This document shows, one piece after another, positions 1 to 64,000 of a stretch of 64,000 nucleotides of DNA. How positions within the stretch are numbered: position 1 is the stretch's first letter; each line of letters starts with the position of its first letter. The translations under genes and the position numbers were made by a program. This DNA comes from Lactiplantibacillus brownii (lineage in GTDB: Bacteria > Bacillota > Bacilli > Lactobacillales > Lactobacillaceae): assembly GCF_031085375.1 (NCBI RefSeq), contig NZ_JAVCWF010000001.1:2666001-2730000 (forward strand), given 5' to 3'. A model generated the notes under the pieces. The model had not been told where the DNA came from. It worked only from the letters and a program-made list of their open reading frames with translations, and did no database searches.

Positions 1-538
1 TAAATTTGCCATTTTCTGGGACAAATCCTGCCGGCGTGACGCAATAGATTGGATCATTGACTAGCGGATGCACGAGCAGGTTATCATTGACCGGCATCGA
101 GGTAAAACCGATATCAATCGTCCCAATCTTGGCCCACTTCGTAATCTCATTAAAGTCCCCCTGCACGACCGAAATCTCGATATCTGGATATTCGTGATTA
201 AAGCGCCGGATGATCCGCGGCAGCCAATTAATGCAAACACTACTAAACCCACCGATTCGAACGGACCCAGAATGCATCCCTTGTATGTTGTCGGCCACTT
301 GGCGTAGGTTGCTTTCCGTATTCAGGATTTCTTGCACATATGGCAAGACTTGCCGGCCATCACTGGTAAGTTCAACCCCCGAACGGTTGCGGATAAATAA
401 AGGGAAGCCGAGTTCCTTCTCCAATTGGTTCACCGAATGGCTCACTGCACTGGGGGTCACGTTCAACGTCGCAGCCGCTTGGTAAAAGGTTTTCTGGGCA
501 ACAACAGTCGCAAAAACTTCGTATGAAAAATTAGCCAT
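1..538 (-). CDS. LysR-family transcriptional regulator (partial, C-terminus beyond window edge)
   Basis: The reverse strand reads without a stop from ATG at 538 to the left edge, giving 179 residues. Residues ~1-60 form a LysR winged helix-turn-helix (TLNVTPSAVSHSVNQLE, then a wing ending LTSDGRQVLPYV), followed by the linker helix. The co-inducer-binding domain starts near residue 92 (SVRIGGFSSVCINWLPRII). LysR proteins run about 290-300 aa, so roughly 40% is missing. It is divergent from the aminotransferase at 681, with 142 bp between start codons, which is the usual layout for a LysR protein controlling its neighbour and itself. The effector cannot be told from the sequence. Confidence 0.9.
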   Translation of the reverse strand, partial: MANFSYEVFATVVAQKTFYQAAATLNVTPSAVSHSVNQLEKELGFPLFIRNRSGVELTSDGRQVLPYVQEILNTESNLRQVADNIQGMHSGSVRIGGFSSVCINWLPRIIRRFNHEYPDIEISVVQGDFNEITKWAKIGTIDIGFTSMPVNDNLLVHPLVNDPIYCVTPAGFVPENGKF

Positions 539-680
539 GCTTGATCTTACTTCCTTTAGATGAATTTTTTTCATGTATGATTGAAAAAGCTGAGCTTTAC
601 TAAATCTCACTGCCATTTTATCATACAAGTAATCAATAAATTAATTGTGAGCTAGAAAAATTCAAGTGGGGGATTTCATC

Positions 681-1913
681 ATGAAAAAACTATTTGCGAA
701 CCGTGTGTTAAACAACGATACTTCTGATCTCGATAATATTTTCAAGAATAGTGCCAATCCGGCCAATATTTCTTTTGCTGGCGGCTTTCCCGATGTCGAC
801 TTATTCCCAGCAACTGATTTGAAACGAGCTTATCAAGACGCGATCGATCACGATGGTCCGGCCATTTTCCAATATCAATCCACGCAAGGCTTACCCGCGT
901 TACGGCAAAAATTAGCGCAACGGATGGCCAGTCACGCTGGTGTCATGACCACCGCTGATAACGTCATGTTGACGCAAGGTGGTCAACAAGCTATTGATTT
1001 GGTGGCAAAACTACTATTGAACCGTGGGGATTCAATGGTCGTTGAAGGACCAACTTACATGGGCGCGTTGGCGGCTTTCGACACTTACGAACCAACTTAC
1101 TATGAAGTCCCAGTCGATAACCATGGCATGAACATTCAGAAACTACGGCAAACGCTGCAAGCGCATCCTGAAATCAAATTAATCTACACGGTTCCAGATT
1201 TTCATAATCCAACTGGGACGACCTTAACTGCTAAGCGCCGTCAAGAGATGGTCGCGTTAGCCAACCAATATGACGTCATAATTTTGGAAGACAGTCCTTA
1301 TCGTGACCTACGTTACAGCGGCAAGTCAGTGCCCGCAATCAAGCACTACGATACCGAGGGCCGAGTGATCTTCATTTCCAGCTTCTCAAAGATTCTCTCA
1401 CCCGCCTTGCGGACTGGCTGGATCGTTGCTGATGACGAAATCATGCACGAGTTAATCGGCCTGAAGTCTGCCATTGACGTACAGTCACCTAACATTACGC
1501 TTGCTGCTATCAACGCTTATTTAGACCATCATGATATTGATGAGCACATTAAGACGATTAACCAAGCCTATCGTGTCAAACGCGATGCCATGTTAAAAGC
1601 GCTCGATAAGTATATGCCTAATAATAGTCACTATACGCGTCCGGCTGGCGGCTTCTTCATTTGGGTCACCTTGCCCGCAGGTATGGATGCCAACCAGCTT
1701 TTAACCAACGTGGTGTTGCCCCAAGCACATGTGGCTTACGTGCCTGCCGCTTGCCAATTCGCCAGTCGCCAAGTCAAAAACGCCTTTCGTTTAAACTTTA
1801 CGAGTTTAGACCCAGAAACCATTACGACTGGTATCAAGCGACTCGGTGGATTACTTCAAACCAAACTGGCAGTCGTGCCTGCAACACCAATCATGCCAGC
1901 GATTCAATTCTAA
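681..1913 (+). CDS. PLP-dependent aminotransferase, class I / 2-aminoadipate-aminotransferase-like
   Basis: 410-aa fold-type I aminotransferase without an N-terminal HTH, so not a full MocR regulator. The PLP-binding lysine is K237 in SSFSK followed by LRTGW. Other family marks are the substrate-loop FAGGFPD near the N-terminus, the TQGGQQAID phosphate-binding turn, PDFHNPTG (the Asn contacting PLP) and ILEDSPY. ATG 681 is preferred over an in-frame GTG at 666 because GTGGGGG at 666-672 is the likely ribosome binding site. Relatives transaminate 2-aminoadipate, aromatic or branched-chain amino acids; the substrate here is unknown. Probably regulated by the divergent LysR protein. Monocistronic, ended by a terminator at 1925-1953. 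Confidence 0.88.
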   Translation: MKKLFANRVLNNDTSDLDNIFKNSANPANISFAGGFPDVDLFPATDLKRAYQDAIDHDGPAIFQYQSTQGLPALRQKLAQRMASHAGVMTTADNVMLTQGGQQAIDLVAKLLLNRGDSMVVEGPTYMGALAAFDTYEPTYYEVPVDNHGMNIQKLRQTLQAHPEIKLIYTVPDFHNPTGTTLTAKRRQEMVALANQYDVIILEDSPYRDLRYSGKSVPAIKHYDTEGRVIFISSFSKILSPALRTGWIVADDEIMHELIGLKSAIDVQSPNITLAAINAYLDHHDIDEHIKTINQAYRVKRDAMLKALDKYMPNNSHYTRPAGGFFIWVTLPAGMDANQLLTNVVLPQAHVAYVPAACQFASRQVKNAFRLNFTSLDPETITTGIKRLGGLLQTKLAVVPATPIMPAIQF

Positions 1914-1924
1914 TCACGTTTCTT

Positions 1925-1953
1925 AGAGACTGCCTTGTGCGTGGTCTCTTTTT
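1925..1953 (+). terminator. Rho-independent terminator of the aminotransferase gene
   Basis: Stem AGAGAC/GTCTCT around a 13-nt loop, followed by a T-run, 12 bp after the stop codon. Confidence 0.75.
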
Positions 1954-2043
1954 AATTTGACAAAAAACGGCCGTAACTATCAGAAGCTCAAATGATGCGC
2001 TGTCCAAAATGGCAATACAATTAACAAATTATTACAAAATGGT

Positions 2044-2072
2044 TTGACATCCCTCATTTTGCGCGCTAAACT
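2044..2072 (+). promoter_or_regulatory. sigma-A promoter of the T-box/ABC importer operon
   Basis: A perfect -35 TTGACA (2044-2049), a 17-bp spacer and -10 TAAACT (2067-2072). This puts the transcript start near 2079, just upstream of the T-box stem I. Confidence 0.75.
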
Positions 2073-2078
2073 TACCCT

Positions 2079-2340
2079 AATAAATGAAACGTCCCGATAA
2101 GATGAGTAGTCTTAATTTTCAGCTCAGAGAGTTGCCAGCACGGGTGCAAGGCAATCTGAAAATACGATGAAGATGGTCTTTAAATGGTTACGGTGAACCT
2201 TTGTCAGCCGTAAACGCCCAGTACGCGTTACCCTACTCGAGTTAATTTAACTCATGGAGCTGAATCGTGTGAGCGATTCAGAAACAAAGGTGGTACCGCG
2301 ATCGCAATCGTCCTTTTTTATTGGATGATTGTTTTTTTTA
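2079..2340 (+). promoter_or_regulatory. T-box leader, methionine specifier
   Basis: Uncharged-tRNA-sensing leader upstream of the ABC importer. Stem I contains the AG-bulge motif (CTCAGAGAG at ~2121) and an upper arm ATTTTCAG/CTGAAAAT. The specifier-loop strand GAAGATGGTCTT puts ATG at 2173-2175 followed by a purine, and the lower helix AAGA/TCTT closes it. The antiterminator motif AAAGGTGGTACCGCG is at 2286-2300. The competing terminator is AATCGTCC (2306-2313) with GGATGATT (2323-2330) and a T8 run. The same 3-prime specifier strand (GAAGATGGTCT) occurs in the second T-box at 51.9 kb, upstream of a MetE-like gene, which strengthens the Met reading. Expected logic: read-through when tRNA-Met is uncharged. 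Confidence 0.93.
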
Positions 2341-2372
2341 TGGTCAAAATTTAGTTTAGGAGTGGATTGTAA

Positions 2373-3185
2373 ATGCAAAAATGGGTAAAACAATTAGGAA
2401 TTCTCGCTTTAGGACTCGCCTTGGCTGTCACATTGACTGCCTGTGGCAAAAGTTCCAGTAGCAGTCGTACCAGCGCCGCCAGTTCAGATTTAAAGTTACA
2501 ACAATCGGGGACTTTAACGATTGGCCTAGAGGGTACCTTCAAACCATATAGTTACCGGAAGAATGGCCAATTGACTGGTTTTGAAGTCGATCTTGGTAAA
2601 GCTGTCGCCAAAAAATTAGGCTTGAAAGCAAAATTCGTTCCCACTAAGTTTGATTCTTTAATTGCCGGCTTAGACGTGAACAAATATGATGTCGTGATCA
2701 ACGATATTGCCGAAACACCGGCTCGCGAAAAGAAATACTTATTCTCCACGCCTTACATTTATTCCAAATCTCAGTTAGCCGTGAAAAAGTCTTCTGACAT
2801 TAAAAAGATCACTGAAATCAAAGGCACCAAAATTGCTCAGACCACGACTAGCAACAATGCCGCCGATGCCAAACGGTTAGGTGCCACGGTGACCCCGACC
2901 GATGGCTTCCAACAATCCATTGACCTCGTGTCACAAGGTCGAGTCGCAGGCACCATTAATTCCCGTGAAGCCTTTTACGCCTACTTCAAGCAAAATAAGC
3001 ACACGGCGATTCGCCTGATTGACGCCGGTAGTGCCATTAAAACTTCAAAAATTGGCGCTATTTTTACTAAGAAACATTCTAAATTACAAAAACAAGTTTC
3101 TAAAGCCATCCAAGAATTACGTCAAGACGGTACTTTGACTAAGCTCTCGAAACAGTACTTTGGTGGCGATGTGACTCAAAAGTAG
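2373..3185 (+). CDS. Amino-acid ABC transporter substrate-binding lipoprotein (copy 1)
   Basis: 270-aa family-3 extracellular solute-binding protein. It has a lipoprotein signal peptide with lipobox LTAC (Cys ~24), a Ser-rich tether, then a periplasmic-binding-type fold starting SGTLTIGLEGTFKPYSY. GFEVDLGKAVAKKLG and STPYIYSKSQLAV are typical of the polar amino acid/cystine group. The RBS AGGAG lies about 10 bp before ATG. It is the first gene after the Met T-box, so a methionine or related sulfur amino acid ligand is inferred. It is closely similar to the next gene along its whole length, so it arose by tandem duplication. Confidence 0.9.
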   Translation: MQKWVKQLGILALGLALAVTLTACGKSSSSSRTSAASSDLKLQQSGTLTIGLEGTFKPYSYRKNGQLTGFEVDLGKAVAKKLGLKAKFVPTKFDSLIAGLDVNKYDVVINDIAETPAREKKYLFSTPYIYSKSQLAVKKSSDIKKITEIKGTKIAQTTTSNNAADAKRLGATVTPTDGFQQSIDLVSQGRVAGTINSREAFYAYFKQNKHTAIRLIDAGSAIKTSKIGAIFTKKHSKLQKQVSKAIQELRQDGTLTKLSKQYFGGDVTQK

Positions 3186-3332
3186 TCACTTACGCAAAAA
3201 CCTTAACCATTTTTGGCTATCGTGAATTAAGTTCCTCGGCTATAATAAACACGGTACTTATTTTTTGTCAGTTGTTTCACTTTCAACTATGATGGAATAG
3301 TGTCAAAAAAATTAGGGAGTGTTTTGCGGATT

Positions 3333-4145
3333 ATGAAACGATTCATGAAGAAGCTCGGCCTAGCTGTATTCGGGATTGCCTTAGCGGTGACTTTAACCGC
3401 TTGTGGCAGCAACAGTTCGAGCAAATCTAGCGCTGCAGGATCAGATTTAGGCTTACAACAATCGGGAACTTTGACCGTTGGATTGGAAGGAACTTTCAAG
3501 CCTTACAGTTATCGTAAAGATGGTAAGTTAACTGGTTTTGAAGTTGATTTAGCCAAGGATATCGCTAAGAAAATGGGCGTCAAAGTCAAATTTGTGCCAA
3601 CCAAGTTCAACTCATTAGTTGCTGGACTCGATACGGATAAATTTGACGTCGTCATTAATAATATGGCCGAAAACAAGCAACGGAAAGAAAAATACTTGTT
3701 CTCAACCCCATATATTTACTCTAAGTCAAAGTTAGCCGTTAAAAAGAACAATCAAAAGATCAAAACGATTACCGATATTAAAGGTAAGAAAGTCGCTGAA
3801 ACCACGACCAGCAACAACGCTACTGATGCTAAGCGCCTTGGCGCAACGATCACACCGGTCGACGGTTTCCAACAATCGATCGATTTAGTTTCACAGGGCC
3901 GCGTTGATGGGACCATTAATTCTGGTGAATCCTTCTACTCTTATTTGAAACAAAAACCAAACGCTAATATTCGTTTGATTGATGCTGGCGATTCGATTGC
4001 GTCACAAAAGATCGGCGCTATTTTCACTAAGAAACACACTAAATTACAAAAACAAGTTAACAAGGCCATTCAAGAATTACGCAAGGATGGCACGTTGACT
4101 AAGCTTTCCAATAAATATTTTGGTGCGGACGTGACTAAAAAATAG
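3333..4145 (+). CDS. Amino-acid ABC transporter substrate-binding lipoprotein (copy 2)
   Basis: 270 aa from ATG 3333; an in-frame GTG at 3300 lacks a spaced RBS, while AGGGAGT sits at 3314-3320. It has a lipobox LTAC and the same solute-binding fold as copy 1, including DGFQQSIDLVSQGR and the C-terminal helix KLQKQVNKAIQELRKDGTLTK (split here into its two halves for length: KLQKQVNKAI and QELRKDGTLTK). Residues differ mainly in surface lobes (for example VINNMAENKQRKEKY against VINDIAETPAREKKY), so ligand preference may have diverged. A TATAAT hexamer at 3241-3246 in the 147-bp gap might provide a secondary promoter, but no matching -35 was found. Confidence 0.9.
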   Translation: MKRFMKKLGLAVFGIALAVTLTACGSNSSSKSSAAGSDLGLQQSGTLTVGLEGTFKPYSYRKDGKLTGFEVDLAKDIAKKMGVKVKFVPTKFNSLVAGLDTDKFDVVINNMAENKQRKEKYLFSTPYIYSKSKLAVKKNNQKIKTITDIKGKKVAETTTSNNATDAKRLGATITPVDGFQQSIDLVSQGRVDGTINSGESFYSYLKQKPNANIRLIDAGDSIASQKIGAIFTKKHTKLQKQVNKAIQELRKDGTLTKLSNKYFGADVTKK

Positions 4146-4221
4146 TCTGCTCGCCACTGATCACCAGTTCGCTGGTGATTACTACATAGCTCCACAATTA
4201 TAGTTTCACAGGAGGATCTTC

Positions 4222-4929
4222 ATGGCAGCCATTTGGCACATTATCGTGACCTCGACCCCACAAATTGTGGCGGCCGGGCTCAAATATACAATTCCAATTG
4301 CAATTATTTCTTTTATTATCGGACTTATCTTAGCCGTCCTAACCGCCTTAACTAAGCTTTCACCTCGACGCGGTTGGTTTTCAATCGTCAAGGCGATTGC
4401 GTACTTCTACGTTTGGTTATTCCGGAGCACCCCATTGCTAGTTCAATTATTTATCGTCTATTTTGGCCTGCCCTACTTAAAGGTTAAAGGAATTTGGCCA
4501 AATGGGATTCAGTTAGACCCTTGGACTGCTGGTATTGCGACCTTTTCACTCAATACCGGTGCCTACTGTGCCGAAACCATTCGTGCCTCGATCTTATCGA
4601 TTCCCGAAGGCCAGTGGGAAGCCGCTTATTCCATCGGGATGACCAAGCCACAAGTTTTACGGCGCATTATTTTGCCACAAGCGGCGCGGGTCTCACTGCC
4701 ACCGTTATCGAACAGCTTTATTAGTTTGGTCAAAGATACTTCCTTGGCTGCGTCCATTACGATCATCGAAATGTTTGAAGTCAGCCAACAAATTGCCGCC
4801 GAAAATTACCAACCACTGGTCATGTATTCCTTGGTCGCCGCGCTATATGCCGTCTTATGCTCCATTTTAAGTTGGCTACAAGGCTACCTTGAAAAACGGA
4901 CCTCACGTTACATCAGCCCAATTAATTAG
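4222..4929 (+). CDS. Amino-acid ABC transporter permease
   Basis: 235-aa HisM/GlnP-type inner-membrane permease with about five membrane segments. The cytoplasmic EAA loop reads EGQWEAAYSIGMTKPQVLRRIILPQAA (seen at ~residues 134-160; motif EAA-G-I-LP), the site that docks the ATPase. RSTPLLVQLF near residue 73 is the family signature. RBS GGAGG precedes ATG 4222. It lies between the binding proteins and the ATPase in the T-box operon, so it should form the channel of the same importer as a homodimer. Confidence 0.93.
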   Translation: MAAIWHIIVTSTPQIVAAGLKYTIPIAIISFIIGLILAVLTALTKLSPRRGWFSIVKAIAYFYVWLFRSTPLLVQLFIVYFGLPYLKVKGIWPNGIQLDPWTAGIATFSLNTGAYCAETIRASILSIPEGQWEAAYSIGMTKPQVLRRIILPQAARVSLPPLSNSFISLVKDTSLAASITIIEMFEVSQQIAAENYQPLVMYSLVAALYAVLCSILSWLQGYLEKRTSRYISPIN

Positions 4930-4940
4930 GAGGAACAACT

Positions 4941-5702
4941 TTGATTAAATTTGAACATGTCAATAAAACGTTCGGTGACCATCCCGCTTTGATTGATATC
5001 AATACTGAATTTAAAGAACATCAAACAACCGTCATTGTTGGGCCTTCCGGTTCCGGAAAATCAACCTTATTACGGTCACTGAATTTGTTAGAACGTCCAG
5101 AAAATGGGCAATATCATTTTAATGATTTAAATATTGATTTTGCAAAGCCCCTTTCGAATAAAACCATCTTAACGTTACGCCGTAAAACCGGGATGGTCTT
5201 TCAAGGCTATAACCTCTTTCCACACCTAACTGTCGTCAAAAATGTGATGGAGGGACCCGTTCAAGTCTTGAAACAATCCAGTGCAGCGGCGCAAAAAAAC
5301 GCCCTCGAATTGCTGGCTAAAGTTGGACTGGCAGATAAAGCCGATGCCTATCCCAGCCAACTCTCCGGTGGGCAACAACAACGAGTTGCGATTGCCCGTT
5401 CACTGGCGATGAATCCTGAATATATTTTACTTGATGAACCCACGAGCGCTCTGGACCCCGAACTAGAAGCTGGCGTCTTACGCGTTTTACTGGAGCTAGC
5501 TCAAGAAAAAGATTCCATGATCATCGTGACGCATAACTTGGAATTTGCACGAGCTGTCGCTGACAAAATCTTATTCGTTGAAAATGGTAAGATCCTATTC
5601 GACGGCACCCCGGCTGAATTCTTTAAGCAGCCCACCCAACGTATTTCAGAATTTCTCGCCGCGATGACCTTCACGGCAATTTCAGATAAAGCTAATCAAT
5701 AA
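4941..5702 (+). CDS. Amino-acid ABC transporter ATP-binding protein
   Basis: 253-aa ABC ATPase. Walker A is GPSGSGKST, the Q-loop is [12 protein letters not shown], the signature is [13 protein letters not shown], Walker B is [13 protein letters not shown], and the switch His is in VTHNLEFA. This is the GlnQ/TcyC type for polar amino acids. The start is TTG 4941, placed by AGGAGG at 4928-4933 only a few bases after the permease stop. It is the last gene of the operon and a terminator follows. Confidence 0.93.
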
Positions 5703-5715
5703 TAATGTTCTCACC

Positions 5716-5743
5716 AAGTCTGGCCATTGTGTCAGGCTTTTCT
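5716..5743 (+). terminator. Terminator of the ABC importer operon
   Basis: Stem AAGTCTG/CAGGCTT (one G-U pair) followed by TTTTCTT, 14 bp after the ATPase stop codon. Confidence 0.6.
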
Positions 5744-5830
5744 TATGCCAATTAACATTGGTCAGGTAGCGTACTTTGAAATCCTAGTGTGGTGTAGCTA
5801 GCATATTTATTAAAATAATTTATGAATTGT

Positions 5831-5918
5831 CCGCCTCCGTTGACCAGCACGTTTGCTGTGAGGCAGACCTGCAGCCAAAGACCGGTCTGCAGGGCAAACG
5901 AGCTGGTCAACTCCGACG
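5831..5918. repeat. Family B intergenic palindromic element (short copy)
   Basis: Arms GTTGACCAGCACGTTTGC and GCAAACGAGCTGGTCAAC enclose a CTGCAG...CTGCAG hairpin. Against the 174-bp copies at 9141 and 31549 it keeps the outer stem and one inner hairpin but lacks the AGACACTTAGCTGGG hairpin. The rest of the gap 5744-6339 holds a family A element and the padR promoter region; no gene is supported. Confidence 0.75.
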
Positions 5919-6000
5919 TTAAATAGTGATTTAACAAGGGAACATTAATAAACCAAGTATCAGTGAAAGATCAACTAATATTAAGGATTACAAGTTAGTG

Positions 6001-6142
6001 CAGGGCGGGCTGGATGATGCTCAGTGGTGAAATTTTCCTTTGCTGGTGAACTTTCCAGCTTAGGAAAAGCCCGGCTTGTGAGACCGCTTTTTGGCTCACA
6101 AACGTGGCCACCACGTTCCAGCATCAAGCCAGACCAACCGGA
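6001..6142 (+). repeat. Family A structured intergenic element, copy A1
   Basis: Outer stem (GATGCT...GTGGTG with CACCAC...AGCATC) enclosing two hairpins: TTTTCCT/AGGAAAA with inner GCTGG/CCAGC, and TTGTGAG/CTCACAA with loop ACCGCTTTTTGG. Same design as the copies at 25940, 26319 and 31350. Confidence 0.8.
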
Positions 6143-6306
6143 ATGGCAAGCTAGGCGGATACTTGTAACTATGATAAGCCACACCTCACTAGTCCTAACT
6201 TTGTGTACCTCAATCTAACCTTTTGAATTTAATTGTTAATTCATCAATATCATTATTTTTATTGACGGATATTATAATACTCGTTATACTATTAATCGAG
6301 CAATAC

Positions 6307-6319
6307 TATACGACGTATA
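6307..6319. promoter_or_regulatory. Perfect palindrome TATACG-A-CGTATA, candidate PadR operator
   Basis: A 13-bp perfect inverted repeat 20 bp before the padR start codon. It overlaps a TATAAT hexamer at 6316-6321, so a bound protein would block transcription. The position fits PadR autorepression; binding is inferred. Confidence 0.5.
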
Positions 6320-6339
6320 ATATGATAGGAGGACTAGTG

Positions 6340-6657
6340 ATGGCTATTCAGATTAGTTCGGAACTGCTCGATGGCTGTGTTTTAGCGCTGTTGAGCACCG
6401 AGGATTATTACGGTTATGCTTTAACCCAACGATTACAAGCTTCTGTTACCGTTTCGGAATCGACCTTATACCCAGTTTTACGCCGACTAAAGAAAAATAG
6501 TTGGGTCACCACCTACGATCAGGCCTTTCAGGGACGTAACCGCCGTTACTATCAGATTACGGCAACCGGGGTCCAACAATTAACGAGTATCCAAAAGGAA
6601 TGGGAAACTTATCAAGGGGCCATTCAATCATTATTAAAGGGGGCAGCGGCATCATGA
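6340..6657 (+). CDS. PadR-family transcriptional regulator
   Basis: 105-aa PadR winged-helix protein of the short (subfamily 2) type. The frame extends upstream, but AGGAGG at 6328-6333 fixes ATG 6340. The HTH region shows YGYALTQRLQ, SESTLYPVLRRLKK and the wing RRYYQITATG. Its stop overlaps the next start (ATGA), so it is co-transcribed with the HAAS-domain and DUF4097 genes. That three-gene set is common in Firmicutes, where such PadR proteins repress their operon until envelope stress or antimicrobials act. A perfect palindrome lies in its promoter. Confidence 0.9.
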   Translation: MAIQISSELLDGCVLALLSTEDYYGYALTQRLQASVTVSESTLYPVLRRLKKNSWVTTYDQAFQGRNRRYYQITATGVQQLTSIQKEWETYQGAIQSLLKGAAAS

Positions 6658-7292
6658 CGAACTACTTAGACAAATTTGAAGCATTACTCGTCCAGTTGAA
6701 CGATGATGAACGCGACGAGGTACTTGAATTTTATCGCGAATATTTACTCGACGCGAACATCCAAGATTACGACGATTGTGTGGCAGAATTGGGCACACCC
6801 AAACAACTCGCACGGAAAATCTTGGCTGACTATTCAATTCGTTTCAATGAGAATTTAACGGCCGAATCAACCAAGCGTCAAAAAGGGCAAGCCGGTGTCC
6901 GGGCCATTTGGTGGGTCGTGTTGGCGTTACTTTCGACGCCCATCACCATTCCAGCGCTGATTGTCATTTTAGCGGTCTTATTCGCCTTAGCGGCCGTTGT
7001 CTTCGCCATTGCTGTCGCTGTTTTTGCCATAATTCTCGCTGCGACCCTCCTAGCTTTGTCCGCCATTACCGCCGGAGTCGGAGTCTTCACCCAGTCGCTA
7101 TGGACCGCCATCTTCTATATTGGTGGTGGCCTCACAATTATCGGGATCGAACTACTGATTTTCCCACTGGTCATGTGGTTCATCAATCTAATCATCCAAG
7201 GCGTTTCAACCATTGTGCAACGTCTATATCATCGATTTGTTAAACGTAATCGTGCTGAGAGAGGAGGTCGCCATCATGAAAAAAACCGTTAA
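6654..7292 (+). CDS. HAAS / DUF1700 domain membrane protein
   Basis: 212 aa. The N-terminal ~75 residues form the soluble helical HAAS/DUF1700 domain (YLDKFEALLVQLNDDERDEV, EFYREYL, ELGTPKQLARKIL). Very hydrophobic segments at ~85-185 (four or so membrane spans) and a basic tail follow. ATG 6654 overlaps the padR stop, and an AAAGGGGG-type RBS lies upstream. The family accompanies PadR regulators and DUF4097 proteins; it probably signals or scaffolds at the membrane, but its molecular activity is not established. Confidence 0.85.
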   Translation: MTNYLDKFEALLVQLNDDERDEVLEFYREYLLDANIQDYDDCVAELGTPKQLARKILADYSIRFNENLTAESTKRQKGQAGVRAIWWVVLALLSTPITIPALIVILAVLFALAAVVFAIAVAVFAIILAATLLALSAITAGVGVFTQSLWTAIFYIGGGLTIIGIELLIFPLVMWFINLIIQGVSTIVQRLYHRFVKRNRAERGGRHHEKNR

Positions 7293-8202
7293 AATTGGTT
7301 TCTTACTATTAATTTTAGGAATTATTTTAGTTATTTTTGGCGTCGCTAACAACGGCATCAAAACGGTCTACTGGCATAACGGTTTTCATGTCGCCAAACA
7401 CTACGTCAAAACGAGTCATCCCAGTGAAATTAAGCAAATCACTTTAAAGACGGGGTCTGACGTAATCGTTCGTTCCGGCAGTACTAACAGCGTTCGTGTC
7501 ACCAGCACCAATGAGCGACCCACGATTAAGAACGATCATGGTCATGTGACGATCAGTTCTAAATCGAAGAATTATAGTTCATTTAATTTTCAATTAACGA
7601 CCCCCGTCGTGAATCAAACGATCATTACCGTTGCTAAGAACACTAAGCTCGACCAACTTACTGCCGGACAAGCGCAAATTGGGGACGTCCGTCTCAGTGG
7701 TCTGACCATTGATAAACTCACTGCACAGCCACAAGGGGCTTTAACGTTACGCGATGTTACCGTCACCCAACCGCTAAAAGACCTCACGGCATACGATGCG
7801 CATTTCACCAGAGTCACGGCCCCTAGTCTAACCGTTAAAAGTGACGGCGACCTCACCATTGATCAAAGTCAATTCGAACAAGCCGCTTCCTCACTAACGA
7901 GTAACGACGATATGACGATGCGACAAACTAAGCTTAAAAGTGGTCAAATCAACAGTAGTGCCAGCGATGTCAGTCTCGTGGATAATCAATTGTTGGGACA
8001 ATTGACTGTCAAATCAACCGACAGTGATATTCATGTCAAAACCGATCAAAACAATGGGATCAATGCCCATACCGACACTGGTGATTTATCTATTTTTGGT
8101 TGGCACAGTGACACTCAAAAAAGTTACCAACATCAAATTAAAGCCAGTCAGCAATATCGGCTCATCTCAACTAATGGCGACATTACTGTCACTGACTCAT
8201 AA
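7276..8202 (+). CDS. DUF4097 family beta-repeat protein, membrane-anchored
   Basis: 308 aa from ATG 7276 (RBS GAGGAGG), overlapping the previous gene by 17 bp. One N-terminal membrane span (IGFLLLILGIILVIFGVAN) is followed by an extracellular DUF4097-type beta-helix with repeating turns such as LTAGQAQIGDVRLSGLTID and DGDLTIDQSQFEQA. These proteins are co-encoded with PadR and HAAS genes and are linked in several Firmicutes to envelope-stress responses; the function here is inferred from that context. A terminator follows. Confidence 0.85.
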   Translation: MKKTVKIGFLLLILGIILVIFGVANNGIKTVYWHNGFHVAKHYVKTSHPSEIKQITLKTGSDVIVRSGSTNSVRVTSTNERPTIKNDHGHVTISSKSKNYSSFNFQLTTPVVNQTIITVAKNTKLDQLTAGQAQIGDVRLSGLTIDKLTAQPQGALTLRDVTVTQPLKDLTAYDAHFTRVTAPSLTVKSDGDLTIDQSQFEQAASSLTSNDDMTMRQTKLKSGQINSSASDVSLVDNQLLGQLTVKSTDSDIHVKTDQNNGINAHTDTGDLSIFGWHSDTQKSYQHQIKASQQYRLISTNGDITVTDS

Positions 8203-8208
8203 TCATAA

Positions 8209-8241
8209 AACGGGCCTGTTAATCACGGTGCTCGTTTTTTT
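8209..8241 (+). terminator. Terminator of the padR operon
   Basis: Stem AACGGGC/GCTCGTT followed by a T-run, just after the DUF4097 stop codon. Confidence 0.75.
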
Positions 8242-8263
8242 ATCGAAAATTAATAATTATTTA

Positions 8264-8291
8264 TTGTTTATCGATAACAAGCGGGTATAAT
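8264..8291 (+). promoter_or_regulatory. Promoter of the DUF2975-HTH pair with overlapping palindrome
   Basis: -35 TTGTTT (8264-8269), 16-bp spacer, -10 TATAAT (8286-8291). The -35 and spacer lie inside the near-palindrome TTGTTtATCGATaACAA (8264-8280), a plausible site for autoregulation by the downstream HTH protein. Confidence 0.6.
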
Positions 8292-8320
8292 TAAACTAAA
8301 AAAAGATGAGGTGTTCTGTC

Positions 8321-8791
8321 ATGAAGAAACAGACTTTATTACTCAAATTAGCCTTAATTATTATTAATTTTATGGTGCTAGTCGCCGCGACCATTGTTGT
8401 TCCGACCATTACTCGCTCAACGCGCTGGGACTTTGGCATCTGGGTTTGGCCGTTTAGTATCGGATTATACGCAATGCTCGGACTAGTTTTACTGGCGATT
8501 ACTCAGGCTTGGCAATTGCTTAAATTAATTGACCACCAAGCTGTCTTTACTGCTGCGTCAGTCATTGCGCTCACTTGGATCAAACGGGACGCCTACAGTG
8601 TTGCGCTGATATTCACCGTTCTTTTACCATTCTTCTACATCTGGGTCCAAGCGGAAGACGCCCCTGGATTATTATTACTCGCCATTATTCTCACTGGAAT
8701 CGCCTTGGTCATTGGCCTTTTCGCAAATATTCTGGCTCAATTATTAGCTAGTGCCATTCAAATCAAAGCAGAAAACGAGTTGACGATATGA
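8321..8791 (+). CDS. DUF2975 family integral membrane protein
   Basis: 156 aa from ATG 8321 (RBS GATGAGGTG; an in-frame ATG at 8306 lies upstream of that RBS). Four membrane segments are evident, with ILAQLLASAIQIKAENELTI at the end, which resembles the conserved DUF2975 C-terminus (vFr-a-elkeEneLTI). It overlaps the next gene by ATGA. DUF2975 proteins are nearly always paired with a small Cro/CI-type regulator, as here; the role is unknown. Confidence 0.85.
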   Translation: MKKQTLLLKLALIIINFMVLVAATIVVPTITRSTRWDFGIWVWPFSIGLYAMLGLVLLAITQAWQLLKLIDHQAVFTAASVIALTWIKRDAYSVALIFTVLLPFFYIWVQAEDAPGLLLLAIILTGIALVIGLFANILAQLLASAIQIKAENELTI

Positions 8792-8997
8792 TTACGATCA
8801 ATTTAGACGTCATGCTAGCCAAACGTAAGATGAGTCTCACTGAACTTTCCCAAATCGTTGGCATTACGATGGCCAACTTGTCGATTTTAAAAAATGATAA
8901 GGCTAAAGCCGTCCGTTTTTCCACCTTAGCTGCCATCTGCCAAGCGCTAGATTGTCAACCAGGGGACCTCTTGAGCTACGCTGCCACTACTGAATAG
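8788..8997 (+). CDS. Small XRE/YozG-type helix-turn-helix regulator
   Basis: 69-aa single-domain HTH protein: MLAKRKMSLTELSQIVGIT then MANLSILKNDKAKAVRFSTL and a C-terminal DCQPGDLLSY typical of YozG-type regulators. Start overlaps the DUF2975 stop. Likely represses its own operon through the palindrome at 8264-8280 (inference). Confidence 0.9.
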   Translation: MITINLDVMLAKRKMSLTELSQIVGITMANLSILKNDKAKAVRFSTLAAICQALDCQPGDLLSYAATTE

Positions 8998-9140
8998 CAC
9001 ATCATAACTAAATATACGCTTAAGTTGCTGCTCCGGTTAGTCTGAACCTAGACCGTGTTTGTGAGTCAAAGGCCGGTCTTCATCAAGCTTTCATTAGACA
9101 CCGATTTACTAGTATTTTATTGATTACAACCATTATTCAA

Positions 9141-9314
9141 CCGCCGGAGTTGACCAGTACGTTCGCTGTGTCGAGACACTTAGCTGGGCGAATTTCCCCA
9201 GGTTAGTGTCTGGGCCGACTTTTAAGACGTGGGCTTCGGCTTGAAAGCGCCCTGCAGACCGACTTTTGGCTGCAGGTCTGCCCCCACAGCGAACGTGCTG
9301 GTCAACGGAGGCGG
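9141..9314. repeat. Family B intergenic palindromic element (full copy)
   Basis: A ~30-bp outer stem (CCGCCGGAGTTGACCAG and CTGGTCAACGGAGGCGG, continuing TTCGCTGTG/CACAGCGAA) encloses AGACACTTAGCTGGG/CCCAGGTTAGTGTCT and a CTGCAG...CTGCAG hairpin. A decayed family A fragment lies at ~9030-9085. With the GGDEF terminator these fill the gap 8998-9392; no gene is supported there. Confidence 0.8.
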
Positions 9315-9343
9315 TGTCACAATGAAGACGAAACAAAAACAAC

Positions 9344-9389
9344 TTAAAATAGCGCTGATATCCGCATCAAGCCGAATATCAGCGCTATT
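9344..9389 (-). terminator. Terminator of the GGDEF gene
   Basis: Stem AATAGCGCTGATAT/ATATCAGCGCTATT; read on the minus strand it ends in TTTTAAG directly after the stop. Confidence 0.7.
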
Positions 9390-9392
9390 AGT

Positions 9393-10577
9393 TTAACCCA
9401 CTGCTAGGGTATTGCCTTCTACAGTAATTCGATTACGACCAGCCTCTTTTGACTGGTACAAATAGTGATCGACGCGACTAAACCAATCATTAAACGTGAC
9501 ATCGTTTGGTTGCAATTGTGAAATGCCAAAGGAAACCGTCACTCGCAATTTTTGTCCATTAAAATCAACGGCTTCATTTTGAAGGTCGTCTCGAATCGCG
9601 GTGATGGTCGTGCGGGCCTTGTCTGCCGGAGTTCCACGAAAGATCACGACAAACTCTTCGCCACCATACCGAAAGAGCTGACCATGCGTTGTTTGTTTAT
9701 ACAAGGCAACTTCAAAATGTTGCGCAACATGCTTTAAGACTGCATCACCGGTCATGTGACCGTATTGATCATTAAAACGTTTAAAATGATCGATATCAAA
9801 CATCGCCATGGTTACCGGTAGCTTTGGTCGATCCTGATAAGCTTTGAAGACCTCCGCTTGTACCGTGTCAAAGCTGGCTCGATTGCGAACTCCGGTCAAT
9901 TCATCATAGTTAACCTTTTGATCAAGCTGCGTGAAACGGTCGATCAACCGACTGATTCGTTGAACACAGAACCGAATGATCCACATATAGACGATAAACA
10001 CGATCAGCACATTAATGGTGTAAGCGAGTTCAAAACGATGCACGGACCAAATAATGAACCACCACGTCCCGCCGTAAACAAGTTGCAACGCCAAGTAACG
10101 CCACTGTGATCCCATAATAGAAGATCGGTGACGAGAAAAGTAAATAATAGCGCTGGAAAGTAACACAGTCATTGTGATAAAAGTCGCTACAAAATGTGCG
10201 CCTCTACCAAAGTACATCCCCTGACCGTAAAAGAGAATCGGCATCAAAATATTGATGATTTCGACCGCTAAGTTGCGCATCGTATACAAACTAAATAGTA
10301 AAACCGTCAATTGCGCCGTCGCATATGACCAACTTAGCATACTGCCAGAGTTGATCGTAAAAAAGATCTGCCGCAACAACAACATACTCACCACTAAGCT
10401 TGCCGCTTCCAACCCATGAGCCACTAATGTTACGCGGGGCTGTCTTAACCGTAATGCGCGATGTTCAAGGAAGTAAGTCAGGATCGTCATCACCGTAATC
10501 AGGCCAGTGGTAATCAAGGCAACGATGACAGTATTGATATTAAGAAAATCATTTGTAAAATCTTCAACTAGCTGCAC
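9393..10577 (-). CDS. Membrane GGDEF-domain protein (putative diguanylate cyclase)
   Basis: ~394 aa. Residues ~1-220 contain about six membrane segments (LIVFIVYMWIIRFCVQRI is the last). A GGDEF domain covers ~225-390: DELTGVRNRASFD, MFDIDHFKRFNDQYGHMTGD and the active-site loop RYGGEEF at ~303-309. The metal-binding Asp and the GGEEF loop are intact, so c-di-GMP synthesis is plausible. The product-inhibition RxxD motif expected just upstream reads TTHG and is absent. GTG 10577 is preferred over GTG 10586 because AGAGGTG lies 6 bp before it. No EAL domain or PilZ gene is visible nearby. Confidence 0.88.
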   Translation of the reverse strand: MQLVEDFTNDFLNINTVIVALITTGLITVMTILTYFLEHRALRLRQPRVTLVAHGLEAASLVVSMLLLRQIFFTINSGSMLSWSYATAQLTVLLFSLYTMRNLAVEIINILMPILFYGQGMYFGRGAHFVATFITMTVLLSSAIIYFSRHRSSIMGSQWRYLALQLVYGGTWWFIIWSVHRFELAYTINVLIVFIVYMWIIRFCVQRISRLIDRFTQLDQKVNYDELTGVRNRASFDTVQAEVFKAYQDRPKLPVTMAMFDIDHFKRFNDQYGHMTGDAVLKHVAQHFEVALYKQTTHGQLFRYGGEEFVVIFRGTPADKARTTITAIRDDLQNEAVDFNGQKLRVTVSFGISQLQPNDVTFNDWFSRVDHYLYQSKEAGRNRITVEGNTLAVG

Positions 10578-10724
10578 CTGACTCACCTCTTTGACACTAC
10601 GTCCAAATTTGTTGTCCTATTAAGGATAGTACCATAAAGTGCTTTGAACTGTTAGCGCCTTAAGCAAAAAACCCACCTGTAATTAGACGATAAGAATGCG
10701 GTCATTTTGTTTAATGACACACAA

Positions 10725-10745
10725 AAAGCCCGCCAGGCGGGCTTT
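10725..10745. terminator. Bidirectional-looking terminator hairpin
   Basis: Perfect stem AAAGCCCGCC-A-GGCGGGCTTT between two minus-strand genes. It most likely ends the YdcF-family gene on the minus strand, although the following T-run is short. Confidence 0.6.
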
Positions 10746-10811
10746 ATATTGTTCAATAATCAACCGATATTAACCAAATGTTACCGTTAACTTTTTTCAA
10801 GGGTGAATCAC

Positions 10812-11897
10812 TCAGAGTTGACCGCTATACAGATCCAACCAAACCATGACAACGGACACGAGCAACATGCCTAGCGTCGCGGCCGCGTGCCACCACTTGT
10901 GACGTGCAAAAATTGCGATATATTCTCGAATAATGGCGTCTGGCAAGAAGAACCGTGCTGTCCGGGCACCAATACCATCAGCTTTCAAACCGGCTTGTTT
11001 CGCAAACATCCCGGCCCGAAAAGTGTGATAATTATTCGTCACAAAGATCGTGCGCGGCGCCTGGATCTGACCTTGATCAATCAAGCGTTTACTGAACCGC
11101 ATATTCTCTAAAGTCGTCGTTGATTTGGTCTCAGCCCAACCGGCCGCTGCTGGCAAACCATGTGCAATCGCATAGGCTAACATTGCCTGACCTTCAGGTA
11201 CCGTTTCATCTGGCCCTTGTCCGCCCGAAAAGATCATGATTGCGGGATGTCCCGTCTTGCGTTGCTGCTTCTGATAAAATTTCACCCCGCGCATGATTCG
11301 TTGTGCTAACAACGGCGAAACTTCGTCTCCATTTAGCAAGCCAGCGCCCAGCACAATAATGTAGTCTTGTCGCAACCGCGGATGATTAAACTGATAGATG
11401 ACCAGCATCGTCAAATAATTATAGAACCAAAAAGCGACATAAAAGATCACCAGATTTGGAAAAATCGTGATGAACGTATTAACAGGTTGTGGCACCCGAT
11501 TACCAATCGCACTGGCAACGAACGGTAAAATTAAGATAGCTAATCCCAGAATCAGCGTTAACATGTTGGCCAACGTATGACTTTCATGTCGCCAAACAAT
11601 CCAAGCATTCCATAGTAGTAAGAAAGCTTGTAAAAAGAACAACACCCCTAATAACAGAATAAAGCTGATAAAAATCGCGCCACAAATGATGATCAACCAA
11701 TGATTATTCGTCCCAAAAATCGTCATCGCCAGTAACGCTAAAAATGAATAGAAAAATAGCGAAAACCAAATGCCATTACTCAAACGAGCCTTATCGTGCC
11801 GGTATCGCCAAGTGAAAATCACCCCAAAGACTAGTGGTATCAACCAACCCCAATAGTACTCGGTAGGTATTGGCACCCAAACCGCTGTATTACTCAA
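10812..11897 (-). CDS. YdcF/SanA-family (DUF218) membrane protein
   Basis: 361 aa. Residues ~1-185 carry about six membrane spans. A DUF218 domain follows: YIIVLGAGLLNGDEVSPLL, RIMRGVKFYQK, MIFSGGQGPDE and FVTNNYHTFRAGMFAK. A final span lies near the C-terminus. The start is TTG 11897 with GGGGGTG upstream. DUF218 proteins (SanA, ElyC, YdcF) are tied to envelope maintenance and vancomycin sensitivity in Gram-negatives; the activity in lactobacilli is unknown. Monocistronic. Confidence 0.82.
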   Translation of the reverse strand: MSNTAVWVPIPTEYYWGWLIPLVFGVIFTWRYRHDKARLSNGIWFSLFFYSFLALLAMTIFGTNNHWLIIICGAIFISFILLLGVLFFLQAFLLLWNAWIVWRHESHTLANMLTLILGLAILILPFVASAIGNRVPQPVNTFITIFPNLVIFYVAFWFYNYLTMLVIYQFNHPRLRQDYIIVLGAGLLNGDEVSPLLAQRIMRGVKFYQKQQRKTGHPAIMIFSGGQGPDETVPEGQAMLAYAIAHGLPAAAGWAETKSTTTLENMRFSKRLIDQGQIQAPRTIFVTNNYHTFRAGMFAKQAGLKADGIGARTARFFLPDAIIREYIAIFARHKWWHAAATLGMLLVSVVMVWLDLYSGQL

Positions 11898-11965
11898 CCA
11901 CGCACACCCCCTACAAAATTCAATCTATCCTAGCATAACCAAAATCAACCATTTTTTCACCATAA

Positions 11966-12721
11966 TTATTTCAATTGTTTCTGTTCGCTATAAAAATTTC
12001 GATAGGCCAAGTAACAAGCAATAATCGACCCCAAGCTCGTGGCCGATAACAGCATAAACGTGACCATAATCTGGTATTTAATCGCGCGTACCGGATCGAC
12101 CCCCGCAAAGATCAGTCCAGACATCATTCCCGGTAGACTAACCAACCCCACCGTTTTGGCGGAATCAATAGTCGGTGACATTCCCGTGCGGATGGCTTCA
12201 CGTACAATTGCAATCGAAGCATCCATTAAGCCTGCACCTAGCGCTAACCGTTCTAAGACCCCTTGTCGTTGATCGTGAAACTGGCTATTCAAACTACGAT
12301 AAGCCAGGCCAATTGCGACCATTGAATTAGACGCAATCATTCCTGAAATTGGAATCATCTGTGCCGGAATAAATTTGATGGCACCAGCCAACACGAGCAC
12401 CCCCAAGGTAACGCTTGTGCTGATAAAAATCGCCAAAAATGAGATTGGCAAGGCATGCGCAATCCCGGCACCACGTTTTTGTGCATTCCATGCAGCGTTA
12501 AAAATAATGAACAAAATCATGGCGGTCGTTAACCAAAAGTTATTCACTCGGAAGATATATTTCAATAAATAACCCACCAAGAATAACTGAATCACTGCCC
12601 GGACAACACCAATAATAATATCGCGATCCAAGCCTAATTTTTGCCATAAACTAATTGCCAACGCAACCAGCACTAACATCGCTGCTAAGAACAACGACGT
12701 GTTGTTAACAACTAAATTCAT
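11966..12721 (-). CDS. fetB: FetB-type ABC transporter permease (UPF0014)
   Basis: 251-aa UPF0014 permease with about seven membrane segments. Family signatures are PISGMIASNSMVAIGLAYRS, ERLALGAGLMDAS and VSLPGMMSGLIFAGVDP. It overlaps the ATPase gene by ATGA, giving a fetA-fetB operon. In E. coli, FetAB exports iron and protects from oxidative stress; the same role is inferred here. Confidence 0.88.
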   Translation of the reverse strand: MNLVVNNTSLFLAAMLVLVALAISLWQKLGLDRDIIIGVVRAVIQLFLVGYLLKYIFRVNNFWLTTAMILFIIFNAAWNAQKRGAGIAHALPISFLAIFISTSVTLGVLVLAGAIKFIPAQMIPISGMIASNSMVAIGLAYRSLNSQFHDQRQGVLERLALGAGLMDASIAIVREAIRTGMSPTIDSAKTVGLVSLPGMMSGLIFAGVDPVRAIKYQIMVTFMLLSATSLGSIIACYLAYRNFYSEQKQLK

Positions 12722-13368
12722 GCGCCCACCTCCAGACGCCCATCGACCACGCGTAACAACTGATCCGCGGTATTAATTTCCGTGGTATCATGCGTAATCA
12801 TGAGTGTGGTGACTTGCCGTTCCTGATTCAAATGTCGTAACCATTGATGAATAATGGCCTTATTATCAGAATCTAACCCGGCAGTGACCTCATCCAACAA
12901 TAAAATCCGTGGCAAAAAAAGAATGTTTCGAATTAACGCGACTCGTTGTCGTTCACCGCCAGATAAAGCTTCAATCTTTTGCGACAACATCGTACTAGGC
13001 AATCCGACGTAAGCTAGTGCCGCTATAACGTGGGCTTTATCCATTGGTAGCTTGCGGATCTGATAAGGAAAAGCTAAATTATCAGCTACGGTAGCCCCGA
13101 ATAGCGTCGGTTGTTGAAAGCAATACGAGACTTGCCGTCGATACATGATCGGATCGTAACGCTCAATCGGACGACCTTCAAAAATCAACTCACCACTCGT
13201 CTTCGAAATCATCGCGGCCATCAATCGTAACAAGGTACTTTTACCACTACCTGAAGGACCCGTGATCGTATAGTGGGCCCCCGCTGGCACGGTCAAATTA
13301 ATATCTTTCAGGATCAACTTATCCCCAACCTGATAATTGACCGCTTGCAAACTCATCAAAGTTGCCAT
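12718..13368 (-). CDS. fetA: FetA-type ABC transporter ATP-binding protein
   Basis: 216-aa ABC ATPase: Walker [11 protein letters not shown]-loop SYCFQQPTLFG, signature LSGGERQRVALIR, Walker B ILLLDEVTAGLD, switch MITHDTTE. ATG 13368 is chosen because GGAGGA lies 6-7 bp upstream; the frame stays open further 5-prime without a better RBS. First gene of the fetAB operon. Replacement of the usual DEPT by DEVT is typical of this family. Confidence 0.88.
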   Translation of the reverse strand: MATLMSLQAVNYQVGDKLILKDINLTVPAGAHYTITGPSGSGKSTLLRLMAAMISKTSGELIFEGRPIERYDPIMYRRQVSYCFQQPTLFGATVADNLAFPYQIRKLPMDKAHVIAALAYVGLPSTMLSQKIEALSGGERQRVALIRNILFLPRILLLDEVTAGLDSDNKAIIHQWLRHLNQERQVTTLMITHDTTEINTADQLLRVVDGRLEVGA

Positions 13369-13530
13369 GCTCATTCCTCCAAGTAAGCTCAATTTACTTT
13401 CAGTTTAGCATGTTCGGATTCAGCTTAGAATTTTTGTTACTTGGTCTAAAGGTTGAAAGTTAAAAATTGCCGGTCTGCACTACTACATCAACAATCCGGT
13501 AATGAAAACTAGTCGACTACTGCCACTTCC

Positions 13531-13702
13531 GGTTGTTGCCGATAACATGCGGACGAGGGACCGGTTCAAGCCATAGAAACGTCTTGAATCTCGCCCGGAA
13601 ACTTTGCCAAATCCGCAAATCTCCCGGACCGTCCGTGGTGTAAGGCCGGCAAAAGAACGCCGGTCAAACACTACCTGCACGTCCGATGCTATCAGCAACA
13701 AC
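13531..13702. repeat. Family C palindromic intergenic element
   Basis: Outer arms GGTTGTTGCCGATAACAT and ATGCTATCAGCAACAACC pair almost fully. Inner hairpins include TTCAAG/CTTGAA and GGCCGGC/GCCGGTC flanked by GGTGT/ACACT. Only one copy in the window. It and family D fill most of the fetA-rlmD gap (13369-14144). Confidence 0.65.
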
Positions 13703-13732
13703 CTCCAGCTAAGTCAGTAGTTATTTACGCTT

Positions 13733-13907
13733 AGCGGAGTCAGTCAAAATCGGTGTGCAGTGTCGGCGAGATTAATCGGCGTTCTTGGCTGACTAATCTC
13801 GCGGGACAATTCAAAGACGTGTTTTGTCAGCTTGGAATTGAGGCGTCAGACCGTACCTTGGCTGGCGCCGTCCTCCACAGCACATCGATTTTGACTGACG
13901 AAGCGCT
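13733..13907. repeat. Family D palindromic intergenic element
   Basis: Long outer stem: GTCAGTCAAAATCGGTGTGC pairs with GCACATCGATTTTGACTGAC. Three inner hairpins: GCGAGATTA/TAATCTCGC, CAATTC/GAATTG and GGCGTCAG/CTGGCGCC. An ORF reads through it but follows the arms of the palindrome, so I do not call it coding. Confidence 0.7.
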
Positions 13908-14144
13908 AAATTTAGGTGAGTCTATTTTAGGCTTATGGGTTCAACATTTGTGATGCTTTTGATGCTTTTGAGTCTTTCAACCTTTAGTTACTTGGTAAAA
14001 AAGGCGCTGGATTTCCCACTTAAAATTACGATGATTAAACGTGGTAATCTCACAGTTTACGTGCCGGTTTCACCCGCACCCTAGATCGACATGCTATAAT
14101 GATTTGAACGCAGTCAACAGAAAACGAGGTTAGTTAAAGCTAAT

Positions 14145-15587
14145 ATGACACAATCGAATCATTATCCAAATCGGCGGCCAGCGCGACCGACTCAACGCCG
14201 CCAACCAACCGAAAAAGTCCAAAGCGATATCACCCTTGGTCAACGCTTCCCATTAACTATCAAGCGTCTAGGGATCAATGGCGAAGGCATCGGCTACTAT
14301 AAACACGTCATTACTTTTGTCAAAGGTGCATTACCTGGTGAAGTCATTGTTGCGGAAGTGACCACGGTCCACCCACGTTACTTAGAAGCTAAAATTCGGA
14401 AAATTCGGAAATTTAGTCCTGATCGTGTCGACCCACGCGACGCCTATGCCGATGAAGTCGGTGGCTTCGAACTAGAACATTTAGACTATCCAGCACAATT
14501 GACGTTTAAACAAGACTTGATTCGTCAAGCCTTGGAAAAGTATCAGCCAGCTGGGTTTCGTCAATATGATATTCGCCCAACCATTGGGATGGCTAATCCT
14601 TATGAATACCGTAATAAGGCGCAATTTCAAGTTCGGCTGATTGATGGTCACGTGGCAGCTGGGCTCTACAAAGAAAACAGTCACGACTTAGTCGACCTCC
14701 CCACTTGTTCCGTCCAAATGCCAGTGACCATGACCGTTATGCGGGCCGTGGTAAAGTGGCTAGAAGAACTCGCGGTGCCAATCTATGACGAAGAGCACAA
14801 CTCTGGTATTGTTAAAACTGTTGTCGTCCGTGCAGCTGCCGCAACCGGTGAAGTTCAATTAGTTTTCGTGACGAATACGCCTAAGTTTCCCAAAAAGCAC
14901 CAACTATTAATGAAGATTGCTGACAAGTTGCCAATGGTCGTTTCCGTGATGCAAAATGTCAATATCGGTAAAACTTCTTTGATTTGGGGCGACCAAACCA
15001 CGTTGCTTGCGGGGAAACCAACGATTACTGAAGAACTCGACGGCTTAGCCTTTGACTTGTCTGCTCGAGCCTTCTTCCAATTAAATCCAGAACAAACGAA
15101 GAAGCTTTATCAACTCGCACGGACTGCCTTAAATCTGGCCCCACATGAAACTTTAGTGGATGCTTATTCCGGTGTCGGTACTATTGGCTTATCTTTAGCG
15201 GATGTCGCGCAAGAAGTTCGTGGGATGGATACCATCCCAGCTGCCGTCGCCGATGCCAATGAAAATGCCAAGCGCAACGGCATCACGAACGCCAAGTATG
15301 AAGTTGGCGAAGCAGAAACGTTGTTACCACAATGGTTAGCTAGCGGTTTTGCCCCAGATGCTATTGTGGTCGATCCGCCTCGCACTGGCTTAGATGATGT
15401 CTTGATCGACGCTATTTTACAAAGTGCGCCTGAAAAACTGGTTTATATCTCATGTAATCCTTCAACCTTAGCGCAAGATCTACGTCAATTGACGCGCGGT
15501 TATCAGGTTGATTACATTCAATCGATTGATATGTTTCCACAAACTGCCCGTTGTGAAGCGGTCGTTCGTTTCACCAAGCGGCATTAA
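14145..15587 (+). CDS. rlmD: 23S rRNA (uracil-5-)-methyltransferase, RumA/RlmD family
   Basis: 480 aa. An N-terminal basic tail, a TRAM RNA-binding domain (~27-90; LTIKRLGINGEGIGYY), then the SAM-dependent methyltransferase domain. Motifs: FFQLNPEQT, DAYSGVGTIGL, DPPRTGL and catalytic Cys in VYISCNPSTLAQDL. The enzyme makes m5U in 23S rRNA. In the segment where RlmD proteins carry iron-sulfur cysteines (CxxxxxCGGCxLQHL), this one reads EVGGFELEHLDY with no cysteines, so it probably lacks the cluster. Start ATG 14145. The small gene at 15609 follows after 21 bp. Confidence 0.9.
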   Translation: MTQSNHYPNRRPARPTQRRQPTEKVQSDITLGQRFPLTIKRLGINGEGIGYYKHVITFVKGALPGEVIVAEVTTVHPRYLEAKIRKIRKFSPDRVDPRDAYADEVGGFELEHLDYPAQLTFKQDLIRQALEKYQPAGFRQYDIRPTIGMANPYEYRNKAQFQVRLIDGHVAAGLYKENSHDLVDLPTCSVQMPVTMTVMRAVVKWLEELAVPIYDEEHNSGIVKTVVVRAAAATGEVQLVFVTNTPKFPKKHQLLMKIADKLPMVVSVMQNVNIGKTSLIWGDQTTLLAGKPTITEELDGLAFDLSARAFFQLNPEQTKKLYQLARTALNLAPHETLVDAYSGVGTIGLSLADVAQEVRGMDTIPAAVADANENAKRNGITNAKYEVGEAETLLPQWLASGFAPDAIVVDPPRTGLDDVLIDAILQSAPEKLVYISCNPSTLAQDLRQLTRGYQVDYIQSIDMFPQTARCEAVVRFTKRH

Positions 15588-15608
15588 TCAGTAAGGGAGT
15601 TATTGCTT

Positions 15609-16049
15609 ATGGCAGATACGGATAGCCAAATCGCTTTGACGATGACCTTTAGCTTACGGCCACCGTTCAAGACCCATTTCTTATTGTTGAAAGATTATAT
15701 TGCCGATGTCCGAATTCCAGAACGCGATGGCATGCTCACGACATTGATTGCCAAGAACATTCCCATGTCACCGGCGTTAGAACAGTTAAAAGCCATTTTT
15801 GATGACGTTAAGAATCCCATCTATTGGCAATTGCATGATCACGCCGTGCAAGAATTCTTCGCCAATCATCCTGACAAACGTCCCATTTTGCCGTTGGACT
15901 TATTGCAAGTCGTTCTCAACACGCTCAGTGCTCAGGGTTTGACGAATGATCAGTTGATCGTCATTATGAAAGATATTTTTAATCGTCTGCAAACTAATCA
16001 GTTCAATGCACAAGCGTCACAACGAATTCTGACGGAATTTACGAAATAA
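15609..16049 (+). CDS. Conserved hypothetical all-helical protein
   Basis: 146 aa from ATG 15609 (RBS AAGGGAGT at 15593-15600). Soluble, no signal peptide or membrane segment, predicted mostly helical, acidic N-terminus (MADTDSQIALTMTF) and a repeated LP/PLDLLQVVLNTL pattern. I do not recognise a family. It lies 21 bp after the rRNA methyltransferase and shares its terminator, so the two are probably co-transcribed. Confidence 0.7.
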   Translation: MADTDSQIALTMTFSLRPPFKTHFLLLKDYIADVRIPERDGMLTTLIAKNIPMSPALEQLKAIFDDVKNPIYWQLHDHAVQEFFANHPDKRPILPLDLLQVVLNTLSAQGLTNDQLIVIMKDIFNRLQTNQFNAQASQRILTEFTK

Positions 16050-16054
16050 GAGCC

Positions 16055-16084
16055 AAAAAAATCCAGCGTTGGCTGGATTTTTTT
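16055..16084. terminator. Bidirectional terminator between convergent genes
   Basis: A-run, stem ATCCAGC/GCTGGAT with a GTTG loop, T-run: works for the plus-strand rlmD pair and the minus-strand HAD gene. Confidence 0.85.
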
Positions 16085-16094
16085 ATCTTCACTT

Positions 16095-16910
16095 TTAGGC
16101 AAAATACTGATCTAAAACTTGTTGTATCCCATTATGATTATTATCGGTCGTCACGACAGTTGCGGCAGTCTTTACCGCTGCGGGGGCATTGCCCATCGCG
16201 ACCCCAACCCCAACGAGCTTCAACAACGCTAAATCATTAAAGTTATCCCCAAACGCAATGGCTTGAGCTGGGGATAACTTTTCATCTGCAATTAAAGTCT
16301 GCAATGCCGCTGCTTTTGACACCCCAGCCGCCACAATTTCCAAATAAGTTGGTTTTGAGCGATACGCTGAAATACCAGCGAAGACGGGTGCTTGTAAGGC
16401 CTGTTCAATGGCTTGAATTACCGCCGGAGCTGCCATGATCATCACTTTATGACTCACTGCGGTTGGTCGTTGTAGCCAAGCCGCTTGGTTAACAACTTCC
16501 GGTTGATAGCCAATCCCAGTTGCTTCCTGTGTTTCCCATGACCCCATTTCTGAGACCAACCACTGATTGCCCGTATAAATGTTAATTGAGGCTTCTGGCC
16601 AATTTTGGGCTACTAATCGTTGTACCTTAGCCGCTAATTGAGGTTCAATCGGACGTTCTTCTAACACGGTTAACTTGGTCGCGGTCATTTTTGCAGTCAA
16701 CGCACCATTGTAAGCAATCATGGTTGAATTGAGACCCAGTTGTTGTGCCAAGCCAAACATACCTTTTGGTGAACGAGCTGAAGCCAATACCATGGTAGCG
16801 CCAGCGTTCACGGCCCGCTTTACACTCATCACGGTCGCCGGCAAAATTTTGGCCTCATCCGTCAATAAAGTCCCATCGATATCGCTCAAAATTAATTTTG
16901 GTTTAGTCAT
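16095..16910 (-). CDS. Cof-type HAD-IIB hydrolase
   Basis: 271-aa sugar-phosphatase-like HAD protein. Motif I LSDIDGTLL, motif II LASARSPKG, the C2 cap, and motifs III/IV KAAALQTLI and AIAFGDNFNDLALL. Substrates of Cof proteins are phosphorylated sugars or FMN and are not predictable. ATG 16910 lies inside the end of the DeoR gene (8-bp overlap), so regulator and hydrolase form an operon. Confidence 0.9.
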   Translation of the reverse strand: MTKPKLILSDIDGTLLTDEAKILPATVMSVKRAVNAGATMVLASARSPKGMFGLAQQLGLNSTMIAYNGALTAKMTATKLTVLEERPIEPQLAAKVQRLVAQNWPEASINIYTGNQWLVSEMGSWETQEATGIGYQPEVVNQAAWLQRPTAVSHKVMIMAAPAVIQAIEQALQAPVFAGISAYRSKPTYLEIVAAGVSKAAALQTLIADEKLSPAQAIAFGDNFNDLALLKLVGVGVAMGNAPAAVKTAATVVTTDNNHNGIQQVLDQYFA

Positions 16911-17673
16911 CTTGAAGTCCCCCCGTTAAAGTCATAAAAGTTGTCGTTGGTTTAAACCAAGCCCGTTCGGTTGGGCGTAGTGGCTCATCCGTTACAACCA
17001 CTTGCAATTGTGCCAATGTCCCACCTTGAAACCGGGCTACTTGGCCAAACTTGCGATGTTCACAGACTAAAACGCCTTGTGCTGTTTGTGCCAACGCTTG
17101 GCGTTTCACCGCCGCATCGGCCTCATCGCTAAAATAAATTCCCGTGGCGGTGACCGTTACCGCGCCAACAATCACTTGATCAAATTGAACATGTCGTAAG
17201 GCGGCTAACGTTTCGGGGCCAGCCATAAATCGGTTCATCTGATTAAGCTCGCCCCCCAGTACATGGAGCGTTATAGCTGGATTCGTTGCCAAACTAATCG
17301 CGTTGTCCAGTGAATGCGTGTACACCGTAACCTGCTGCGTTAAAAGTTGAGTTAATTTAAGCAACGTGGTCGACACATCAATAAACACATATTGACCAGC
17401 CGTAATCAATGGTAAAACTGTCTTGGCTAACCCAATTTTAGTCGCCGTAAATTGTTGCAACCGATCTTGAAAGCTCGGAATCTTCGACCCAAAATTAAGC
17501 ACCTGAACACCACCATGAATCCGCTGTGCTAACCCTTTTTCCGTGATTGCGACAATATCACGCCGCGCCGTATCACGCGAAACATTTAACTGCTGCATCA
17601 CATCCGCGACACTCATCTGGCGCGCTCGGTCTAATGCTTGCAATAATTTTTGTTGTCGTAACTGTTGCACCAT
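16903..17673 (-). CDS. DeoR-family transcriptional regulator
   Basis: 256 aa from ATG 17673 (GGAGG 8 bp upstream). N-terminal HTH: ADVMQQLNVSRDTARRDIVA, then RIHGGV. The sugar-phosphate-sensing domain has the YVFIDVSTTLLKLTQLL phosphate loop and DQVIVGAVTVTATGIYF. Likely senses a phosphosugar that the co-transcribed HAD enzyme handles. Two direct TAAGCATTT repeats at 17720-17739 are 45 bp upstream of its start and could be its own operator. Confidence 0.9.
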   Translation of the reverse strand: MVQQLRQQKLLQALDRARQMSVADVMQQLNVSRDTARRDIVAITEKGLAQRIHGGVQVLNFGSKIPSFQDRLQQFTATKIGLAKTVLPLITAGQYVFIDVSTTLLKLTQLLTQQVTVYTHSLDNAISLATNPAITLHVLGGELNQMNRFMAGPETLAALRHVQFDQVIVGAVTVTATGIYFSDEADAAVKRQALAQTAQGVLVCEHRKFGQVARFQGGTLAQLQVVVTDEPLRPTERAWFKPTTTFMTLTGGLQDD

Positions 17674-17719
17674 CCACTTAGCCTCCAATTCATCTTGTTA
17701 AAATCATCATAGCACGTTT

Positions 17720-17739
17720 TAAGCATTTGTAAGCATTTA
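17720..17739. promoter_or_regulatory. Direct repeat TAAGCATTT x2, candidate DeoR operator
   Basis: Two copies of TAAGCATTT 10 bp apart (one helical turn) in the deoR promoter region. DeoR proteins often bind short direct or inverted repeats; assignment is inferred from position. Confidence 0.4.
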
Positions 17740-17810
17740 ATGATTATTTTTAAGTATTAAATAACCATTCGTTTAGAACCTTTTAGGATGATTAAACGTA
17801 TTTGACATTG

Positions 17811-17881
17811 TATTAAGACCACTTTGGCCTAGATTAAGACAGCGCTCGAACGTTTAAGACAACTTATCACCACTTTAAGAT
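17811..17881. promoter_or_regulatory. Phased array of four TTAAGA(C/T) direct repeats
   Basis: TATTAAGAC (17811), GATTAAGAC (17832), GTTTAAGAC (17852) and CTTTAAGAT (17873) recur at 21, 20 and 21 bp in the gap between deoR and the L,D-transpeptidase (17674-18011). Nine-base repeats with about 12-bp spacers on one face of the helix are typical of response-regulator sites, such as those of LytTR type. A TATAAT at 17982-17987 serves the gene at 18012. Confidence 0.5.
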
Positions 17882-18011
17882 ATCATTCCAAAAAATTACG
17901 TACTCAGCCTAGTTCATTCTCAGGGAGGCCCATTGTATTTAGACATTTTAAAGCTTATAACGGTAGTTGTTCGGCAAAAGATATAATTAGTTATTGTATG
18001 GAGGCTAAAAA

Positions 18012-18590
18012 ATGGCACGGCGGAAAAAATTATTTTTATTAATTGGTATTGTGCTGATTGTAGGCCTATTTACCGGACACAACATTGTTAAGAATCGGAC
18101 TACGGCGGCTAAAAGTCCAGCAAAATCGACAATCATGCGCACACCCATCAACTGGCGTAAATCATCAGAAAAAGTAGCTTACCCAAATGTGACTCACGAT
18201 CCAAATTTGTGGATTCGAGTTTCATTAAAAAAACAACACCTTTATTTGATCAATCATCAACATGTACTTTACACGATGTATGTTTCAACCGGCCTACCAA
18301 CCGCTAATCATCATACACCACGAGGAACTTATCACGTTCAAGCCGAACGAGGGAAGTATTTCTATAGTGCAGCAGTCAACGAAGGGGCCTACTATTGGGT
18401 CTCATGGCTGAATCATGGCGAATATTTATTTCATTCCACTCCGGTCAACGCGCAAGGCCACTTCATCAAGTCCGATGCCGCTGATCTAGGCAAAAAGCCT
18501 TCCTCACACGGTTGTGTTCATTTAAGTCTCGCAGATTCAAAATGGCTTTATCAACATATTCACTATGGCACCAAGGTTGTTATCGAATAA
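18012..18590 (+). CDS. L,D-transpeptidase (YkuD domain), membrane-anchored
   Basis: 192 aa. Basic N-terminus and one membrane anchor (LFLLIGIVLIVGLFTG), a short linker, then a YkuD catalytic domain (~67-192). It starts WIRVSLKKQHLYLI and carries the catalytic His/Cys motif HSTPVN...SSHGCVHLS. Such enzymes cross-link peptidoglycan stem peptides or anchor proteins. RBS GGAGG at ~18001, and a TATAAT at 17982-17987 serves as -10. Upstream lies a phased repeat array that may bind a regulator. Monocistronic. Confidence 0.9.
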   Translation: MARRKKLFLLIGIVLIVGLFTGHNIVKNRTTAAKSPAKSTIMRTPINWRKSSEKVAYPNVTHDPNLWIRVSLKKQHLYLINHQHVLYTMYVSTGLPTANHHTPRGTYHVQAERGKYFYSAAVNEGAYYWVSWLNHGEYLFHSTPVNAQGHFIKSDAADLGKKPSSHGCVHLSLADSKWLYQHIHYGTKVVIE

Positions 18591-18646
18591 ACCTGATGAC
18601 GTTAGCCTTTTGTCACATTTCACCTATAGCTCTCAGAAATGACAAA

Positions 18647-18677
18647 AACGAGTTTGGAATTTTATCCCAAACTCGTT
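18647..18677 (-). terminator. Terminator of the merR gene
   Basis: Stem AACGAGTTTGG/CCAAACTCGTT, followed on the minus strand by TTTTTG. Confidence 0.75.
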
Positions 18678-18688
18678 AATCTCAATCA

Positions 18689-19138
18689 TCACTGATTTTT
18701 AGCCTTCAAAATAAACTTCGGTTGATCATTCACTAACTTGGCAAAAAGTTCTTGCGTTGGATCTGGATCAAAAGTCCCCAGATCAACCAATAGCTGGCCA
18801 TCATCCGCCACTTCAAAGCCTTGATACCGACCAAATAAAACACGATACATCGTTTGAGCCGGCCGCATCCGTTCATCTACTTGTGCGGCAGCTGCTTTCA
18901 AAGTATAACCGGTCTGCAACAAATTGCTCATGGCGGCTGCTTTAATCACCATTTTCATGGTATAAATACGCGCACGCCCCGGTTCGTCTTCATTTTTAGG
19001 AATAATGTATCCTTTTTTTTGCCAATAACGTAGCTGGCGTGGCGAGACACCAGTCATTCTGCTTAACTCACTGATACCAATCGTCAGTTGTCCCCGATGA
19101 AACAAGTCACGGAAATCCGGACTCGGTTGTTCAGCCAT
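18689..19138 (-). CDS. MerR-family transcriptional regulator
   Basis: 149 aa from ATG 19138 (AAAGGGGG 8 bp upstream). HTH: IGISELSRMTGVSPRQLRYW then QKKGYIIPK, the MerR signature. No cysteine cluster for metals or redox is seen; the C-terminal half (GRYQGFEVADDGQLLVDLGT) resembles other lactobacillar MerR proteins of unknown effector. It lies 83 bp downstream of the NmrA-like gene on the same strand and may be co-transcribed with it. Confidence 0.88.
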   Translation of the reverse strand: MAEQPSPDFRDLFHRGQLTIGISELSRMTGVSPRQLRYWQKKGYIIPKNEDEPGRARIYTMKMVIKAAAMSNLLQTGYTLKAAAAQVDERMRPAQTMYRVLFGRYQGFEVADDGQLLVDLGTFDPDPTQELFAKLVNDQPKFILKAKNQ

Positions 19139-19221
19139 GCTAGCGTCCCCCTTTCCAAATGCTTTCGTCAATTTAAATTATAGCATGGAATGGCGCGACG
19201 CCAGTGGATAAGCCGTAAATT

Positions 19222-20097
19222 TTAGTGGTTTTTAGGTTCTAAACGATAAGTCATTTGCAAAAAGTCATGCAATGATTGTGCTGGTTGTCCCATAATAATC
19301 TCGTAATCGGCACTAACCTCGCTCAACAAACCCTTGGCACCACCAGCATACATCGACCCTAACATATGGCCCTCATTGCCCTGATTATACATTGTTTCAA
19401 ATTCACTCAGCGTGACTGGTTGGTAGCCAATCGGTTGATTCGTAACGTCACTCAACACTTGTGCCAAAGCCGGCATCGTATAAGCTTGTGATTGTGTCAA
19501 AGTATAGATGCGGCCGTCCGTTAACAAAGCCGGGGTTGTTGCAACTTTGGCAAAGGCTGCGGCACTATCTGCCTGACTAATAAAACTCAGCGCCTGATCA
19601 GCCATCGGATAAATGACATTTTGGCGTTCAATCAATTCAGGTAAATAAGGCACCAATGGGTCAGCGTACAGAGCATTGCGAATGATGGTGTAATGTAGGC
19701 TAGATGCGGCTAAACGTCGAGGAACATAGCCATAAAATGCGGACAAAGCAAACGGATTATTCACTTGGTCTGCAATAAAACCCATGACCAAAATATGCTT
19801 GACGCGACTAGTTTCCGCCGCTTGAATGACATTTTCAAACTCACTGACCCGTGAATAACTGTCATGACTCTTACTTGGCACATAAATAAAAACATCACTG
19901 TCCGCTAAAACTGGCTTTAAACTAGCAACATCATGATAATCCATCGCCATGACTGACATGCCTTGTGCGGCAAACGCTGTGGCTTTGCTGACCGTGTGCA
20001 CGCCTAAATTCAATTGAGTCGTTGGGACTAGTTGGCTGAGCGCCTTTACAATTTGGGTTCCCAAATGACCTGTAGCTCCGGTAATCGTAATTTTCAT
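19222..20097 (-). CDS. NmrA-like NAD(P)-binding protein (YtfG/QorB-like atypical SDR)
   Basis: 291 aa. Rossmann start ITITGATGHLGTQIVKAL (GxxGxxG). NmrA features include SRVKHILVMGFIADQ, a conserved YTIIRNALYADPL, and a C-terminal TYRLEPK. Members reduce quinones or bind NADPH as redox sensors. A perfect 7-5-7 palindrome at 20117-20135, just upstream, marks a regulated promoter. The adjacent MerR gene is a candidate regulator. Confidence 0.85.
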   Translation of the reverse strand: MKITITGATGHLGTQIVKALSQLVPTTQLNLGVHTVSKATAFAAQGMSVMAMDYHDVASLKPVLADSDVFIYVPSKSHDSYSRVSEFENVIQAAETSRVKHILVMGFIADQVNNPFALSAFYGYVPRRLAASSLHYTIIRNALYADPLVPYLPELIERQNVIYPMADQALSFISQADSAAAFAKVATTPALLTDGRIYTLTQSQAYTMPALAQVLSDVTNQPIGYQPVTLSEFETMYNQGNEGHMLGSMYAGGAKGLLSEVSADYEIIMGQPAQSLHDFLQMTYRLEPKNH

Positions 20098-20116
20098 GAT
20101 TAAATTCCCACTTTCT

Positions 20117-20135
20117 TGTAACTTTATTAGTTACA
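20117..20135. promoter_or_regulatory. Perfect inverted repeat TGTAACT-N5-AGTTACA upstream of the NmrA-like gene
   Basis: 19-bp site with seven-base perfect arms, 20-38 bp before the start codon, in the position of an operator at a promoter. Which protein binds is not shown; the MerR protein encoded downstream and quinone-responsive MarR/DUF24 regulators are candidates. Confidence 0.55.
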
Positions 20136-20245
20136 TTAAAACAAATTTAATTCGCCCTGTCAACTAATCACCAATCGACAGGCTCAATTAAGATCGCCCC
20201 AGTGATAGTCACACTGTATTGACCATCAACGTCACTTTTGCACGA

Positions 20246-20291
20246 CAAAAAATCAGTGACTGCTCGCTAAATTATCAAGCAGTCACCGATT
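20246..20291 (-). terminator. Terminator of the trehalose operon
   Basis: Stem AATCAGTGACTGCT/AGCAGTCACCGATT, ending on the minus strand in TTTTTTG, 30 bp beyond the PTS stop. Confidence 0.8.
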
Positions 20292-20320
20292 ATTTAAGGG
20301 TGTTATCTGATTTAAACTAA

Positions 20321-22330
20321 CTATTCAACTGGTGCGGCTTCTTCACCTAAATGTTTCTTCTTAGGCGCAGTTTTAACATTCTTAACATCCGCATCCGAGA
20401 AACCAAACATGTAAGTCAACGTGAAGGCGACAATGATGTCAGCGATTGACGCAATCCAGAAGCCCCAGAAACTGAAGTCCAAGCCTTTCGGGTTAACGAA
20501 AGAAGTGAAGCCAATCAAGGAACCCGCGAAGCCCCACATGTTAACATGCATCAAACCAGTTAAGAAACCACCGACGGCCCCACCAATGCTGGCAGTGACG
20601 AAGGCCCGGCCGTACTTCAAGTTAATCCCGTACATGGCAGGTTCCGTTACGCCGGAGAAGGCTGAAATCGTTGCGGGCCAAGCTAATTCTTTAATGTTAG
20701 CAACTTTAGACTTCAAGGCGATGGCTAAGACGGCCCCACCTTGAGCAACCATCGTTGCGGAAACAATCGCATTTAAGTAACTGTGACCGGTCGTGGCAAT
20801 ATCGTTGGCAACAATTGGAATAATCGCCCAATGGAGCCCGAAGATAACCAAGACCTGATAGAAGCCACCAATGATCAACCCAGAAATCGCTGGACTGAGT
20901 TCGTAGATTTTGACGATCCCAGCGGCCAACGCCCCTGAAAGTGCCGTGATGATTGGGCCAAGGAATAAGATAATCGCACCGGAGATAATGATGACTTCGA
21001 GTAATGGCACAAAGATCATCCGCAAAACAGTTGGAATCACTCGTTTGAGCCATGGTTCAAGCTTGCTAGCGAGCCAAGCGCCTGCAATCATTGGGAAGAT
21101 CGAGTAACTGTATGACGCCACGTGAACGGGAAGTCCGAAGAATGTCGCGTTGATTCCCATTCCTAATAAATGACTCGTCACTTTACCCGTGCTGGCAATG
21201 GCGACAATCGTTGGATAGGTGAGTACCCCACCGATAATCCCCATAATCACTGGATCAGAGCCAAGCTTTTTCGCGGCTGTGAACCCAACAAAGATTGGTA
21301 AGAAGTAGAAGACGGAATCACCCATGGCATTGATAATGACATATGTGGTGGTCGTTGCCGAAACGAGCTTGAAGGAGGTCAGTAACGCTAAGACCCCTTT
21401 TAAGATCCCGGATGCAGCCAATAACCCAATGACTGGAATCATGGAACCGGTAATGACTCCGATTAATGCACTTAAACTATGTTTAACTTTTTGCCAGACC
21501 GTCATCTTTTTCCAAGCGGCCTTATTCGCTTCTTTTTCACTCGCTAACGCGGAAGCATCGTCATCACCGAAACCGGGTCCGAGTTGGGCCACAATGGCAT
21601 CGTAGACATCCGTCACCGCTGGGCCGATAACAACTTGATATTGACCGCCAGCTTTCGCCACATCAATGACGCCCTTTAAGTCACGAATGACGTCATCGTT
21701 AGCCCGGCTTTCATCCTTTAAATAAAACCGAACACGGGTAATACAATGAATGACGCTCTTAACGTTCTCAACACCACCGATGTTCATGATGATTTGGCTC
21801 GCCAAGTCATCATACTTACCGCCATTACCTTTAGCTGCGACTGGTGCAGCAGCAGCTTTAGTTGCAGTCTTTAAATCAACTTGAGCCCCAACAGCCCCGG
21901 CTGTCACGTTGCCAAGACGTGGTGTTAATTGGGCCACTTTATCGGCGGTATTGGTCACGGCGAGGATCACAGTCGTCTGTTTACCAGCCGCTTTGACCGC
22001 CGCGAGATCCATCGTCCCAATATTGTCACCCGCTTTAACGTCGTCACCAACGTTAATATTAAGTTTGAAAGGTGGCTTATCTTTTAGCTCGACAGTATCA
22101 ATCCCTAAATGAACTAATACTTCCAAACCGGACGCCGTAACAAAACCGATCGCATGTAACGTGGCTGCCACCATCGTCACACGCCCACTAACGGGTGCCA
22201 CGACCTGGCCGTTGGTTGGTTCAACACCAAACCCATCACCCATCATACCTTGTGAAAAGACTGGATCTTGCACATCACTTAAGGGTATTAGTTGCCCTTT
22301 AATTGGAGCTAATAATTGCACTTGTTTCAT
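20321..22330 (-). CDS. PTS EIIABC transporter, trehalose-type
   Basis: 669-aa single-chain PTS permease in the order A-B-C. EIIA (glucose type, ~1-150) has phospho-His in LVHLGIDTVEL. EIIB (~170-260) has phospho-Cys in IHCITRVRFYL. EIIC (~285-645) has about ten membrane spans and a typical GVTEPAMYGINL. It imports and phosphorylates a disaccharide. ATG overlaps the stop of the phosphotrehalase gene (ATGA), so trehalose is the inferred sugar. Many trehalose permeases carry B-C-A or lack A; the N-terminal EIIA is worth noting. Confidence 0.92.
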   Translation of the reverse strand: MKQVQLLAPIKGQLIPLSDVQDPVFSQGMMGDGFGVEPTNGQVVAPVSGRVTMVAATLHAIGFVTASGLEVLVHLGIDTVELKDKPPFKLNINVGDDVKAGDNIGTMDLAAVKAAGKQTTVILAVTNTADKVAQLTPRLGNVTAGAVGAQVDLKTATKAAAAPVAAKGNGGKYDDLASQIIMNIGGVENVKSVIHCITRVRFYLKDESRANDDVIRDLKGVIDVAKAGGQYQVVIGPAVTDVYDAIVAQLGPGFGDDDASALASEKEANKAAWKKMTVWQKVKHSLSALIGVITGSMIPVIGLLAASGILKGVLALLTSFKLVSATTTTYVIINAMGDSVFYFLPIFVGFTAAKKLGSDPVIMGIIGGVLTYPTIVAIASTGKVTSHLLGMGINATFFGLPVHVASYSYSIFPMIAGAWLASKLEPWLKRVIPTVLRMIFVPLLEVIIISGAIILFLGPIITALSGALAAGIVKIYELSPAISGLIIGGFYQVLVIFGLHWAIIPIVANDIATTGHSYLNAIVSATMVAQGGAVLAIALKSKVANIKELAWPATISAFSGVTEPAMYGINLKYGRAFVTASIGGAVGGFLTGLMHVNMWGFAGSLIGFTSFVNPKGLDFSFWGFWIASIADIIVAFTLTYMFGFSDADVKNVKTAPKKKHLGEEAAPVE

Positions 22331-23997
22331 CGCGAAACTCCCCCTTTGTTTATATCGCGTAATAAGGCAATTGACTCATATGGTTGTAAAATAACGGCGT
22401 TGCCACCCACTGTCGCCCCATAATTCGAAATTAGGACGTGGGCATCGACAAACTCTGGTGGTAACTCAACCGTGGTTTTTCGACCAAAAAAGTTATTCAA
22501 AACGGCCATCTGCTGCTGAGCAGTCGTTCGCAGATAGGCCAACACTTGCGGATGATCCAAAAATAATGGTTGATAATTCCCCTCTGAAACCACCGCAACT
22601 TGCTTCCTTAACTGAATTAACCGTTGATAATAATTGAAAATCTCACCGTGTGCCAATTCATCTTCGACATTGATCGTCGCCTGATTAGTTGGCCGCAACC
22701 AAGGTGTCCCAGTCGTAAAACCGGCCGTCTTGGGTGCCGCGGTCCATTGCATTGGCGTCCGCGCATTATCACGAGACTTCACATGAACTAAGTGAAACGC
22801 GGCACGATCCCCATGACCTTGCGCTCGCAACTGCCGATAAGCATTCTGACTCTCAATATCGACATAATCTTCAATATGATGATATTGTGGATCGGTCATC
22901 CCCAGCTCCTCACCCATGTAAATGAATGGGGTGCCACGTAGTAAATGCATCACGGTCGCCAACATTTCGGCCGACTTTTCACGATAATGGACCACATCAC
23001 CAAACCGATTCACAGCCCGCGGTTGATCATGATTATTCCAGAACAACGCTTGCCAACCATTGGCAGCCGCCATGCCTTCCGACCACTCATTGATAATTTG
23101 CTTCAAGGCCATGAAGTCAAACTGCCGGTCTGTCCATTTATTCCCATGATCATAATCTACTTTGAGATGATGAAAGTTAAACACCATCGACAATTCATGC
23201 CGATCAGGGCGGGTGTATGCGACACTATTTTCAAGTGTCGCCGAGGACAGCTCACCCACCGTGATATCTTCTTGATGCTGTCCAAAACTGGCATGATTCA
23301 ATTCCTGCAAATAATCATGAACAATTGGTCGATCGGTGTAGAGCATCTTGGCACTCGTCTTTGGTGGCGCGTCAACTAACTTGAGATCCTTCCCAATGAC
23401 ATTAATCACATCGAATCGGAACCCATGAACCCCTTTGCGTTGCCAATAATTGATAATATCCGCACACGCACGGCGAACCGCGGGATGATGCCAATTCAAG
23501 TCCGCCTGTGACTGATCATACAAATGTAAGTAATACTGACCGGTATTACCGAACGGTGCCCAGGCAGAACCACCAAACTTCGACTGCCAATTTGTGGGTG
23601 GCGTCCCATCGGCCTTCGCAGGTCGAATGTAATAATATTGCTGAAACTCAGGGTCACCGGCCAGTGCCTTTTGAAACCATTCATGCTGAATCGACGTATG
23701 ATTGAACACCATGTCCAACATGACGCCAATGCCAACCTTTTTTAACGCCTGTACCAATTCATCGAAGTCCGCCATTGTCCCAAACAAGGGATCAATTTGA
23801 TAATAGTCTTCAATATCATAGCCATTATCTCGTTGTGGCGAAACGAAAAATGGATTAAACCAAATCATATCAATATTCAAGCGTGCCAGATAAGGCACCT
23901 TGTCAATGATTCCCCGTAAATCACCGATACCATCGCCGTTGCTGTCATAAAACGACTTGGGATAGATTTGATAAATCACCTGCCGTGAGAAGTGCAC
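22327..23997 (-). CDS. treA: Alpha,alpha-phosphotrehalase (trehalose-6-phosphate hydrolase)
   Basis: 556-aa GH13 enzyme cleaving trehalose 6-phosphate to glucose and glucose 6-phosphate. GH13 motifs: DMVFNHTS, nucleophile Asp in GFRFDVINVI, acid Glu in VGELSS, and NNHDQPRAV. YQIYPKSFYDSNGDGIGDL is the oligo-1,6-glucosidase/TreC-group start. GTG 23997 follows GGAGGGGG. It overlaps the PTS gene and has a cre site upstream at 24043-24056, so catabolite repression by CcpA is expected. No TreR gene is in the window. Confidence 0.92.
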   Translation of the reverse strand: MHFSRQVIYQIYPKSFYDSNGDGIGDLRGIIDKVPYLARLNIDMIWFNPFFVSPQRDNGYDIEDYYQIDPLFGTMADFDELVQALKKVGIGVMLDMVFNHTSIQHEWFQKALAGDPEFQQYYYIRPAKADGTPPTNWQSKFGGSAWAPFGNTGQYYLHLYDQSQADLNWHHPAVRRACADIINYWQRKGVHGFRFDVINVIGKDLKLVDAPPKTSAKMLYTDRPIVHDYLQELNHASFGQHQEDITVGELSSATLENSVAYTRPDRHELSMVFNFHHLKVDYDHGNKWTDRQFDFMALKQIINEWSEGMAAANGWQALFWNNHDQPRAVNRFGDVVHYREKSAEMLATVMHLLRGTPFIYMGEELGMTDPQYHHIEDYVDIESQNAYRQLRAQGHGDRAAFHLVHVKSRDNARTPMQWTAAPKTAGFTTGTPWLRPTNQATINVEDELAHGEIFNYYQRLIQLRKQVAVVSEGNYQPLFLDHPQVLAYLRTTAQQQMAVLNNFFGRKTTVELPPEFVDAHVLISNYGATVGGNAVILQPYESIALLRDINKGGVSR

Positions 23998-24042
23998 GTC
24001 ATACCCCCTCCAAACCTAACTCGATTTAAGTAAATTAAACAA

Positions 24043-24056
24043 AGAAACCGCTTTCA
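24043..24056 (-). promoter_or_regulatory. cre site (CcpA operator) upstream of treA
   Basis: Minus strand TGAAAGCGGTTTCT matches the cre consensus TGWAANCGNTNWCA at all but the last base, 46 bp upstream of treA. Confidence 0.7.
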
Positions 24057-24165
24057 TTTACTTGTAATCATCATAATCGCCTCTCACTAGGTGGTCAAAT
24101 ATAACAGAGTAATTTGTTCGTCTATATGTTGACTGAACAAACGGCTTTATTAGTTAACTTACTTT

Positions 24166-24816
24166 CTAATGCAAGTGCAATTGCTGGTCAGCTAGGAAGG
24201 ACTGTTGAAAGGCTTTTGGCGTCTTAACTTGCTTCCCAAACTCAACGATAAGCGCATGAAATTCCCGAGCCGCCGCAAAATCATACTGCCAGTTAGCAGC
24301 AATCAGTGCTTGGGCTTTTACATATGGACTGGGGAGCGTTACGCCTAACCACATAAACAACCGCCGCAAATAAGTATCCACAATAATCGTCGGTTGATCA
24401 AACACATACATCGTAAAATAATCCGCCGTTTCATCACCAATTCCCTTGAGTGCTTTTAACTCACGCCGAATTTGACCAGCGGGTTGGGCACGGATTTTGG
24501 TCAAATCGAAGTCATATTGGCCACTCCAAGCCGCCAATGCTTGCAAAGTTGGGACTTTACGCGTGTAGAATCCCGCCGGCTTAACCAAGTCAGTTAGTTC
24601 AACTGCGGTCAGCCCCAAAACACGCCGGGGTTCAAATTGAGTGACTCGTTTTAAATTTTCTAGGGCATAATCCACATTCCGCCAATTCGTATTTTGGACC
24701 AGCACACCACCCCATAATATTTCCCATGGCGTTTCAGCTGGGGCAATCCCAGGTTCCAGCCAATGTTGTGGGCCCATCGTCGTCAGCATTAAGTGATAGA
24801 GTTCATCGATTGTCAT
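24166..24816 (-). CDS. HhH-GPD (endonuclease III-like) DNA glycosylase
   Basis: 216 aa. GGVLVQNTNWRNVDYALENL is the N-terminal helix set; LKGIGDETADYFTMYVFDQ carries the helix-hairpin-helix, and the catalytic Asp follows in PTIIVDTYLRRL. The lysine used by EndoIII for lyase activity (in the LPGVGRKTA motif) is Glu here, and no C-terminal FeS cysteines are present. This points to a monofunctional alkyl-base glycosylase of MagIII/Mpg type. RBS GGAGG before ATG. Confidence 0.85.
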   Translation of the reverse strand: MTIDELYHLMLTTMGPQHWLEPGIAPAETPWEILWGGVLVQNTNWRNVDYALENLKRVTQFEPRRVLGLTAVELTDLVKPAGFYTRKVPTLQALAAWSGQYDFDLTKIRAQPAGQIRRELKALKGIGDETADYFTMYVFDQPTIIVDTYLRRLFMWLGVTLPSPYVKAQALIAANWQYDFAAAREFHALIVEFGKQVKTPKAFQQSFLADQQLHLH

Positions 24817-24831
24817 TATTTTCCTCCAACT

Positions 24832-24860
24832 AAAAAAACGCCGGTAGACACGCCAGCGTT
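24832..24860 (-). terminator. Terminator of the 85-aa gene
   Basis: On the minus strand AACGCTGG/CCGGCGTT with one mismatch, followed by T7. Confidence 0.65.
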
Positions 24861-24926
24861 TAACTTACTATTCATGATAATTGAAATAACGGTTGAATGA
24901 CAGTTAACGGTTCTAAACTGGTCAAA

Positions 24927-25184
24927 CTAGTCGTCAGAAACACTAGTCCGCTTAACTGTTAACACGATATCGGCCTTGTGATTAGCTGGTTTGACTTTTT
25001 CAGCAAAGTCCAAGTCAGCGTCTTTGAACAAGTTTTGGATTTCAGTATTTACGACTGGCAAATCCCGTGGATCACCTTTTTGTTGGCGAATATAAACCAC
25101 ATATTGATCTGGCAATTCTTCCAAATCATATTCAACATCTTCATCATTTAAAATCACATAGATCAACTTACGTTCTCTGTTCAT
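24927..25184 (-). CDS. Small acidic hypothetical protein
   Basis: 85 aa, MNRERKLIYVILNDEDVEYD at the start, strongly acidic with alternating strand-like segments and a C-terminal ADIVLTVKRTSVS. No domain recognised and no signal peptide. RBS GAGGGGT precedes ATG, and a terminator follows. It lies 34 bp after the FMN reductase gene on the same strand and is probably co-transcribed with it. Confidence 0.75.
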   Translation of the reverse strand: MNRERKLIYVILNDEDVEYDLEELPDQYVVYIRQQKGDPRDLPVVNTEIQNLFKDADLDFAEKVKPANHKADIVLTVKRTSVSDD

Positions 25185-25218
25185 CTGAAATTACCCCTCA
25201 ACACTTATTTTTTAATAC

Positions 25219-25773
25219 CTATTCTTTGACTGTGTTCAATTGCTGTACAAACTTAAGGTAGTCCTGAACACAGTGATCTAGCCAATCGATACTTGCTTGG
25301 TCCGTTAACTGACCAACATTATCGAATTTATTTTGAACCGTTCCCATCAAAAATTCATCACCGGGCATCGTCAAAGCCGCTACTCCGGGTGAATCTAGAA
25401 TCTGACGTAAATGGCCTTGTGCACGCACGGTGCCAAGTGGACCCATCGTCGCACCAAGAATCATGACTGGTTTACCCTTTAATGGATGTTCAACCCGCGA
25501 TAACCAATCAATGGCATTTTCTAGCACACCAGAAATACTATGGTTGTATTCCGGTGTCACAAAAATGACGCCATCTGCGTCGAGCACCGCTTGTTTGAAA
25601 GCCTTAACATTATCGGGTGCTTCTAATTCAATATCTTGGTCATAGAACGGTAGGTCTTGCAAAGCCGGGATGGTCACATCCATTTGTTCAGCATAACGCT
25701 TTTTTACATATTCGGCTAATTTTCGGTTGTACGAGGCATGGCGAATGCTACCAACAAGCGCAACAATTTTCAT
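25219..25773 (-). CDS. NADPH-dependent FMN reductase / NAD(P)H quinone reductase family
   Basis: 184-aa flavodoxin-like reductase. FMN-binding loop GSIRHASYNRKLA, YDQDIE, and the signature TPEYNHSISGVLENAIDWLS. It reduces FMN, quinones or azo compounds with NAD(P)H and is cytosolic. AAGGAG precedes ATG 25773. No partner monooxygenase is visible. Confidence 0.92.
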   Translation of the reverse strand: MKIVALVGSIRHASYNRKLAEYVKKRYAEQMDVTIPALQDLPFYDQDIELEAPDNVKAFKQAVLDADGVIFVTPEYNHSISGVLENAIDWLSRVEHPLKGKPVMILGATMGPLGTVRAQGHLRQILDSPGVAALTMPGDEFLMGTVQNKFDNVGQLTDQASIDWLDHCVQDYLKFVQQLNTVKE

Positions 25774-25939
25774 GTTCTGGACACTCCTTTAAGCTGTATT
25801 TAACTTAAGTATACCCCTTTTTAACGCTACGGGCGGAACCGTTTTCAAGTATTTTCAGAATTTTTGTAACTTATTGAGCAAGTTAGTTAGGATTCACTAC
25901 TAGACACTAACTGAGGATTAATGGGTGCAAAATTTCCGC

Positions 25940-26081
25940 TTCGGTTGGTCTGGACTGATGCTGGAACGTGGTGGCCACGTTTGTGAGCCAAAGGGCGGTC
26001 TCACAAGCCGGGCTTTCTCTAAGCTGGAAAATCACCAGCAAAGAGAAATTTCACCACTGAGCATCATCCAGCCCGCCCTGC
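25940..26081 (-). repeat. Family A structured intergenic element, copy A2
   Basis: Reverse orientation relative to A1. Hairpin 1 reads TTTCTCT/AGAGAAA (A1: TTTTCCT/AGGAAAA), so two base pairs changed on both sides. Hairpin 2 TTGTGAG/CTCACAA is unchanged. It lies in the 884-bp gap 25774-26657, which contains no supported gene. Confidence 0.8.
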
Positions 26082-26318
26082 GCTAATTAGTGATCTCAAT
26101 ATCAATTGGATCTGAGGAACATTAAGATTACCAATGCTTCTAGTCGCAAGTACTGCCTCACGATGAACGAGTTGACCAAGAAAGACGGACAATTGGTTCA
26201 TTATTTTAGTGGATTAAAGGGACAATGACTAATCAAAATTGGTGGTAGTTCTATCTGGATTTACTTTTCAGCTACTTAACTAACAGGAAAATCAAATTTA
26301 CCTTTTAGTTAGCCGTGA

Positions 26319-26461
26319 GGTTGGCAGCTTTTAGGGCTCAGTGATGAAATTTATCTTAGTCAGCAGTGGGTTGCTGGTGGCTTAGATAAAGGCCGGCTTT
26401 CGAGACCGCTTTGTGGCTCGGAAACGTGCCCATCACGTTCCAGCCCTAAAAACTGCCAACC
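26319..26461 (+). repeat. Family A structured intergenic element, diverged copy A3
   Basis: Outer stem GGTTGGCAGCTTTTAGGGCT pairs with AGCCCTAAAAACTGCCAACC (19 of 20) although its sequence is unlike the other copies. Hairpin 1 TTTATCT (26350-26356)/AGATAAA; hairpin 2 TTTCGAG (26398-26404)/CTCGGAA. Joining segments GCTCAGTG, CCGGCTT, AGACCGCTTT and CACGTTCCAGC are conserved. Confidence 0.8.
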
Positions 26462-26657
26462 GGTAAGGCGGAAATCAACAACTATCTGGGTTGCAAGACA
26501 TAAATTGGACGAAACACGCAAAAAGTAACCAACAGCCATTACACGACATCCAAGCAGTCAGTTTATTAACTTTTTTCAAAACAAACCCTTCCACGCATCC
26601 CACACATACCTAGTCTGTTATACTGTTTATTAGAGAATTTGATCGGGGGTTTTATCT

Positions 26658-27911
26658 GTGTATTATCGTGGTGAAGTACTAGATTTTGTAAATATGTTGC
26701 TAACAGATACCACCGCGCCTTTAATGCGATCACGGCTGGTTTTTTCTAGTAAGATCGATGTGGAACGCCTCAAAGCTGCGGTGCTATCAACTGCGCAAAT
26801 TGTCCCCGAAATTTTTGCGCACTATCAAGCAGATCATAATCGCTTTGAAGTCATCAATCAGCAAGCGAATGATATTGTGATTGAAGCTCAAAGTCCGTAT
26901 AGTCCTGAAAATTTTGACTTTAATTTTAAAACTGGCCCGCAACTGCGTCTATTTGTCATTCATCATGATCAATACGATGTTTTGCAGGCATTCATGAGCC
27001 ACCTACTCACTGATAGTGTTGGCTTCAAAGAATACTTATACTTGTTATCACAGGCTTATAATCACGATGATCTATCAGAATTGACGAATGAACGGCGCTT
27101 GCGTCCAATCATGTCGCAACTACAACGCCAATTTCAGCGGCCCAATCACCACTCTGAATTACCTTTGAATGCCGTTAAATTACCCCACTATCAAGGCATG
27201 AATTTGCGCCATGTTGGCCACATTATGCTGACTAGTAAACAATTCATGCGCGTCCGACGGGTGGCTAAAGCTCAAGATGTCGGCATTACTGAAGCAATCT
27301 TAGCAGCTTACGCCAAAGCCTTGCAAGTGTTGACAGGGCACACAACGATCACGTTGCCATGCCCAATTAATTTCCGCCACTTTGCTGAAGAAGAAACCAA
27401 TACGATTCGGATCGCGAATTTAACAGGGGCGGTTTATCTCAACGTTAAAGTTGATGTCGATGCACCGTTTTCAGCGCTCGTTCAACACGTCCATGATTTG
27501 CTTGCCACCGAGCGCACCCATGCAGCCTTTTTGTACCGGCTCACTAACCTACAAAAAATGAATCATACGATGCCGGTCAGTTTAATGCGTAAATTGACCA
27601 AGCGTTGGCTCGCGCAACAACCCCTGACTTACACAAACTTTGGAGTTGTCGATCAGCAACGGTTGCAATTTCATGGCCTAACCGTTGTCAATTGTGTCTT
27701 TTCTGGGGCTTTTCGAACGACACCCACTATGGAAATTGCCGCCAGTACTTTTGCCGGAACTTGCACGTTGAGTTTCAATAGCATTGGCTCTGAACGCGAC
27801 TATCAGCTGGGTATGAAGATTCTTGAAAATGTACAAGCACAACTGCTCGTCTGGTCTCAAACAGCCGTTTTGGACGAAGCACTCAAACAACCCACACCAG
27901 ATAAACACTAA
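26658..27911 (+). CDS. Condensation-like acyltransferase, stand-alone
   Basis: 417-aa member of the chloramphenicol-acetyltransferase/condensation superfamily. The catalytic HxxxD is SHLLTDSVGFKEYL near residues 119-123. The second half has TLPCPINFRHF and the closing TYTNFGVVD, which correspond to the DFGWG-side of the fold. No carrier protein or adenylation domain is nearby, so it resembles single-domain PapA/alcohol-acyltransferase-like enzymes rather than an NRPS fragment. Start GTG 26658 with a GGGGG RBS. Substrates unknown. Isolated gene, preceded by two repeat elements. Confidence 0.72.
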   Translation: MYYRGEVLDFVNMLLTDTTAPLMRSRLVFSSKIDVERLKAAVLSTAQIVPEIFAHYQADHNRFEVINQQANDIVIEAQSPYSPENFDFNFKTGPQLRLFVIHHDQYDVLQAFMSHLLTDSVGFKEYLYLLSQAYNHDDLSELTNERRLRPIMSQLQRQFQRPNHHSELPLNAVKLPHYQGMNLRHVGHIMLTSKQFMRVRRVAKAQDVGITEAILAAYAKALQVLTGHTTITLPCPINFRHFAEEETNTIRIANLTGAVYLNVKVDVDAPFSALVQHVHDLLATERTHAAFLYRLTNLQKMNHTMPVSLMRKLTKRWLAQQPLTYTNFGVVDQQRLQFHGLTVVNCVFSGAFRTTPTMEIAASTFAGTCTLSFNSIGSERDYQLGMKILENVQAQLLVWSQTAVLDEALKQPTPDKH

Positions 27912-27913
27912 AG

Positions 27914-27948
27914 ACCAGTTCCTGAAAAAACGGAACTGGTTTTATTTT
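27914..27948 (+). terminator. Terminator of the acyltransferase gene
   Basis: Stem ACCAGTTCC/GGAACTGGT followed by TTTTATTTT. Confidence 0.8.
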
Positions 27949-28063
27949 GACTGTTGATAGTTAAGATTATCAAAAAGTTTTTACTAATAACGTTTCTAAA
28001 TTGGAATCCTTCTAATAAGTGTGGTTTAATAGGGTTGAATCTTAGCAAAGGAGGAACCGCGTC

Positions 28064-28546
28064 GTGGCAGAAGATATGTTAACGCAAGCCTTGCAACAAT
28101 TAAAGGATCACAAAATTCGGGTAACCCCGCAGCGTCAGATCATTCTGACTTACCTCGTTACTCACCATAACCATCCTTCAGTCGAGACTATCTATCAAGC
28201 CTTGGAATCTCAACTGCCCAATTTAAGCTTGGCGACGGTTTATAACACCTTAAAGCTGTTCGTTGATCTGGGTATTGTGATCGAATTACAAAATGGGGAT
28301 GCCGGAACTCATTATGATTTCTTTGGCCGGCCTCACTACCATGTTGTTTGCGAAAATTGCGGTAAAATTACTGACGTTTTCGAACCAGATTTAAGTGGGA
28401 TCGATACGACCGCTGCCAGACTTTCTGGTTACTTAGTCACTGGTCACAATATGGAAGTTTATGGTCTCTGTCCTGAATGCCAGGCCAAACTTGGAATACA
28501 CCATAAAAGCGAGTTACAACGATTAAATTTGAGTCATACTGAATAA
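28064..28546 (+). CDS. perR: Fur-family peroxide regulator, PerR-type
   Basis: 160 aa. Winged helix (~20-85): VTPQRQIILTYL, HPSVETIYQAL, SLATVYNTLKLF. Regulatory-site residues match B. subtilis PerR: the YDF Asp, HYH and the Asp in KITDVF, which bind Mn/Fe. Structural zinc is held by CENC and CPEC. It should repress peroxide-defence genes until Fe-catalysed oxidation. Start GTG 28064, set by AAGGAGG. PerR versus Fur is judged from motif resemblance only. Confidence 0.85.
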   Translation: MAEDMLTQALQQLKDHKIRVTPQRQIILTYLVTHHNHPSVETIYQALESQLPNLSLATVYNTLKLFVDLGIVIELQNGDAGTHYDFFGRPHYHVVCENCGKITDVFEPDLSGIDTTAARLSGYLVTGHNMEVYGLCPECQAKLGIHHKSELQRLNLSHTE

Positions 28547-28632
28547 GATAAAAGCCGACCATAGTACGGGTTAGGCGTTAAGTGGCTCATTTAATGTCAG
28601 TCTTCTACTAAAACATTTTTGTATTGGCCGCT

Positions 28633-28683
28633 AAAAAAGCTCATTCGAATTTTCTTTAAAATGAAAATTTGGATGAGCTTTTT
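28633..28683. terminator. Bidirectional terminator
   Basis: Long stem AAAAAGCTCAT/ATGAGCTTTTT extended by CGAATTTTC/GAAAATTTG, between convergent perR and the 28693 gene. Confidence 0.85.
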
Positions 28684-28692
28684 GGTTTCAAT

Positions 28693-29007
28693 TCACTTTA
28701 TGCCAGATACTAAATTAATTTGATCTTTGCTATTCTCCCAAAGCTCTTTGGGTGTATAACGATCTTTTTCAAAAAGGACGACTGTCCCGTCCTTTTCAAT
28801 GTGCGCATGGTTACCCTGCCATTCCCATGTTGGTGGAATAAACAAATTAAGTCTTTTCCCTTTGCCCTTTTTAGGTGACCAAGCAGAAACATAATTATCA
28901 ATATAGTGTGTTCTCATAAATCTTGTTTGACCATTATCAAACTCGATCTGCATTAGATTAGCACCCATCCAAACCTTGACTGCTTTAGGTATTTCTTTTG
29001 ACATCAT
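28693..29007 (-). CDS. Hypothetical protein, about 104 aa
   Basis: Soluble basic protein, MMSKEIPKAVKVWMGANLMQ at its start, mid-region KKGKGKRLNLFIPPTWEWQG, no membrane segment. ATG 29007 or 29004 both fit a GGGTGGGG RBS. I recognise no family. It ends at a shared terminator and has a more AT-rich composition than perR, so it may be a later arrival. Confidence 0.6.
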   Translation of the reverse strand: MMSKEIPKAVKVWMGANLMQIEFDNGQTRFMRTHYIDNYVSAWSPKKGKGKRLNLFIPPTWEWQGNHAHIEKDGTVVLFEKDRYTPKELWENSKDQINLVSGIK

Positions 29008-29210
29008 TAACACCCCACCCGTTGCTTCAAAACAATATTCTGACCAATCTTGTTAAAGGTTAAAAGTTGCTACAAAACGTGTGATCACCCACAGGCTCAA
29101 TATATCACAATATAGAATTTATTCAATCACAAAATGTTTAGACAACGATGAAGCATTTTTAGGCCTAATAAAAGAGCCACCAGCTCTGGCAGCTCCCATT
29201 ATTTAAACGA

Positions 29211-29444
29211 TTAATCTCGTGTTTGACCAAACATGAAGTATAACCAAGGTCCAATCGGTTGCACAAAGGCTAGTAAAAGCCAACCAATCTTGTGGCCACG
29301 ACGAACTGATTTGGCGCGAATAATATCTGTAATCGCAATACTAGACGCAACGAACTCAAAAGCTGCGACTGGTGCGATTTGTTGACGAACTCGGCGTGAT
29401 AATTTGGGACGCTGCTGATGGTGCAAGTGACAATGTTTGAACAT
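29211..29444 (-). CDS. PLDNc-domain small membrane protein
   Basis: 77 aa matching the phospholipase-D N-terminal (PLDNc) membrane module: SIAITDIIRAKSVRRGHKIG then WLLLAFVQPIGPWLYFMFGQ, giving two short spans around a basic loop. No catalytic HKD domain. Small stand-alone PLDNc proteins are widespread in Firmicutes with no known role. A weak hairpin (AGAGC-rich) follows. Confidence 0.75.
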   Translation of the reverse strand: MFKHCHLHHQQRPKLSRRVRQQIAPVAAFEFVASSIAITDIIRAKSVRRGHKIGWLLLAFVQPIGPWLYFMFGQTRD

Positions 29445-29508
29445 TTCAAAAGCCCCCTTTTACATTTATCTTCATTATACGTGATTGTTAATGTAAACGC
29501 TAACAGTG

Positions 29509-30354
29509 CTACAAATTTGCCGGTCGTTTGGTTAAAAAACGGGTTGAGGGAATTTGTAATGTGTCTAAAACGGGCGCGTTCTGTAGTAACTGACGCGTCG
29601 TTACTCCGACTTGACCACGATCAACCGTAATAATCTGATAACTACTACTTTCTCGAATCTCATGTAATTGTGGGTCCGTACAATCAATATCAAATGAAGC
29701 AGAGCCGGCAACGACATTCAAAATACTATCCCCATTCAAATAACTGGTTGGGAAATGAACGTGTCCAGAAAAGACGCCACCAATATTGTGACCACGGAGC
29801 GCTGACAACAATTCCGGAGTGTTTTGTAAAATTGCATAGTGCATATTTTCCATAGGCGCACCATCTAACGGATGATGTAGGAAAAGAAAGGCCCGTTTAG
29901 TAGGTGCCTGACGTAAATGCTTGCCAAGCCATTGTAATTGCGCAGTTGGCAACCAGCCGGCTTCATAGCCATCAATTTTTGAATCTAAAAAATAAAAATC
30001 ATTATTACCAATACGCATCCGATTGGCATAATATGGTCCAGGATCAGCTGGTAAATAACCTTCATAAAAGGCTTGGCGTGTATCATGATTGCCGAGAATT
30101 ACTCGGACATGGCAATTGAACTCATCCTTCATCATATGCACAACCCCGTGTAGTCGTTGGTAATCATCCGCAGACCCACTATGAATTAAATCACCTGTAA
30201 ACACGATCAAATCTGGCTGATATGGTAAAGTCCGAATATCCTGAATGATGGCCGTCAGTTTCATCCAGGGATCAATATTTTGATGATGGGCTGGCATTTG
30301 ACCGTGGGGCGTTAAATGCGTATCCGAAATCTGAATTATATGCAACCGTTGCAT
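29509..30354 (-). CDS. Calcineurin-like metallophosphoesterase (CpdA/Icc-like)
   Basis: 281 aa. Full metallophosphoesterase motif set: QISDTHL, VFTGDLIHSG, LGNHDTR, LFLHHPL and SGHVHFP. Order and length match class III cyclic-nucleotide phosphodiesterases, so hydrolysis of a cyclic or simple phosphodiester is likely; the substrate is not determined. Monocistronic; start ATG 30354 has only a weak RBS. Confidence 0.88.
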   Translation of the reverse strand: MQRLHIIQISDTHLTPHGQMPAHHQNIDPWMKLTAIIQDIRTLPYQPDLIVFTGDLIHSGSADDYQRLHGVVHMMKDEFNCHVRVILGNHDTRQAFYEGYLPADPGPYYANRMRIGNNDFYFLDSKIDGYEAGWLPTAQLQWLGKHLRQAPTKRAFLFLHHPLDGAPMENMHYAILQNTPELLSALRGHNIGGVFSGHVHFPTSYLNGDSILNVVAGSASFDIDCTDPQLHEIRESSSYQIITVDRGQVGVTTRQLLQNAPVLDTLQIPSTRFLTKRPANL

Positions 30355-30525
30355 CCTATCACTTCTCTACTCTAATATTCACCAAATGGTTAACTCAAGC
30401 ATACTAATTGGACGTAAAGTTTCGACAAGCTAATCTGTAAAATAAATGTAAACATTCCGTTAGTAGTGCTTTTTTGTTGAGTGAGCTATGATAAGAGTAT
30501 CTGTTTAATAAGTGAGGAATTTACT

Positions 30526-31077
30526 TTGAAAAATATTTTAGCTGGGCCACGCGTGACTTTAGCCGTTCCACAACCCGAAGATTTTGATGAAATCAGTGAT
30601 TGGTATACCGCAGGCGAGTTTTTACGCAATCTTGACACCGCCCCTGCCCGTCCACTTTCTGGCGAAGAATTAGAACAAACTTATCGTAACATTGATCGAA
30701 ACACCGAATTCTATTTTCATGTTCGTAGTCAAGAAGATGACCGCTTATTAGGGTTCATTACCCTTTATAACATCGAATGGTCAAACCAGATTGCCCAACT
30801 TGCCATTGCCATCGGCGACCCCAGTGACCGTGGACAAGGTTACGGGACCGAAGCACTAAATTTAATACTGAATTATGGATTCAATGAATTAAACTTATAC
30901 AAAGTTTGTTTGGACGTCATCGCAACTAACCATTCCGCGATCGCCGTTTACCAAAATAGCGGCTTCGAATTTGAAGGCACAAACAAGCTTGCCGTCAAGC
31001 GTGACGGGGAACGTTACGACCTCTATAGTATGGGATTATTCGCTGAAGATTTTCAGCCGCGAATCAAATTAGATTAA
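30526..31077 (+). CDS. GNAT-family N-acetyltransferase
   Basis: 183 aa from TTG 30526 (GAGG at 30514-30517); an upstream in-frame GTG has no RBS. RimJ/RimL or SpeG-like: AIGDPSDRGQGYGTEALNL is the acetyl-CoA pyrophosphate loop, NLYKVCLDVIATNHSAIAVY follows, then GFEFEGTNK. A TATGAT at 30487-30492 is a possible -10. Acetylates an amino group; substrate unknown. Confidence 0.87.
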   Translation: MKNILAGPRVTLAVPQPEDFDEISDWYTAGEFLRNLDTAPARPLSGEELEQTYRNIDRNTEFYFHVRSQEDDRLLGFITLYNIEWSNQIAQLAIAIGDPSDRGQGYGTEALNLILNYGFNELNLYKVCLDVIATNHSAIAVYQNSGFEFEGTNKLAVKRDGERYDLYSMGLFAEDFQPRIKLD

Positions 31078-31117
31078 TCTCCCAGCGCAATTAGTTGCAG
31101 CCGGTAGCGTTTGCAAT

Positions 31118-31334
31118 TATAATAGTCGCAGATTGATAGAAAGTGTGTAACCAACTATCAATCATTAATATTCTTTAGTTTTTAGATTGTGGTCGGTGTT
31201 GCTGCCATAATACCGATTAACAATCACATTCATTCATAGACTCCCCCAAGTCTTATGAATGGGGTTCATCAAAGCCCCCACTTTGATGTTTCCTACTCCT
31301 TGACCACTGCATCCTTGATGTGGTGGCTTTTTTT
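31118..31334 (+). ncRNA. Small RNA with C-rich hairpin loops (sRNA-5), with promoter
   Basis: Promoter TTGCAG (31095-31100), 17-bp spacer, TATAAT (31118-31123); start near 31130. Hairpin CATTCATAGACT/AGTCTTATGAATG has loop CCCCCA (31243-31248). Hairpin CATCAAAG/CTTTGATG has loop CCCCCA (31275-31280). A linker TTTCCTACTCCTT then leads to a terminator CCACTGCATC/GATGTGGTGG with T7 (31328-31334). No ORF fits. The two loops and the CCTACTCCTT linker match the sRNAs at 34.3-36.0 kb; the loops could pair with GGGGG/GGAGG ribosome binding sites. Confidence 0.75.
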
Positions 31335-31349
31335 GTGCAGCTTGCCGTT

Positions 31350-31490
31350 CCGGTTGGTCTGGATTGATGCTGGAACGTGGTGGCTACGTTTGTGAGCCAA
31401 AAGGCAGTCTCACAAGCCGGGCTTTTCCTAAGCTGGAAATTCACCAGCAAAGGAAAACTTCACCACTGAGCATCATCCAGCCTGTCCTGT
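31350..31490 (-). repeat. Family A structured intergenic element, copy A4
   Basis: Reverse orientation; nearly identical to A1. Hairpin 1 TTTTCCT/AGGAAAA, hairpin 2 GTGAG/CTCAC. Confidence 0.8.
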
Positions 31491-31548
31491 ACTAAATAGC
31501 ACTTCTAATACTAATTGGTTTTTTGTCAGGTTCTGGCTTCGCTATTAA

Positions 31549-31720
31549 CGTCGGAGTTGCCCAGCACGTTTGCCGTGTCGAGACACTTAGCTGGGCGAAC
31601 TGACCCCAGGTTAGTGTCTGGTCAACTTTTAAGACGTGGATTTCGGCTTGAAAGCGCCCTGCAGACCGGTCTTTGACTACGAGTTTGCCCCACAGCAAAC
31701 GTGCTGGCCAACGGAGACGG
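31549..31720. repeat. Family B intergenic palindromic element (full copy)
   Basis: Outer stem GTTGCCCAGCACGTTTGC with GCAAACGTGCTGGCCAAC. Inner AGACACTTAGCTGGG/CCCAGGTTAGTGTCT is identical to the 9141 copy, while TTCGC/GCGAA there is TTTGC/GCAAA here. Directly follows a family A copy. Region 31721-31846 shows nothing further. Confidence 0.8.
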
Positions 31721-31846
31721 ACAATTAATGCCGTACCTTAAAACACTAATAACAACTGTTTCACCATAAAAAGTATTAAATCCGACTGGTGCTTAATCTA
31801 CCCATACGGTAAATTCAACACCACCCGGACCTAACTAACCTTATGT

Positions 31847-32260
31847 TTAATCTTCTTCTACTTCCACTTGATGACGGCGAGCCATCAAACGTTCCTTCAC
31901 TTGTACTAAAACCCATGCTATCCCAGCAGTAAAGAGCAACAGCATTAACGTTGAGACAATAATTACGATAATAATCTGGACGCCCTCAGCCTTTAACACA
32001 TCAAGTTTCGTTACTAGTGCGACTCCAGACGGAATGAAAATCAAACTGATGATCTGCACGAAGAAGTTACTGACGCCTTCGACTTGTTCTAACTTCACGA
32101 TCTTCAACGTTAATAATAGATAGAGCAAGATCATCCCAATCAAGGCTGGCGGCATTGGGAAGCCCGGCCAAATCTGATTGACTAATTCTGAAATCAAACT
32201 ACTGACCAATAAAATCACACCATAGATCATAATTTGCTTAATAAATTTTGCTTTTTTCAT
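31847..32260 (-). CDS. lrgA: LrgA/CidA-family holin-like protein
   Basis: 137 aa with four membrane segments; FPMPPALIGMILLYLLL near residue 35 and FIPSGVALV near residue 76 match LrgA signatures. RBS AGGAGG before ATG 32260. It is 9 bp downstream of lrgB. LrgAB is implicated in pyruvate uptake and cell lysis control in other Firmicutes. In most genomes lrgA comes first; here it is second. Confidence 0.88.
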   Translation of the reverse strand: MKKAKFIKQIMIYGVILLVSSLISELVNQIWPGFPMPPALIGMILLYLLLTLKIVKLEQVEGVSNFFVQIISLIFIPSGVALVTKLDVLKAEGVQIIIVIIVSTLMLLLFTAGIAWVLVQVKERLMARRHQVEVEED

Positions 32261-32269
32261 ATACGCCTC

Positions 32270-33010
32270 CTATCCTAAACCAACTAAGTGAGCAAAGCTT
32301 GGTACCATGAAGTTCACCAAGATTCCTGCAACAACAAAGGCGATCGCGCCAGTTGCGCCAGCAGCTTCACTAACTTCAATCGCTTTAGTCGCCCCGACAG
32401 CATTCCCAGCGATACCAAAACCTAACCCTGCACCCAACGGATTTTTGTGCAGTTTGAACCAGCGGATAAAATGATCACCCAAGGCATAAATCAGGACAGA
32501 ATTTAAAATAACGGCAAAGGCCGCAATCGCTTGATCACCACCGACCGATTCAGCAACCGGTAACGCAATGGCAGTTGTTGCCGCTTGAACCAACATGGCG
32601 CCTAGCGCTTCATCCGTCAAGCCCATCAACTGAGATACCCCATAAATACCAAATAAGGACAGTAGTAACCCCAAGAATAAGGCCATCAAGATAACATCCC
32701 AATGCTTTTTAAAAATATCATTTCGTTTATATAATGGGACGGCAAACGAAACCGTCGCGGGGGCAACAAACCAGAATAACCAATCGCCACCGATTTGATA
32801 GGCTTCGTAAACTTTGTGCAATGGTGCTCGCAGGGCCGACGCAATCAATACCAGCAAACCAATCCCGAGCAACATTCCAAAAAATAATGGTTGGAATAAT
32901 ACAAAACGATTCGTCTTATGATACAAATACTCGCCAATCCCATACACCAGCACGGTTAACCCGATGCCAAAGAATGGATTATTGAGAAGATATGTCAAAA
33001 AGTTTTCCAC
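32270..33010 (-). CDS. lrgB: LrgB/CidB-family membrane protein
   Basis: About 242-246 aa and many membrane segments. Signature ATTAIALPVAESVGG and GLGFGIAGNAVGATKA near the C-terminus. GTG 33010 abuts the AAAGG RBS, so TTG 32998 (AAAGGTGG 8 bp upstream) may be the real start. First gene of a lrgB-lrgA pair. No LytSR two-component genes adjoin it. Confidence 0.88.
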   Translation of the reverse strand: MENFLTYLLNNPFFGIGLTVLVYGIGEYLYHKTNRFVLFQPLFFGMLLGIGLLVLIASALRAPLHKVYEAYQIGGDWLFWFVAPATVSFAVPLYKRNDIFKKHWDVILMALFLGLLLSLFGIYGVSQLMGLTDEALGAMLVQAATTAIALPVAESVGGDQAIAAFAVILNSVLIYALGDHFIRWFKLHKNPLGAGLGFGIAGNAVGATKAIEVSEAAGATGAIAFVVAGILVNFMVPSFAHLVGLG

Positions 33011-33181
33011 CTTTCTTCTACGTGGGAAAAAGTGTCAAAAAAATAGCGCACCCATCCGGGTCTAGTCATCATTAAAATGGTGGTTAGGCTCAGAACAGTG
33101 CGCCAACACGGCTCTAAAAATATTATGTTTTAATTATAGCAAACTAAAGGACAAATTAATAGTTTTTTGTTCAATAAGTCG

Positions 33182-34021
33182 CTAATCCACGACATAAAGC
33201 ATCAAAGCGTACGCACCGACTCCCGTATGAGTCGCAATAATTGGGCTAGTGCGTGCGACCAACAAATCCGCTTGTGGCGCCACTTCCTGCATCAATTTAC
33301 GTGGTGCCGCCGGGACTTGATCATCGCCCACATATGAGATGCCGGCCGCTTCAACCCGAGTCGTATCGGCTAACTCATTTAAAATTTGCGTCTGCGCTTT
33401 AATCAGTGCTTTCTTCCCACGACCACGTGTATATAATTTCAACTTGCCATCCACTAATTCAAAAACAAATTTCAATTTGATCAAATTAGTCACAACACCG
33501 GCAATCTTGGGGACACGACCACCTTTGACCAAATTATCTAGCGTATCGACAAACAAATAAACATGGGTCTGTTGTCGAATCACCGCAATCTTAGCTAGAA
33601 TAGTTGCCATATCGGCACCACCGTGTGCCATCCGTGCCGCCGTCAGAACTTGAAAGGCCATCCCCCGATCCGCAGACTTAGAATCCACAACGGTCACTTG
33701 ACCACTCGCTAACTGGGCCGCCTGACGCGCCGCATTAACGGTACCACTGAGGGTTTCTGTAATATGTAACGATAAGACCTGGCTCCCATCAGCGGTCAAG
33801 TTATCATAGCAGGTCACAAATTCACCAATCGGTGGCTGGCTGGTTGTTGGTAAAAGATCACTGGCTGCCATTTGGCGATCAAAATCAGCGCGTGAAATAG
33901 TCGTATCCGGGGCTAATTCGCCGCCAAAGCCGACTAATAAGGGCACAATCTGAATATCATATTGCTTAATCTCGGCAGCGGTTAATTGTACCGATGAATC
34001 TGTTACGATTTTGATGGTCAT
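33182..34021 (-). CDS. DegV-family fatty-acid-binding protein
   Basis: 279 aa. VTDSSVQLTAAEI and SQPPIGEF (Ser binds the carboxylate), VDSKSADRGMAF, GRVPKIAGVV, HTGVGAYAL. DegV proteins (FakB) deliver fatty acids to the FakA kinase for phospholipid synthesis. fakA is not in the window. Monocistronic. Confidence 0.88.
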   Translation of the reverse strand: MTIKIVTDSSVQLTAAEIKQYDIQIVPLLVGFGGELAPDTTISRADFDRQMAASDLLPTTSQPPIGEFVTCYDNLTADGSQVLSLHITETLSGTVNAARQAAQLASGQVTVVDSKSADRGMAFQVLTAARMAHGGADMATILAKIAVIRQQTHVYLFVDTLDNLVKGGRVPKIAGVVTNLIKLKFVFELVDGKLKLYTRGRGKKALIKAQTQILNELADTTRVEAAGISYVGDDQVPAAPRKLMQEVAPQADLLVARTSPIIATHTGVGAYALMLYVVD

Positions 34022-34255
34022 TTAGAATCACACTTTCAAGTTGTTTTGCCAGCAATTATAGCATGGTTCGGATGGCACACCAGTCAAAAGACTGATATCA
34101 CAACGTTTAGGAGCTTTCATAACGAAGCAATCTAATGAATTTGATTATAAACTTTGTAAAACGAATACACGCCGTTACTAAAATGGCTTAATTTTTTTCA
34201 ACTCAAAATCACGACTTTAGCGCGATGACATCATACTTTCTTCACGGCCCGCCGC

Positions 34256-34409
34256 TATACTGTATCCATAGTCATTAAGGAATTCCCCGTTTCTTGATGA
34301 CCTCCCTAACTTAGAATTCAATTACTCCCCCTAAAGTAATGAATTAATGTGTGTAGACAACCTAATTTCTTCCCTTTTTCCACCGTATTCCCCGATACGG
34401 TGGTTTTTT
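34256..34409 (+). ncRNA. Small RNA with C-rich loops (sRNA-1)
   Basis: -10 TATACT (34256-34261), start near 34268, about 142 nt. A 5-prime hairpin GTCATTAAGGAA/TTCTTGATGAC has loop TTCCCCG. Hairpin AATTCAATTACT/AGTAATGAATT has a CCCCCTA loop (34327-34331 C-run). Terminator CCACCGTAT-TCCCC-GATACGGTGG with T6. Upstream CATACTTTCTTCA (34232-34244) is also present in sRNA-2. No SD or ORF. The gap 34022-34844 otherwise holds only sRNA-2. Confidence 0.75.
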
Positions 34410-34585
34410 GTTCCACATTTGGCATCATGAATTGTCGTGAACCGTGTCTAGAATTAGCCAGGTGTCCCAAGCTGAACCTCCTAACTTTGCGATAGTAATA
34501 ACCCATCAACTCCAGGTCTAACTTATTTCAATCCAAGATCACAATTTCAGCTTTTCAGCATCATACTTTCTTCAAAAGTCCTCGC

Positions 34586-34741
34586 TATACTGTGTTCATA
34601 GTCATTGAGGAACTTCCCATTCCTGAGTGATCACTAACTTAATTCATTTACCACTCCAAGAAATGAAATTAGCTTAAACACAACCTAACTTAATTTACTT
34701 CCTTTCAACCACCGTACTTTCCCCGATACGATGGTTTTTTT
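34586..34741 (+). ncRNA. Small RNA with C-rich loops (sRNA-2)
   Basis: -10 TATACT (34586-34591), start near 34598, about 144 nt. Hairpin TCATTGAGGAA/TTCCTGAGTGA with loop CTTCCCA. Hairpin TAATTCATTT/AAATGAAATTA with loop ACCACTCCAAG. Terminator ACCACCGTA/TACGATGGT with a TTTCCCC loop and T7. The unit, including about 60 bp of upstream DNA, is a tandem duplicate of sRNA-1 that has diverged inside the stems. Confidence 0.75.
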
Positions 34742-34844
34742 GACCACTGATTCAAGTTGGTTGACGATACGATTCTTATTCACAAAGCCCAACCACTCTG
34801 ATAAAATACCCCTTAACAATCAAACTTCTAAGGAGGCGTTCTTT

Positions 34845-35543
34845 TTGTTCTATTCATTTTTCGATCCCACATATTTACTGGTCATCATTGGTTTAGCCCT
34901 CTCTATGGCAGCTTCTAGTTATGTGAACCGGACTTTTCGCCACTATGATCGGTACCGGAGTCAATCCACGACTACCGGCACGGCTGCCGCGCGCTTCATT
35001 TTGTCACAATCAGGAATTACCGATGTCGGTGTGCAAGGCATTAGTGGTGATCTGACCGATAACTACAACGGTCAGACCAAAGTATTGAGTTTGTCAGAGT
35101 CGACTGCCAATTCAACTTCTGTAGCAGCGATTGGGGTAGCAGCTCACGAATGCGGCCATGCTGTCCAAGACCATGTCAATTACTGGCCGATGCGTTTACG
35201 AACTGCCTTAGTCCCGGCGGCTAATCTAGGTTCTACCCTATCGCTACCAATTATTATTGTCGGCGTCTTATTAAGTTACAACCAAGCTTTGATCAACCTA
35301 GGCATTTTGCTCTTTTCACTGGCCTTACTTTTTCAATTAGTGACTTTACCAGTCGAATTCAACGCTTCGCGGCGCGCCTTAAAAATTCTATCTGACGGTC
35401 AAGTACTCACTCATGACGAAGTTCCCATGGTGCGTAAAGTGCTGATTGCCGCAGCGTTAACCTATGTCGCAGGTGCACTCTCAACTTTCCTACAACTGCT
35501 TCGACTAGTCCTGCTATTCGGCGGTCATCGCGATAATGATTAG
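34845..35543 (+). CDS. YugP-type neutral zinc metallopeptidase
   Basis: 232 aa from TTG 34845, set by AAGGAGG at 34830-34836; the longer frame begins inside the terminator of sRNA-2 and is not used. N-terminal span, then zinc motif AAHECGHAVQ (His101, His105 approx.), FNASRRAL, and two or more C-terminal spans. YugP/DUF554-group proteases are membrane zinc proteases of unknown substrate. The gene sits between two pairs of small RNAs. Confidence 0.85.
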   Translation: MFYSFFDPTYLLVIIGLALSMAASSYVNRTFRHYDRYRSQSTTTGTAAARFILSQSGITDVGVQGISGDLTDNYNGQTKVLSLSESTANSTSVAAIGVAAHECGHAVQDHVNYWPMRLRTALVPAANLGSTLSLPIIIVGVLLSYNQALINLGILLFSLALLFQLVTLPVEFNASRRALKILSDGQVLTHDEVPMVRKVLIAAALTYVAGALSTFLQLLRLVLLFGGHRDND

Positions 35544-35617
35544 GGGCTTAACAAATGCTTAGGGAATTCTTCACCACATTGAATTGATTCATTCACATAT
35601 TCTTCACACGGTCTGGT

Positions 35618-35782
35618 TATGATAGCATCATAGCAATTGAGGAACACCTCAACGAGCTATAACACAACCTAAAATTTTTCATTTACTCCTCCAAAGTAAT
35701 GAAATTCATAGTGACATGCGACTCCCCATCGCATGTTTACCCTACTCCTTTTTCCACCGTATTCCCCGATACGGTGGTTTTT
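35618..35782 (+). ncRNA. Small RNA with C-rich loops (sRNA-3)
   Basis: -10 TATGAT (35618-35623), start near 35630, about 153 nt. Hairpins: TTGAGG-AACA-CCTCAA; TTTCATTTACT/AGTAATGAAA with loop CCTCCAA; ACATGCGA/TCGCATGT with loop CTCCCCA (35722-35728). The linker CCTACTCCTT precedes terminator CCACCGTAT-TCCCC-GATACGGTGG with T6. The CTCCTCC core (35686-35692) is a perfect anti-Shine-Dalgarno sequence. Confidence 0.8.
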
Positions 35783-35889
35783 TGGCGCCTTTTTGGCCTA
35801 AACTGTTCAATTTACCACCTGTTTTTAGCAAACCTTACAATTAAGTAAACTTACTAGTCATGACGCTTACCTTTTAACTATCAAACGGG

Positions 35890-36040
35890 TATACTAATAA
35901 TATGGTGATTGACCTTGTCACTCAAGCACCATATCTTTTTCATTTACTCCTCCAAAGTTAATGAAAATAGTCTCGTTAGGCACTCCAACCTAACGAAACG
36001 AACTACTCCTTTTGCCGTCGCGTAAAGCGATGGTTTTTTT
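35890..36040 (+). ncRNA. Small RNA with C-rich loops (sRNA-4)
   Basis: -10 TATACT (35890-35895), start near 35900, about 140 nt. Hairpins: ATATGGTG/CACCATAT; TTTTCATTTACT/AGTTAATGAAAA with loop CCTCCAA (CTCCTCC at 35947-35953); TCGTTAGG/CCTAACGA with loop CACTCCAA. Linker ACTACTCCTT, then terminator CCGTCGC/GCGATGG with T7. Same plan as sRNA-3 with different stem sequences. Confidence 0.8.
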
Positions 36041-36139
36041 ATTACACTCTCAATCATCGACGTCGCATTTTCAGAAAGGTTGCAAACTCAAATCACTAGG
36101 GCGTATCATTAACCTGTAAAAACTTAAGGAGTTGATCTT

Positions 36140-37078
36140 ATGAAAAAACGGAGTTGGGTCGCCGTTCTTGGGACCCCGATTGCCTTATTTTCGGCAACCT
36201 TAATCGCGAGTGAAAAGTTATATAACTTTGCTTTCAAACGGGTCGACTACGTCCCTGAAACTTCCGCGGACAAACAAAAGTACGCCGACGCTTACTGGTC
36301 ATACGTGGACTGGCTGCATCGCCAGCCCGCTCAAACTTGGCAACTTAATCTTGATGATGAAGCCAACCGTTTGGTTGCCAAATATGTGCCAGCAAAAAAT
36401 ACCAGCCGCCGCACAGTCATCGTTTCCCATGGCTACAAAGGTGATGGTGAAACGATGGCGAATTATGCTTATATGTTCCATAATATGGGCTACAACGTCC
36501 TGCTGCCTGACGATCGAGGACATGGTGGCAGTGCTGGTCAATACATTAGCTTTGGGTGGCAAGATCGCCGGGACTATTTAGGCTGGATCGATCAAGTCTG
36601 CCACCAAACCGGGTCACAAGCTGAAATCGTACTATTCGGCGTCAGCATGGGTGGTGCCACCGTTGAAATGATGAGTGGTGAAAACCTGCCAAACCAAGTT
36701 AAGGCCATTATCGCCGATTGCGGCTACACCAGTATCGAAGAAGAATTGGCTTATTTACTCAAACGCCAATTTCACTTACCTAAATACCCGTTCGTGCCAA
36801 TCGTCAGCTTTATCAATCGACACCGGATGGGCTATTTTTTGAGTGACGTTAGTTCTGTCGAACAACTACGACATAATAAGCGACCAATCTTCTTCATTCA
36901 CGGGGATAAAGACGTTTACGTCCCGAGTTGGATGTTGAAGAAAAACTATCAAGCCGCTGGCGGTTCCAAAGAACTGTGGGAAGTTCCAAACGCGACCCAC
37001 GCGGAAAGTTTTTGGATTGACCCAGCCGAATATCAAAAACACGTTGATGCTTTTCTCAAACGCTATTTAACCGACTAA
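36140..37078 (+). CDS. Alpha/beta hydrolase, membrane-anchored
   Basis: 312 aa. N-terminal hydrophobic anchor (VAVLGTPIALFSATLIAS), then an alpha/beta hydrolase: VSHGYKGDGE (oxyanion), DDRGHGGSAG, nucleophile Ser in GVSMGGATV, Asp in HGDKDVYVP, His in NATHAES. Related to YqkD/BEM46-type esterases facing outside the cell; substrate unknown. RBS AAGGAG; bidirectional terminator after it. Confidence 0.88.
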   Translation: MKKRSWVAVLGTPIALFSATLIASEKLYNFAFKRVDYVPETSADKQKYADAYWSYVDWLHRQPAQTWQLNLDDEANRLVAKYVPAKNTSRRTVIVSHGYKGDGETMANYAYMFHNMGYNVLLPDDRGHGGSAGQYISFGWQDRRDYLGWIDQVCHQTGSQAEIVLFGVSMGGATVEMMSGENLPNQVKAIIADCGYTSIEEELAYLLKRQFHLPKYPFVPIVSFINRHRMGYFLSDVSSVEQLRHNKRPIFFIHGDKDVYVPSWMLKKNYQAAGGSKELWEVPNATHAESFWIDPAEYQKHVDAFLKRYLTD

Positions 37079-37126
37079 AAATAACCCACTTTCCAGTCAA
37101 AGACTGACCTGGAAAGTGGGTTATTT
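37079..37126. terminator. Bidirectional terminator
   Basis: Perfect 18-bp stem AAATAACCCACTTTCCAG/CTGGAAAGTGGGTTATTT between convergent genes. Confidence 0.9.
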
Positions 37127-38529
37127 TAACGAACAGTATGTTTTGCTTTCAGCCAAAATGACAGGATAAAACCTGCGACTGCCATTAGAAAGGCCATCAA
37201 AAACGAGAACCAGTAACCGTGATTCAATTGGGCCACAGTCGAGAGCGACGCACTAGCATGACTGTTAGTCCCAAAGGCCACCATCATCATCAATAGCGCC
37301 GTTCCTAAAGAACCAGAAATTTGCCGAACCGTCGATGATGCGGCATTGCCATGAACAGAAAGCTCATTAGGTAACGCATTTAATCCTTCCGTGAAGGTCG
37401 GCATCATCACAGTGGCAACACCGATAATCCGAAATGCATACGCCACTGCAACGATCACGAGAGCCGTTTGGGGCGTGAAAAATAACATTGGCAAAGTACC
37501 CACCGCAATAATTCCAAAACCAATCAAAGAGATCGGTTTGATGCCAAAACGGTCATATAATTTACCGGCAATCGGACTAATTAATCCTTCTAACAACGCG
37601 CCTGGTAATAACAGTAAGCCTGAAGTTAAGGCGGATAAGCTATGAACCCGTTGCAGATACAGCGGCAATACCAATTCCACCCCTAATAACGCAATGTTGC
37701 TCAACGCACTCAGAATAGTCGTTAAACTAAAAGTCCAATTTTTGAATACCGTTAAATTAATCAGTGGCTCAGCAATCGTCAACTGGCGATGAACAAATCC
37801 AATCAAAACCACGATTCCAACCACTAGCCACAATAGACTGCCAACACTGACACCACCAATATTACCAATCATCGAAAACCCATATAATATGGCTGCAAAC
37901 CCAATCGATGATTCTGTAATTGACAGCCAATCCACTTGGGTATTTTCAGGTATCACTACCGGTCGAACCCAAATTACTGCTGCAACGATCAAAAGAATTA
38001 CGAGCGGAATCAGCACGCCAGAAAGCCATTCTAATCCCCAAGTATCAATAATCCATCCGCCAACAGTCGGTCCAAGAGCAGGACCAAACGCAACCACTAG
38101 CCCAATCATCCCCATCACCGTCCCACGGCTTTGTTCTGGATAAAGCATCAGAACCACATTTTGAATCAACGGAATCATGGAACCGGCCGCAATGGCCTGA
38201 ATCAAACGACCAGCCAATAACCAGCCAAAATTTGGCGCTAAAAAGCCTAAAATACAGCCTAATAGAAAAACTACTGACAGTGTCAGAAAAGTCCATTGCG
38301 TATTAAACCGGTGAAAGACCCAGGCAGAAATTGGAATCATCAGTCCCACCACTAGTTGATAACCAGTACTGACCCATTGCGCTGTCGATTGACTGACCGC
38401 AAAAATTTTGATGATTGTTGGTAGTGCATTGTTGAAAAATGTTTCGGTCAATAACATGGTGAAGGCGCCGATAAGCAACACCGCCAGCATACTATTGCGT
38501 TTCGATTTACTCGAATTGATTGTTATCAT
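37126..38529 (-). CDS. MFS multidrug efflux transporter, DHA2 (EmrB/QacA) type
   Basis: 467 aa from ATG 38529 (GGGAGG upstream). Twelve to fourteen membrane segments; motif A-like LAGRLIQAIAAGSMIPL, motif C-like GPALGPTVGGWI, and TGYQLVVGLMIPISAWVF. A drug/H+ antiporter of LmrB type. It lies just downstream of a marR gene on the same strand, with a MarR-type palindrome in the gap (38547-38564), so it should be derepressed by that regulator's ligand. Confidence 0.9.
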   Translation of the reverse strand: MITINSSKSKRNSMLAVLLIGAFTMLLTETFFNNALPTIIKIFAVSQSTAQWVSTGYQLVVGLMIPISAWVFHRFNTQWTFLTLSVVFLLGCILGFLAPNFGWLLAGRLIQAIAAGSMIPLIQNVVLMLYPEQSRGTVMGMIGLVVAFGPALGPTVGGWIIDTWGLEWLSGVLIPLVILLIVAAVIWVRPVVIPENTQVDWLSITESSIGFAAILYGFSMIGNIGGVSVGSLLWLVVGIVVLIGFVHRQLTIAEPLINLTVFKNWTFSLTTILSALSNIALLGVELVLPLYLQRVHSLSALTSGLLLLPGALLEGLISPIAGKLYDRFGIKPISLIGFGIIAVGTLPMLFFTPQTALVIVAVAYAFRIIGVATVMMPTFTEGLNALPNELSVHGNAASSTVRQISGSLGTALLMMMVAFGTNSHASASLSTVAQLNHGYWFSFLMAFLMAVAGFILSFWLKAKHTVR

Positions 38530-38546
38530 TAAAATTCCTCCCATTT

Positions 38547-38564
38547 AGTATAGCTAGCTACACT
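38547..38564. promoter_or_regulatory. MarR operator palindrome upstream of the MFS gene
   Basis: AGTATAGCTAGCTACACT is a near-perfect 18-bp palindrome 18 bp before the MFS start. Its minus-strand core TGTAG-N4-CTATA matches TGTAG-N4-CTACA in the marR promoter. Confidence 0.65.
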
Positions 38565-38595
38565 TTGTATTAAAAATAATAGCCTCGTATCGAGG

Positions 38596-39042
38596 CTAGC
38601 TCATATTTTGAATCATTTGAGTCAACAAATGCTGTAACGATACTCGATCTGCTGCCGTTAAGTTTGCCAGCAATTGTTCCTCAACACGCGCCACTTGTGC
38701 TTGGAGTTGCTCAGCGTAATTAGCCATCAGAGTTTGACCGGTCACCGTTAAGGTCAATACAATTTGCCGTTGATCAGCCACTTGAGGCCTAGTCTGAACC
38801 AGTCCCGTCGTCACTAAACGTTTCACAATACCACGAGTCGTGGGATGACTTAATTTCAGCGCCAATTCAATTTGTTTTTGCGTCATGGGTGCCCGTCGTT
38901 GCACCATCAACAAGACCCCAACCTGCGTCCCAGTTAAGTTGAGACCCAACTGTTTGAGCCCATTATTCATCGCTTTTTCCACGAGAACATTCAAAACCTT
39001 TAGCTGTTGGCCTAAACTGTTTAAAAAAAATTCTTCGGCCAT
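38596..39042 (-). CDS. MarR-family transcriptional regulator
   Basis: 148 aa from ATG 39042 (AAGGGAG 8 bp upstream). MarR winged helix: TGTQVGVLLMVQRRAPMTQK, KLSHPTTRGIVKRL, wing TRPQVADQRQIVLTLT. Upstream of the MFS pump on the same strand; both promoters carry a TGTAG-N4-CTAYA palindrome, so autorepression and pump repression are inferred. Ligand unknown. Confidence 0.9.
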   Translation of the reverse strand: MAEEFFLNSLGQQLKVLNVLVEKAMNNGLKQLGLNLTGTQVGVLLMVQRRAPMTQKQIELALKLSHPTTRGIVKRLVTTGLVQTRPQVADQRQIVLTLTVTGQTLMANYAEQLQAQVARVEEQLLANLTAADRVSLQHLLTQMIQNMS

Positions 39043-39063
39043 TACATCAACTCCCTTCAGCAA

Positions 39064-39077
39064 TGTAGTATGCTACA
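39064..39077. promoter_or_regulatory. MarR operator palindrome upstream of marR
   Basis: TGTAG-TATG-CTACA at 22-35 bp before the marR start, with the same arms as the site before the MFS gene. Confidence 0.6.
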
Positions 39078-39097
39078 CTATTTTAAAAATGTCAATA

Positions 39098-39133
39098 AAA
39101 AATCAGTAACAACCAACTGGCTGCAACTGACTT
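39098..39133 (-). terminator. Terminator of the glycerate kinase gene
   Basis: On the minus strand an imperfect hairpin TCAGTTGCAGCCA...TTGTTACTGA followed by TTTTTT. Confidence 0.55.
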
Positions 39134-39136
39134 ATT

Positions 39137-40252
39137 TTAGTGATTGGCTGCTAACACCCGTGCTAATCGATCCGCCATTTTGGCAAGGTTAGTCGGTCCT
39201 TGTTGCATCGCTTCAGCCAACGTCGAAACGTGATCGACAATGGGCAAAACAGCCGTCACGCCATGTTCGGCAAAAGCTTGATTAGCGCCTTTTTGATTAC
39301 CGACCAATAAGTAACACGGCTTACCGGCTTTTTGGGCCAGTTCACTAATCTGAATTGGCACTTTACCCATGAAGCTTTGGTCATCTACTTGGCCTTCGCC
39401 TGAAATCACAAAATCAACTTGTTGAACAGTAGCCGCCAACTGACTGATTTCAGCAATCAGCTTGAAGCCTGATTTAACCTGCGCCCCCAAAAAGTGGCGT
39501 AAGGCAAATCCGATACCACCGGCCGCACCATCACCTAAATGATCGCTCACTTGTCCAGTAACGACACGCATATAATTTTGCATTGCATGATCATATTCAC
39601 CAACATTGGCAGTTGCTAACCCTTTTTGCGGGCCAAAAATCGCCGCGGCACCCTGTTCACCAGTTAATGGATTGGTCACATCTGAGGCATTGATGAATTG
39701 AGCTGTGGCCAAACTCGGTAAAACGGCGGTCTGATCAACTTTGACCACGCGTGCCAAATCAGCGCCAACCATCATTAACTCATTTTGTTGCTCATCATAG
39801 AATCGATAGCCCAGGGCACGCAAAATGCCAGCACCACCATCCACCGTGCCACTACCACCTAAACCGATAATAATTTTCCGTGCACCATGCGCAATGGCGG
39901 CTTTGATGATTAGCCCAGTGCCATAGGTGTTCGTCTTAGCTGGCGGCAATGACTCATCTAAGAATTGAATACCCGAAGCTACCGCAACTTCAATCACGGC
40001 TAAGTGTTTTGTTGGAAAATAGCCATAGGTTGCTTGAATGGGCCGCTGAGCAACATCGACAGTGTCCACGGTAACCGTTTCGCCGCCGGGTTCGTTCGCC
40101 AAAAATGCCGCGACCGTGCCTTCCCCACCATCCGCAATGGCGATCTGTTGTGACTGAATGTCATGTTCAGCGAATGCCGTCGCTACGGTCTGGTTAGCTT
40201 GAATACTGGTCATTGAATTTTTAAATGAATCAATGGCAATTAATGCTTGCAT
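39137..40252 (-). CDS. Glycerate kinase (GarK/GlxK family)
   Basis: 371 aa. ALIAIDSFKNSMTSIQAN, ADGGEGTVAAF, IIIGLGGSGTVDGGAGILRA, and DFVISGEGQVDDQS are the family's conserved blocks. It phosphorylates D-glycerate (2- or 3-position). AAGGGG before ATG 40252. It begins 12 bp after the small lipoprotein gene and is probably co-transcribed with it, although the two have no obvious common role. Confidence 0.92.
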   Translation of the reverse strand: MQALIAIDSFKNSMTSIQANQTVATAFAEHDIQSQQIAIADGGEGTVAAFLANEPGGETVTVDTVDVAQRPIQATYGYFPTKHLAVIEVAVASGIQFLDESLPPAKTNTYGTGLIIKAAIAHGARKIIIGLGGSGTVDGGAGILRALGYRFYDEQQNELMMVGADLARVVKVDQTAVLPSLATAQFINASDVTNPLTGEQGAAAIFGPQKGLATANVGEYDHAMQNYMRVVTGQVSDHLGDGAAGGIGFALRHFLGAQVKSGFKLIAEISQLAATVQQVDFVISGEGQVDDQSFMGKVPIQISELAQKAGKPCYLLVGNQKGANQAFAEHGVTAVLPIVDHVSTLAEAMQQGPTNLAKMADRLARVLAANH

Positions 40253-40264
40253 TAAAACCCCTTC

Positions 40265-40627
40265 TTACTTTTTAAGTCGCTGAATCTCCAGCGTTTGTGT
40301 GGCGTCTTTAATTGGAATCAATTGAAAATCTTTGGCCTGATTATTGAGCACATAAGTCCCCGCGTAACGACCGGCCTGAATCACCAGATCATCATCCGAA
40401 TTGAAATAATAAGACCAACACACTGGTGATCCCGATGGCGGACTCACTTTAATTTGAGTTGGCGTAAAGCTTGCGCGACCAAGTGTCCGGGCTTCAGGTG
40501 TGACAACGACTAACCGCCATTTTTCACTCTTTAAAACCTCTGGATTACGCTCGTCACACGCGGTCAAGCTCCCCAATAATAGCGCCAAGCTCAGTAACAC
40601 ACCCAGCCATTTTATTTTTCGTAACAT
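40265..40627 (-). CDS. Small lipoprotein of unknown function
   Basis: 120 aa. Lipoprotein signal peptide with lipobox SLTAC (Cys24). The mature part (~96 aa) looks like a small beta-sheet domain (WRLVVVTPEARTLGRAS, CWSYYFNSDDDLVIQAGRY). It should be attached to the outer face of the membrane. No family recognised. Immediately upstream of the glycerate kinase gene. Confidence 0.75.
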   Translation of the reverse strand: MLRKIKWLGVLLSLALLLGSLTACDERNPEVLKSEKWRLVVVTPEARTLGRASFTPTQIKVSPPSGSPVCWSYYFNSDDDLVIQAGRYAGTYVLNNQAKDFQLIPIKDATQTLEIQRLKK

Positions 40628-40691
40628 GTGTTTACTCCCCCTGTAACCACAAGTATATGATAATCGAGATATTAATAAATTAATAGCACAA

Positions 40692-40733
40692 AAAGGCCTT
40701 AATTCACGGTATTACCGTTAAATTAAGGCCTTT
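40692..40733 (-). terminator. Second hairpin of a tandem purB terminator
   Basis: AAAGGCCTTAATT/AATTAAGGCCTTT, followed by TTTTTG on the minus strand. Confidence 0.6.
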
Positions 40734-40737
40734 ACAC

Positions 40738-40775
40738 GAAAAAAGCCCCACTTAGCAAACTCACTAAGCGAGACT
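40738..40775 (-). terminator. Terminator of purB
   Basis: On the minus strand AGTCTCGCTTAG/CTAAGTGGGGCT, then TTTTTT. Confidence 0.75.
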
Positions 40776-40792
40776 CCTAACACTAACGATGA

Positions 40793-42091
40793 TTAATCAT
40801 CTAATCCTAAACGTTTAAAGATATCATCCACATGTCGTAAATGGTAATGATAATCGAACGCGTCGTCGATGGCATCTTGATCCAAATGTTGACGAATCTC
40901 TGCGTTGCCTTCAACTAATGGCTTGAATTGGAGCTGTTCGTCCCATGATTTCGCCGTCAAAGGTTGTACCAAATCGTAGGCACTTTCACGTGACATCCCA
41001 GTATCAATCAGCTTCAACAAGACCCGTTGGCTATAAATTAAGCCATAAGTCGCATCCATATTTTGCTTCATCCGTTCTGGGAAAACAGTCAACGTCCCAA
41101 TAATCTTATTGATCCGCGTTAAAATGTAATCCGTTAAGATCGTCGTATCTGGTAAAATGATTCGTTCAGCGGAGGAATGTGAAATATCACGTTCATGCCA
41201 TAATGGCACATCTTCATACGCCGTTAACATATGACCGCGAATCACCCGTGCTAAACCAGTGACATTTTCTGACCCAATTGGGTTGCGCTTATGTGGCATA
41301 GCAGAAGAACCTTTTTGACCTTTATTGAAGAATTCTTCAACTTCATGTGTCTCAGATTTCTGTAAGCCACGAATTTCTGTGGCGAAAACTTCGATACTCG
41401 TGGCAATCAAAGCCAGTGTCGCGACGTATTCGGCATGCAAATCACGTGGTAAAACTTGGGTCGAAATTTCTTGCGCGCGAATTCCTAATTTATCACAGAC
41501 AAATTTTTCGACAAACGGTGGAATATTGGCGAATGTCCCCACGGCACCACTAATTTTACCCGCTTCAACTCCGGCAGCTGCATGTTCAAAACGTTCGATA
41601 TCCCGATTGATTTCTGAATACCACCGCGCCAACTTCAGTCCAAAGGTCGTTGGTTCGGCGTGAACACCATGTGTCCGGCCCATTTCGACGGTATATTTAT
41701 ATTTTTTAGCTTGTTGCGCTAACGTTGCTCGTAAATCTTGTAAATCTTGGCGAATAATCGCATTGGCTTGCTTTAAGCGATAGCCTTGCGCAGTATCGAC
41801 CACATCAGTACTGGTTAACCCATAATGGACCCATTTACGTTCGTCACCGAGTGATTCGGAAACATCGCGGGTAAAAGCGACCACGTCATGATGGGTTACG
41901 GCTTCAATCTCCGCAATCCGGTCAACATCAAACTTAGCATTTTCACGAATCTTAGCGACATCACTTGCTGGAATCTTGCCTAATTCAGCCCAGGCTTCAT
42001 CGGCAGCAATTTCAACTTCCAACCAAGCTTGGTACTGGTTTTCCAGGGACCACACTTTGCCCATCTCGGGCCGCGTATAACGATCAATCAT
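40793..42091 (-). CDS. purB: Adenylosuccinate lyase
   Basis: 432 aa, full length. Fumarase-superfamily signature [15 protein letters not shown]; catalytic His in [25 protein letters not shown]. Catalyses two steps of purine synthesis (SAICAR to AICAR; adenylosuccinate to AMP). Divergent from purA, with a 316-bp gap holding two Pur-box-like sequences and the purA promoter. Confidence 0.97.
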
Positions 42092-42126
42092 TGCTAATCC
42101 TCATTTCTATTTACTGATTTACCAAC

Positions 42127-42140
42127 AAAACACGAACATT
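42127..42140. promoter_or_regulatory. Pur-box-like site near purB
   Basis: AAAACACGAACATT resembles the PurR box (AWWWCCGAACWWT), with one mismatch in the CCGAAC core. 35 bp upstream of purB. Confidence 0.4.
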
Positions 42141-42280
42141 ATTATATCATATCCCCCTATCGAATCATAGGACCGAACAATGAAAAATTACACTTGTTTT
42201 TCATTGCTTTGCAACTTGCAACCGATTTAAGGGACTGATTTTCAAGTAACTATGAACGTTTATTAACTATCAAATCAAGA

Positions 42281-42325
42281 ACATTCGGGTTTAGACTTGC
42301 GTTTGGCCGTCAAAATTGCTATACT
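42281..42325 (+). promoter_or_regulatory. purA promoter with inverted Pur-box-like site
   Basis: -35 TTGCGT (42297-42302), 17-bp spacer, -10 TATACT (42320-42325). Overlapping the -35, ACATTCGGGTTTA (42281-42293) reads on the minus strand as AAACCCGAATGTT, a Pur-box-like sequence. Confidence 0.5.
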
Positions 42326-42407
42326 CATTCCTGTTGGAGTGGTGAACGTTTGGCCACTCACTGCTATTAATCATTCATAATTAAAATAATTTAATGAGGT
42401 GGAAAAT

Positions 42408-43697
42408 ATGGCATCAGTCGTAGTAGTAGGTAGCCAATGGGGCGATGAAGGTAAAGGAAAGATCACGGACTTTTTAAGTCAGGAAGCAGATGTGGTATCA
42501 CGTTACCAAGGTGGCGATAACGCCGGCCACACCATCGTATTTAATGGTAAGACTTTCAAATTACGGTTGATTCCATCTGGTATTTTCTTCCATGATAAGT
42601 TAAGTATTATCGGTAACGGTGTCGTGGTCAATCCAAAATCACTTGTTGAAGAACTTCAATATTTACGTGATAACGGTGTTCAACCAGATAACTTACGTAT
42701 TTCTAACCGTGCCCATGTCATCTTGCCTTACCATATCGTCTTGGACGGCGCCCAAGAAAAGTCAAAAGCCGGTGGCAAGATTGGGACGACCAATAAAGGG
42801 ATTGGCCCAGCTTACATGGATAAAGCCGAACGGATCGGGATTCGGATTGCCGATTTACTCGACAAGGATACTTTTGCACAACTATTAAAACGTAACTTAA
42901 AAGAAAAGAACCAAATCATCACCAAGTTATATGATTTGGAACCCCTTAAATTTGAAGATATTTTTGAAGACTACTATAACTATGGTCAACAATTGAAACC
43001 ATTTGTGACCGACACTTCAGTGGTCATCAACGATGCGCTCGATGCTGGCAAACGGGTCTTATTTGAAGGCGCCCAAGGGGTCATGCTCGATATTGACCAA
43101 GGAACCTACCCCTACGTGACCTCATCTAACCCCGTTGCTGGGGGCGTGACGATTGGTAGTGGCGTCGGACCTTCTAAGATCGATAACTGTGTCGGTGTTT
43201 TAAAAGCCTATACGTCACGTGTCGGTGATGGGCCTTTCCCAACGGAACTCTTTGACGAAGTTGGAAACTTCATCCGTGAAACTGCGCATGAATATGGTAC
43301 CGTCACTAAGCGGCCACGGCGAATTGGCTGGTTTGATAGCGTTGTGTTACGCCATGCCAAACGCGTTTCTGGCTTAACACACCTTAGCTTGAACTGCTTG
43401 GACGTGTTAACCGGCTTAAAAACCATCAAAATCTGTACCGCTTATGATTTAAATGGCGAAAAGATCTATCATTATCCAGCCAGTCTTAAAGAACTCGAAG
43501 CTTGCAAACCAATTTACGACGAATTACCCGGTTGGGATGAAGATATCACCGGCGTTAAAACTTGGGATGAATTACCCCTTAATGCCCAAAAGTATTTGCA
43601 ACGCATCGAAGACTTGGTCGGCGTTAAGATCGCGACTTTCTCAGTTGGCCCCGATCGTGAACAAACGAATGTGCTTAACCACAACATCTGGGACTAG
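42408..43697 (+). CDS. purA: Adenylosuccinate synthetase
   Basis: 429 aa from ATG 42408 (GAGGTGG 5 bp upstream; GTG 42399 is inside the RBS). [14 protein letters not shown] (GTP loop and catalytic Asp), [27 protein letters not shown], and RPRRIGWFD. Converts IMP plus aspartate to adenylosuccinate, the step before PurB. guaC follows after 20 bp, giving an IMP-branch operon. Confidence 0.97.
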
Positions 43698-43717
43698 TTT
43701 AAAGGAGTGTTTGACCC

Positions 43718-44689
43718 ATGGAGATTTTTGATTACGAAGATATTCAATTAATTCCGAACAAATGTGTCATCAACAGTCGCTCAGAAGCCGATACGACCGT
43801 CGCGCTTGGCAATCGTCGGTTTAAGATTCCCGTGGTTCCAGCCAATATGGCAACCGTGATCAATGACGATTTAGCCAAATGGCTCGCCAGCAATGATTAT
43901 TTTTATATCATGCACCGATTTGCGCCTGAAACGCGGCGAGCTTTCATTGAAACCATGCATGATCAAAAACTATTTGCGTCGATTTCCGTTGGCGTTAAAC
44001 CGAGTGAACATGATTTTATTGATGAACTCGCTACAGCTAAAATTGTCCCCGAATATATCACAATTGATATCGCACACGGCCATGCTGATAGCGTGATCGA
44101 GATGATCAAGCATATCAAACAGGTCTTGCCTACTAGTTTTGTCATCGCTGGCAATGTGGCGACTCCTGCAGCTGTCCGTGATTTGGAAAATGCGGGTGCG
44201 GATGCCACTAAAGTCGGCGTGGGTCCTGGTAAAGCCTGCATCACTAAGGTCAAAACTGGCTTTGGGACGGGCGGTTGGCAACTTGCCGCCGTACGTTGGT
44301 GTGCAAAAGCTGCTAGAAAACCAATCATCGCGGATGGTGGCGTGCGAACTAACGGTGATATCGCCAAGTCAATCCGGTTTGGTGCAGCCATGGTTATGAT
44401 TGGGTCAATGCTTGCTGGTCATCAAGAATCACCCGGTAACATTATCAAAATTGACGGCAAAACTTACAAACAATATTATGGTTCTGCCAGTGAAACACAA
44501 AAAGGCGAACATAAAAACGTTGAAGGTAAACAAATGCTCGTCCCATATCGGGGCCATTTGGCTGACACGTTAAATGAAATGCAAGAAGATCTTCAATCAT
44601 CGATTTCCTATGCTGGTGGTCGCGACCTCAAGTCCATTACCAAATGTGATTATGTGGTCGTGAAGAACTCCATTTATAACGGAGATTAA
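43718..44689 (+). CDS. guaC: GMP reductase
   Basis: 323 aa. IMPDH/GMPR fold without CBS domains. Catalytic Cys in [19 protein letters not shown] (the short loop is the GMPR pattern, not IMPDH's), [15 protein letters not shown] and YGSASE. Reduces GMP to IMP with NADPH, feeding PurA. Same operon as purA; terminator after it. Confidence 0.95.
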
Positions 44690-44692
44690 CTT

Positions 44693-44732
44693 AAAGAAAC
44701 GAGTTTGGAAAAATCCAGACTCGTTTCTTTTT
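44693..44732 (+). terminator. Terminator of the purA-guaC operon
   Basis: Stem AAGAAACGAGTTTGG/CCAGACTCGTTTCTT then T-run. Confidence 0.85.
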
Positions 44733-44791
44733 GTCACAACGGTAATGAAAGCGGTTATACTATAGTAAACGATTAATCGAGGTAATTTAGT

Positions 44792-45583
44792 ATGGAACAC
44801 AATCGCGTCTTACGTTTGGAACACGGCATCAACTTTCGCGAACTCGGCGGCTACGAGACCACTGGCGGTGCCACGATCAAATGGCAAAAGCTCTTACGCT
44901 GTGGCGGTATGTCGCTGTTAAGCAAACATGATCTCACTTATTTAGATGACTACGGCCTCCGCTATGACATTGATCTTCGGCAAACTAATGAAGCCAAGAT
45001 GTCACCCGACCGCTACCCGAAACGGACAAAATACATGAATACATCCGTCTACCCATTTTCAGATAATCGTCGCTTCGATCGGCGACTCAAGCGACTTATT
45101 AAACGCTTGATTATCGATGATAGTTTTAATGCTCAGACCTACGCTCAAATGGTGACGGACAGCCATCCGGTCAAAGTTTGGCAAAATCTCTTCGCCACGT
45201 TGCTTGCTAACGATCAACCTGATCAGTCAGTGCTCTTCCACTGTGCGGCGGGCAAAGATCGGACTGGTGTCGCCGCTGCGTTAATCATGACCGCGTTAGA
45301 CGTGCCGCGAGAAACCATTCTCAAAGACTATTTACTGACGAACGCCGTCTTCATGGCCGCTGATCAGCTCGATAATGACAGCATTATCACAGAAGCCAAC
45401 AACGGTGACTTAGCCAGTCATTTTAACTCGGCCTTAGATGTGGAAGCTGACAACTTGAAAATGGTCTTTCATGTTTTCGATGATCTCTATGGCGGCGGTC
45501 TCGGCTATCTACGCGATGTCATCGGTTTAAGTGTTGCGGATATCAATACTTTGAAACAGCTCTATCTGGAAAACGCATCGTAA
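44792..45583 (+). CDS. Tyrosine-protein phosphatase (dual-specificity-like)
   Basis: 263 aa. P-loop phosphatase signature HCAAGKDRTGVAAAL (Cys/Arg of CX5R) at ~153-167; RLEHGINFRELGGYETTGG at the N-terminus is typical of the bacterial Y_phosphatase3 group; YDIDLRQTNEA is the substrate loop. RBS GAGG before ATG 44792. Members act on phosphotyrosine proteins or phosphoinositides; the target here is unknown. Confidence 0.88.
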   Translation: MEHNRVLRLEHGINFRELGGYETTGGATIKWQKLLRCGGMSLLSKHDLTYLDDYGLRYDIDLRQTNEAKMSPDRYPKRTKYMNTSVYPFSDNRRFDRRLKRLIKRLIIDDSFNAQTYAQMVTDSHPVKVWQNLFATLLANDQPDQSVLFHCAAGKDRTGVAAALIMTALDVPRETILKDYLLTNAVFMAADQLDNDSIITEANNGDLASHFNSALDVEADNLKMVFHVFDDLYGGGLGYLRDVIGLSVADINTLKQLYLENAS

Positions 45584-45739
45584 ATCACCAGTGGCTTTAG
45601 TCCCAATATGGGGCTGCTTAGGATAGTCTGCCTAGTTTTTAACCATCGAACAAGTCACTTGTAGATTCAGCTATTTATGATATCCTCAGCCTTAGATGAT
45701 CAATCTTAATAAACTTATCAAATAAATGAGGCGACTATT

Positions 45740-46446
45740 TTGAAACAAGTAAAGACGATCATTATTACTGGTGCAACTAGTGGTATCGGTAAAGCAACAG
45801 CATTATTAGCAGCCAGCCATGGGCATCAAATTGTCCTAGCTGCTCGTAAAGAAGCTGAGCTGCGTGCCACCGCTGAAACCATTCGGCAAGCAGGTGGTCA
45901 GGCGATTTTTAAACCAACCGATGTTAGCAAAAAAACTGAAGTTCAAGCTTTAATTGATTTTACCTTAGCGAAGTACGGTCGAATTGACGTTTTAGATTTA
46001 AATGCTGGCGTGATGAACTTTGCACCTATGAATGAAACTAGAGTTGATGAATGGGAAAAATGATAGATATCAACGTTAAAGGTGTTCTGTATGGTCTAGC
46101 TGCGGCAATTCCGGTGATGGAAAAACAAAAAAGTGGTCAGATTATTGCGACCGATTCAACAGCTGGTCACCAAGTTGGGCAAAATAATACGGTTTACGCT
46201 AGCACCAAATTTAGCATCCAGGCAATTATGGACGGTGTCCGAGCTGAAGAAGCGAGCTCACATATTAGAACCATGATGGTTTCTCCGGCATTTGTTAAAA
46301 CTGGTTTCTTTGAAGATCAAAGAAACGCAAACTTGGATAAAGTTCCTAAATTGCGTCCCGAAGACATTGCTGCGGCCGTTCTTTTTGCTATTGAGCAACC
46401 GGATAATGTTGACATTAACGAAATTGTCTTACGCCCCACTTTATAA
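45740..46446 (+). pseudogene. SDR-family oxidoreductase, frameshifted
   Basis: Two adjacent frames form one short-chain dehydrogenase. 45740-46063 holds the Rossmann start IIITGATSGIGKATALLA and DLNAGVMNF. 46051-46446 holds MIDINVKGVLYGL and the active-site STAGHQVGQNNTVYASTK (Ser-Tyr-Lys). The break is at the A-run near 46055: GAATGGGAAAAATGATAG has five A's, and a sixth would read DEWEKMIDINVKG straight through. Without it translation stops after VDEWEK. It is either a recent inactivation or a homopolymer sequencing error. The rest is undamaged (~235 aa, normal length). Confidence 0.85.
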
Positions 46447-46530
46447 TTCAGATTATTAGCTTTAAGAGGCAACTTAGAGATGACTGCAATACCGCTTGCC
46501 TATTTTAGAACGATACACGCTATCTAAATT

Positions 46531-46579
46531 AAAAAATCACTGATTTAGTTTTATGAATTAACTAAATCAGTGATTTTTT
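46531..46579. terminator. Bidirectional terminator
   Basis: Perfect 20-bp stem AAAAAATCACTGATTTAGTT/AACTAAATCAGTGATTTTTT between convergent SDR and cls. Confidence 0.9.
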
Positions 46580-46581
46580 GA

Positions 46582-48036
46582 CTATAAGATTGGTGATAGC
46601 AAGCGTGAAAAGGTTTGCTTGAACTTCAACCAGAATGACTGGTCTTTAAAGTCTTGTACTGTAACCAAACTACTCAAAGCCTGATCTTCCAAAAAGGCTG
46701 CTTCCAGCTCCTGCGCTAAGACCGTGTCATACAAGAAAGCATTCACTTCAAAGTTCAATTTAAAGCTACGGAAATCCATATTTGCCGAACCAACTGAGGC
46801 AACTTGCCCATCGATCACCATCGTTTTGGCATGAATAAACCCATTATTATAATAATAAATTTTTACGCCAGCTTCTGCTAATTCACGGGCATAGTATTGC
46901 GTTGCCCGGTAAACAAAGGCGTGGTCCGGTTTATCAGGTACCATGATCCGAACATCGACTCCCGACATGGCAGCGATCCGGATGGCATCCAAAACTGAGT
47001 CATCTGGAATCAAATATGGGGATTGAATCCATAAATGATCCTGTGCAGTCATAATCATTTTGATATAACCCATTTTGATCTGTTGACCATCATTATCTGG
47101 GCCACTGGACACAATTTGTAATGACGTATGCCCCTTGACCTTGATGACTGGAAACATCTCCGCTGAAGGAATGATCCGATGTTCGGTATCCGTGGCGTTC
47201 CAATCACGAATAAACCGTTCCTGCAATTCGAAGACTCCTGAGCCCACAATCCGCAGATGCGTATCACGCCAATAACCGAACTTTTTATCACGACCTAAAT
47301 ATTGGTCACCCACGTTGAAACCACCGACGTAGCCTACGCGGCCATCCGTCACCACAATTTTTCGATGATCGCGGAAATTCAATCGAAAGTCTAAAACTGC
47401 CGAACGTGCGCCCAAGAATGGTCGCGCATGACCACCAAGTTCTTCTAAGTGTTTGAAGAAACTCCGGAAAGTTCCCATCGACCCCCATGGATCGTAGAGC
47501 ACCCGGACATCCACACCTTGAGCAGCTTTACGTTCCAACAAATGTAACAGTTCGTTACCAATTTTATCATTATAAAATGTGTAATATTCTATATGAATAT
47601 GTTGCTTAGCCGCTTCAATATCTTGAAACATATCGTGAAACTTTTTGTGACCATCGGTATAAATTTTAACCCGATTCTTACGACTCAACAACGCGCCATC
47701 TGAATTCAGAAACAGACTGACCATGCCTCGGACCGAACTAGTAACCGCATCGGCCGGCATGAGGTCCGACCCTAATTCATCGCGTTGACGTTGAATCATC
47801 TGTTCCAACCGAATCTGGGTCTCTTTTTTCAAACGGAACAAGCGATTTTTCGGTAGCTTACGGCCGATAAACGCGTATGCGATAAAACCGACGACTGGAA
47901 TCATGATCAAAACTAACAACCATGCCCAAGTTGCCGCAATATCGCGACGGTCTCGGAAGACCGTCACAACCGCTGCCACCGCGTTAAGCACAATGATGAC
48001 ATTGATGATTGGCAAAATATATTGCAATTGAGGCAC
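46582..48036 (-). CDS. cls: Cardiolipin synthase
   Basis: 484 aa. Two N-terminal spans (PLDNc module; AATWAWLLVLIMIPVVGFIA), then two phospholipase-D HKD motifs: HRKIVVTDGRVGYVGGFN and HAKTMVIDGQVASVGSANMD. Condenses two phosphatidylglycerols to cardiolipin at the membrane. Start is GTG 48036, close to its AGGTGG; TTG 48027 is an alternative with better spacing. Monocistronic. Confidence 0.93.
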   Translation of the reverse strand: MPQLQYILPIINVIIVLNAVAAVVTVFRDRRDIAATWAWLLVLIMIPVVGFIAYAFIGRKLPKNRLFRLKKETQIRLEQMIQRQRDELGSDLMPADAVTSSVRGMVSLFLNSDGALLSRKNRVKIYTDGHKKFHDMFQDIEAAKQHIHIEYYTFYNDKIGNELLHLLERKAAQGVDVRVLYDPWGSMGTFRSFFKHLEELGGHARPFLGARSAVLDFRLNFRDHRKIVVTDGRVGYVGGFNVGDQYLGRDKKFGYWRDTHLRIVGSGVFELQERFIRDWNATDTEHRIIPSAEMFPVIKVKGHTSLQIVSSGPDNDGQQIKMGYIKMIMTAQDHLWIQSPYLIPDDSVLDAIRIAAMSGVDVRIMVPDKPDHAFVYRATQYYARELAEAGVKIYYYNNGFIHAKTMVIDGQVASVGSANMDFRSFKLNFEVNAFLYDTVLAQELEAAFLEDQALSSLVTVQDFKDQSFWLKFKQTFSRLLSPIL

Positions 48037-48155
48037 CCACCTATTTTAATGATAATTTTATTTTACCGCAGATAGTGATTTGATAATAACCATTACGATT
48101 ATAATTGTTGCTTTTTTTCAATAAAAAAGTAATAATTTCGTCAGGAGGAATTCCC

Positions 48156-48308
48156 ATGTTAGCAATGTTAGCCATTCACGGGCTCGGACCCATTCGTATG
48201 TTTCATTTAACCGAACGTGTTGCCGGGCCTAAAGGTGCTATTGGCATCTTATTGATTATTGTTTTATTAATCGTCGCCTATCGTTACTTCAAGCGACATC
48301 AATCATAA
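48156..48308 (+). CDS. Small single-span membrane protein (50 aa)
   Basis: ATG 48156 is preceded by AGGAGG at 48143-48148, and a terminator follows, so a short independent gene is well supported. N-terminal MLAMLAIHGLGPIRMFHLTE, then one span IGILLIIVLLIVAYRYF and a basic end KRHQS. No family recognised. Confidence 0.7.
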   Translation: MLAMLAIHGLGPIRMFHLTERVAGPKGAIGILLIIVLLIVAYRYFKRHQS

Positions 48309-48319
48309 GTACAACTGTA

Positions 48320-48350
48320 AAAGCGTGAGCTACCTGCTCAACGCTTTTTT
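48320..48350 (+). terminator. Terminator of the 50-aa membrane protein gene
   Basis: AAAGCGTGAGC/GCTCAACGCTTT stem with T-run. Confidence 0.75.
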
Positions 48351-48520
48351 CTTTTGTCCCCAAGACCTTCGAACAATTGGCTCACATTTTCAGCTATCTC
48401 AAAAACTAATTAGGATTTAGTCGCTGATTAAAAGACGAAGCGACGAGCCAAACCCACGACATTCTAAAAAAGCCAGAATCTTCAGTCAGTTAACACAAAA
48501 AAATGACCAAACGTCATAAT

Positions 48521-48546
48521 TTAATTTATTTCAAATGATAAATTAA
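48521..48546. promoter_or_regulatory. Inverted repeat TTAATTTAT-N8-ATAAATTAA upstream of kup
   Basis: Perfect nine-base arms 71 bp before the kup start, in the 308-bp gap 48309-48616. A TATAGT at 48568-48573 downstream could be the -10. AT-rich, so it could be chance; function not assigned. Confidence 0.35.
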
Positions 48547-48616
48547 GCCGTGGCAATTGAAATCTAGTATAGTATGAGGCACCAATTAGATTGGGGTAAT
48601 TGGGGGAGGATGCAGA

Positions 48617-50683
48617 ATGGAAAAGCAGCAAGTTCAATCACGAACATTATTTGGAATGCTAATTACGTTAGGTGTCGTCTACGGAGATATTGGGACCTCG
48701 CCGCTATACGTGATGAATGCAATCATCAACGACGCCGGCACGCTACAACATGCGACGCCGGACTATGTTATTGGCTGTGTCTCATTAATTTTCTGGACAC
48801 TGATGCTAATTACGACCATTAAATACGTCCTGATTGCCTTGCGTGCTGATAACCACCACGAAGGCGGGATTTTTGCGTTGTATGCCCTCGTACGCCATCG
48901 CGCGAAGTGGTTGATCATCGTCGCGCTAATCGGTGGCGCCGCACTATTAGCGGATGGGACTTTGACACCCGCCGTGACCGTGACTTCCGCAGTCGAAGGC
49001 TTGCGTGGTATCCCCGGTATGACGAGCTTTAGCCAGTATCCTTGGCTTGTTCCTCTAACAGTTACTGGAATCTTAGTTGTTTTGTTCATGATTCAAGGAT
49101 TTGGGACAGCCATGATTGGCCGCTCCTTTGGTCCCATGATGCTGCTATGGTTCACCGGCATCGGCGTGCTAGGTGCGGTTAATATCGCACAGGCTCCCGG
49201 TATTCTTAAAGCCTTTTCGCCGATCTACGCGATTCAAGTGCTCTTTAGTCCCACGAATAAAATGGGTATTTTCATCCTCGGTAGCGTCTTTCTAGCGACG
49301 ACTGGTGCGGAAGCTTTATATTCTGATATGGGACATGTGGGTAAAGCCAATATTGACGCGACTTGGCCTTTCGTTTACCTGACTTTAATCCTCAACTATC
49401 TTGGCCAAGGTGCCTGGATCATACAGCATTATCAAGATGCCGCTTACCGTAATACCACCAACTTGAACCCTTTTTATGAAATGATTCCGGCAGAACTGCG
49501 CGTGGCCGCAATCGTGATTGCCACTTTGGCCGCAATTATTGCTTCGCAAGCCTTGATTACCGGTTCATATACTTTAGTAGATGAAGCCATCGGGTTAAAA
49601 TTTTTGCCCCGAATGGTTATTAAGCATCCGAGCCAAGTTCGCAGCCAAATTTATATTGGCACGATCAATTGGCTGCTCTGTGCCGTAACGTTGACGATTG
49701 TTTGGCTGTTTCAAACGTCTGCCCACATGGAGGCTGCCTATGGTTTAGCCATTACGATCACCATGTTGATGACCACAATTTTGCTGACACAATGGGTCTT
49801 AACGAAGGGCCATCGCGGCCTGGCACTCACGTTGGGTATCGGTTTTGGTACGCTTGAAACGATTTTCTTTGCCGCCAGCCTAACCAAATTTATTCACGGC
49901 GGCTACTTAACACTAGGGCTGACACTACTCATTTTCCTCGTGATGGTCGCCTGGTACTTTGGCAATCTTCGCCGCCTACGCTATAACCAAGACGAAGAAT
50001 TAGTCAGTCTTTTGGACTATCGTCAGCAACTGATCCAACTCAGCCACGACGATGGGATTCCGCTATTCGCCACTAATCTGGTTTATTTAGCCAAAGTCGA
50101 TAAACAGTACCGGCTAAAACGGACCATTTTGTATTCCATTTTAGATAAGCGGCCTAAACGTGCTAAAGTTTACTGGTTCATTACAATTAACGAGACTAAT
50201 CAACCTTATGATTGTAACTATACTGTCGACATGCTGGGCACTCGTAACATTGTGGAAGTCCAGCTCAACTTAGGTTTCAAGAAGTCGCAACATGTCACTA
50301 TCTATCTACGCGAAATCGTGACCCATCTCATTGCCAATCGGATTATTGATCCCCAACATCCCCATTTTGGGACGGAAAAGAACTCTCAAGTCGGCGATTT
50401 CAAATTTGTCGTCCAAAATCAGCAAATTATGGACTTAGCCAGTTACCCAGCGATGCGCCAACTGGATCGTTTCTTAATTGGTGGTCGGGTATTGTTGCAA
50501 GATATCACCCCATCGCCTGCCATCTGGTATGGCCTAGAATTCAGCGATGTGCTTGAAGAAACGATTCCACTCTTCACGATTCCTGCGACCGATATCACCT
50601 TGACCAATCAGGCGGTTCGCCATCAAATGCGGCCACCGAAAACTAGCAAGCCACGAAAAAAGAAACTAACTAAAAAGTCTTAA
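48617..50683 (+). CDS. kup: Kup-type potassium uptake protein
   Basis: 688 aa. About twelve membrane spans in residues ~15-445 and a ~240-aa cytoplasmic C-terminal part. Family blocks: [15 protein letters not shown] near the start, [44 protein letters not shown]. Imports K+ (or Cs+) with protons; many homologues are controlled by c-di-AMP. RBS GGGGGAGG before ATG. A bidirectional terminator follows. Confidence 0.95.
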
Positions 50684-50691
50684 TCAAAATT

Positions 50692-50742
50692 AAAAAGGGA
50701 CGGCGATAATTTGGCAAAACCAAGTTATCACCGCCCCTTTTA
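50692..50742. terminator. Bidirectional terminator
   Basis: Long stem from AAAAAGGG...GGCGATAA to TTATCACCG...CCCTTTTT between convergent kup and the AI-2E gene. Confidence 0.85.
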
Positions 50743-50745
50743 GCT

Positions 50746-51774
50746 TTATTTCGAGACGATTCGCTTATGTTCCGAGTCTTGAACGCCTAAAATGTCCAAG
50801 AAGAATGCCACAATCGGAATCCCAACAATTAGGCCCCAAGCCCCGAGCAAGCTTTCCATAATAATTAACGTAATAAAAGTAGCAAAGACCGGTAGATCGG
50901 TCCGATCAGCCATCAAACGTGGATGGAGGAAATAAGATTCAAACGCATGAATCAAAATTACCAAGACGATAATCCAAGCAACCCGAACTAACCCACCAGA
51001 AGCAAATGCCAGCAACGTCAATGGAATCATCGATAGCAAGACCCCCGCGACGGGCACTAGTCCTAGGATAAACACGATAATCGACAACACCATAATACTA
51101 GGCATCCCGATAATGACGAATCCAATGGTCATTAAAATCGTATTAATTGTACAAATAATTAATTGGGTTTCAATAATTTTGCCAAGAATCAGTACAAATT
51201 TCCGTGATAAATAATAAACATTATAGAAAAATTTACTGAATTTAGAGGTCAAAAACTGTCGACCAAAACTCATCATCCGGCCACGAGTCAACGTGAAGAT
51301 AAAGCTCAAGAAGATGGCTAAAATCACGTGCGTAAAACCAGTTCCCACGTGGCCAACCTCTTTCAGCCCCGTGACCAAAAGACTTTTACCATTTTGAATC
51401 AATTCGCTGCTATGAATCGCTTGATTGACCCATTTATCAATATTTTTATTTAAAACCGGATGATTCGTGATCGCCTTAGCCAGCATGTCTGGAATGACTT
51501 TCAGCTGTGTGACCAGTGTTGGTGCGGCATACGATAGCGCACCAATCAGAACTCCCAACACTAGCACGTAAACTAAGATGGCGGCGATCCAATACGGTAG
51601 ATGGGTTTTTAAATTTAGCCACCGACTGACTTTGACGCCCAGAAAGGCGAAAATCGTGGTCAATAACACCACGGTCGCAAACCCGCGCATCAGATATACC
51701 ACCACGATGAGAAACGCTAGCGTAAGATATAGTGAGACATCATCACGCTTCAAAAACCGACTGATTCGATCCAT
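50746..51774 (-). CDS. AI-2E family transporter (UPF0118)
   Basis: 342 aa with about eight membrane segments. Signature PSIMVLSIIVFILGLVPVAG and SYFLHPRLMADRTDLPVFATF; the C-terminal GAWGLIVGIPIVAFF is conserved. Members export AI-2 (TqsA) or act as Na+/H+ antiporters; substrate not predictable. ATG 51774 with GGGGG upstream. Confidence 0.9.
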   Translation of the reverse strand: MDRISRFLKRDDVSLYLTLAFLIVVVYLMRGFATVVLLTTIFAFLGVKVSRWLNLKTHLPYWIAAILVYVLVLGVLIGALSYAAPTLVTQLKVIPDMLAKAITNHPVLNKNIDKWVNQAIHSSELIQNGKSLLVTGLKEVGHVGTGFTHVILAIFLSFIFTLTRGRMMSFGRQFLTSKFSKFFYNVYYLSRKFVLILGKIIETQLIICTINTILMTIGFVIIGMPSIMVLSIIVFILGLVPVAGVLLSMIPLTLLAFASGGLVRVAWIIVLVILIHAFESYFLHPRLMADRTDLPVFATFITLIIMESLLGAWGLIVGIPIVAFFLDILGVQDSEHKRIVSK

Positions 51775-51859
51775 ACCCGTACCCCCAATTAATTGCTAGT
51801 TGCCATTATAGCATTGCCATCGCATTAACACTGGTTCCAGCAATCAACTTAAATGATAT

Positions 51860-51888
51860 TTGACTTTTAAAAATAAAACCGGTAATAT
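51860..51888 (+). promoter_or_regulatory. Promoter of the second methionine T-box
   Basis: -35 TTGACT (51860-51865), 17-bp spacer, -10 TAATAT (51883-51888). Confidence 0.7.
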
Positions 51889-51894
51889 GGGTTT

Positions 51895-52191
51895 AACATT
51901 AAAGAACGATTAAAAGATGAGTAGATAAGCAAACCGTTCAGCGAGTATCGGGTTGGTGTGACGATACCGGGGCACTTATCGAAGATGGTCTGAGTTAAAA
52001 GTTCACTAAGGTGAGTCGGTGTACAAGCCTTAGTCGTACTAACTGCCCGTTACCGCAGTTTCGGATTATATGTTACACAAACACTGTCCGACAGAGGAAA
52101 TTCTAGCCATAGAATTTTAAACTCAGGTGGTACCATGACCAAACGTCATCCTGATTGATAACAATTATCAATTCAGGATGACGCTTTTTTT
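51895..52191 (+). promoter_or_regulatory. T-box leader, methionine specifier, upstream of the MetE-like gene
   Basis: Stem I 5-prime strand AAAGATGAGTAG (from ~51913) and 3-prime strand GAAGATGGTCT with ATG at 51985-51987 followed by G, identical to the leader at 2.1 kb. The T-box antiterminator motif is CTCAGGTGGTACCATG (52122-52137). The terminator is CGTCATCCTGATTGATAA/TTATCAATTCAGGATGACG (52144-52183) with T7. It directly precedes the MetE-like gene. Confidence 0.93.
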
Positions 52192-52232
52192 CGTTCTCCA
52201 AAATAAAATTAATTTAATGAGGTGCTCCAATC

Positions 52233-53360
52233 ATGACAAAAACAACTTTAACCGTTCCCTTCCGTTTCGACGTTGTTGGCAGTCTTTTACGTCCCGCAAC
52301 TTTGAAAAAAGCACATACTCAGCTAGCCGCTGGCGAAATTACCGCCGCTGAAGAACTCGCGGTCCAACACGCTGAAATCAAGCGCATCGTTGCTGAACAG
52401 GTCAAACTTGGCTTACACGCAGTGACTGACGGTGAATTTTCACGCAGTTGGTGGCACCTAGACTTTCTCTGGGGACTCAACGGTGTCAGCAAGTATGATT
52501 ATCATCAAAGTTATAAATTCAAGGGGGATCACACGCGGACCGATAATGCCGAACTCACTGGCAAAGTCGCCTTTAATCCAGATCATCCGTTCTTCGCTGC
52601 TTTCCAGTACTTACAATCAATCGTTCCAGCCGGTGTACTCGCCAAACAAACGATTCCGTCACCCACGATGTTATTCCGAGACAACCGGAGCGATAATTGG
52701 GCAAAATTCTATCCTAGCTGGGAAGCGTATTTGACGGATCTCGCCCGCGCCTATCATGAAACCATTCAACATTTTTACGACTTAGGGTGTCGCTATATTC
52801 AATTAGACGATACGACTTGGGCCTTTTTAATCAGCAAGCTAAACGACAAGACACTCAGCGCCGATGACCACGCCAAATATTTACAAACTGCGGCGGATGC
52901 GGTTACCGTCATTAATGCCGCCTTAGCCGATTTACCGAGCGACTTGACCGTCACGACCCACATTTGCCGTGGCAACTTCAAATCAACCTACCTCTTCTCT
53001 GGCAGCTACGATGTCGTTGCACCATACTTAGGCCAGCTCAACTATGACGGGCTATTCCTAGAATACGACAGCCAACGTGCCGGTGGCTTTGAAGCCTTGG
53101 ACCAGATTTGGCATGGCGACAACCACAAACGGCTCGTTTTAGGCTTAGTGACCTCAAAGTTTCCAGAATTGGAAAAGCCAGCTGACTTAAAAGCTCGGAT
53201 TCAAGCCGCAGCGACCAAAGTACCCCTAGAAAATTTGGCGCTATCAACGCAATGTGGCTTTGCTTCCACCGAAGAAGGCAACGAACTCACCGAAGCCGAC
53301 CAATGGGCCAAGTTACAGTTAGTCATTGAGACCGCCAAAGCCGTTTGGCCCGAAGCTTAA
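52233..53360 (+). CDS. MetE-like homocysteine methyltransferase (YxjG/YxjH type)
   Basis: 375-aa single-domain relative of the cobalamin-independent methionine synthase C-terminal half. RFDVVGSLLRPATLKKA, LHAVTDGEFSRSWWHLDF, RYIQLDDTTWAF, and the zinc ligands in TTHICRGN (His, Cys) and STQCGFAS (Cys). It should methylate homocysteine to methionine using an unknown methyl donor. It lacks the N-terminal MetE half, as usual for YxjG. A Met T-box controls it. RBS GAGGTG. Confidence 0.9.
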   Translation: MTKTTLTVPFRFDVVGSLLRPATLKKAHTQLAAGEITAAEELAVQHAEIKRIVAEQVKLGLHAVTDGEFSRSWWHLDFLWGLNGVSKYDYHQSYKFKGDHTRTDNAELTGKVAFNPDHPFFAAFQYLQSIVPAGVLAKQTIPSPTMLFRDNRSDNWAKFYPSWEAYLTDLARAYHETIQHFYDLGCRYIQLDDTTWAFLISKLNDKTLSADDHAKYLQTAADAVTVINAALADLPSDLTVTTHICRGNFKSTYLFSGSYDVVAPYLGQLNYDGLFLEYDSQRAGGFEALDQIWHGDNHKRLVLGLVTSKFPELEKPADLKARIQAAATKVPLENLALSTQCGFASTEEGNELTEADQWAKLQLVIETAKAVWPEA

Positions 53361-53414
53361 TGCTGATTAGCTAAACCATCAGGCTGTGGTCTAATATCGA
53401 ATTTGTTTAAATTA

Positions 53415-53467
53415 ATAGCGTTGATCTCACAACTATGTCTAAAGTCGTGAGATCAACGCTATTTTTA
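53415..53467. terminator. Bidirectional terminator
   Basis: Stem AATAGCGTTGATCTCAC/GTGAGATCAACGCTATT with T-run, between the MetE-like gene and the SMR pair. Confidence 0.85.
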
Positions 53468-53480
53468 TATTTTAATTTAA

Positions 53481-53861
53481 TTACCGCATCATGCGAGAAC
53501 GCCAGCGTTGCCTCACAGTAGGGGTAACGGCACCATCACTTGCTTTGACTGGGATGTTCAATAAGATGACACCGAGGATAATCGCTAAAAAGCCAATGAT
53601 TTTAGCGCCAGTTAAAACTTCGCCGAACGCCCAAATGCCGACAAATCCCGTAAAAGCAGTGCCAACACCGGCCCAAACCGCATAACCGACACTTAACGGA
53701 ATTCGACTCAGGGCGCGGGAAAAACTAAAGATTGCGAAACCATATAGTAACATACCTAAGATACCAATAATTGGATGACTGAATCCCGCCGAGAGCTTTA
53801 ATAAGCTCGTGCCAACGACTTCAACTCCAATAGCTAAAACTAATTGAATCCATGCTCGCAT
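53481..53861 (-). CDS. SMR-family efflux subunit (paired, second gene)
   Basis: 126 aa from ATG 53861 (AAGGGGGA 8 bp upstream). Four membrane segments. Conserved membrane Glu in GVEVVGTSLLKLS; AYAVWAGVGTAFTGFVG is the SMR signature. Ends in a basic tail (VRQRWRSRMMR). Works as a heterodimer with the next gene in YkkCD/paired-SMR systems; exports cationic drugs or guanidinium compounds (no guanidine riboswitch was recognised upstream). Confidence 0.88.
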   Translation of the reverse strand: MRAWIQLVLAIGVEVVGTSLLKLSAGFSHPIIGILGMLLYGFAIFSFSRALSRIPLSVGYAVWAGVGTAFTGFVGIWAFGEVLTGAKIIGFLAIILGVILLNIPVKASDGAVTPTVRQRWRSRMMR

Positions 53862-53877
53862 CGTCAAATCCCCCTTT

Positions 53878-54186
53878 TTAAACGTTCAACAAGATGGCAC
53901 CGATCACAATCGCCATCAACCCACTAATCCGTGCTAAACTGAGGCGCTCACGATAGACAACCACGGCCAAGATCACCGTCGCGACGGTTCCGAGGCCGGC
54001 CCACATGGCATACGTCACCCCTAATGGTAAGCGTTGCATCGCCAGAGTTACTAAAACTAACGAACTAAAATACCCGATTAAAACCATAATCGTTGGTATC
54101 AAGTTCCGAAACCCGTTTGCCTTCTTTAGAAAAAAGCTCCCGATTACTTCCATCAAAATGCCACCAAATAATAAACCGTATGCCAT
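53878..54186 (-). CDS. SMR-family efflux subunit (paired, first gene)
   Basis: 102 aa from ATG 54186 (GAGGTGATAAAG). Four membrane segments; membrane Glu in LMEVIGSFFLKKANG; TYAMWAGLGTVATVIL. It is followed 16 bp later by its partner. Two dissimilar SMR subunits in tandem are usual for obligate heterodimeric pumps. Confidence 0.88.
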   Translation of the reverse strand: MAYGLLFGGILMEVIGSFFLKKANGFRNLIPTIMVLIGYFSSLVLVTLAMQRLPLGVTYAMWAGLGTVATVILAVVVYRERLSLARISGLMAIVIGAILLNV

Positions 54187-54302
54187 CTTTATCACCTCGC
54201 TAAATTTTGTGCTGTCCTACTATTCTACGGAAGTTTATTTAAAAAGGCAATCAAAAGATACGCCTGGCTGATTACAATTCTGTGACAAAATGAAGACAAT
54301 TT

Positions 54303-54336
54303 AAAAACGCTACCTTGGTTAAGATAGCGCCGTTTA
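54303..54336 (-). terminator. Terminator of the hemolysin III-like gene
   Basis: On the minus strand GCTATCTT/AAGGTAGC followed by GTTTTTAAA. Confidence 0.6.
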
Positions 54337-54338
54337 AG

Positions 54339-54971
54339 TCAAATATAAAAATAAATTGAAAAGTACATCAGGGTCGTCCCAATCATGACAAAAATGTGCC
54401 AGATTACATGAATATACTTTACGTGTGGCAAACTATAAAGTAGCGCTCCCAAAGTAAACGCCACGCCGCCAGCCACTAATAACCAAAAACCAGTCACCCC
54501 AAGGTTCAGCCACAGTTGACGACCACCGGCTAAACACATCCACCCCATCAAAACGTAAATAACCGTTTCAATTTTACGGAGTTTGCCAGGCCAGACTGCA
54601 TTGACCGTGATTCCCGCAATTGCCAGCACCCAAATCGTTAGTAGAATCGTCCAGCCGAGCCAACCTTTGATTGCCAACAAGCTATAGGGCGTGTAAGTGC
54701 CCGCAATCAAAATATAGACGCCACTATGATCAAAGATACGAAAAACTTCACGTGCCTTGGTAAAATAGAGACCGTGAAATAACATTGAACAGGTGTAGAG
54801 GATCAGGAGTGAACAACCATAAATGATAAACGCCGTCCACTCGAGTTGCCGACCATCTTCAAACGCCTTAAACATCAAGAATACAAACCCAATAATGCTT
54901 AATATTAACCCAATTCCGTGCGTCACCGAATTCAAAACTTCATTCGTTATTTGATACCGTCGCGATTGCAT
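54339..54971 (-). CDS. Hemolysin III family (TrhA/YqfA, PAQR-like) membrane protein
   Basis: 210 aa from ATG 54971 (GAGGTG upstream). Seven membrane segments. EVLNSVTHGIGLILSIIG, YTCSMLFHGLYF, IFDHSGVYILIAGTYTPYSL and HVIWHIFVMIG carry the metal-site His/Asp residues. Bacterial members maintain membrane lipid energetics; the hemolysin name is historical. Confidence 0.9.
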   Translation of the reverse strand: MQSRRYQITNEVLNSVTHGIGLILSIIGFVFLMFKAFEDGRQLEWTAFIIYGCSLLILYTCSMLFHGLYFTKAREVFRIFDHSGVYILIAGTYTPYSLLAIKGWLGWTILLTIWVLAIAGITVNAVWPGKLRKIETVIYVLMGWMCLAGGRQLWLNLGVTGFWLLVAGGVAFTLGALLYSLPHVKYIHVIWHIFVMIGTTLMYFSIYFYI

Positions 54972-55135
54972 GTTGGTCACCTCAAATGATTATTGGTTAC
55001 AGCATACCATCATATAGTCTTTATATCAAGATACCTAGTCTTCGAAACTAGATAGGCTTCATATTAGTTATTTTCATTTTTCAAAGTCAATATACAATTA
55101 GTAAAAACTATCATAGCTTTGCATCAGTGCACTTT

Positions 55136-55306
55136 ATGCTCGACAAGTTTCTAGCACAACTTGGGCAAATCTACTTAGGAGGCTATAAAACTAACAATCC
55201 AATAAGAGTTGCCACAACAATTACCTTGACATCACTCTTTGCGTTATTTCTTGGTGTTCTTTATCTTAAATCTTCGAATCATAAACATCACATTACGACA
55301 GCGTAA
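55136..55306 (+). CDS. Possible small membrane protein (56 aa)
   Basis: Open frame ATG 55136 to TAA 55304-55306: MLDKFLAQLGQIYLGGYKTN, then one membrane span (TTITLTSLFALFLGVLYL) and a polar tail (SSNHKHHITTA). No convincing RBS, so it may be a remnant. Lies at the start of the AT-rich region 55-58.6 kb. No family recognised. Confidence 0.35.
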   Translation: MLDKFLAQLGQIYLGGYKTNNPIRVATTITLTSLFALFLGVLYLKSSNHKHHITTA

Positions 55307-55351
55307 CTATATTTTATTAACCACATCCTTGAATACCATTCATGGATTTTA

Positions 55352-55594
55352 ATGAATCCAACCAAATTAGAAAACCTCGCTGATCAAAGTTGGTTTGAAA
55401 ACGATAGAACTGAGAGGCGGCGGATGTTTTGCAATTTAGTCAAGAAAACTGATAACCAATTAAAACGTCTTCATACCACGATCATGGCCTTAACTCTCTT
55501 GCTAATCATCACACTCTTCTTACTAGAAGTGTTCTGCAAGACGAATTGGGGTATAGTTTTATGGACTAGTAGTTTCATCCGTCCCATCATATAA
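55352..55594 (+). CDS. Hypothetical small membrane protein (80 aa)
   Basis: ATG 55352; a charged N-terminal half (ENDRTERRRMFCNLVKKTDN) and one span (TTIMALTLLLIITLFLLEVF). No clear RBS. Composition is AT-rich like its surroundings. No family recognised. The following gap 55595-56180 shows no convincing gene, only a weak hairpin at ~55849-55870. Confidence 0.45.
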   Translation: MNPTKLENLADQSWFENDRTERRRMFCNLVKKTDNQLKRLHTTIMALTLLLIITLFLLEVFCKTNWGIVLWTSSFIRPII

Positions 55595-56180
55595 CTTATT
55601 TTCTATTTTACTTCTAGTTAGCCAAAAAAATATCGTTGCGTACAGAGACAGCAGGCACAACCAGCATTAATCGCAATACTGGAACATGGAAGCGGTACTC
55701 GTAGAACACTGTGCATCGCAAACCGGAAAATCCGTTCAAATCCACTCTCCTCTGTGACACTAAGATCGACAGAATACATGGCGTATATGAATAATGTCTT
55801 TTAAACTCTGAACCGAACTAATAATAATTGCATATTGGGTAAAAACTGCCCTAAAAAAGCATCTGCTCGCACGGATGCCATTTTGTCGTGTATCTGAAGT
55901 CTTAATTTATCATGATCAGATTCAAAAATAAATATTTCCGCAAGGATTTTAACCCGCAAAGAAGTATATGCGATTATACTATGTTTGTTGAGACATCGCC
56001 GGCGTGAAATTAACTATCTGAATAGTTGGATATTCTCTAGTTTTCACGTCTACCATGCTAAACCACAACAAATCCCTTTTTGATTTGCTTACTGAATGAT
56101 TCTTCATATCTTCTTTTTCGAGTCGTAACGTGTGCCATCTCCAGCACTTAACGTTGCGACTTTTTTTGATACAGCCGATG

Positions 56181-58091
56181 TCAATTATCATAACCATTTA
56201 ACCGATTCAAATAATCTATAGCATCATTCAAAACAAGAAATTGTTTTCTGTATCTTTTTTTCTTGATAACTTTATCGACTAAATAGCCATGTCCAGTTGA
56301 AGACCTGTAGATATTTGGCAATTCATCAACGGGAGTATCATGAGGCAATCTGCCAGTAATCGCCTTGAAGTTCATTAAAACATTTGGCTTGATCGTACGA
56401 TATTTTCTTGGATTAGCAATTCTCGCTTTTTTTGGCTTTGGTGTAGGCTTGGACTTCACAACTGGGGCAAGCTCACTTTTCAATAAAAGTTGTTTCTGTG
56501 TTGCGGCTTCATCACCAAAGAATTGTCTATTAAAATCATAAGCCATATCGAAAAATGACTCGACACTTAAATGTCGTTTATTTATCACCGGTATTTTAAT
56601 TTTAAGATTACCAATCTCAATTGCAGCATGACTTCCCCGAAGTGACTTTATGGTCTCTATATGCTTAACGTCAATTTCTGGAATGCTCATTATTGTTAAG
56701 TAAACCATCGCTTGCCTTATAATATCGTAAGTGGATACTTTGCGCATCTTGACCAACTTTTTTGATTCGAGGTTATATGCATATCCTGTAACAATCAAGC
56801 TAGTAAAAAATTCAAATGGGTTCTTGTTGTAACCATTTTTTAAAACTGCTATTCCTTCATTAATCGCCTTTTTTGCAATATACATTTGCGGACCTTTTAT
56901 ATCTGAATAACCAGCATTTCCAGAATAGACGTTCTTAATCTTGGCTGCCTCTCTCTGGACTCGCCTAATGTAGGCCTGATTATTTTTTAAATACGCTGCC
57001 AAAACTTGCTTATTTCCAGGATTTCCAGCTCGCTTGTAACCCTGCCGCTTTATGCTTGTAACCATATCGGTATAATCAAGATCTTCAGGGCTCAATACAG
57101 AGAAATCCTTGAATTTGGCTAGTGAATTGCGGATGTCAATCAAGCCATACATTTTTTGAGTTGGCACTAGAGCACCGAACTGATTTAACCGCAAATTCTC
57201 AAACCATTTCTCATCTTTATAACCTGCTTGTTCAGCAATAGAATTATGCTCATGTTTAGGCCGATGCGTATGGCCACTGATAAGCCAATATTTTTCATTG
57301 TTAATCCTGTACACACTATCTGAAATTGAGTCTTTTAAAGGCAAATTTGCATTTGTTTCCCACCAAGTATCTTTGGGTTCTCTTGCATCTTCGTTCATTG
57401 GCCAGTGTGTGATCACGAATAAAGCTTCATCATCAGGCGTCGCATCAATCGTTCTCCGAGCAAAATCGACCCAACTGTCATGCAACTTCCGAACGCTCTG
57501 ACTGTCAAAATCAAGAATCTGCTCTGTGTCCTGAGTGATTTGTGCCAGTTGGTCCGTTGTCACCGTGTGAGGCCCCTCAGAATCATAGTACTCCAAGTTG
57601 CTAAAGCCAGAATCTCCTATAAAGGTCAAGCCACCAACTTGGTACTTTCTGCCCGTCACCAGTAAGTGGCAATAACGATAGCTCTCCGTGTCTTTGGTAG
57701 CAAGCGCAATGGACTGTTCGTAGGTAAGCTTGGTATCAGAACATGACCAGTAATCGTGGTTACCCAGCACGACAAAAGACATTATTTTCATTTTTTCCAA
57801 TAATCCAAAAAAGTCCAAAGTTGCGTTCAAGTCATTGAAGAAATCTCCCGCCAGCACAAAAATATTTTTCTCTTTATTTTCGCTCAAAACATTTACGACT
57901 GACATCACATTATTTTTAATTTGTTCAGGCGAATATTGATACTTTGGATTAGTTCTGATCTTATATTCGTAGCTTTTCAATTCTTCTTGATCCCGTATCG
58001 TTCCAAGCTTTTTCATCACATAATAAGGTATTTTTTTGGAATCAAAATGTAAGTCACTAAGGATATATATATTTGGCTTGCTATCACACAT
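56181..58091 (-). CDS. Large calcineurin-like metallophosphoesterase with uncharacterised C-terminal region
   Basis: 636 aa from ATG 58091 (AAGGTGGGG upstream). Residues ~1-300 are a metallophosphoesterase with all metal-site motifs: LSDLHFD, AGDFFND, LGNHDYW, ITHWPMN and ISGHTHRP. Residues ~300-636 show no domain I recognise, are basic, include KPTPKPKKARIANPRK (~540) and end with a short strand-rich part (YLVDKVIKKKRYRKQFLVL). Composition is AT-rich compared with the flanks and it stands alone, which suggests acquisition. Two perfect palindromes lie upstream. It is not the CpdA type at 29.5 kb; substrate and role are unknown. Confidence 0.8.
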   Translation of the reverse strand: MCDSKPNIYILSDLHFDSKKIPYYVMKKLGTIRDQEELKSYEYKIRTNPKYQYSPEQIKNNVMSVVNVLSENKEKNIFVLAGDFFNDLNATLDFFGLLEKMKIMSFVVLGNHDYWSCSDTKLTYEQSIALATKDTESYRYCHLLVTGRKYQVGGLTFIGDSGFSNLEYYDSEGPHTVTTDQLAQITQDTEQILDFDSQSVRKLHDSWVDFARRTIDATPDDEALFVITHWPMNEDAREPKDTWWETNANLPLKDSISDSVYRINNEKYWLISGHTHRPKHEHNSIAEQAGYKDEKWFENLRLNQFGALVPTQKMYGLIDIRNSLAKFKDFSVLSPEDLDYTDMVTSIKRQGYKRAGNPGNKQVLAAYLKNNQAYIRRVQREAAKIKNVYSGNAGYSDIKGPQMYIAKKAINEGIAVLKNGYNKNPFEFFTSLIVTGYAYNLESKKLVKMRKVSTYDIIRQAMVYLTIMSIPEIDVKHIETIKSLRGSHAAIEIGNLKIKIPVINKRHLSVESFFDMAYDFNRQFFGDEAATQKQLLLKSELAPVVKSKPTPKPKKARIANPRKYRTIKPNVLMNFKAITGRLPHDTPVDELPNIYRSSTGHGYLVDKVIKKKRYRKQFLVLNDAIDYLNRLNGYDN

Positions 58092-58111
58092 GGTTATCCC
58101 CACCTTTTTAA

Positions 58112-58146
58112 GAAAGCGCTTTCGATAATATTTAACTAACGTTAGT
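58112..58146. promoter_or_regulatory. Two perfect palindromes upstream of the large metallophosphoesterase gene
   Basis: GAAAGCGCTTTC (58112-58123) matches the cre core and ACTAACGTTAGT (58135-58146) is a 12-bp perfect palindrome. They lie 21 and 44 bp before the start codon. A cre-like site suggests CcpA control. The rest of the gap (58147-58627) holds no convincing gene; a 45-codon open stretch on the minus strand at 58370-58510 could be a remnant. Confidence 0.5.
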
Positions 58147-58627
58147 ACTGGTCTCGTAGCATTCGTTTAATTACTCATTGATTAAAACAAATTACATGCA
58201 AAAAGCCCGCATTGGCGTTAGCTTCTAAGGTCACTAACCCAGAAGGAAGAAACGTAGATGCAAGGTTGTCTTAAAGCTGTACCAAAATCCAATATAATTC
58301 AAGCTAATACTCAAAGACTCGTCAAAATCACCATCAATTGAAAGTTAGTGACATCACGATCATAGCCTATATGCCTGCATGAATAGATTTACGTGACCAT
58401 CCGAAAAAACATCTCCAGCTCGATTGAGACAATGATCGACGGCATCCGGCACAGCTTCAATCAACTTATTGTTGGAAACAGTGATAACGCCCCTTACTGC
58501 TCTTAAATTTTTAATCTTTTGATTTTATTTATAACTACAGGTAAAGCTTTTTAATTAGCCATGCCAGAAGAGCCATTATTGAAATCACTATTTTATCGGC
58601 GAAATAGACCCACCCAAAGAAGGTCCC

Positions 58628-58972
58628 TTATTTTTCAGCTTCCTCGGCATGCGCCGCGACTTGTTGAAAAATACTAATAATATGTTTATCGGCGAGTTGA
58701 TAGTGCACATTGCGCCCACTCCGCGTCCCAATCACCAACTTTAACTGCCGCAAAACGGACAGCTGATGTGAAATGTTCGACTGCGTTAGGCCAAGTCCGG
58801 TAGCCAATTCGCCAACACTCAACTTAGAGACCGCCAGCGCATAGAGCATCCGTGCACGCGTCGGATCACCTAAAGCCTTAAAAATTGCGGTAATCTGACT
58901 TAATTCCTCAGCTTGTGGGATGAGGTTAGGTAAGTCTTTAACAATCGTTTCATGTTTTAATTCTGAATTCAT
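58628..58972 (-). CDS. ArsR/SmtB-family metal-responsive regulator (CzrA-like)
   Basis: 114 aa from ATG 58972 (GAGG 6 bp upstream). Winged HTH: LSVGELATGLGLTQSNISHQ, LSVLRQLKLVIGTRSGRNVHY. The C-terminal helix DKHIISIFQQVAAHAEE has the Asp/His spacing of the alpha-5 Zn/Co site (CzrA type, DxHxxxxxxHxxE). Divergent from the CDF exporter; repeats in the gap (ATGAA-N6-TTCAT) are probable operators. Confidence 0.9.
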   Translation of the reverse strand: MNSELKHETIVKDLPNLIPQAEELSQITAIFKALGDPTRARMLYALAVSKLSVGELATGLGLTQSNISHQLSVLRQLKLVIGTRSGRNVHYQLADKHIISIFQQVAAHAEEAEK

Positions 58973-59024
58973 TCGCAACCTCATTTTTCTGATTGTCGCC
59001 TGCCATTAATGGTGTTACAATACA

Positions 59025-59065
59025 CATGAACAGTCATTCATATGTCTGATCATTCATAAATAATT
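59025..59065. promoter_or_regulatory. Probable CzrA operators
   Basis: ATGAA-CAGTCA-TTCAT (59026-59041) and a second TTCAT-containing half site, TGATCATTCATAA (59048-59060), resemble ArsR/SmtB-type sites (TGAA-N6-TTCA). They lie between the ArsR and CDF start codons. Confidence 0.6.
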
Positions 59066-59111
59066 ATAGCAATTTAAAGACTTAATTCAAGGACAAAGGT
59101 GGGGTTGTCAC

Positions 59112-59999
59112 ATGTCACAAACACATGCAGTGAAGCAAGAGACCACTGCTTTTAAAGTGGGCGTGTTACTAAATTCAATATTTATCGTTTTGGAAGCGAG
59201 TTACGGATTTGCCAGTGGATCATTGGCGCTAGTTGCGGATGCGGGCCACAATTTAAGCGACGTGCTCGGGCTGCTTATTTCTTGGTTAGCAATCTGGCTT
59301 GGGACTAAAAGCGCCAATGCCAAATATACTTACGGCTATAAGAGTTCGTCAATCTTAGCAGCGTTATTTAACGCCGTCTTCTTACTCGTGGCGATTGGTG
59401 CCATTTCAGTCGAAGCTATCCAACGATTAGCTAATCCCGGCCCCGTTGCCGAATGGGACGTCATCATTGTGGCTGCTATTGGGGTCGTCGTCAATGGATT
59501 CACGGCCTTTCTGTTCATGAAAGGACAGAAGCATGACTTAAATATCAAAGGGGCGTTCTTACACATGGCCGCAGACGCTGGCGTTTCAGTCGGCGTGGTT
59601 ATTGCTGGTTTCGTTATTTTGAAGACCGGCTGGTTCTGGCTAGATCCTGTGATTTCATTATTAATCGCAGTTGTCATTTTGATTGGCACTTGGGGCTTAT
59701 TACGCGATGCAATGAACTATTCGTTGGAGGCTGTTCCCAGCAATATTGACCAAACCAAAATTTATGATTTCTTAATGGCTCAGCCAACAATCAATCAAGT
59801 TCACGACTTGCATATCTGGGGAATGAGTACGACAGAAACCGCCATGACTGTGCATTTATGTCGCAGCACACTTGATCACAATAATGAATTTCTGGAAAGT
59901 ATGAACAAACAATTAAGTGAGCGATTCCCGTTAACGCATATCACCATTCAAATTGAGCTTGGCAAAGTTGATTATGAAACGACTGACAATTCAATTTAG
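59112..59999 (+). CDS. czcD: Cation diffusion facilitator (CzcD-type Zn/Cd/Co exporter)
   Basis: 295 aa with six membrane segments. SGSLALVADAGHNLSDVLGL has the HxxxD zinc site; FLHMAADAGVSVGVVIAG supplies the second (HxxxD). KYTYGYKSSSI is the CDF signature, and the C-terminal cytoplasmic domain starts near 205 (VHDLHIWGMSTTETAMTVH). Exports divalent metal against protons. Regulated by the divergent ArsR protein. Confidence 0.92.
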   Translation: MSQTHAVKQETTAFKVGVLLNSIFIVLEASYGFASGSLALVADAGHNLSDVLGLLISWLAIWLGTKSANAKYTYGYKSSSILAALFNAVFLLVAIGAISVEAIQRLANPGPVAEWDVIIVAAIGVVVNGFTAFLFMKGQKHDLNIKGAFLHMAADAGVSVGVVIAGFVILKTGWFWLDPVISLLIAVVILIGTWGLLRDAMNYSLEAVPSNIDQTKIYDFLMAQPTINQVHDLHIWGMSTTETAMTVHLCRSTLDHNNEFLESMNKQLSERFPLTHITIQIELGKVDYETTDNSI

Positions 60000-60038
60000 A
60001 CCGGATATAACATGTTTCGGCTATCATAGTTGCACCAC

Positions 60039-60086
60039 AAAAAAGGTCGTTCAGGAATCTTTAATTGATTTCTGAACGACCTTTTT
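60039..60086. terminator. Bidirectional terminator
   Basis: Stem AAAAAAGGTCGTTCAG/CTGAACGACCTTTTT between czcD and the rpiR-family gene. Confidence 0.85.
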
Positions 60087-60132
60087 ATGATCTTCTCTAA
60101 AGGTCACCAACGAGCTAATCACAGTGCCTAAT

Positions 60133-60948
60133 TTAATCAATGCGCTTATCGATAATCGCTCGCAAAACTTTCTCACGGAGCGCGACCGCATCAACTTTAT
60201 TCCGGTTTTCATACCCCTGCGTCAAGACGTCACAAATATACAACTGAGAAATTCGACCAGCGACCGACCCACCATTCAAGAATTCTTCGATGGCTGTTTG
60301 TAAAATAACGTCCCCTAAATGTGCAACTGGACTATTCAAATTATTCGTAATCGCTAAAATTTTGGCACCATTATCCTTGGCAATCTTCAATGAATCATAC
60401 GTGTCTTTCGTACGCCCACTCAATGATAACCCTATGACTAAATCAGTTGGGCAAAGCAGTGAAGCCAGTTGCGCCTGAATATGTGGATCCCCAACTGGCG
60501 TCGCTTGGACACCAACACGCAACAAAATCGCAGAGAATGAAGCGCCAGTTTGCGCACTACCGCCGATCCCAAAGATATAAATATTTTGTGCCTGGCTCAG
60601 CAGATCGACTGCTTGATCCAATTTTTCAGGATCAATGAGTTTCGCTGTCGCCGTCAGCGCTTCTTGTAAATGTTGGCTGATATCATCGTAATAATCAACC
60701 GGCCGCGTTTGTTCTTGTTGCGTAAAGTCTTCTTTGGCAATTTCAATTTTAAAATCAGAAAAGCCACTGTAACCTAGTTTCTGACAGAAACGAATAATTG
60801 TCGCATCACCAACTTTGGTGGCGGTTTTAATATCACTCATGGTGGCATAAATCAGTTGACTGCCCACCTTCAGCACATAGTCCGCGACCTTCTTTTCCGA
60901 ACGCGTTAAGGTCGGATAATAGTTTTGAATCAAGTAATCATAGCGCAT
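60133..60948 (-). CDS. RpiR/MurR-family regulator (HTH + SIS domain)
   Basis: 271 aa from ATG 60948. N-terminal HTH_6 (ATMSDIKTATKVGDATIIRF, CQKLGYSGFSDFK), then SIS domain ~110-250 (IYIFGIGGSAQTGASF; DLVIGLSLSGRTKDT). It senses a phosphosugar. Divergent from nanE; the gap holds GATATGGA-N7-TCCATATC, so it likely controls N-acetylmannosamine-6-P metabolism. Confidence 0.9.
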   Translation of the reverse strand: MRYDYLIQNYYPTLTRSEKKVADYVLKVGSQLIYATMSDIKTATKVGDATIIRFCQKLGYSGFSDFKIEIAKEDFTQQEQTRPVDYYDDISQHLQEALTATAKLIDPEKLDQAVDLLSQAQNIYIFGIGGSAQTGASFSAILLRVGVQATPVGDPHIQAQLASLLCPTDLVIGLSLSGRTKDTYDSLKIAKDNGAKILAITNNLNSPVAHLGDVILQTAIEEFLNGGSVAGRISQLYICDVLTQGYENRNKVDAVALREKVLRAIIDKRID

Positions 60949-60997
60949 CCCCGTCACCATCCTTATGTCATATTATACGCTACTCCAAGGTTATTTC

Positions 60998-61020
60998 GAT
61001 ATGGAGAAATTATCCATATC
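60998..61020. promoter_or_regulatory. Operator palindrome between rpiR-type gene and nanE
   Basis: Perfect arms GATATGGA and TCCATATC with a 7-bp spacer. Two direct CGTGGAGA repeats (61022-61029, 61066-61073) follow, flanking the nanE promoter. Confidence 0.65.
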
Positions 61021-61034
61021 TCGTGGAGAAAGCC

Positions 61035-61063
61035 TTTACATTATCCAATAGGCCTGATATATT
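61035..61063 (+). promoter_or_regulatory. nanE promoter
   Basis: -35 TTTACA (61035-61040), 17-bp spacer, -10 TATATT (61058-61063). Confidence 0.65.
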
Positions 61064-61113
61064 AGTCGTGGAGACAAAATCCGAAATATGTGTTTTTTGG
61101 AGGATTGTGGATA

Positions 61114-61803
61114 ATGAAAAAATCAGATTTTTTGAAACAAGTTAAAGCTGGCCTAATTATTTCATGCCAAGCACTACCTGGTGAACCCCTATATACTGAA
61201 AGTGGCGGCATCATGCCTTTGATGGCCAAAGCGGCACAACAGGCCGGCGCGGTCGGTATTCGCGCCAATTCAGTACGTGACATTCGTGAAATCAAGGCAG
61301 CTGTTGACCTCCCCATCATTGGCATCATCAAAAAGGATTACCTACCAGAAAAACCGTTTATTACAGCGACCATGCACGAAATCGATCAACTGGTCGCGGT
61401 CGGTGTAGATGTCATCGCCCTTGACTGTACCTCACGGAAACGACACGACGGCCTCACGATTAATGAATTCATTGCACAAGTTAAAGCAAAATATCCCAAT
61501 CAATTATTGATGGCGGATATCTCGAATTTGGCAGAAGGCTTAAATGCTTGGCAACATGGCATTGACTTGGTGGGCACTACTTTAAGTGGTTACACTGAAG
61601 AAAGCACACCGCTGGTTGGCCCCGATATTGACCTGATCAAACACCTAGTTGCAGCTAACGTTGATGTCATCGCTGAAGGCCGGATCCACAGCCCAGAACA
61701 AGCTAAAGCTGTCCACGATTTAGGCGTGGCAGGCATGGTCGTCGGCGGCGCCATTACGCGGCCATTAGAAATTGCTACGCGTTTTGTCAACGCAATTAAA
61801 TAG
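61114..61803 (+). CDS. nanE: N-acetylmannosamine-6-phosphate 2-epimerase
   Basis: 229 aa from ATG 61114 (GGAGG at 61099-61103). TIM-barrel epimerase: [65 protein letters not shown]. Converts ManNAc-6-P to GlcNAc-6-P in sialic acid/amino-sugar breakdown. No nanA or nanK is in the window, so it may serve ManNAc salvage. Regulated by the divergent RpiR protein. Confidence 0.95.
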
Positions 61804-61861
61804 CTCACTTTCAAAGAATCATAAGTAACCAATATTAGCCTGAAATTAGTTATCACTGAAA

Positions 61862-61893
61862 AAAGGCCAGCACTGAAAATTGTGCTGGCCTTT
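61862..61893 (+). terminator. Terminator of nanE
   Basis: Stem AAAGGCCAGCAC/GTGCTGGCCTTT, with an A-run before and TTTAA after. Confidence 0.75.
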
Positions 61894-62000
61894 AACTTCA
61901 ATTAATCCTGACAATAAGCAATCGCATCGGTTAGCATTTTAGAAAAGTTCAAATTCAACGCTAGACAGACTTTATTCGTTGATAGTCATGCTTGTTGATT

Positions 62001-62251
62001 CTAATCATCACTTTCGGCCAACCGACTTAGTGTTTCAGAATAATGAGTCAGGGCATGATCGACCAAATCATCCAGAACTTTATCTTCAATCCCAATATTA
62101 GGATCAACAGTCAAAGTTTGATCTTGATTCAGCGTAATCTTAACCTTTTCACCTTTCACTAACTGCAATTTATTAACAATTTCAGCTGGTATCGTGATTG
62201 CCAACGAATTTCCAAAAGCAGTAATATTTCTCTGATAATTTTTTCAGTCAT
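62001..62251 (-). pseudogene. AbrB/MazE-type antitoxin, frameshifted at the N-terminus
   Basis: A clear RBS GGAGG (62260-62264) and ATG 62251 begin MTEK, and a SpoVT-AbrB domain AFGNSLAITIPAEIVNKLQL is read in another frame to 62001. The frames would join as MTEKNYQRNITAFGNSLAI if the T-run at 62239-62244 (six T's) had seven. So a one-base deletion in a homopolymer breaks an 83-aa protein. As in the SDR, this may be a sequencing error. No intact toxin gene follows; downstream 61900-62000 has only a short open stretch. Translation could restart at TTG 62204. Confidence 0.7.
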
Positions 62252-62340
62252 ATTAGATTCCTCCGTTTCCAAAGGAACATTAACATATATACGTACATAC
62301 ATCTATTTTAATCATTCTAAGTTTTAAAACGCCGGCTCAG

Positions 62341-64000
62341 CTAATCGTCCAAATGCCGTTTCCGTTTCAAGTAGCGTTGCATAATTAAAATACCGCCGCT
62401 GACCAACCCAATTAATGAGAGCAATAAGGATACGCCAACCGCCACTTCACCAGTTGCTGGCAAGTTTTGGAAAGCTTTGACCGGATCTTTAGCAACTGTT
62501 TGAAGCTTAGTCGCTAAATCTTTCACGATTGGCACGACCGCCGCTTGCTGACCTTTGACGTTGACCGTCAAATCAACCGTTTTGCTAGTCAGCCCATTCG
62601 ATAATTTCACTTGAACATGATAAGTTCCTGCCCGCTTGAAATCAATCTTTTCAGGATTCAAAAGTTCCGCACGGAATGGCATTGACGGATTATCCGGCTT
62701 GATTTCCAGTAAGCTGAGTAAGTGCGAAATATTCGTGGCTTCAAACGTATTGCCATCGGCTGCGTCAATCGGTTGATAATCAATCTTATCCTTAGCAAGA
62801 TATGGTATTGCTAAACCATGTTCATCGGTCCCATGGTCTTGACTACCACTCTCGGCTTGTGAGGCTTTATCGGCAATAATGAAGCTGATTTCTTGGCTGC
62901 CTGTCATATGATTACCATTAGTAATTTCAAAATTATACGTATACGCGCCAGCCTTCCGATAATTGCCATTGTTGAATAAATTGGCATCATCTTCACTAAT
63001 CTTCAACAAATTATGATCGATTTGGCCGCTATCGGCAGCGCTGGCCGTGATTTTACCACGAATCTGTTTCAAAATATCGGCGGGAGTGCCTGGCTGGAGA
63101 ACTAAATAGCCTTGTGAATTCGTGTTAGTGACCTTAATCGTTGGAATCGCATGCGCCACAGTAATCGTAATAACTTTTTTAGCCTGGTTACCAAATTTAT
63201 TGGTTACCGTATAAGTCACTTGATACTTACCCGCCTGCTTCGTATTAACCGTCTCAGCGCCGGTAACTTTCAATTGTTTTGAAAGGTCACCTTCAACCGG
63301 ATCCAGGGCAAAGCTATTTTGCAACGCTTCCTTTGTGGTATACGCCGAACGCCCATATGGCATCGTCATATCCGCAGGTCCTTTAATTTCAGGGATATCG
63401 CTCTTAACCTCGACGTTAATATTTTGGCGGGCTGTTTCACCAGCTGAATTGGTCACACTAGCCACAACAACATAGGTCCCGGGAGTAGTCATTTTAACTT
63501 GACTCGTTTCATATTTAATTTGTGATTTCAGTGACCCATCGACCGAATCTTCCGCGGTAAAGCCACCCTTACCCAAGGCTGCCATCAAATCAGTCCCCTG
63601 GGTGACGGTAATGTCTTTAACATTGAGCGTCATCGGCTTAAACGAGGCGACCATCACATTCATCGTCGCTTTCGTCACTGTCCCATTAGCATCCGTATAG
63701 GTTAATTTAACCGGGTAAATCCCCACTTTTGCCGTATTCACGCCACTCATATCAACGCTAACTTGATCAGTCACATTGCCAGCTGTTTTATGAGTCGCTT
63801 TAAAATGTTGCCGAATTTGCTCAGCCGTCACGGTGGTGCCACGTTCGACGGTAAAATCATTGGCTTTAATCGTCGTCAGCGGCTGGGCTTTCACATGAAT
63901 CACAACTAATTGTGACGTCAACTGACCCCCAACTTTACCCGTAAAAATCACTGGATAGTCACCAGTCTGATCGAATTTCACGGCACTTGTATCCACTGCG
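62341..64000 (-). CDS. LPXTG-anchored surface protein, C-terminal part (5-prime end beyond window)
   Basis: The reverse frame is open from 64000 to the stop at 62341, giving 552 residues of a longer protein. Several ~75-90-aa Ig-like/DUF5011-type repeats are visible (for example VDTSAVKFDQTGDYPVIFTG, VNTAKVGIYPVKLTYTDANG, VNTKQAGKYQVTYTVTNKFG). A linker follows, then sorting signal LPATGE (codons near 62446-62463), a membrane span and a KRKRHLDD tail. Sortase would attach it to peptidoglycan. Ligand unknown. The nearby AbrB remnant is upstream of no part of it. Confidence 0.85.
   Translation of the reverse strand, partial: AVDTSAVKFDQTGDYPVIFTGKVGGQLTSQLVVIHVKAQPLTTIKANDFTVERGTTVTAEQIRQHFKATHKTAGNVTDQVSVDMSGVNTAKVGIYPVKLTYTDANGTVTKATMNVMVASFKPMTLNVKDITVTQGTDLMAALGKGGFTAEDSVDGSLKSQIKYETSQVKMTTPGTYVVVASVTNSAGETARQNINVEVKSDIPEIKGPADMTMPYGRSAYTTKEALQNSFALDPVEGDLSKQLKVTGAETVNTKQAGKYQVTYTVTNKFGNQAKKVITITVAHAIPTIKVTNTNSQGYLVLQPGTPADILKQIRGKITASAADSGQIDHNLLKISEDDANLFNNGNYRKAGAYTYNFEITNGNHMTGSQEISFIIADKASQAESGSQDHGTDEHGLAIPYLAKDKIDYQPIDAADGNTFEATNISHLLSLLEIKPDNPSMPFRAELLNPEKIDFKRAGTYHVQVKLSNGLTSKTVDLTVNVKGQQAAVVPIVKDLATKLQTVAKDPVKAFQNLPATGEVAVGVSLLLSLIGLVSGGILIMQRYLKRKRHLDD

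Follow-up and report, generated by a model that had tools for sequence, protein, structure and literature searches.

Five units in a 64-kb stretch of Lactiplantibacillus brownii DNA (the window, i.e. the whole stretch analyzed) are best read as members of a multicopy small-RNA family with anti-Shine-Dalgarno loops, predicted from sequence to be expressed and to regulate targets in a manner similar to LhrC and the csRNAs. This reading, put forward in an initial annotation, is supported by conservation across the Lactobacillales, covariation in the stems, a promoter repeat and an excess of exported genes at complementary start sites, all of them observed by computation. The full explanation comprises the RNAs, a PieR-like control, pairing with Shine-Dalgarno regions and exported clients; we assign it a probability of about 0.72, with expression, regulator, signal, pairing and repression as its predicted parts.

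Predicted small-RNA units in the window and the genome

All five units annotated in the window could be recognized, each with a −10 box, C-rich hairpin loops and a terminator; the loops quoted for them were found in the units, and the three said to have UCCCC as terminator loop are u2, u3 and u4. The features are as follows.

31095–31334, + strand: unit u1, promoter and RNA to the terminator
31095–31100 and 31118–31123, + strand: u1 promoter, TTGCAG (−35-like) and TATAAT (−10)
u1 loops: ACTCCCCCAAGT and CCCCCA, then CCTACTCC 5' of the terminator
34230–34246, + strand: promoter repeat of u2, ATCATA-CTTTC-TTCACG
34256–34411, + strand: unit u2, −10 TATACT at 34256–34261
34271–34301, + strand: u2 5' hairpin, loop TCCCC
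about 34314–34345, + strand: u2 core hairpin, ACTCCCCCTAAAGT
34380–34403, + strand: u2 terminator, loop CCCC
34560–34576, + strand: promoter repeat of u3, ATCATA-CTTTC-TTCAAA
34586–34742, + strand: unit u3, −10 TATACT at 34586–34591, terminator loop TCCCC
about 34640–34669, + strand: u3 core hairpin, ACCACTCCAAG
35592–35608, + strand: promoter repeat of u4, TTCACA-TATTC-TTCACA (12/12)
35618–35785, + strand: unit u4, −10 TATGAT at 35618–35623
around 35678–35703, + strand: u4 core hairpin, ACTCCTCCAAAGT
35713–35737, + strand: u4 hairpin, loop CTCCCCA, then CCTACTCC
from 35754, + strand: u4 terminator, loop CCCC
35890–36041, + strand: unit u5, −10 TATACT at 35890–35895, CTACTCC then terminator
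35943–35960, + strand: u5 core, ACTCCTCCAAAGT
35973–35996, + strand: u5 hairpin, loop CACTCCAA

The promoter of u1 is of the ordinary sigma-70-like type (TTGCAG-17-TATAAT) without the TTCACA repeat, and the C-rich loops of u1 are invariant in three further loci; u5 lacks a good copy of the repeat found in the other copies. Two further copies, u6 and u7, lie in the genome outside the window; hence, the description as a family of five holds for the window, and the genome total is at least seven. The copies of the family sit at three distant places, each beside different genes. The longest open reading frame within any unit has 38 codons (ATG, GTG or TTG starts). Rfam models at curated cut-offs returned a T-box only across the window, and a search of a plasmid collection for the family gave zero matches. 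Zinc-peptidase and hydrolase genes lie downstream of u3 and u5.

Folding, conservation and covariation of the hairpins

Folding energies were compared with those of 200 shuffled sequences and gave z-scores of −6.05 (u1), −5.84 (u2), −2.58 (u3), −6.16 (u4) and −7.05 (u5), u3 thus being the weakest fold. The window contains 71 hairpins with a stem of at least 8; a C-rich loop is present in six, all inside the units (one in u1, two in u2, two in u4, one in u5, none in u3), and a G-rich loop in two, both outside the units. In control DNA of the same genome (17 blocks of 20 kb, 340 kb), 4 of 343 hairpins had C-rich and 2 of 343 G-rich loops; the blocks were spaced roughly every 150 kb, those near sRNA or regulator loci being omitted or moved, and one block holds the top lipoprotein target, which is excluded by the control set without TTT. 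When the flanks were shuffled, the native folds had lower energies (−5.7 vs −3.4), with nearly equal openness of the loop (0.87 vs 0.83).

An 18-nt core, TTTACTCCTCCAAAGTAA, occurs with at most one mismatch in 76 of 301 Lactobacillaceae genomes, as compared to 2 of 301 for the backwards control, and was also found in Vagococcus, Trichococcus, Isobaculum and Enterococcus. Its 26-nt form occurs twice per genome in each of 21 genomes of the genus. Outside the genus, the core stem is paired in 97.2% of cells, and 44 cells are double-changed vs 17 in shuffles (63 of 71 stretches, eight having been omitted by hand). A first in-register tally spanning every genus (358 of 612 paired vs 286 in shuffles) no longer stands, since Lactiplantibacillus is out of register by one base.

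Selection on loops rather than stems had been claimed from a comparison of different hairpins of different units; it was borne out between orthologues too, where loops are fixed and stems compensate within the genus. In the last hairpin of u6, 90 of 90 cells remain paired through nine different versions, and two or more pair types occur at 9 of its 10 positions; the third hairpin of u4 (H3) has 95 of 96 cells paired across 12 versions. The loop was partly specified beforehand in this orthologue search. The TCCCC loop of u6 is invariant in a 15-row alignment built without a loop requirement. For u5 H3, 19 of 48 cells were counted as paired, but this count is apparently out of register and weighs neither for nor against the claim.

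Trained on sequences from other genera, a covariance model recovered u4 (E = 5.6e-6) and u5 (E = 6.7e-5) and missed u1, u2, u3 and u7. With stricter filters, copies were found in at least 41 of 120 genomes, a lower bound because four genomes of the genus (G003, G005, G016 and G020) were missed despite exact cores.

Promoter repeat and candidate regulator

A repeat of the type TTCACA-N5-TTCACA lies 5' of the −10 box in 115 of 135 copies vs 67 of 2700 shuffles, and its distance to the −10 box is 9 bp in 126 of the 135 loci; this set comprises loci with at least 130 bases upstream and at least 60 downstream. The repeat reads as a two-component-system signature. In the own genome, the box plus −10 pattern (at most two mismatches) was found at 10 places vs 4 for the backwards control. 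Five of the 10 are copies of the sRNA with 0–1 mismatch; the other five, with two mismatches each, are probably due to chance.

A PieR-like response regulator, encoded at about 2.029 Mb of G000:C1, is the best candidate for the controller. It is present in 28 of 28 core-bearing genomes vs 19 of 30 others (P = 3.3e-4), although eight of these 30 were judged by the 26-nt pattern alone and the covariance model later found a copy in two of them, G073 and G114. A repeat matching at least 9/12 is present at only 10 of 30 of the regulator's own promoters; for each of two other regulators the figure is 2 of 10. The system may be called PieRS-like only; PieRS is the best family by far, yet below the NCBIfam equivalog cut-offs, which were missed by both PieR (294.8 of 450 bits) and PieS (440.3 of 850 bits). 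When regulator regions were scanned for the box, the kinase coding region L216 came out on top (15.6), ahead of the PieR-like promoter (14.0); because the maximum lay inside a coding region, the scan score alone is no proof.

The same anti-Shine-Dalgarno RNAs may answer to another switch, namely PhoP, WalR, the LisR-like RR214, RR215 or the VanR-like RR216, a possibility that we take seriously at somewhat short of even odds. Evidence for the box at the promoter of the PieR-like regulator is modest, and a repeat with 9-bp spacing is general among OmpR-family activators; in the pst promoter here, too, the half-sites are N5-spaced and the gap is 9 bp, but the half-site is TTTACA rather than TTCACA, and PhoP was rejected. 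RR215 was also rejected: TTCACA is present at its own promoter (TTCGCG-N5-TTCACA-N9-TATAAT), yet at E ≤ 1e-55 the gene was found in just 12 of the 28 genomes that carry the core. RR214 accompanies the core in 27 of 28 genomes but is equally common without it (26 of 30) and hence does not discriminate.

Predicted targets and relation to known small RNAs

Because the loops match ribosome-binding sites and related copies in many lactic acid bacteria share a promoter switch, we propose that the small RNAs are probably a brake on surface-protein synthesis. The units would be trans-acting RNAs of about 140–210 nt. An OmpR-family response regulator, most likely PieR-like, would bind the TTCACA-N5-TTCACA-type repeat of most copies and switch the RNAs on when its kinase senses envelope or growth stress. 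Every RNA would expose several C-rich loops or linkers (ACUCCUCCAAAGU, UCCCC, CUACUCC), which would pair with Shine-Dalgarno regions, best at ACUUUGGAGG, and so keep ribosomes off; genes for lipoproteins, secreted proteins and membrane proteins would be the favoured clients. Dosage and redundancy would come from having several loops on each RNA and seven RNAs in a genome.

At loop-matching ACTTTGGAGG start sites in the genus, a signal peptide or lipobox is encoded in 17 of 40 gene groups vs 4 of 71 control genes (P = 4.0e-6), and 30 of 40 vs 21 of 71 are exported or membrane (P = 4.4e-6), where groups were drawn from 21 genomes and control genes from one, the export call is a crude hydropathy rule, and one two-member group ties between cytosolic and signal (29 of 40 exported or membrane and 16 of 40 signal if it is cytosolic or dropped). 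With this group taken as cytosolic, and leaving aside a membrane site and a cytosolic site of the own genome, the numbers are 28 of 38 (P = 1.6e-5) and 16 of 38 (P = 6.5e-6). Seven further ACTTTGGAGG sites have no open reading frame of 60 codons. Over the duplex energies of 311 sampled genes, on the other hand, the exported class pairs no better with the loop than the cytosolic class (P = 0.53). The strongest duplex among these genes is formed at a lipoprotein start site (−20.7 vs −16.6 kcal/mol for the runner-up), and the same 12-nt site precedes homologues in five of 21 genomes. Among the predicted ACUUUGGAGG clients is the gene of a 163-aa lipoprotein with its start at G000:C1:2471395.

Two explanations do without pairing to chosen mRNAs in trans. 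The C-rich loops may bind a protein or act as a general ribosome decoy mimicking the 16S rRNA 3' end. They do look like an anti-Shine-Dalgarno sequence, and their pairing lacks a proteome-wide class bias, but the fixed AAAGU flank extends past the anti-Shine-Dalgarno part, and ACTTT, the complement of this flank, is a mark of exported-protein start sites, which makes a decoy unlikely. Less probable still is that the units serve adjacent genes, whether as leaders or attenuators or by encoding short proteins, as the position of u3 and u5 ahead of genes for a zinc peptidase and a hydrolase might suggest: the copies occupy distant places with differing neighbours, all have a −10 box and a terminator of their own, inner reading frames do not exceed 38 codons and the stems covary as RNA. 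If the reading as mRNA-pairing small RNAs is true, lactobacilli and their relatives, food species included, own a small-RNA regulon parallel to LhrC and the csRNAs, with a predicted regulator, binding site and client class; a little-studied two-component system gains a testable output, and the unusual ribosome-binding site common to many lipoprotein and secreted-protein genes is accounted for.

The likeness to LhrC and csRNAs noted in the initial annotation holds for the predicted manner of working and, by the features tested, does not extend to membership in either family. LhrC1–5 of Listeria monocytogenes (RF00616) are described as multicopy RNAs whose CU-rich motif in loop, linker and terminator loop binds the Shine-Dalgarno region; the surface-protein target lapB and two-component control are also described, with dependence on LisR via an element upstream of −53 (PMC4132741). 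The present units are likewise multicopy and carry several CU-rich sites (UCCCC, ACUCC, CCUCC) in loop, linker and terminator, and surface-protein targets and two-component control are predicted for them too. In contrast to LhrC, their repeat ends 9 bp 5' of the −10 box; the LisR-like regulator, about as common in genomes without the core as in those with it, says little on dependence. The RF00616 model (cut-off 110 bits) gave no match in the window, nor any near the units at E values as high as 5, and the best relative of the units reached 42.1 bits. Streptococcal csRNAs are described as having several copies per genome, a direct repeat near the −10 box under two-component control and anti-start-region sequences, with the nonamer [A/C]UCCUAAA[A/C] in all save four; CiaRH is reported from streptococci only (PMC3091779). 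Several copies per genome, a direct repeat near the −10 box with predicted two-component control and anti-start-region loops are shared by our family. Upstream of the −10 box, the CiaR repeat NTTAAG-N5-TTTAAG was found in none of the 7 own copies and none of the 149 core loci; the nonamer was found in 0 of 7 and 3 of 149. By the features tested, the family would stand outside both named families, as a broad variant of an established type of small RNA; among the matches listed from the openly licensed literature, no title names this lactobacillar family.

A wider proposal, tentative and in our view rather doubtful, is that LhrC, Enterococcus sRNA 84 (Ref84, RF02846) and these RNAs derive from one anti-Shine-Dalgarno ancestor passed between envelope two-component systems. 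A PieR/YclJ-like regulator would then be the main controller in non-streptococcal Lactobacillales, with these RNAs as its chief output; they would restrain the translation of lipoproteins and other exported proteins across the whole class, the matching ACUUUGGAGG start sites having arisen independently in many genes. Ref84 itself is likely a distant relative: its cut-off of 52 bits was missed (best relative 44.8, u4 27.2, u6 21.4) and its hairpin loop is different, but the Vagococcus copies share with it the UACCAAcAACAACC 5' end, a U-rich stem and ACUCCUUUU 5' of the terminator.

Copies of the small-RNA family and their conservation

The 31.1-36.1 kb part of the window harbors five non-coding units (u1 to u5) interspersed with protein genes encoding a GNAT acetyltransferase, LrgA, LrgB, a DegV protein, a zinc peptidase, and a hydrolase. 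The initial annotation had assigned to each unit a -10 box, hairpins with C-rich loops, and a Rho-independent terminator; all of these were present upon reading of the sequence. Four units folded far better than shuffled sequences (z-scores of -5.84 to -7.05) and u3 moderately better (-2.58). Hairpins with a C-rich loop and a stem of at least 8 were found six times in the whole window, all six inside units and none of them in u3; in control blocks, such a loop was present in 4 of 343 hairpins. The number of five copies holds for the window (G000:C1:2666001-2730000), but the genome of 3.35 Mb contains at least seven. The two additional copies have the same plan: promoter, core hairpin, more C-rich hairpins, and terminator.

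Features of the window and of the genome
Window 2085-2318, plus strand: T-box leader matching Rfam RF00230 with 108.6 bits; no other curated Rfam match was obtained in the window
Window 31847-34021, minus strand: lrgA, lrgB, and degV genes, between u1 and u2 on the strand opposite to the units
G000:C1 ~371.08-371.39 kb, minus strand: u6, sixth copy, from a DNA search of the genome
G000:C1, from 1258553: u7, seventh copy, from a promoter-pattern search

A Zn_peptidase_2 gene is located between u3 and u4. The seventh copy (L200 4054-4221) is flanked on one side by a putative two-component operon of the LytTR type and on the other by a gene for a putative CAAX-protease-like membrane protein.

Selection for loops rather than stems, as originally proposed, was borne out within the genus, where loops are constant and stems vary with compensation: the last hairpin of u6 was paired in 90/90 cells (9 versions) and the third hairpin of u4 in 95/96 cells (12 versions). 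Unit u1 is conserved at three more loci, among which its C-rich loops do not vary. Among 63 sequences from outside Lactiplantibacillus, 97.2% of the core stem cells were paired, as compared to 37-55% in slid controls. Double-changed cells numbered 44 versus 17 in shuffles, a test inflated by relatedness among the sequences; the two double-changing pairs fall outside the 18-mer by which the sequences were picked, and one of these two occurred as U-A (33), A-U (24), and C-G (3). A model built from these 63 sequences matched u4 (E = 5.6e-6), u6 (1.5e-5), and u5 (6.7e-5) and did not find u1, u2, u3, and u7.

The 26-nt core hairpin occurred exactly twice in each of the 21 genus genomes, including the present one. 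The 18-nt core (≤1 mismatch) was found in 76 of 301 Lactobacillaceae genomes and 12 of 40 genera, the backwards control in 2 of 301 genomes. A scan of named genomes matched at least 120 stretches; of the 80 matches listed, 78 were titled Lactobacillales, among them Lactiplantibacillus, Secundilactobacillus, Lacticaseibacillus, Loigolactobacillus, Levilactobacillus, Paucilactobacillus, Agrilactobacillus, Vagococcus, Trichococcus, Isobaculum, Enterococcus, and others, and none Streptococcus. The other two were titled Paracoccus and Sedimentibacter. The Paracoccus-titled match, for which the promoter scan found neither repeat nor -10, is probably a chance match; the Sedimentibacter-titled copy has a Trichococcus-like promoter and leader and may reflect contamination or transfer. 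Tandem copies were seen in Vagococcus and a related genus (L089, L143; G087:C1:815187-815602; G100:C1:1694754-1695364), with a 195-base period in two genomes.

Relation to LhrC, csRNAs, and Ref84

The units and their relatives are a real, conserved small-RNA family, and its reading as a multicopy, LhrC- and csRNA-like family with anti-Shine-Dalgarno loops was upheld. It reaches further than that reading: the genome has at least seven copies, the family extends over many genera, and a promoter repeat can be added, together with candidates for the regulator and for the class of clients. Judged from sequence alone, its function would be like that of LhrC and the csRNAs. Unlike csRNAs, it carries the CiaR repeat in 0/7 own copies and 0/149 core loci and is therefore not a csRNA. 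CiaRH is reported from streptococci only (PMC3091779), and the main text of a csRNA inventory (PMC8186281) does not mention Lactobacill-, Lactococcus, or Enterococcus. By the Rfam cut-offs, which the units and relatives scored did not reach, the family is neither LhrC nor Ref84. One relative scored 42.1 bits with LhrC and 44.8 with Ref84 and matched in the 5' end, stem, and ACUCC element, which suggests a possible common descent.

Promoter repeat and candidate regulator

A TTCACA-N5-TTCACA direct repeat (≥9/12 positions) preceded the -10 in 115 of 135 distinct core loci versus 67 of 2700 shuffles, and its gap to the -10 was 9 bp in 126 of 135 loci. This is the geometry of an OmpR-family activator. 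Among the own copies, u2, u3, u4, u6, and u7 carry the repeat; the promoter of u1 lacks it, and that of u5 has no good copy. N5-spaced TTTACA half-sites in a pst promoter (L212 13660-13740) likely form a PhoP site.

The genome encodes six OmpR-type regulators. Orthologues (≥56% identity) of one, the L211 regulator, were present in 28/28 tested core-bearing genomes versus 19/30 others (Fisher P = 3.3e-4, relatedness ignored); with two genomes holding covariance-model copies moved, counts were 30/30 versus 17/28 (P = 9.4e-5, likewise). RR215 was found in 12/28 core-bearing genomes and the LisR-like RR214 in 27/28 versus 26/30 others; the comparison covered these three of the six regulators. The L211 regulator's own promoter shows four half-sites, GCCATA, TTCACA, GCCACG, and TTACAA, in an 11-bp register, then N9 and TATACT. 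A repeat (≥9/12) occurred in just 10/30 promoters of its orthologues as compared to 2/10 for each of two other regulators. A copy in Isobaculum adjoins the gene of a regulator that shares 44% identity with the L211 regulator. The L211 regulator presumably resembles YclJ of Bacillus subtilis, whose site is reportedly a TTCATA direct repeat. The nearest families of regulator and kinase are PieR and PieS, with scores under the curated cut-offs; in Listeria, PrsA chaperones are described as under PieRS control (PMC12234432). We slightly favor this PieR-like regulator as the predicted controller of the small RNAs.

Predicted targets

For the loop half CCUCCAAAGU, the reverse-complementary sequence is ACTTTGGAGG; followed by an ATG 5-10 nt downstream, this sequence was present in 21/21 genus genomes (backwards control, 0). 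Reading of all sites listed, minus antisense matches to sRNA genes, gave 66 distinct proteins of ≥60 codons, forming 40 homology groups; 7 sites lacked such an ORF. Exported or membrane proteins (hydropathy rule) made up 30/40 groups versus 21/71 control genes (P = 4.4e-6), and a signal peptide or lipobox was found in 17/40 versus 4/71 (P = 4.0e-6), or 29/40 and 16/40 if one tied group is cytosolic; targets came from 21 genomes, controls (GGAGG site without preceding TTT) from the own genome. Target prediction against Shine-Dalgarno regions, as initially proposed, yielded an exported excess among ACTTTGGAGG sites but no class-wide duplex bias: over 311 sampled genes, exported genes paired no better than cytosolic ones (P = 0.53), so any regulation would be limited to a subset. 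The best single predicted target is a 163-aa lipoprotein without Pfam family, whose start site in the own genome is a perfect 12-nt complement. The same 12 nt also precede homologues sharing 50-95% identity with it in each of the four further genomes, out of the 21, that were examined for this site. Its duplex energy of -20.7 kcal/mol was the best of the 311 genes, followed by -16.6.
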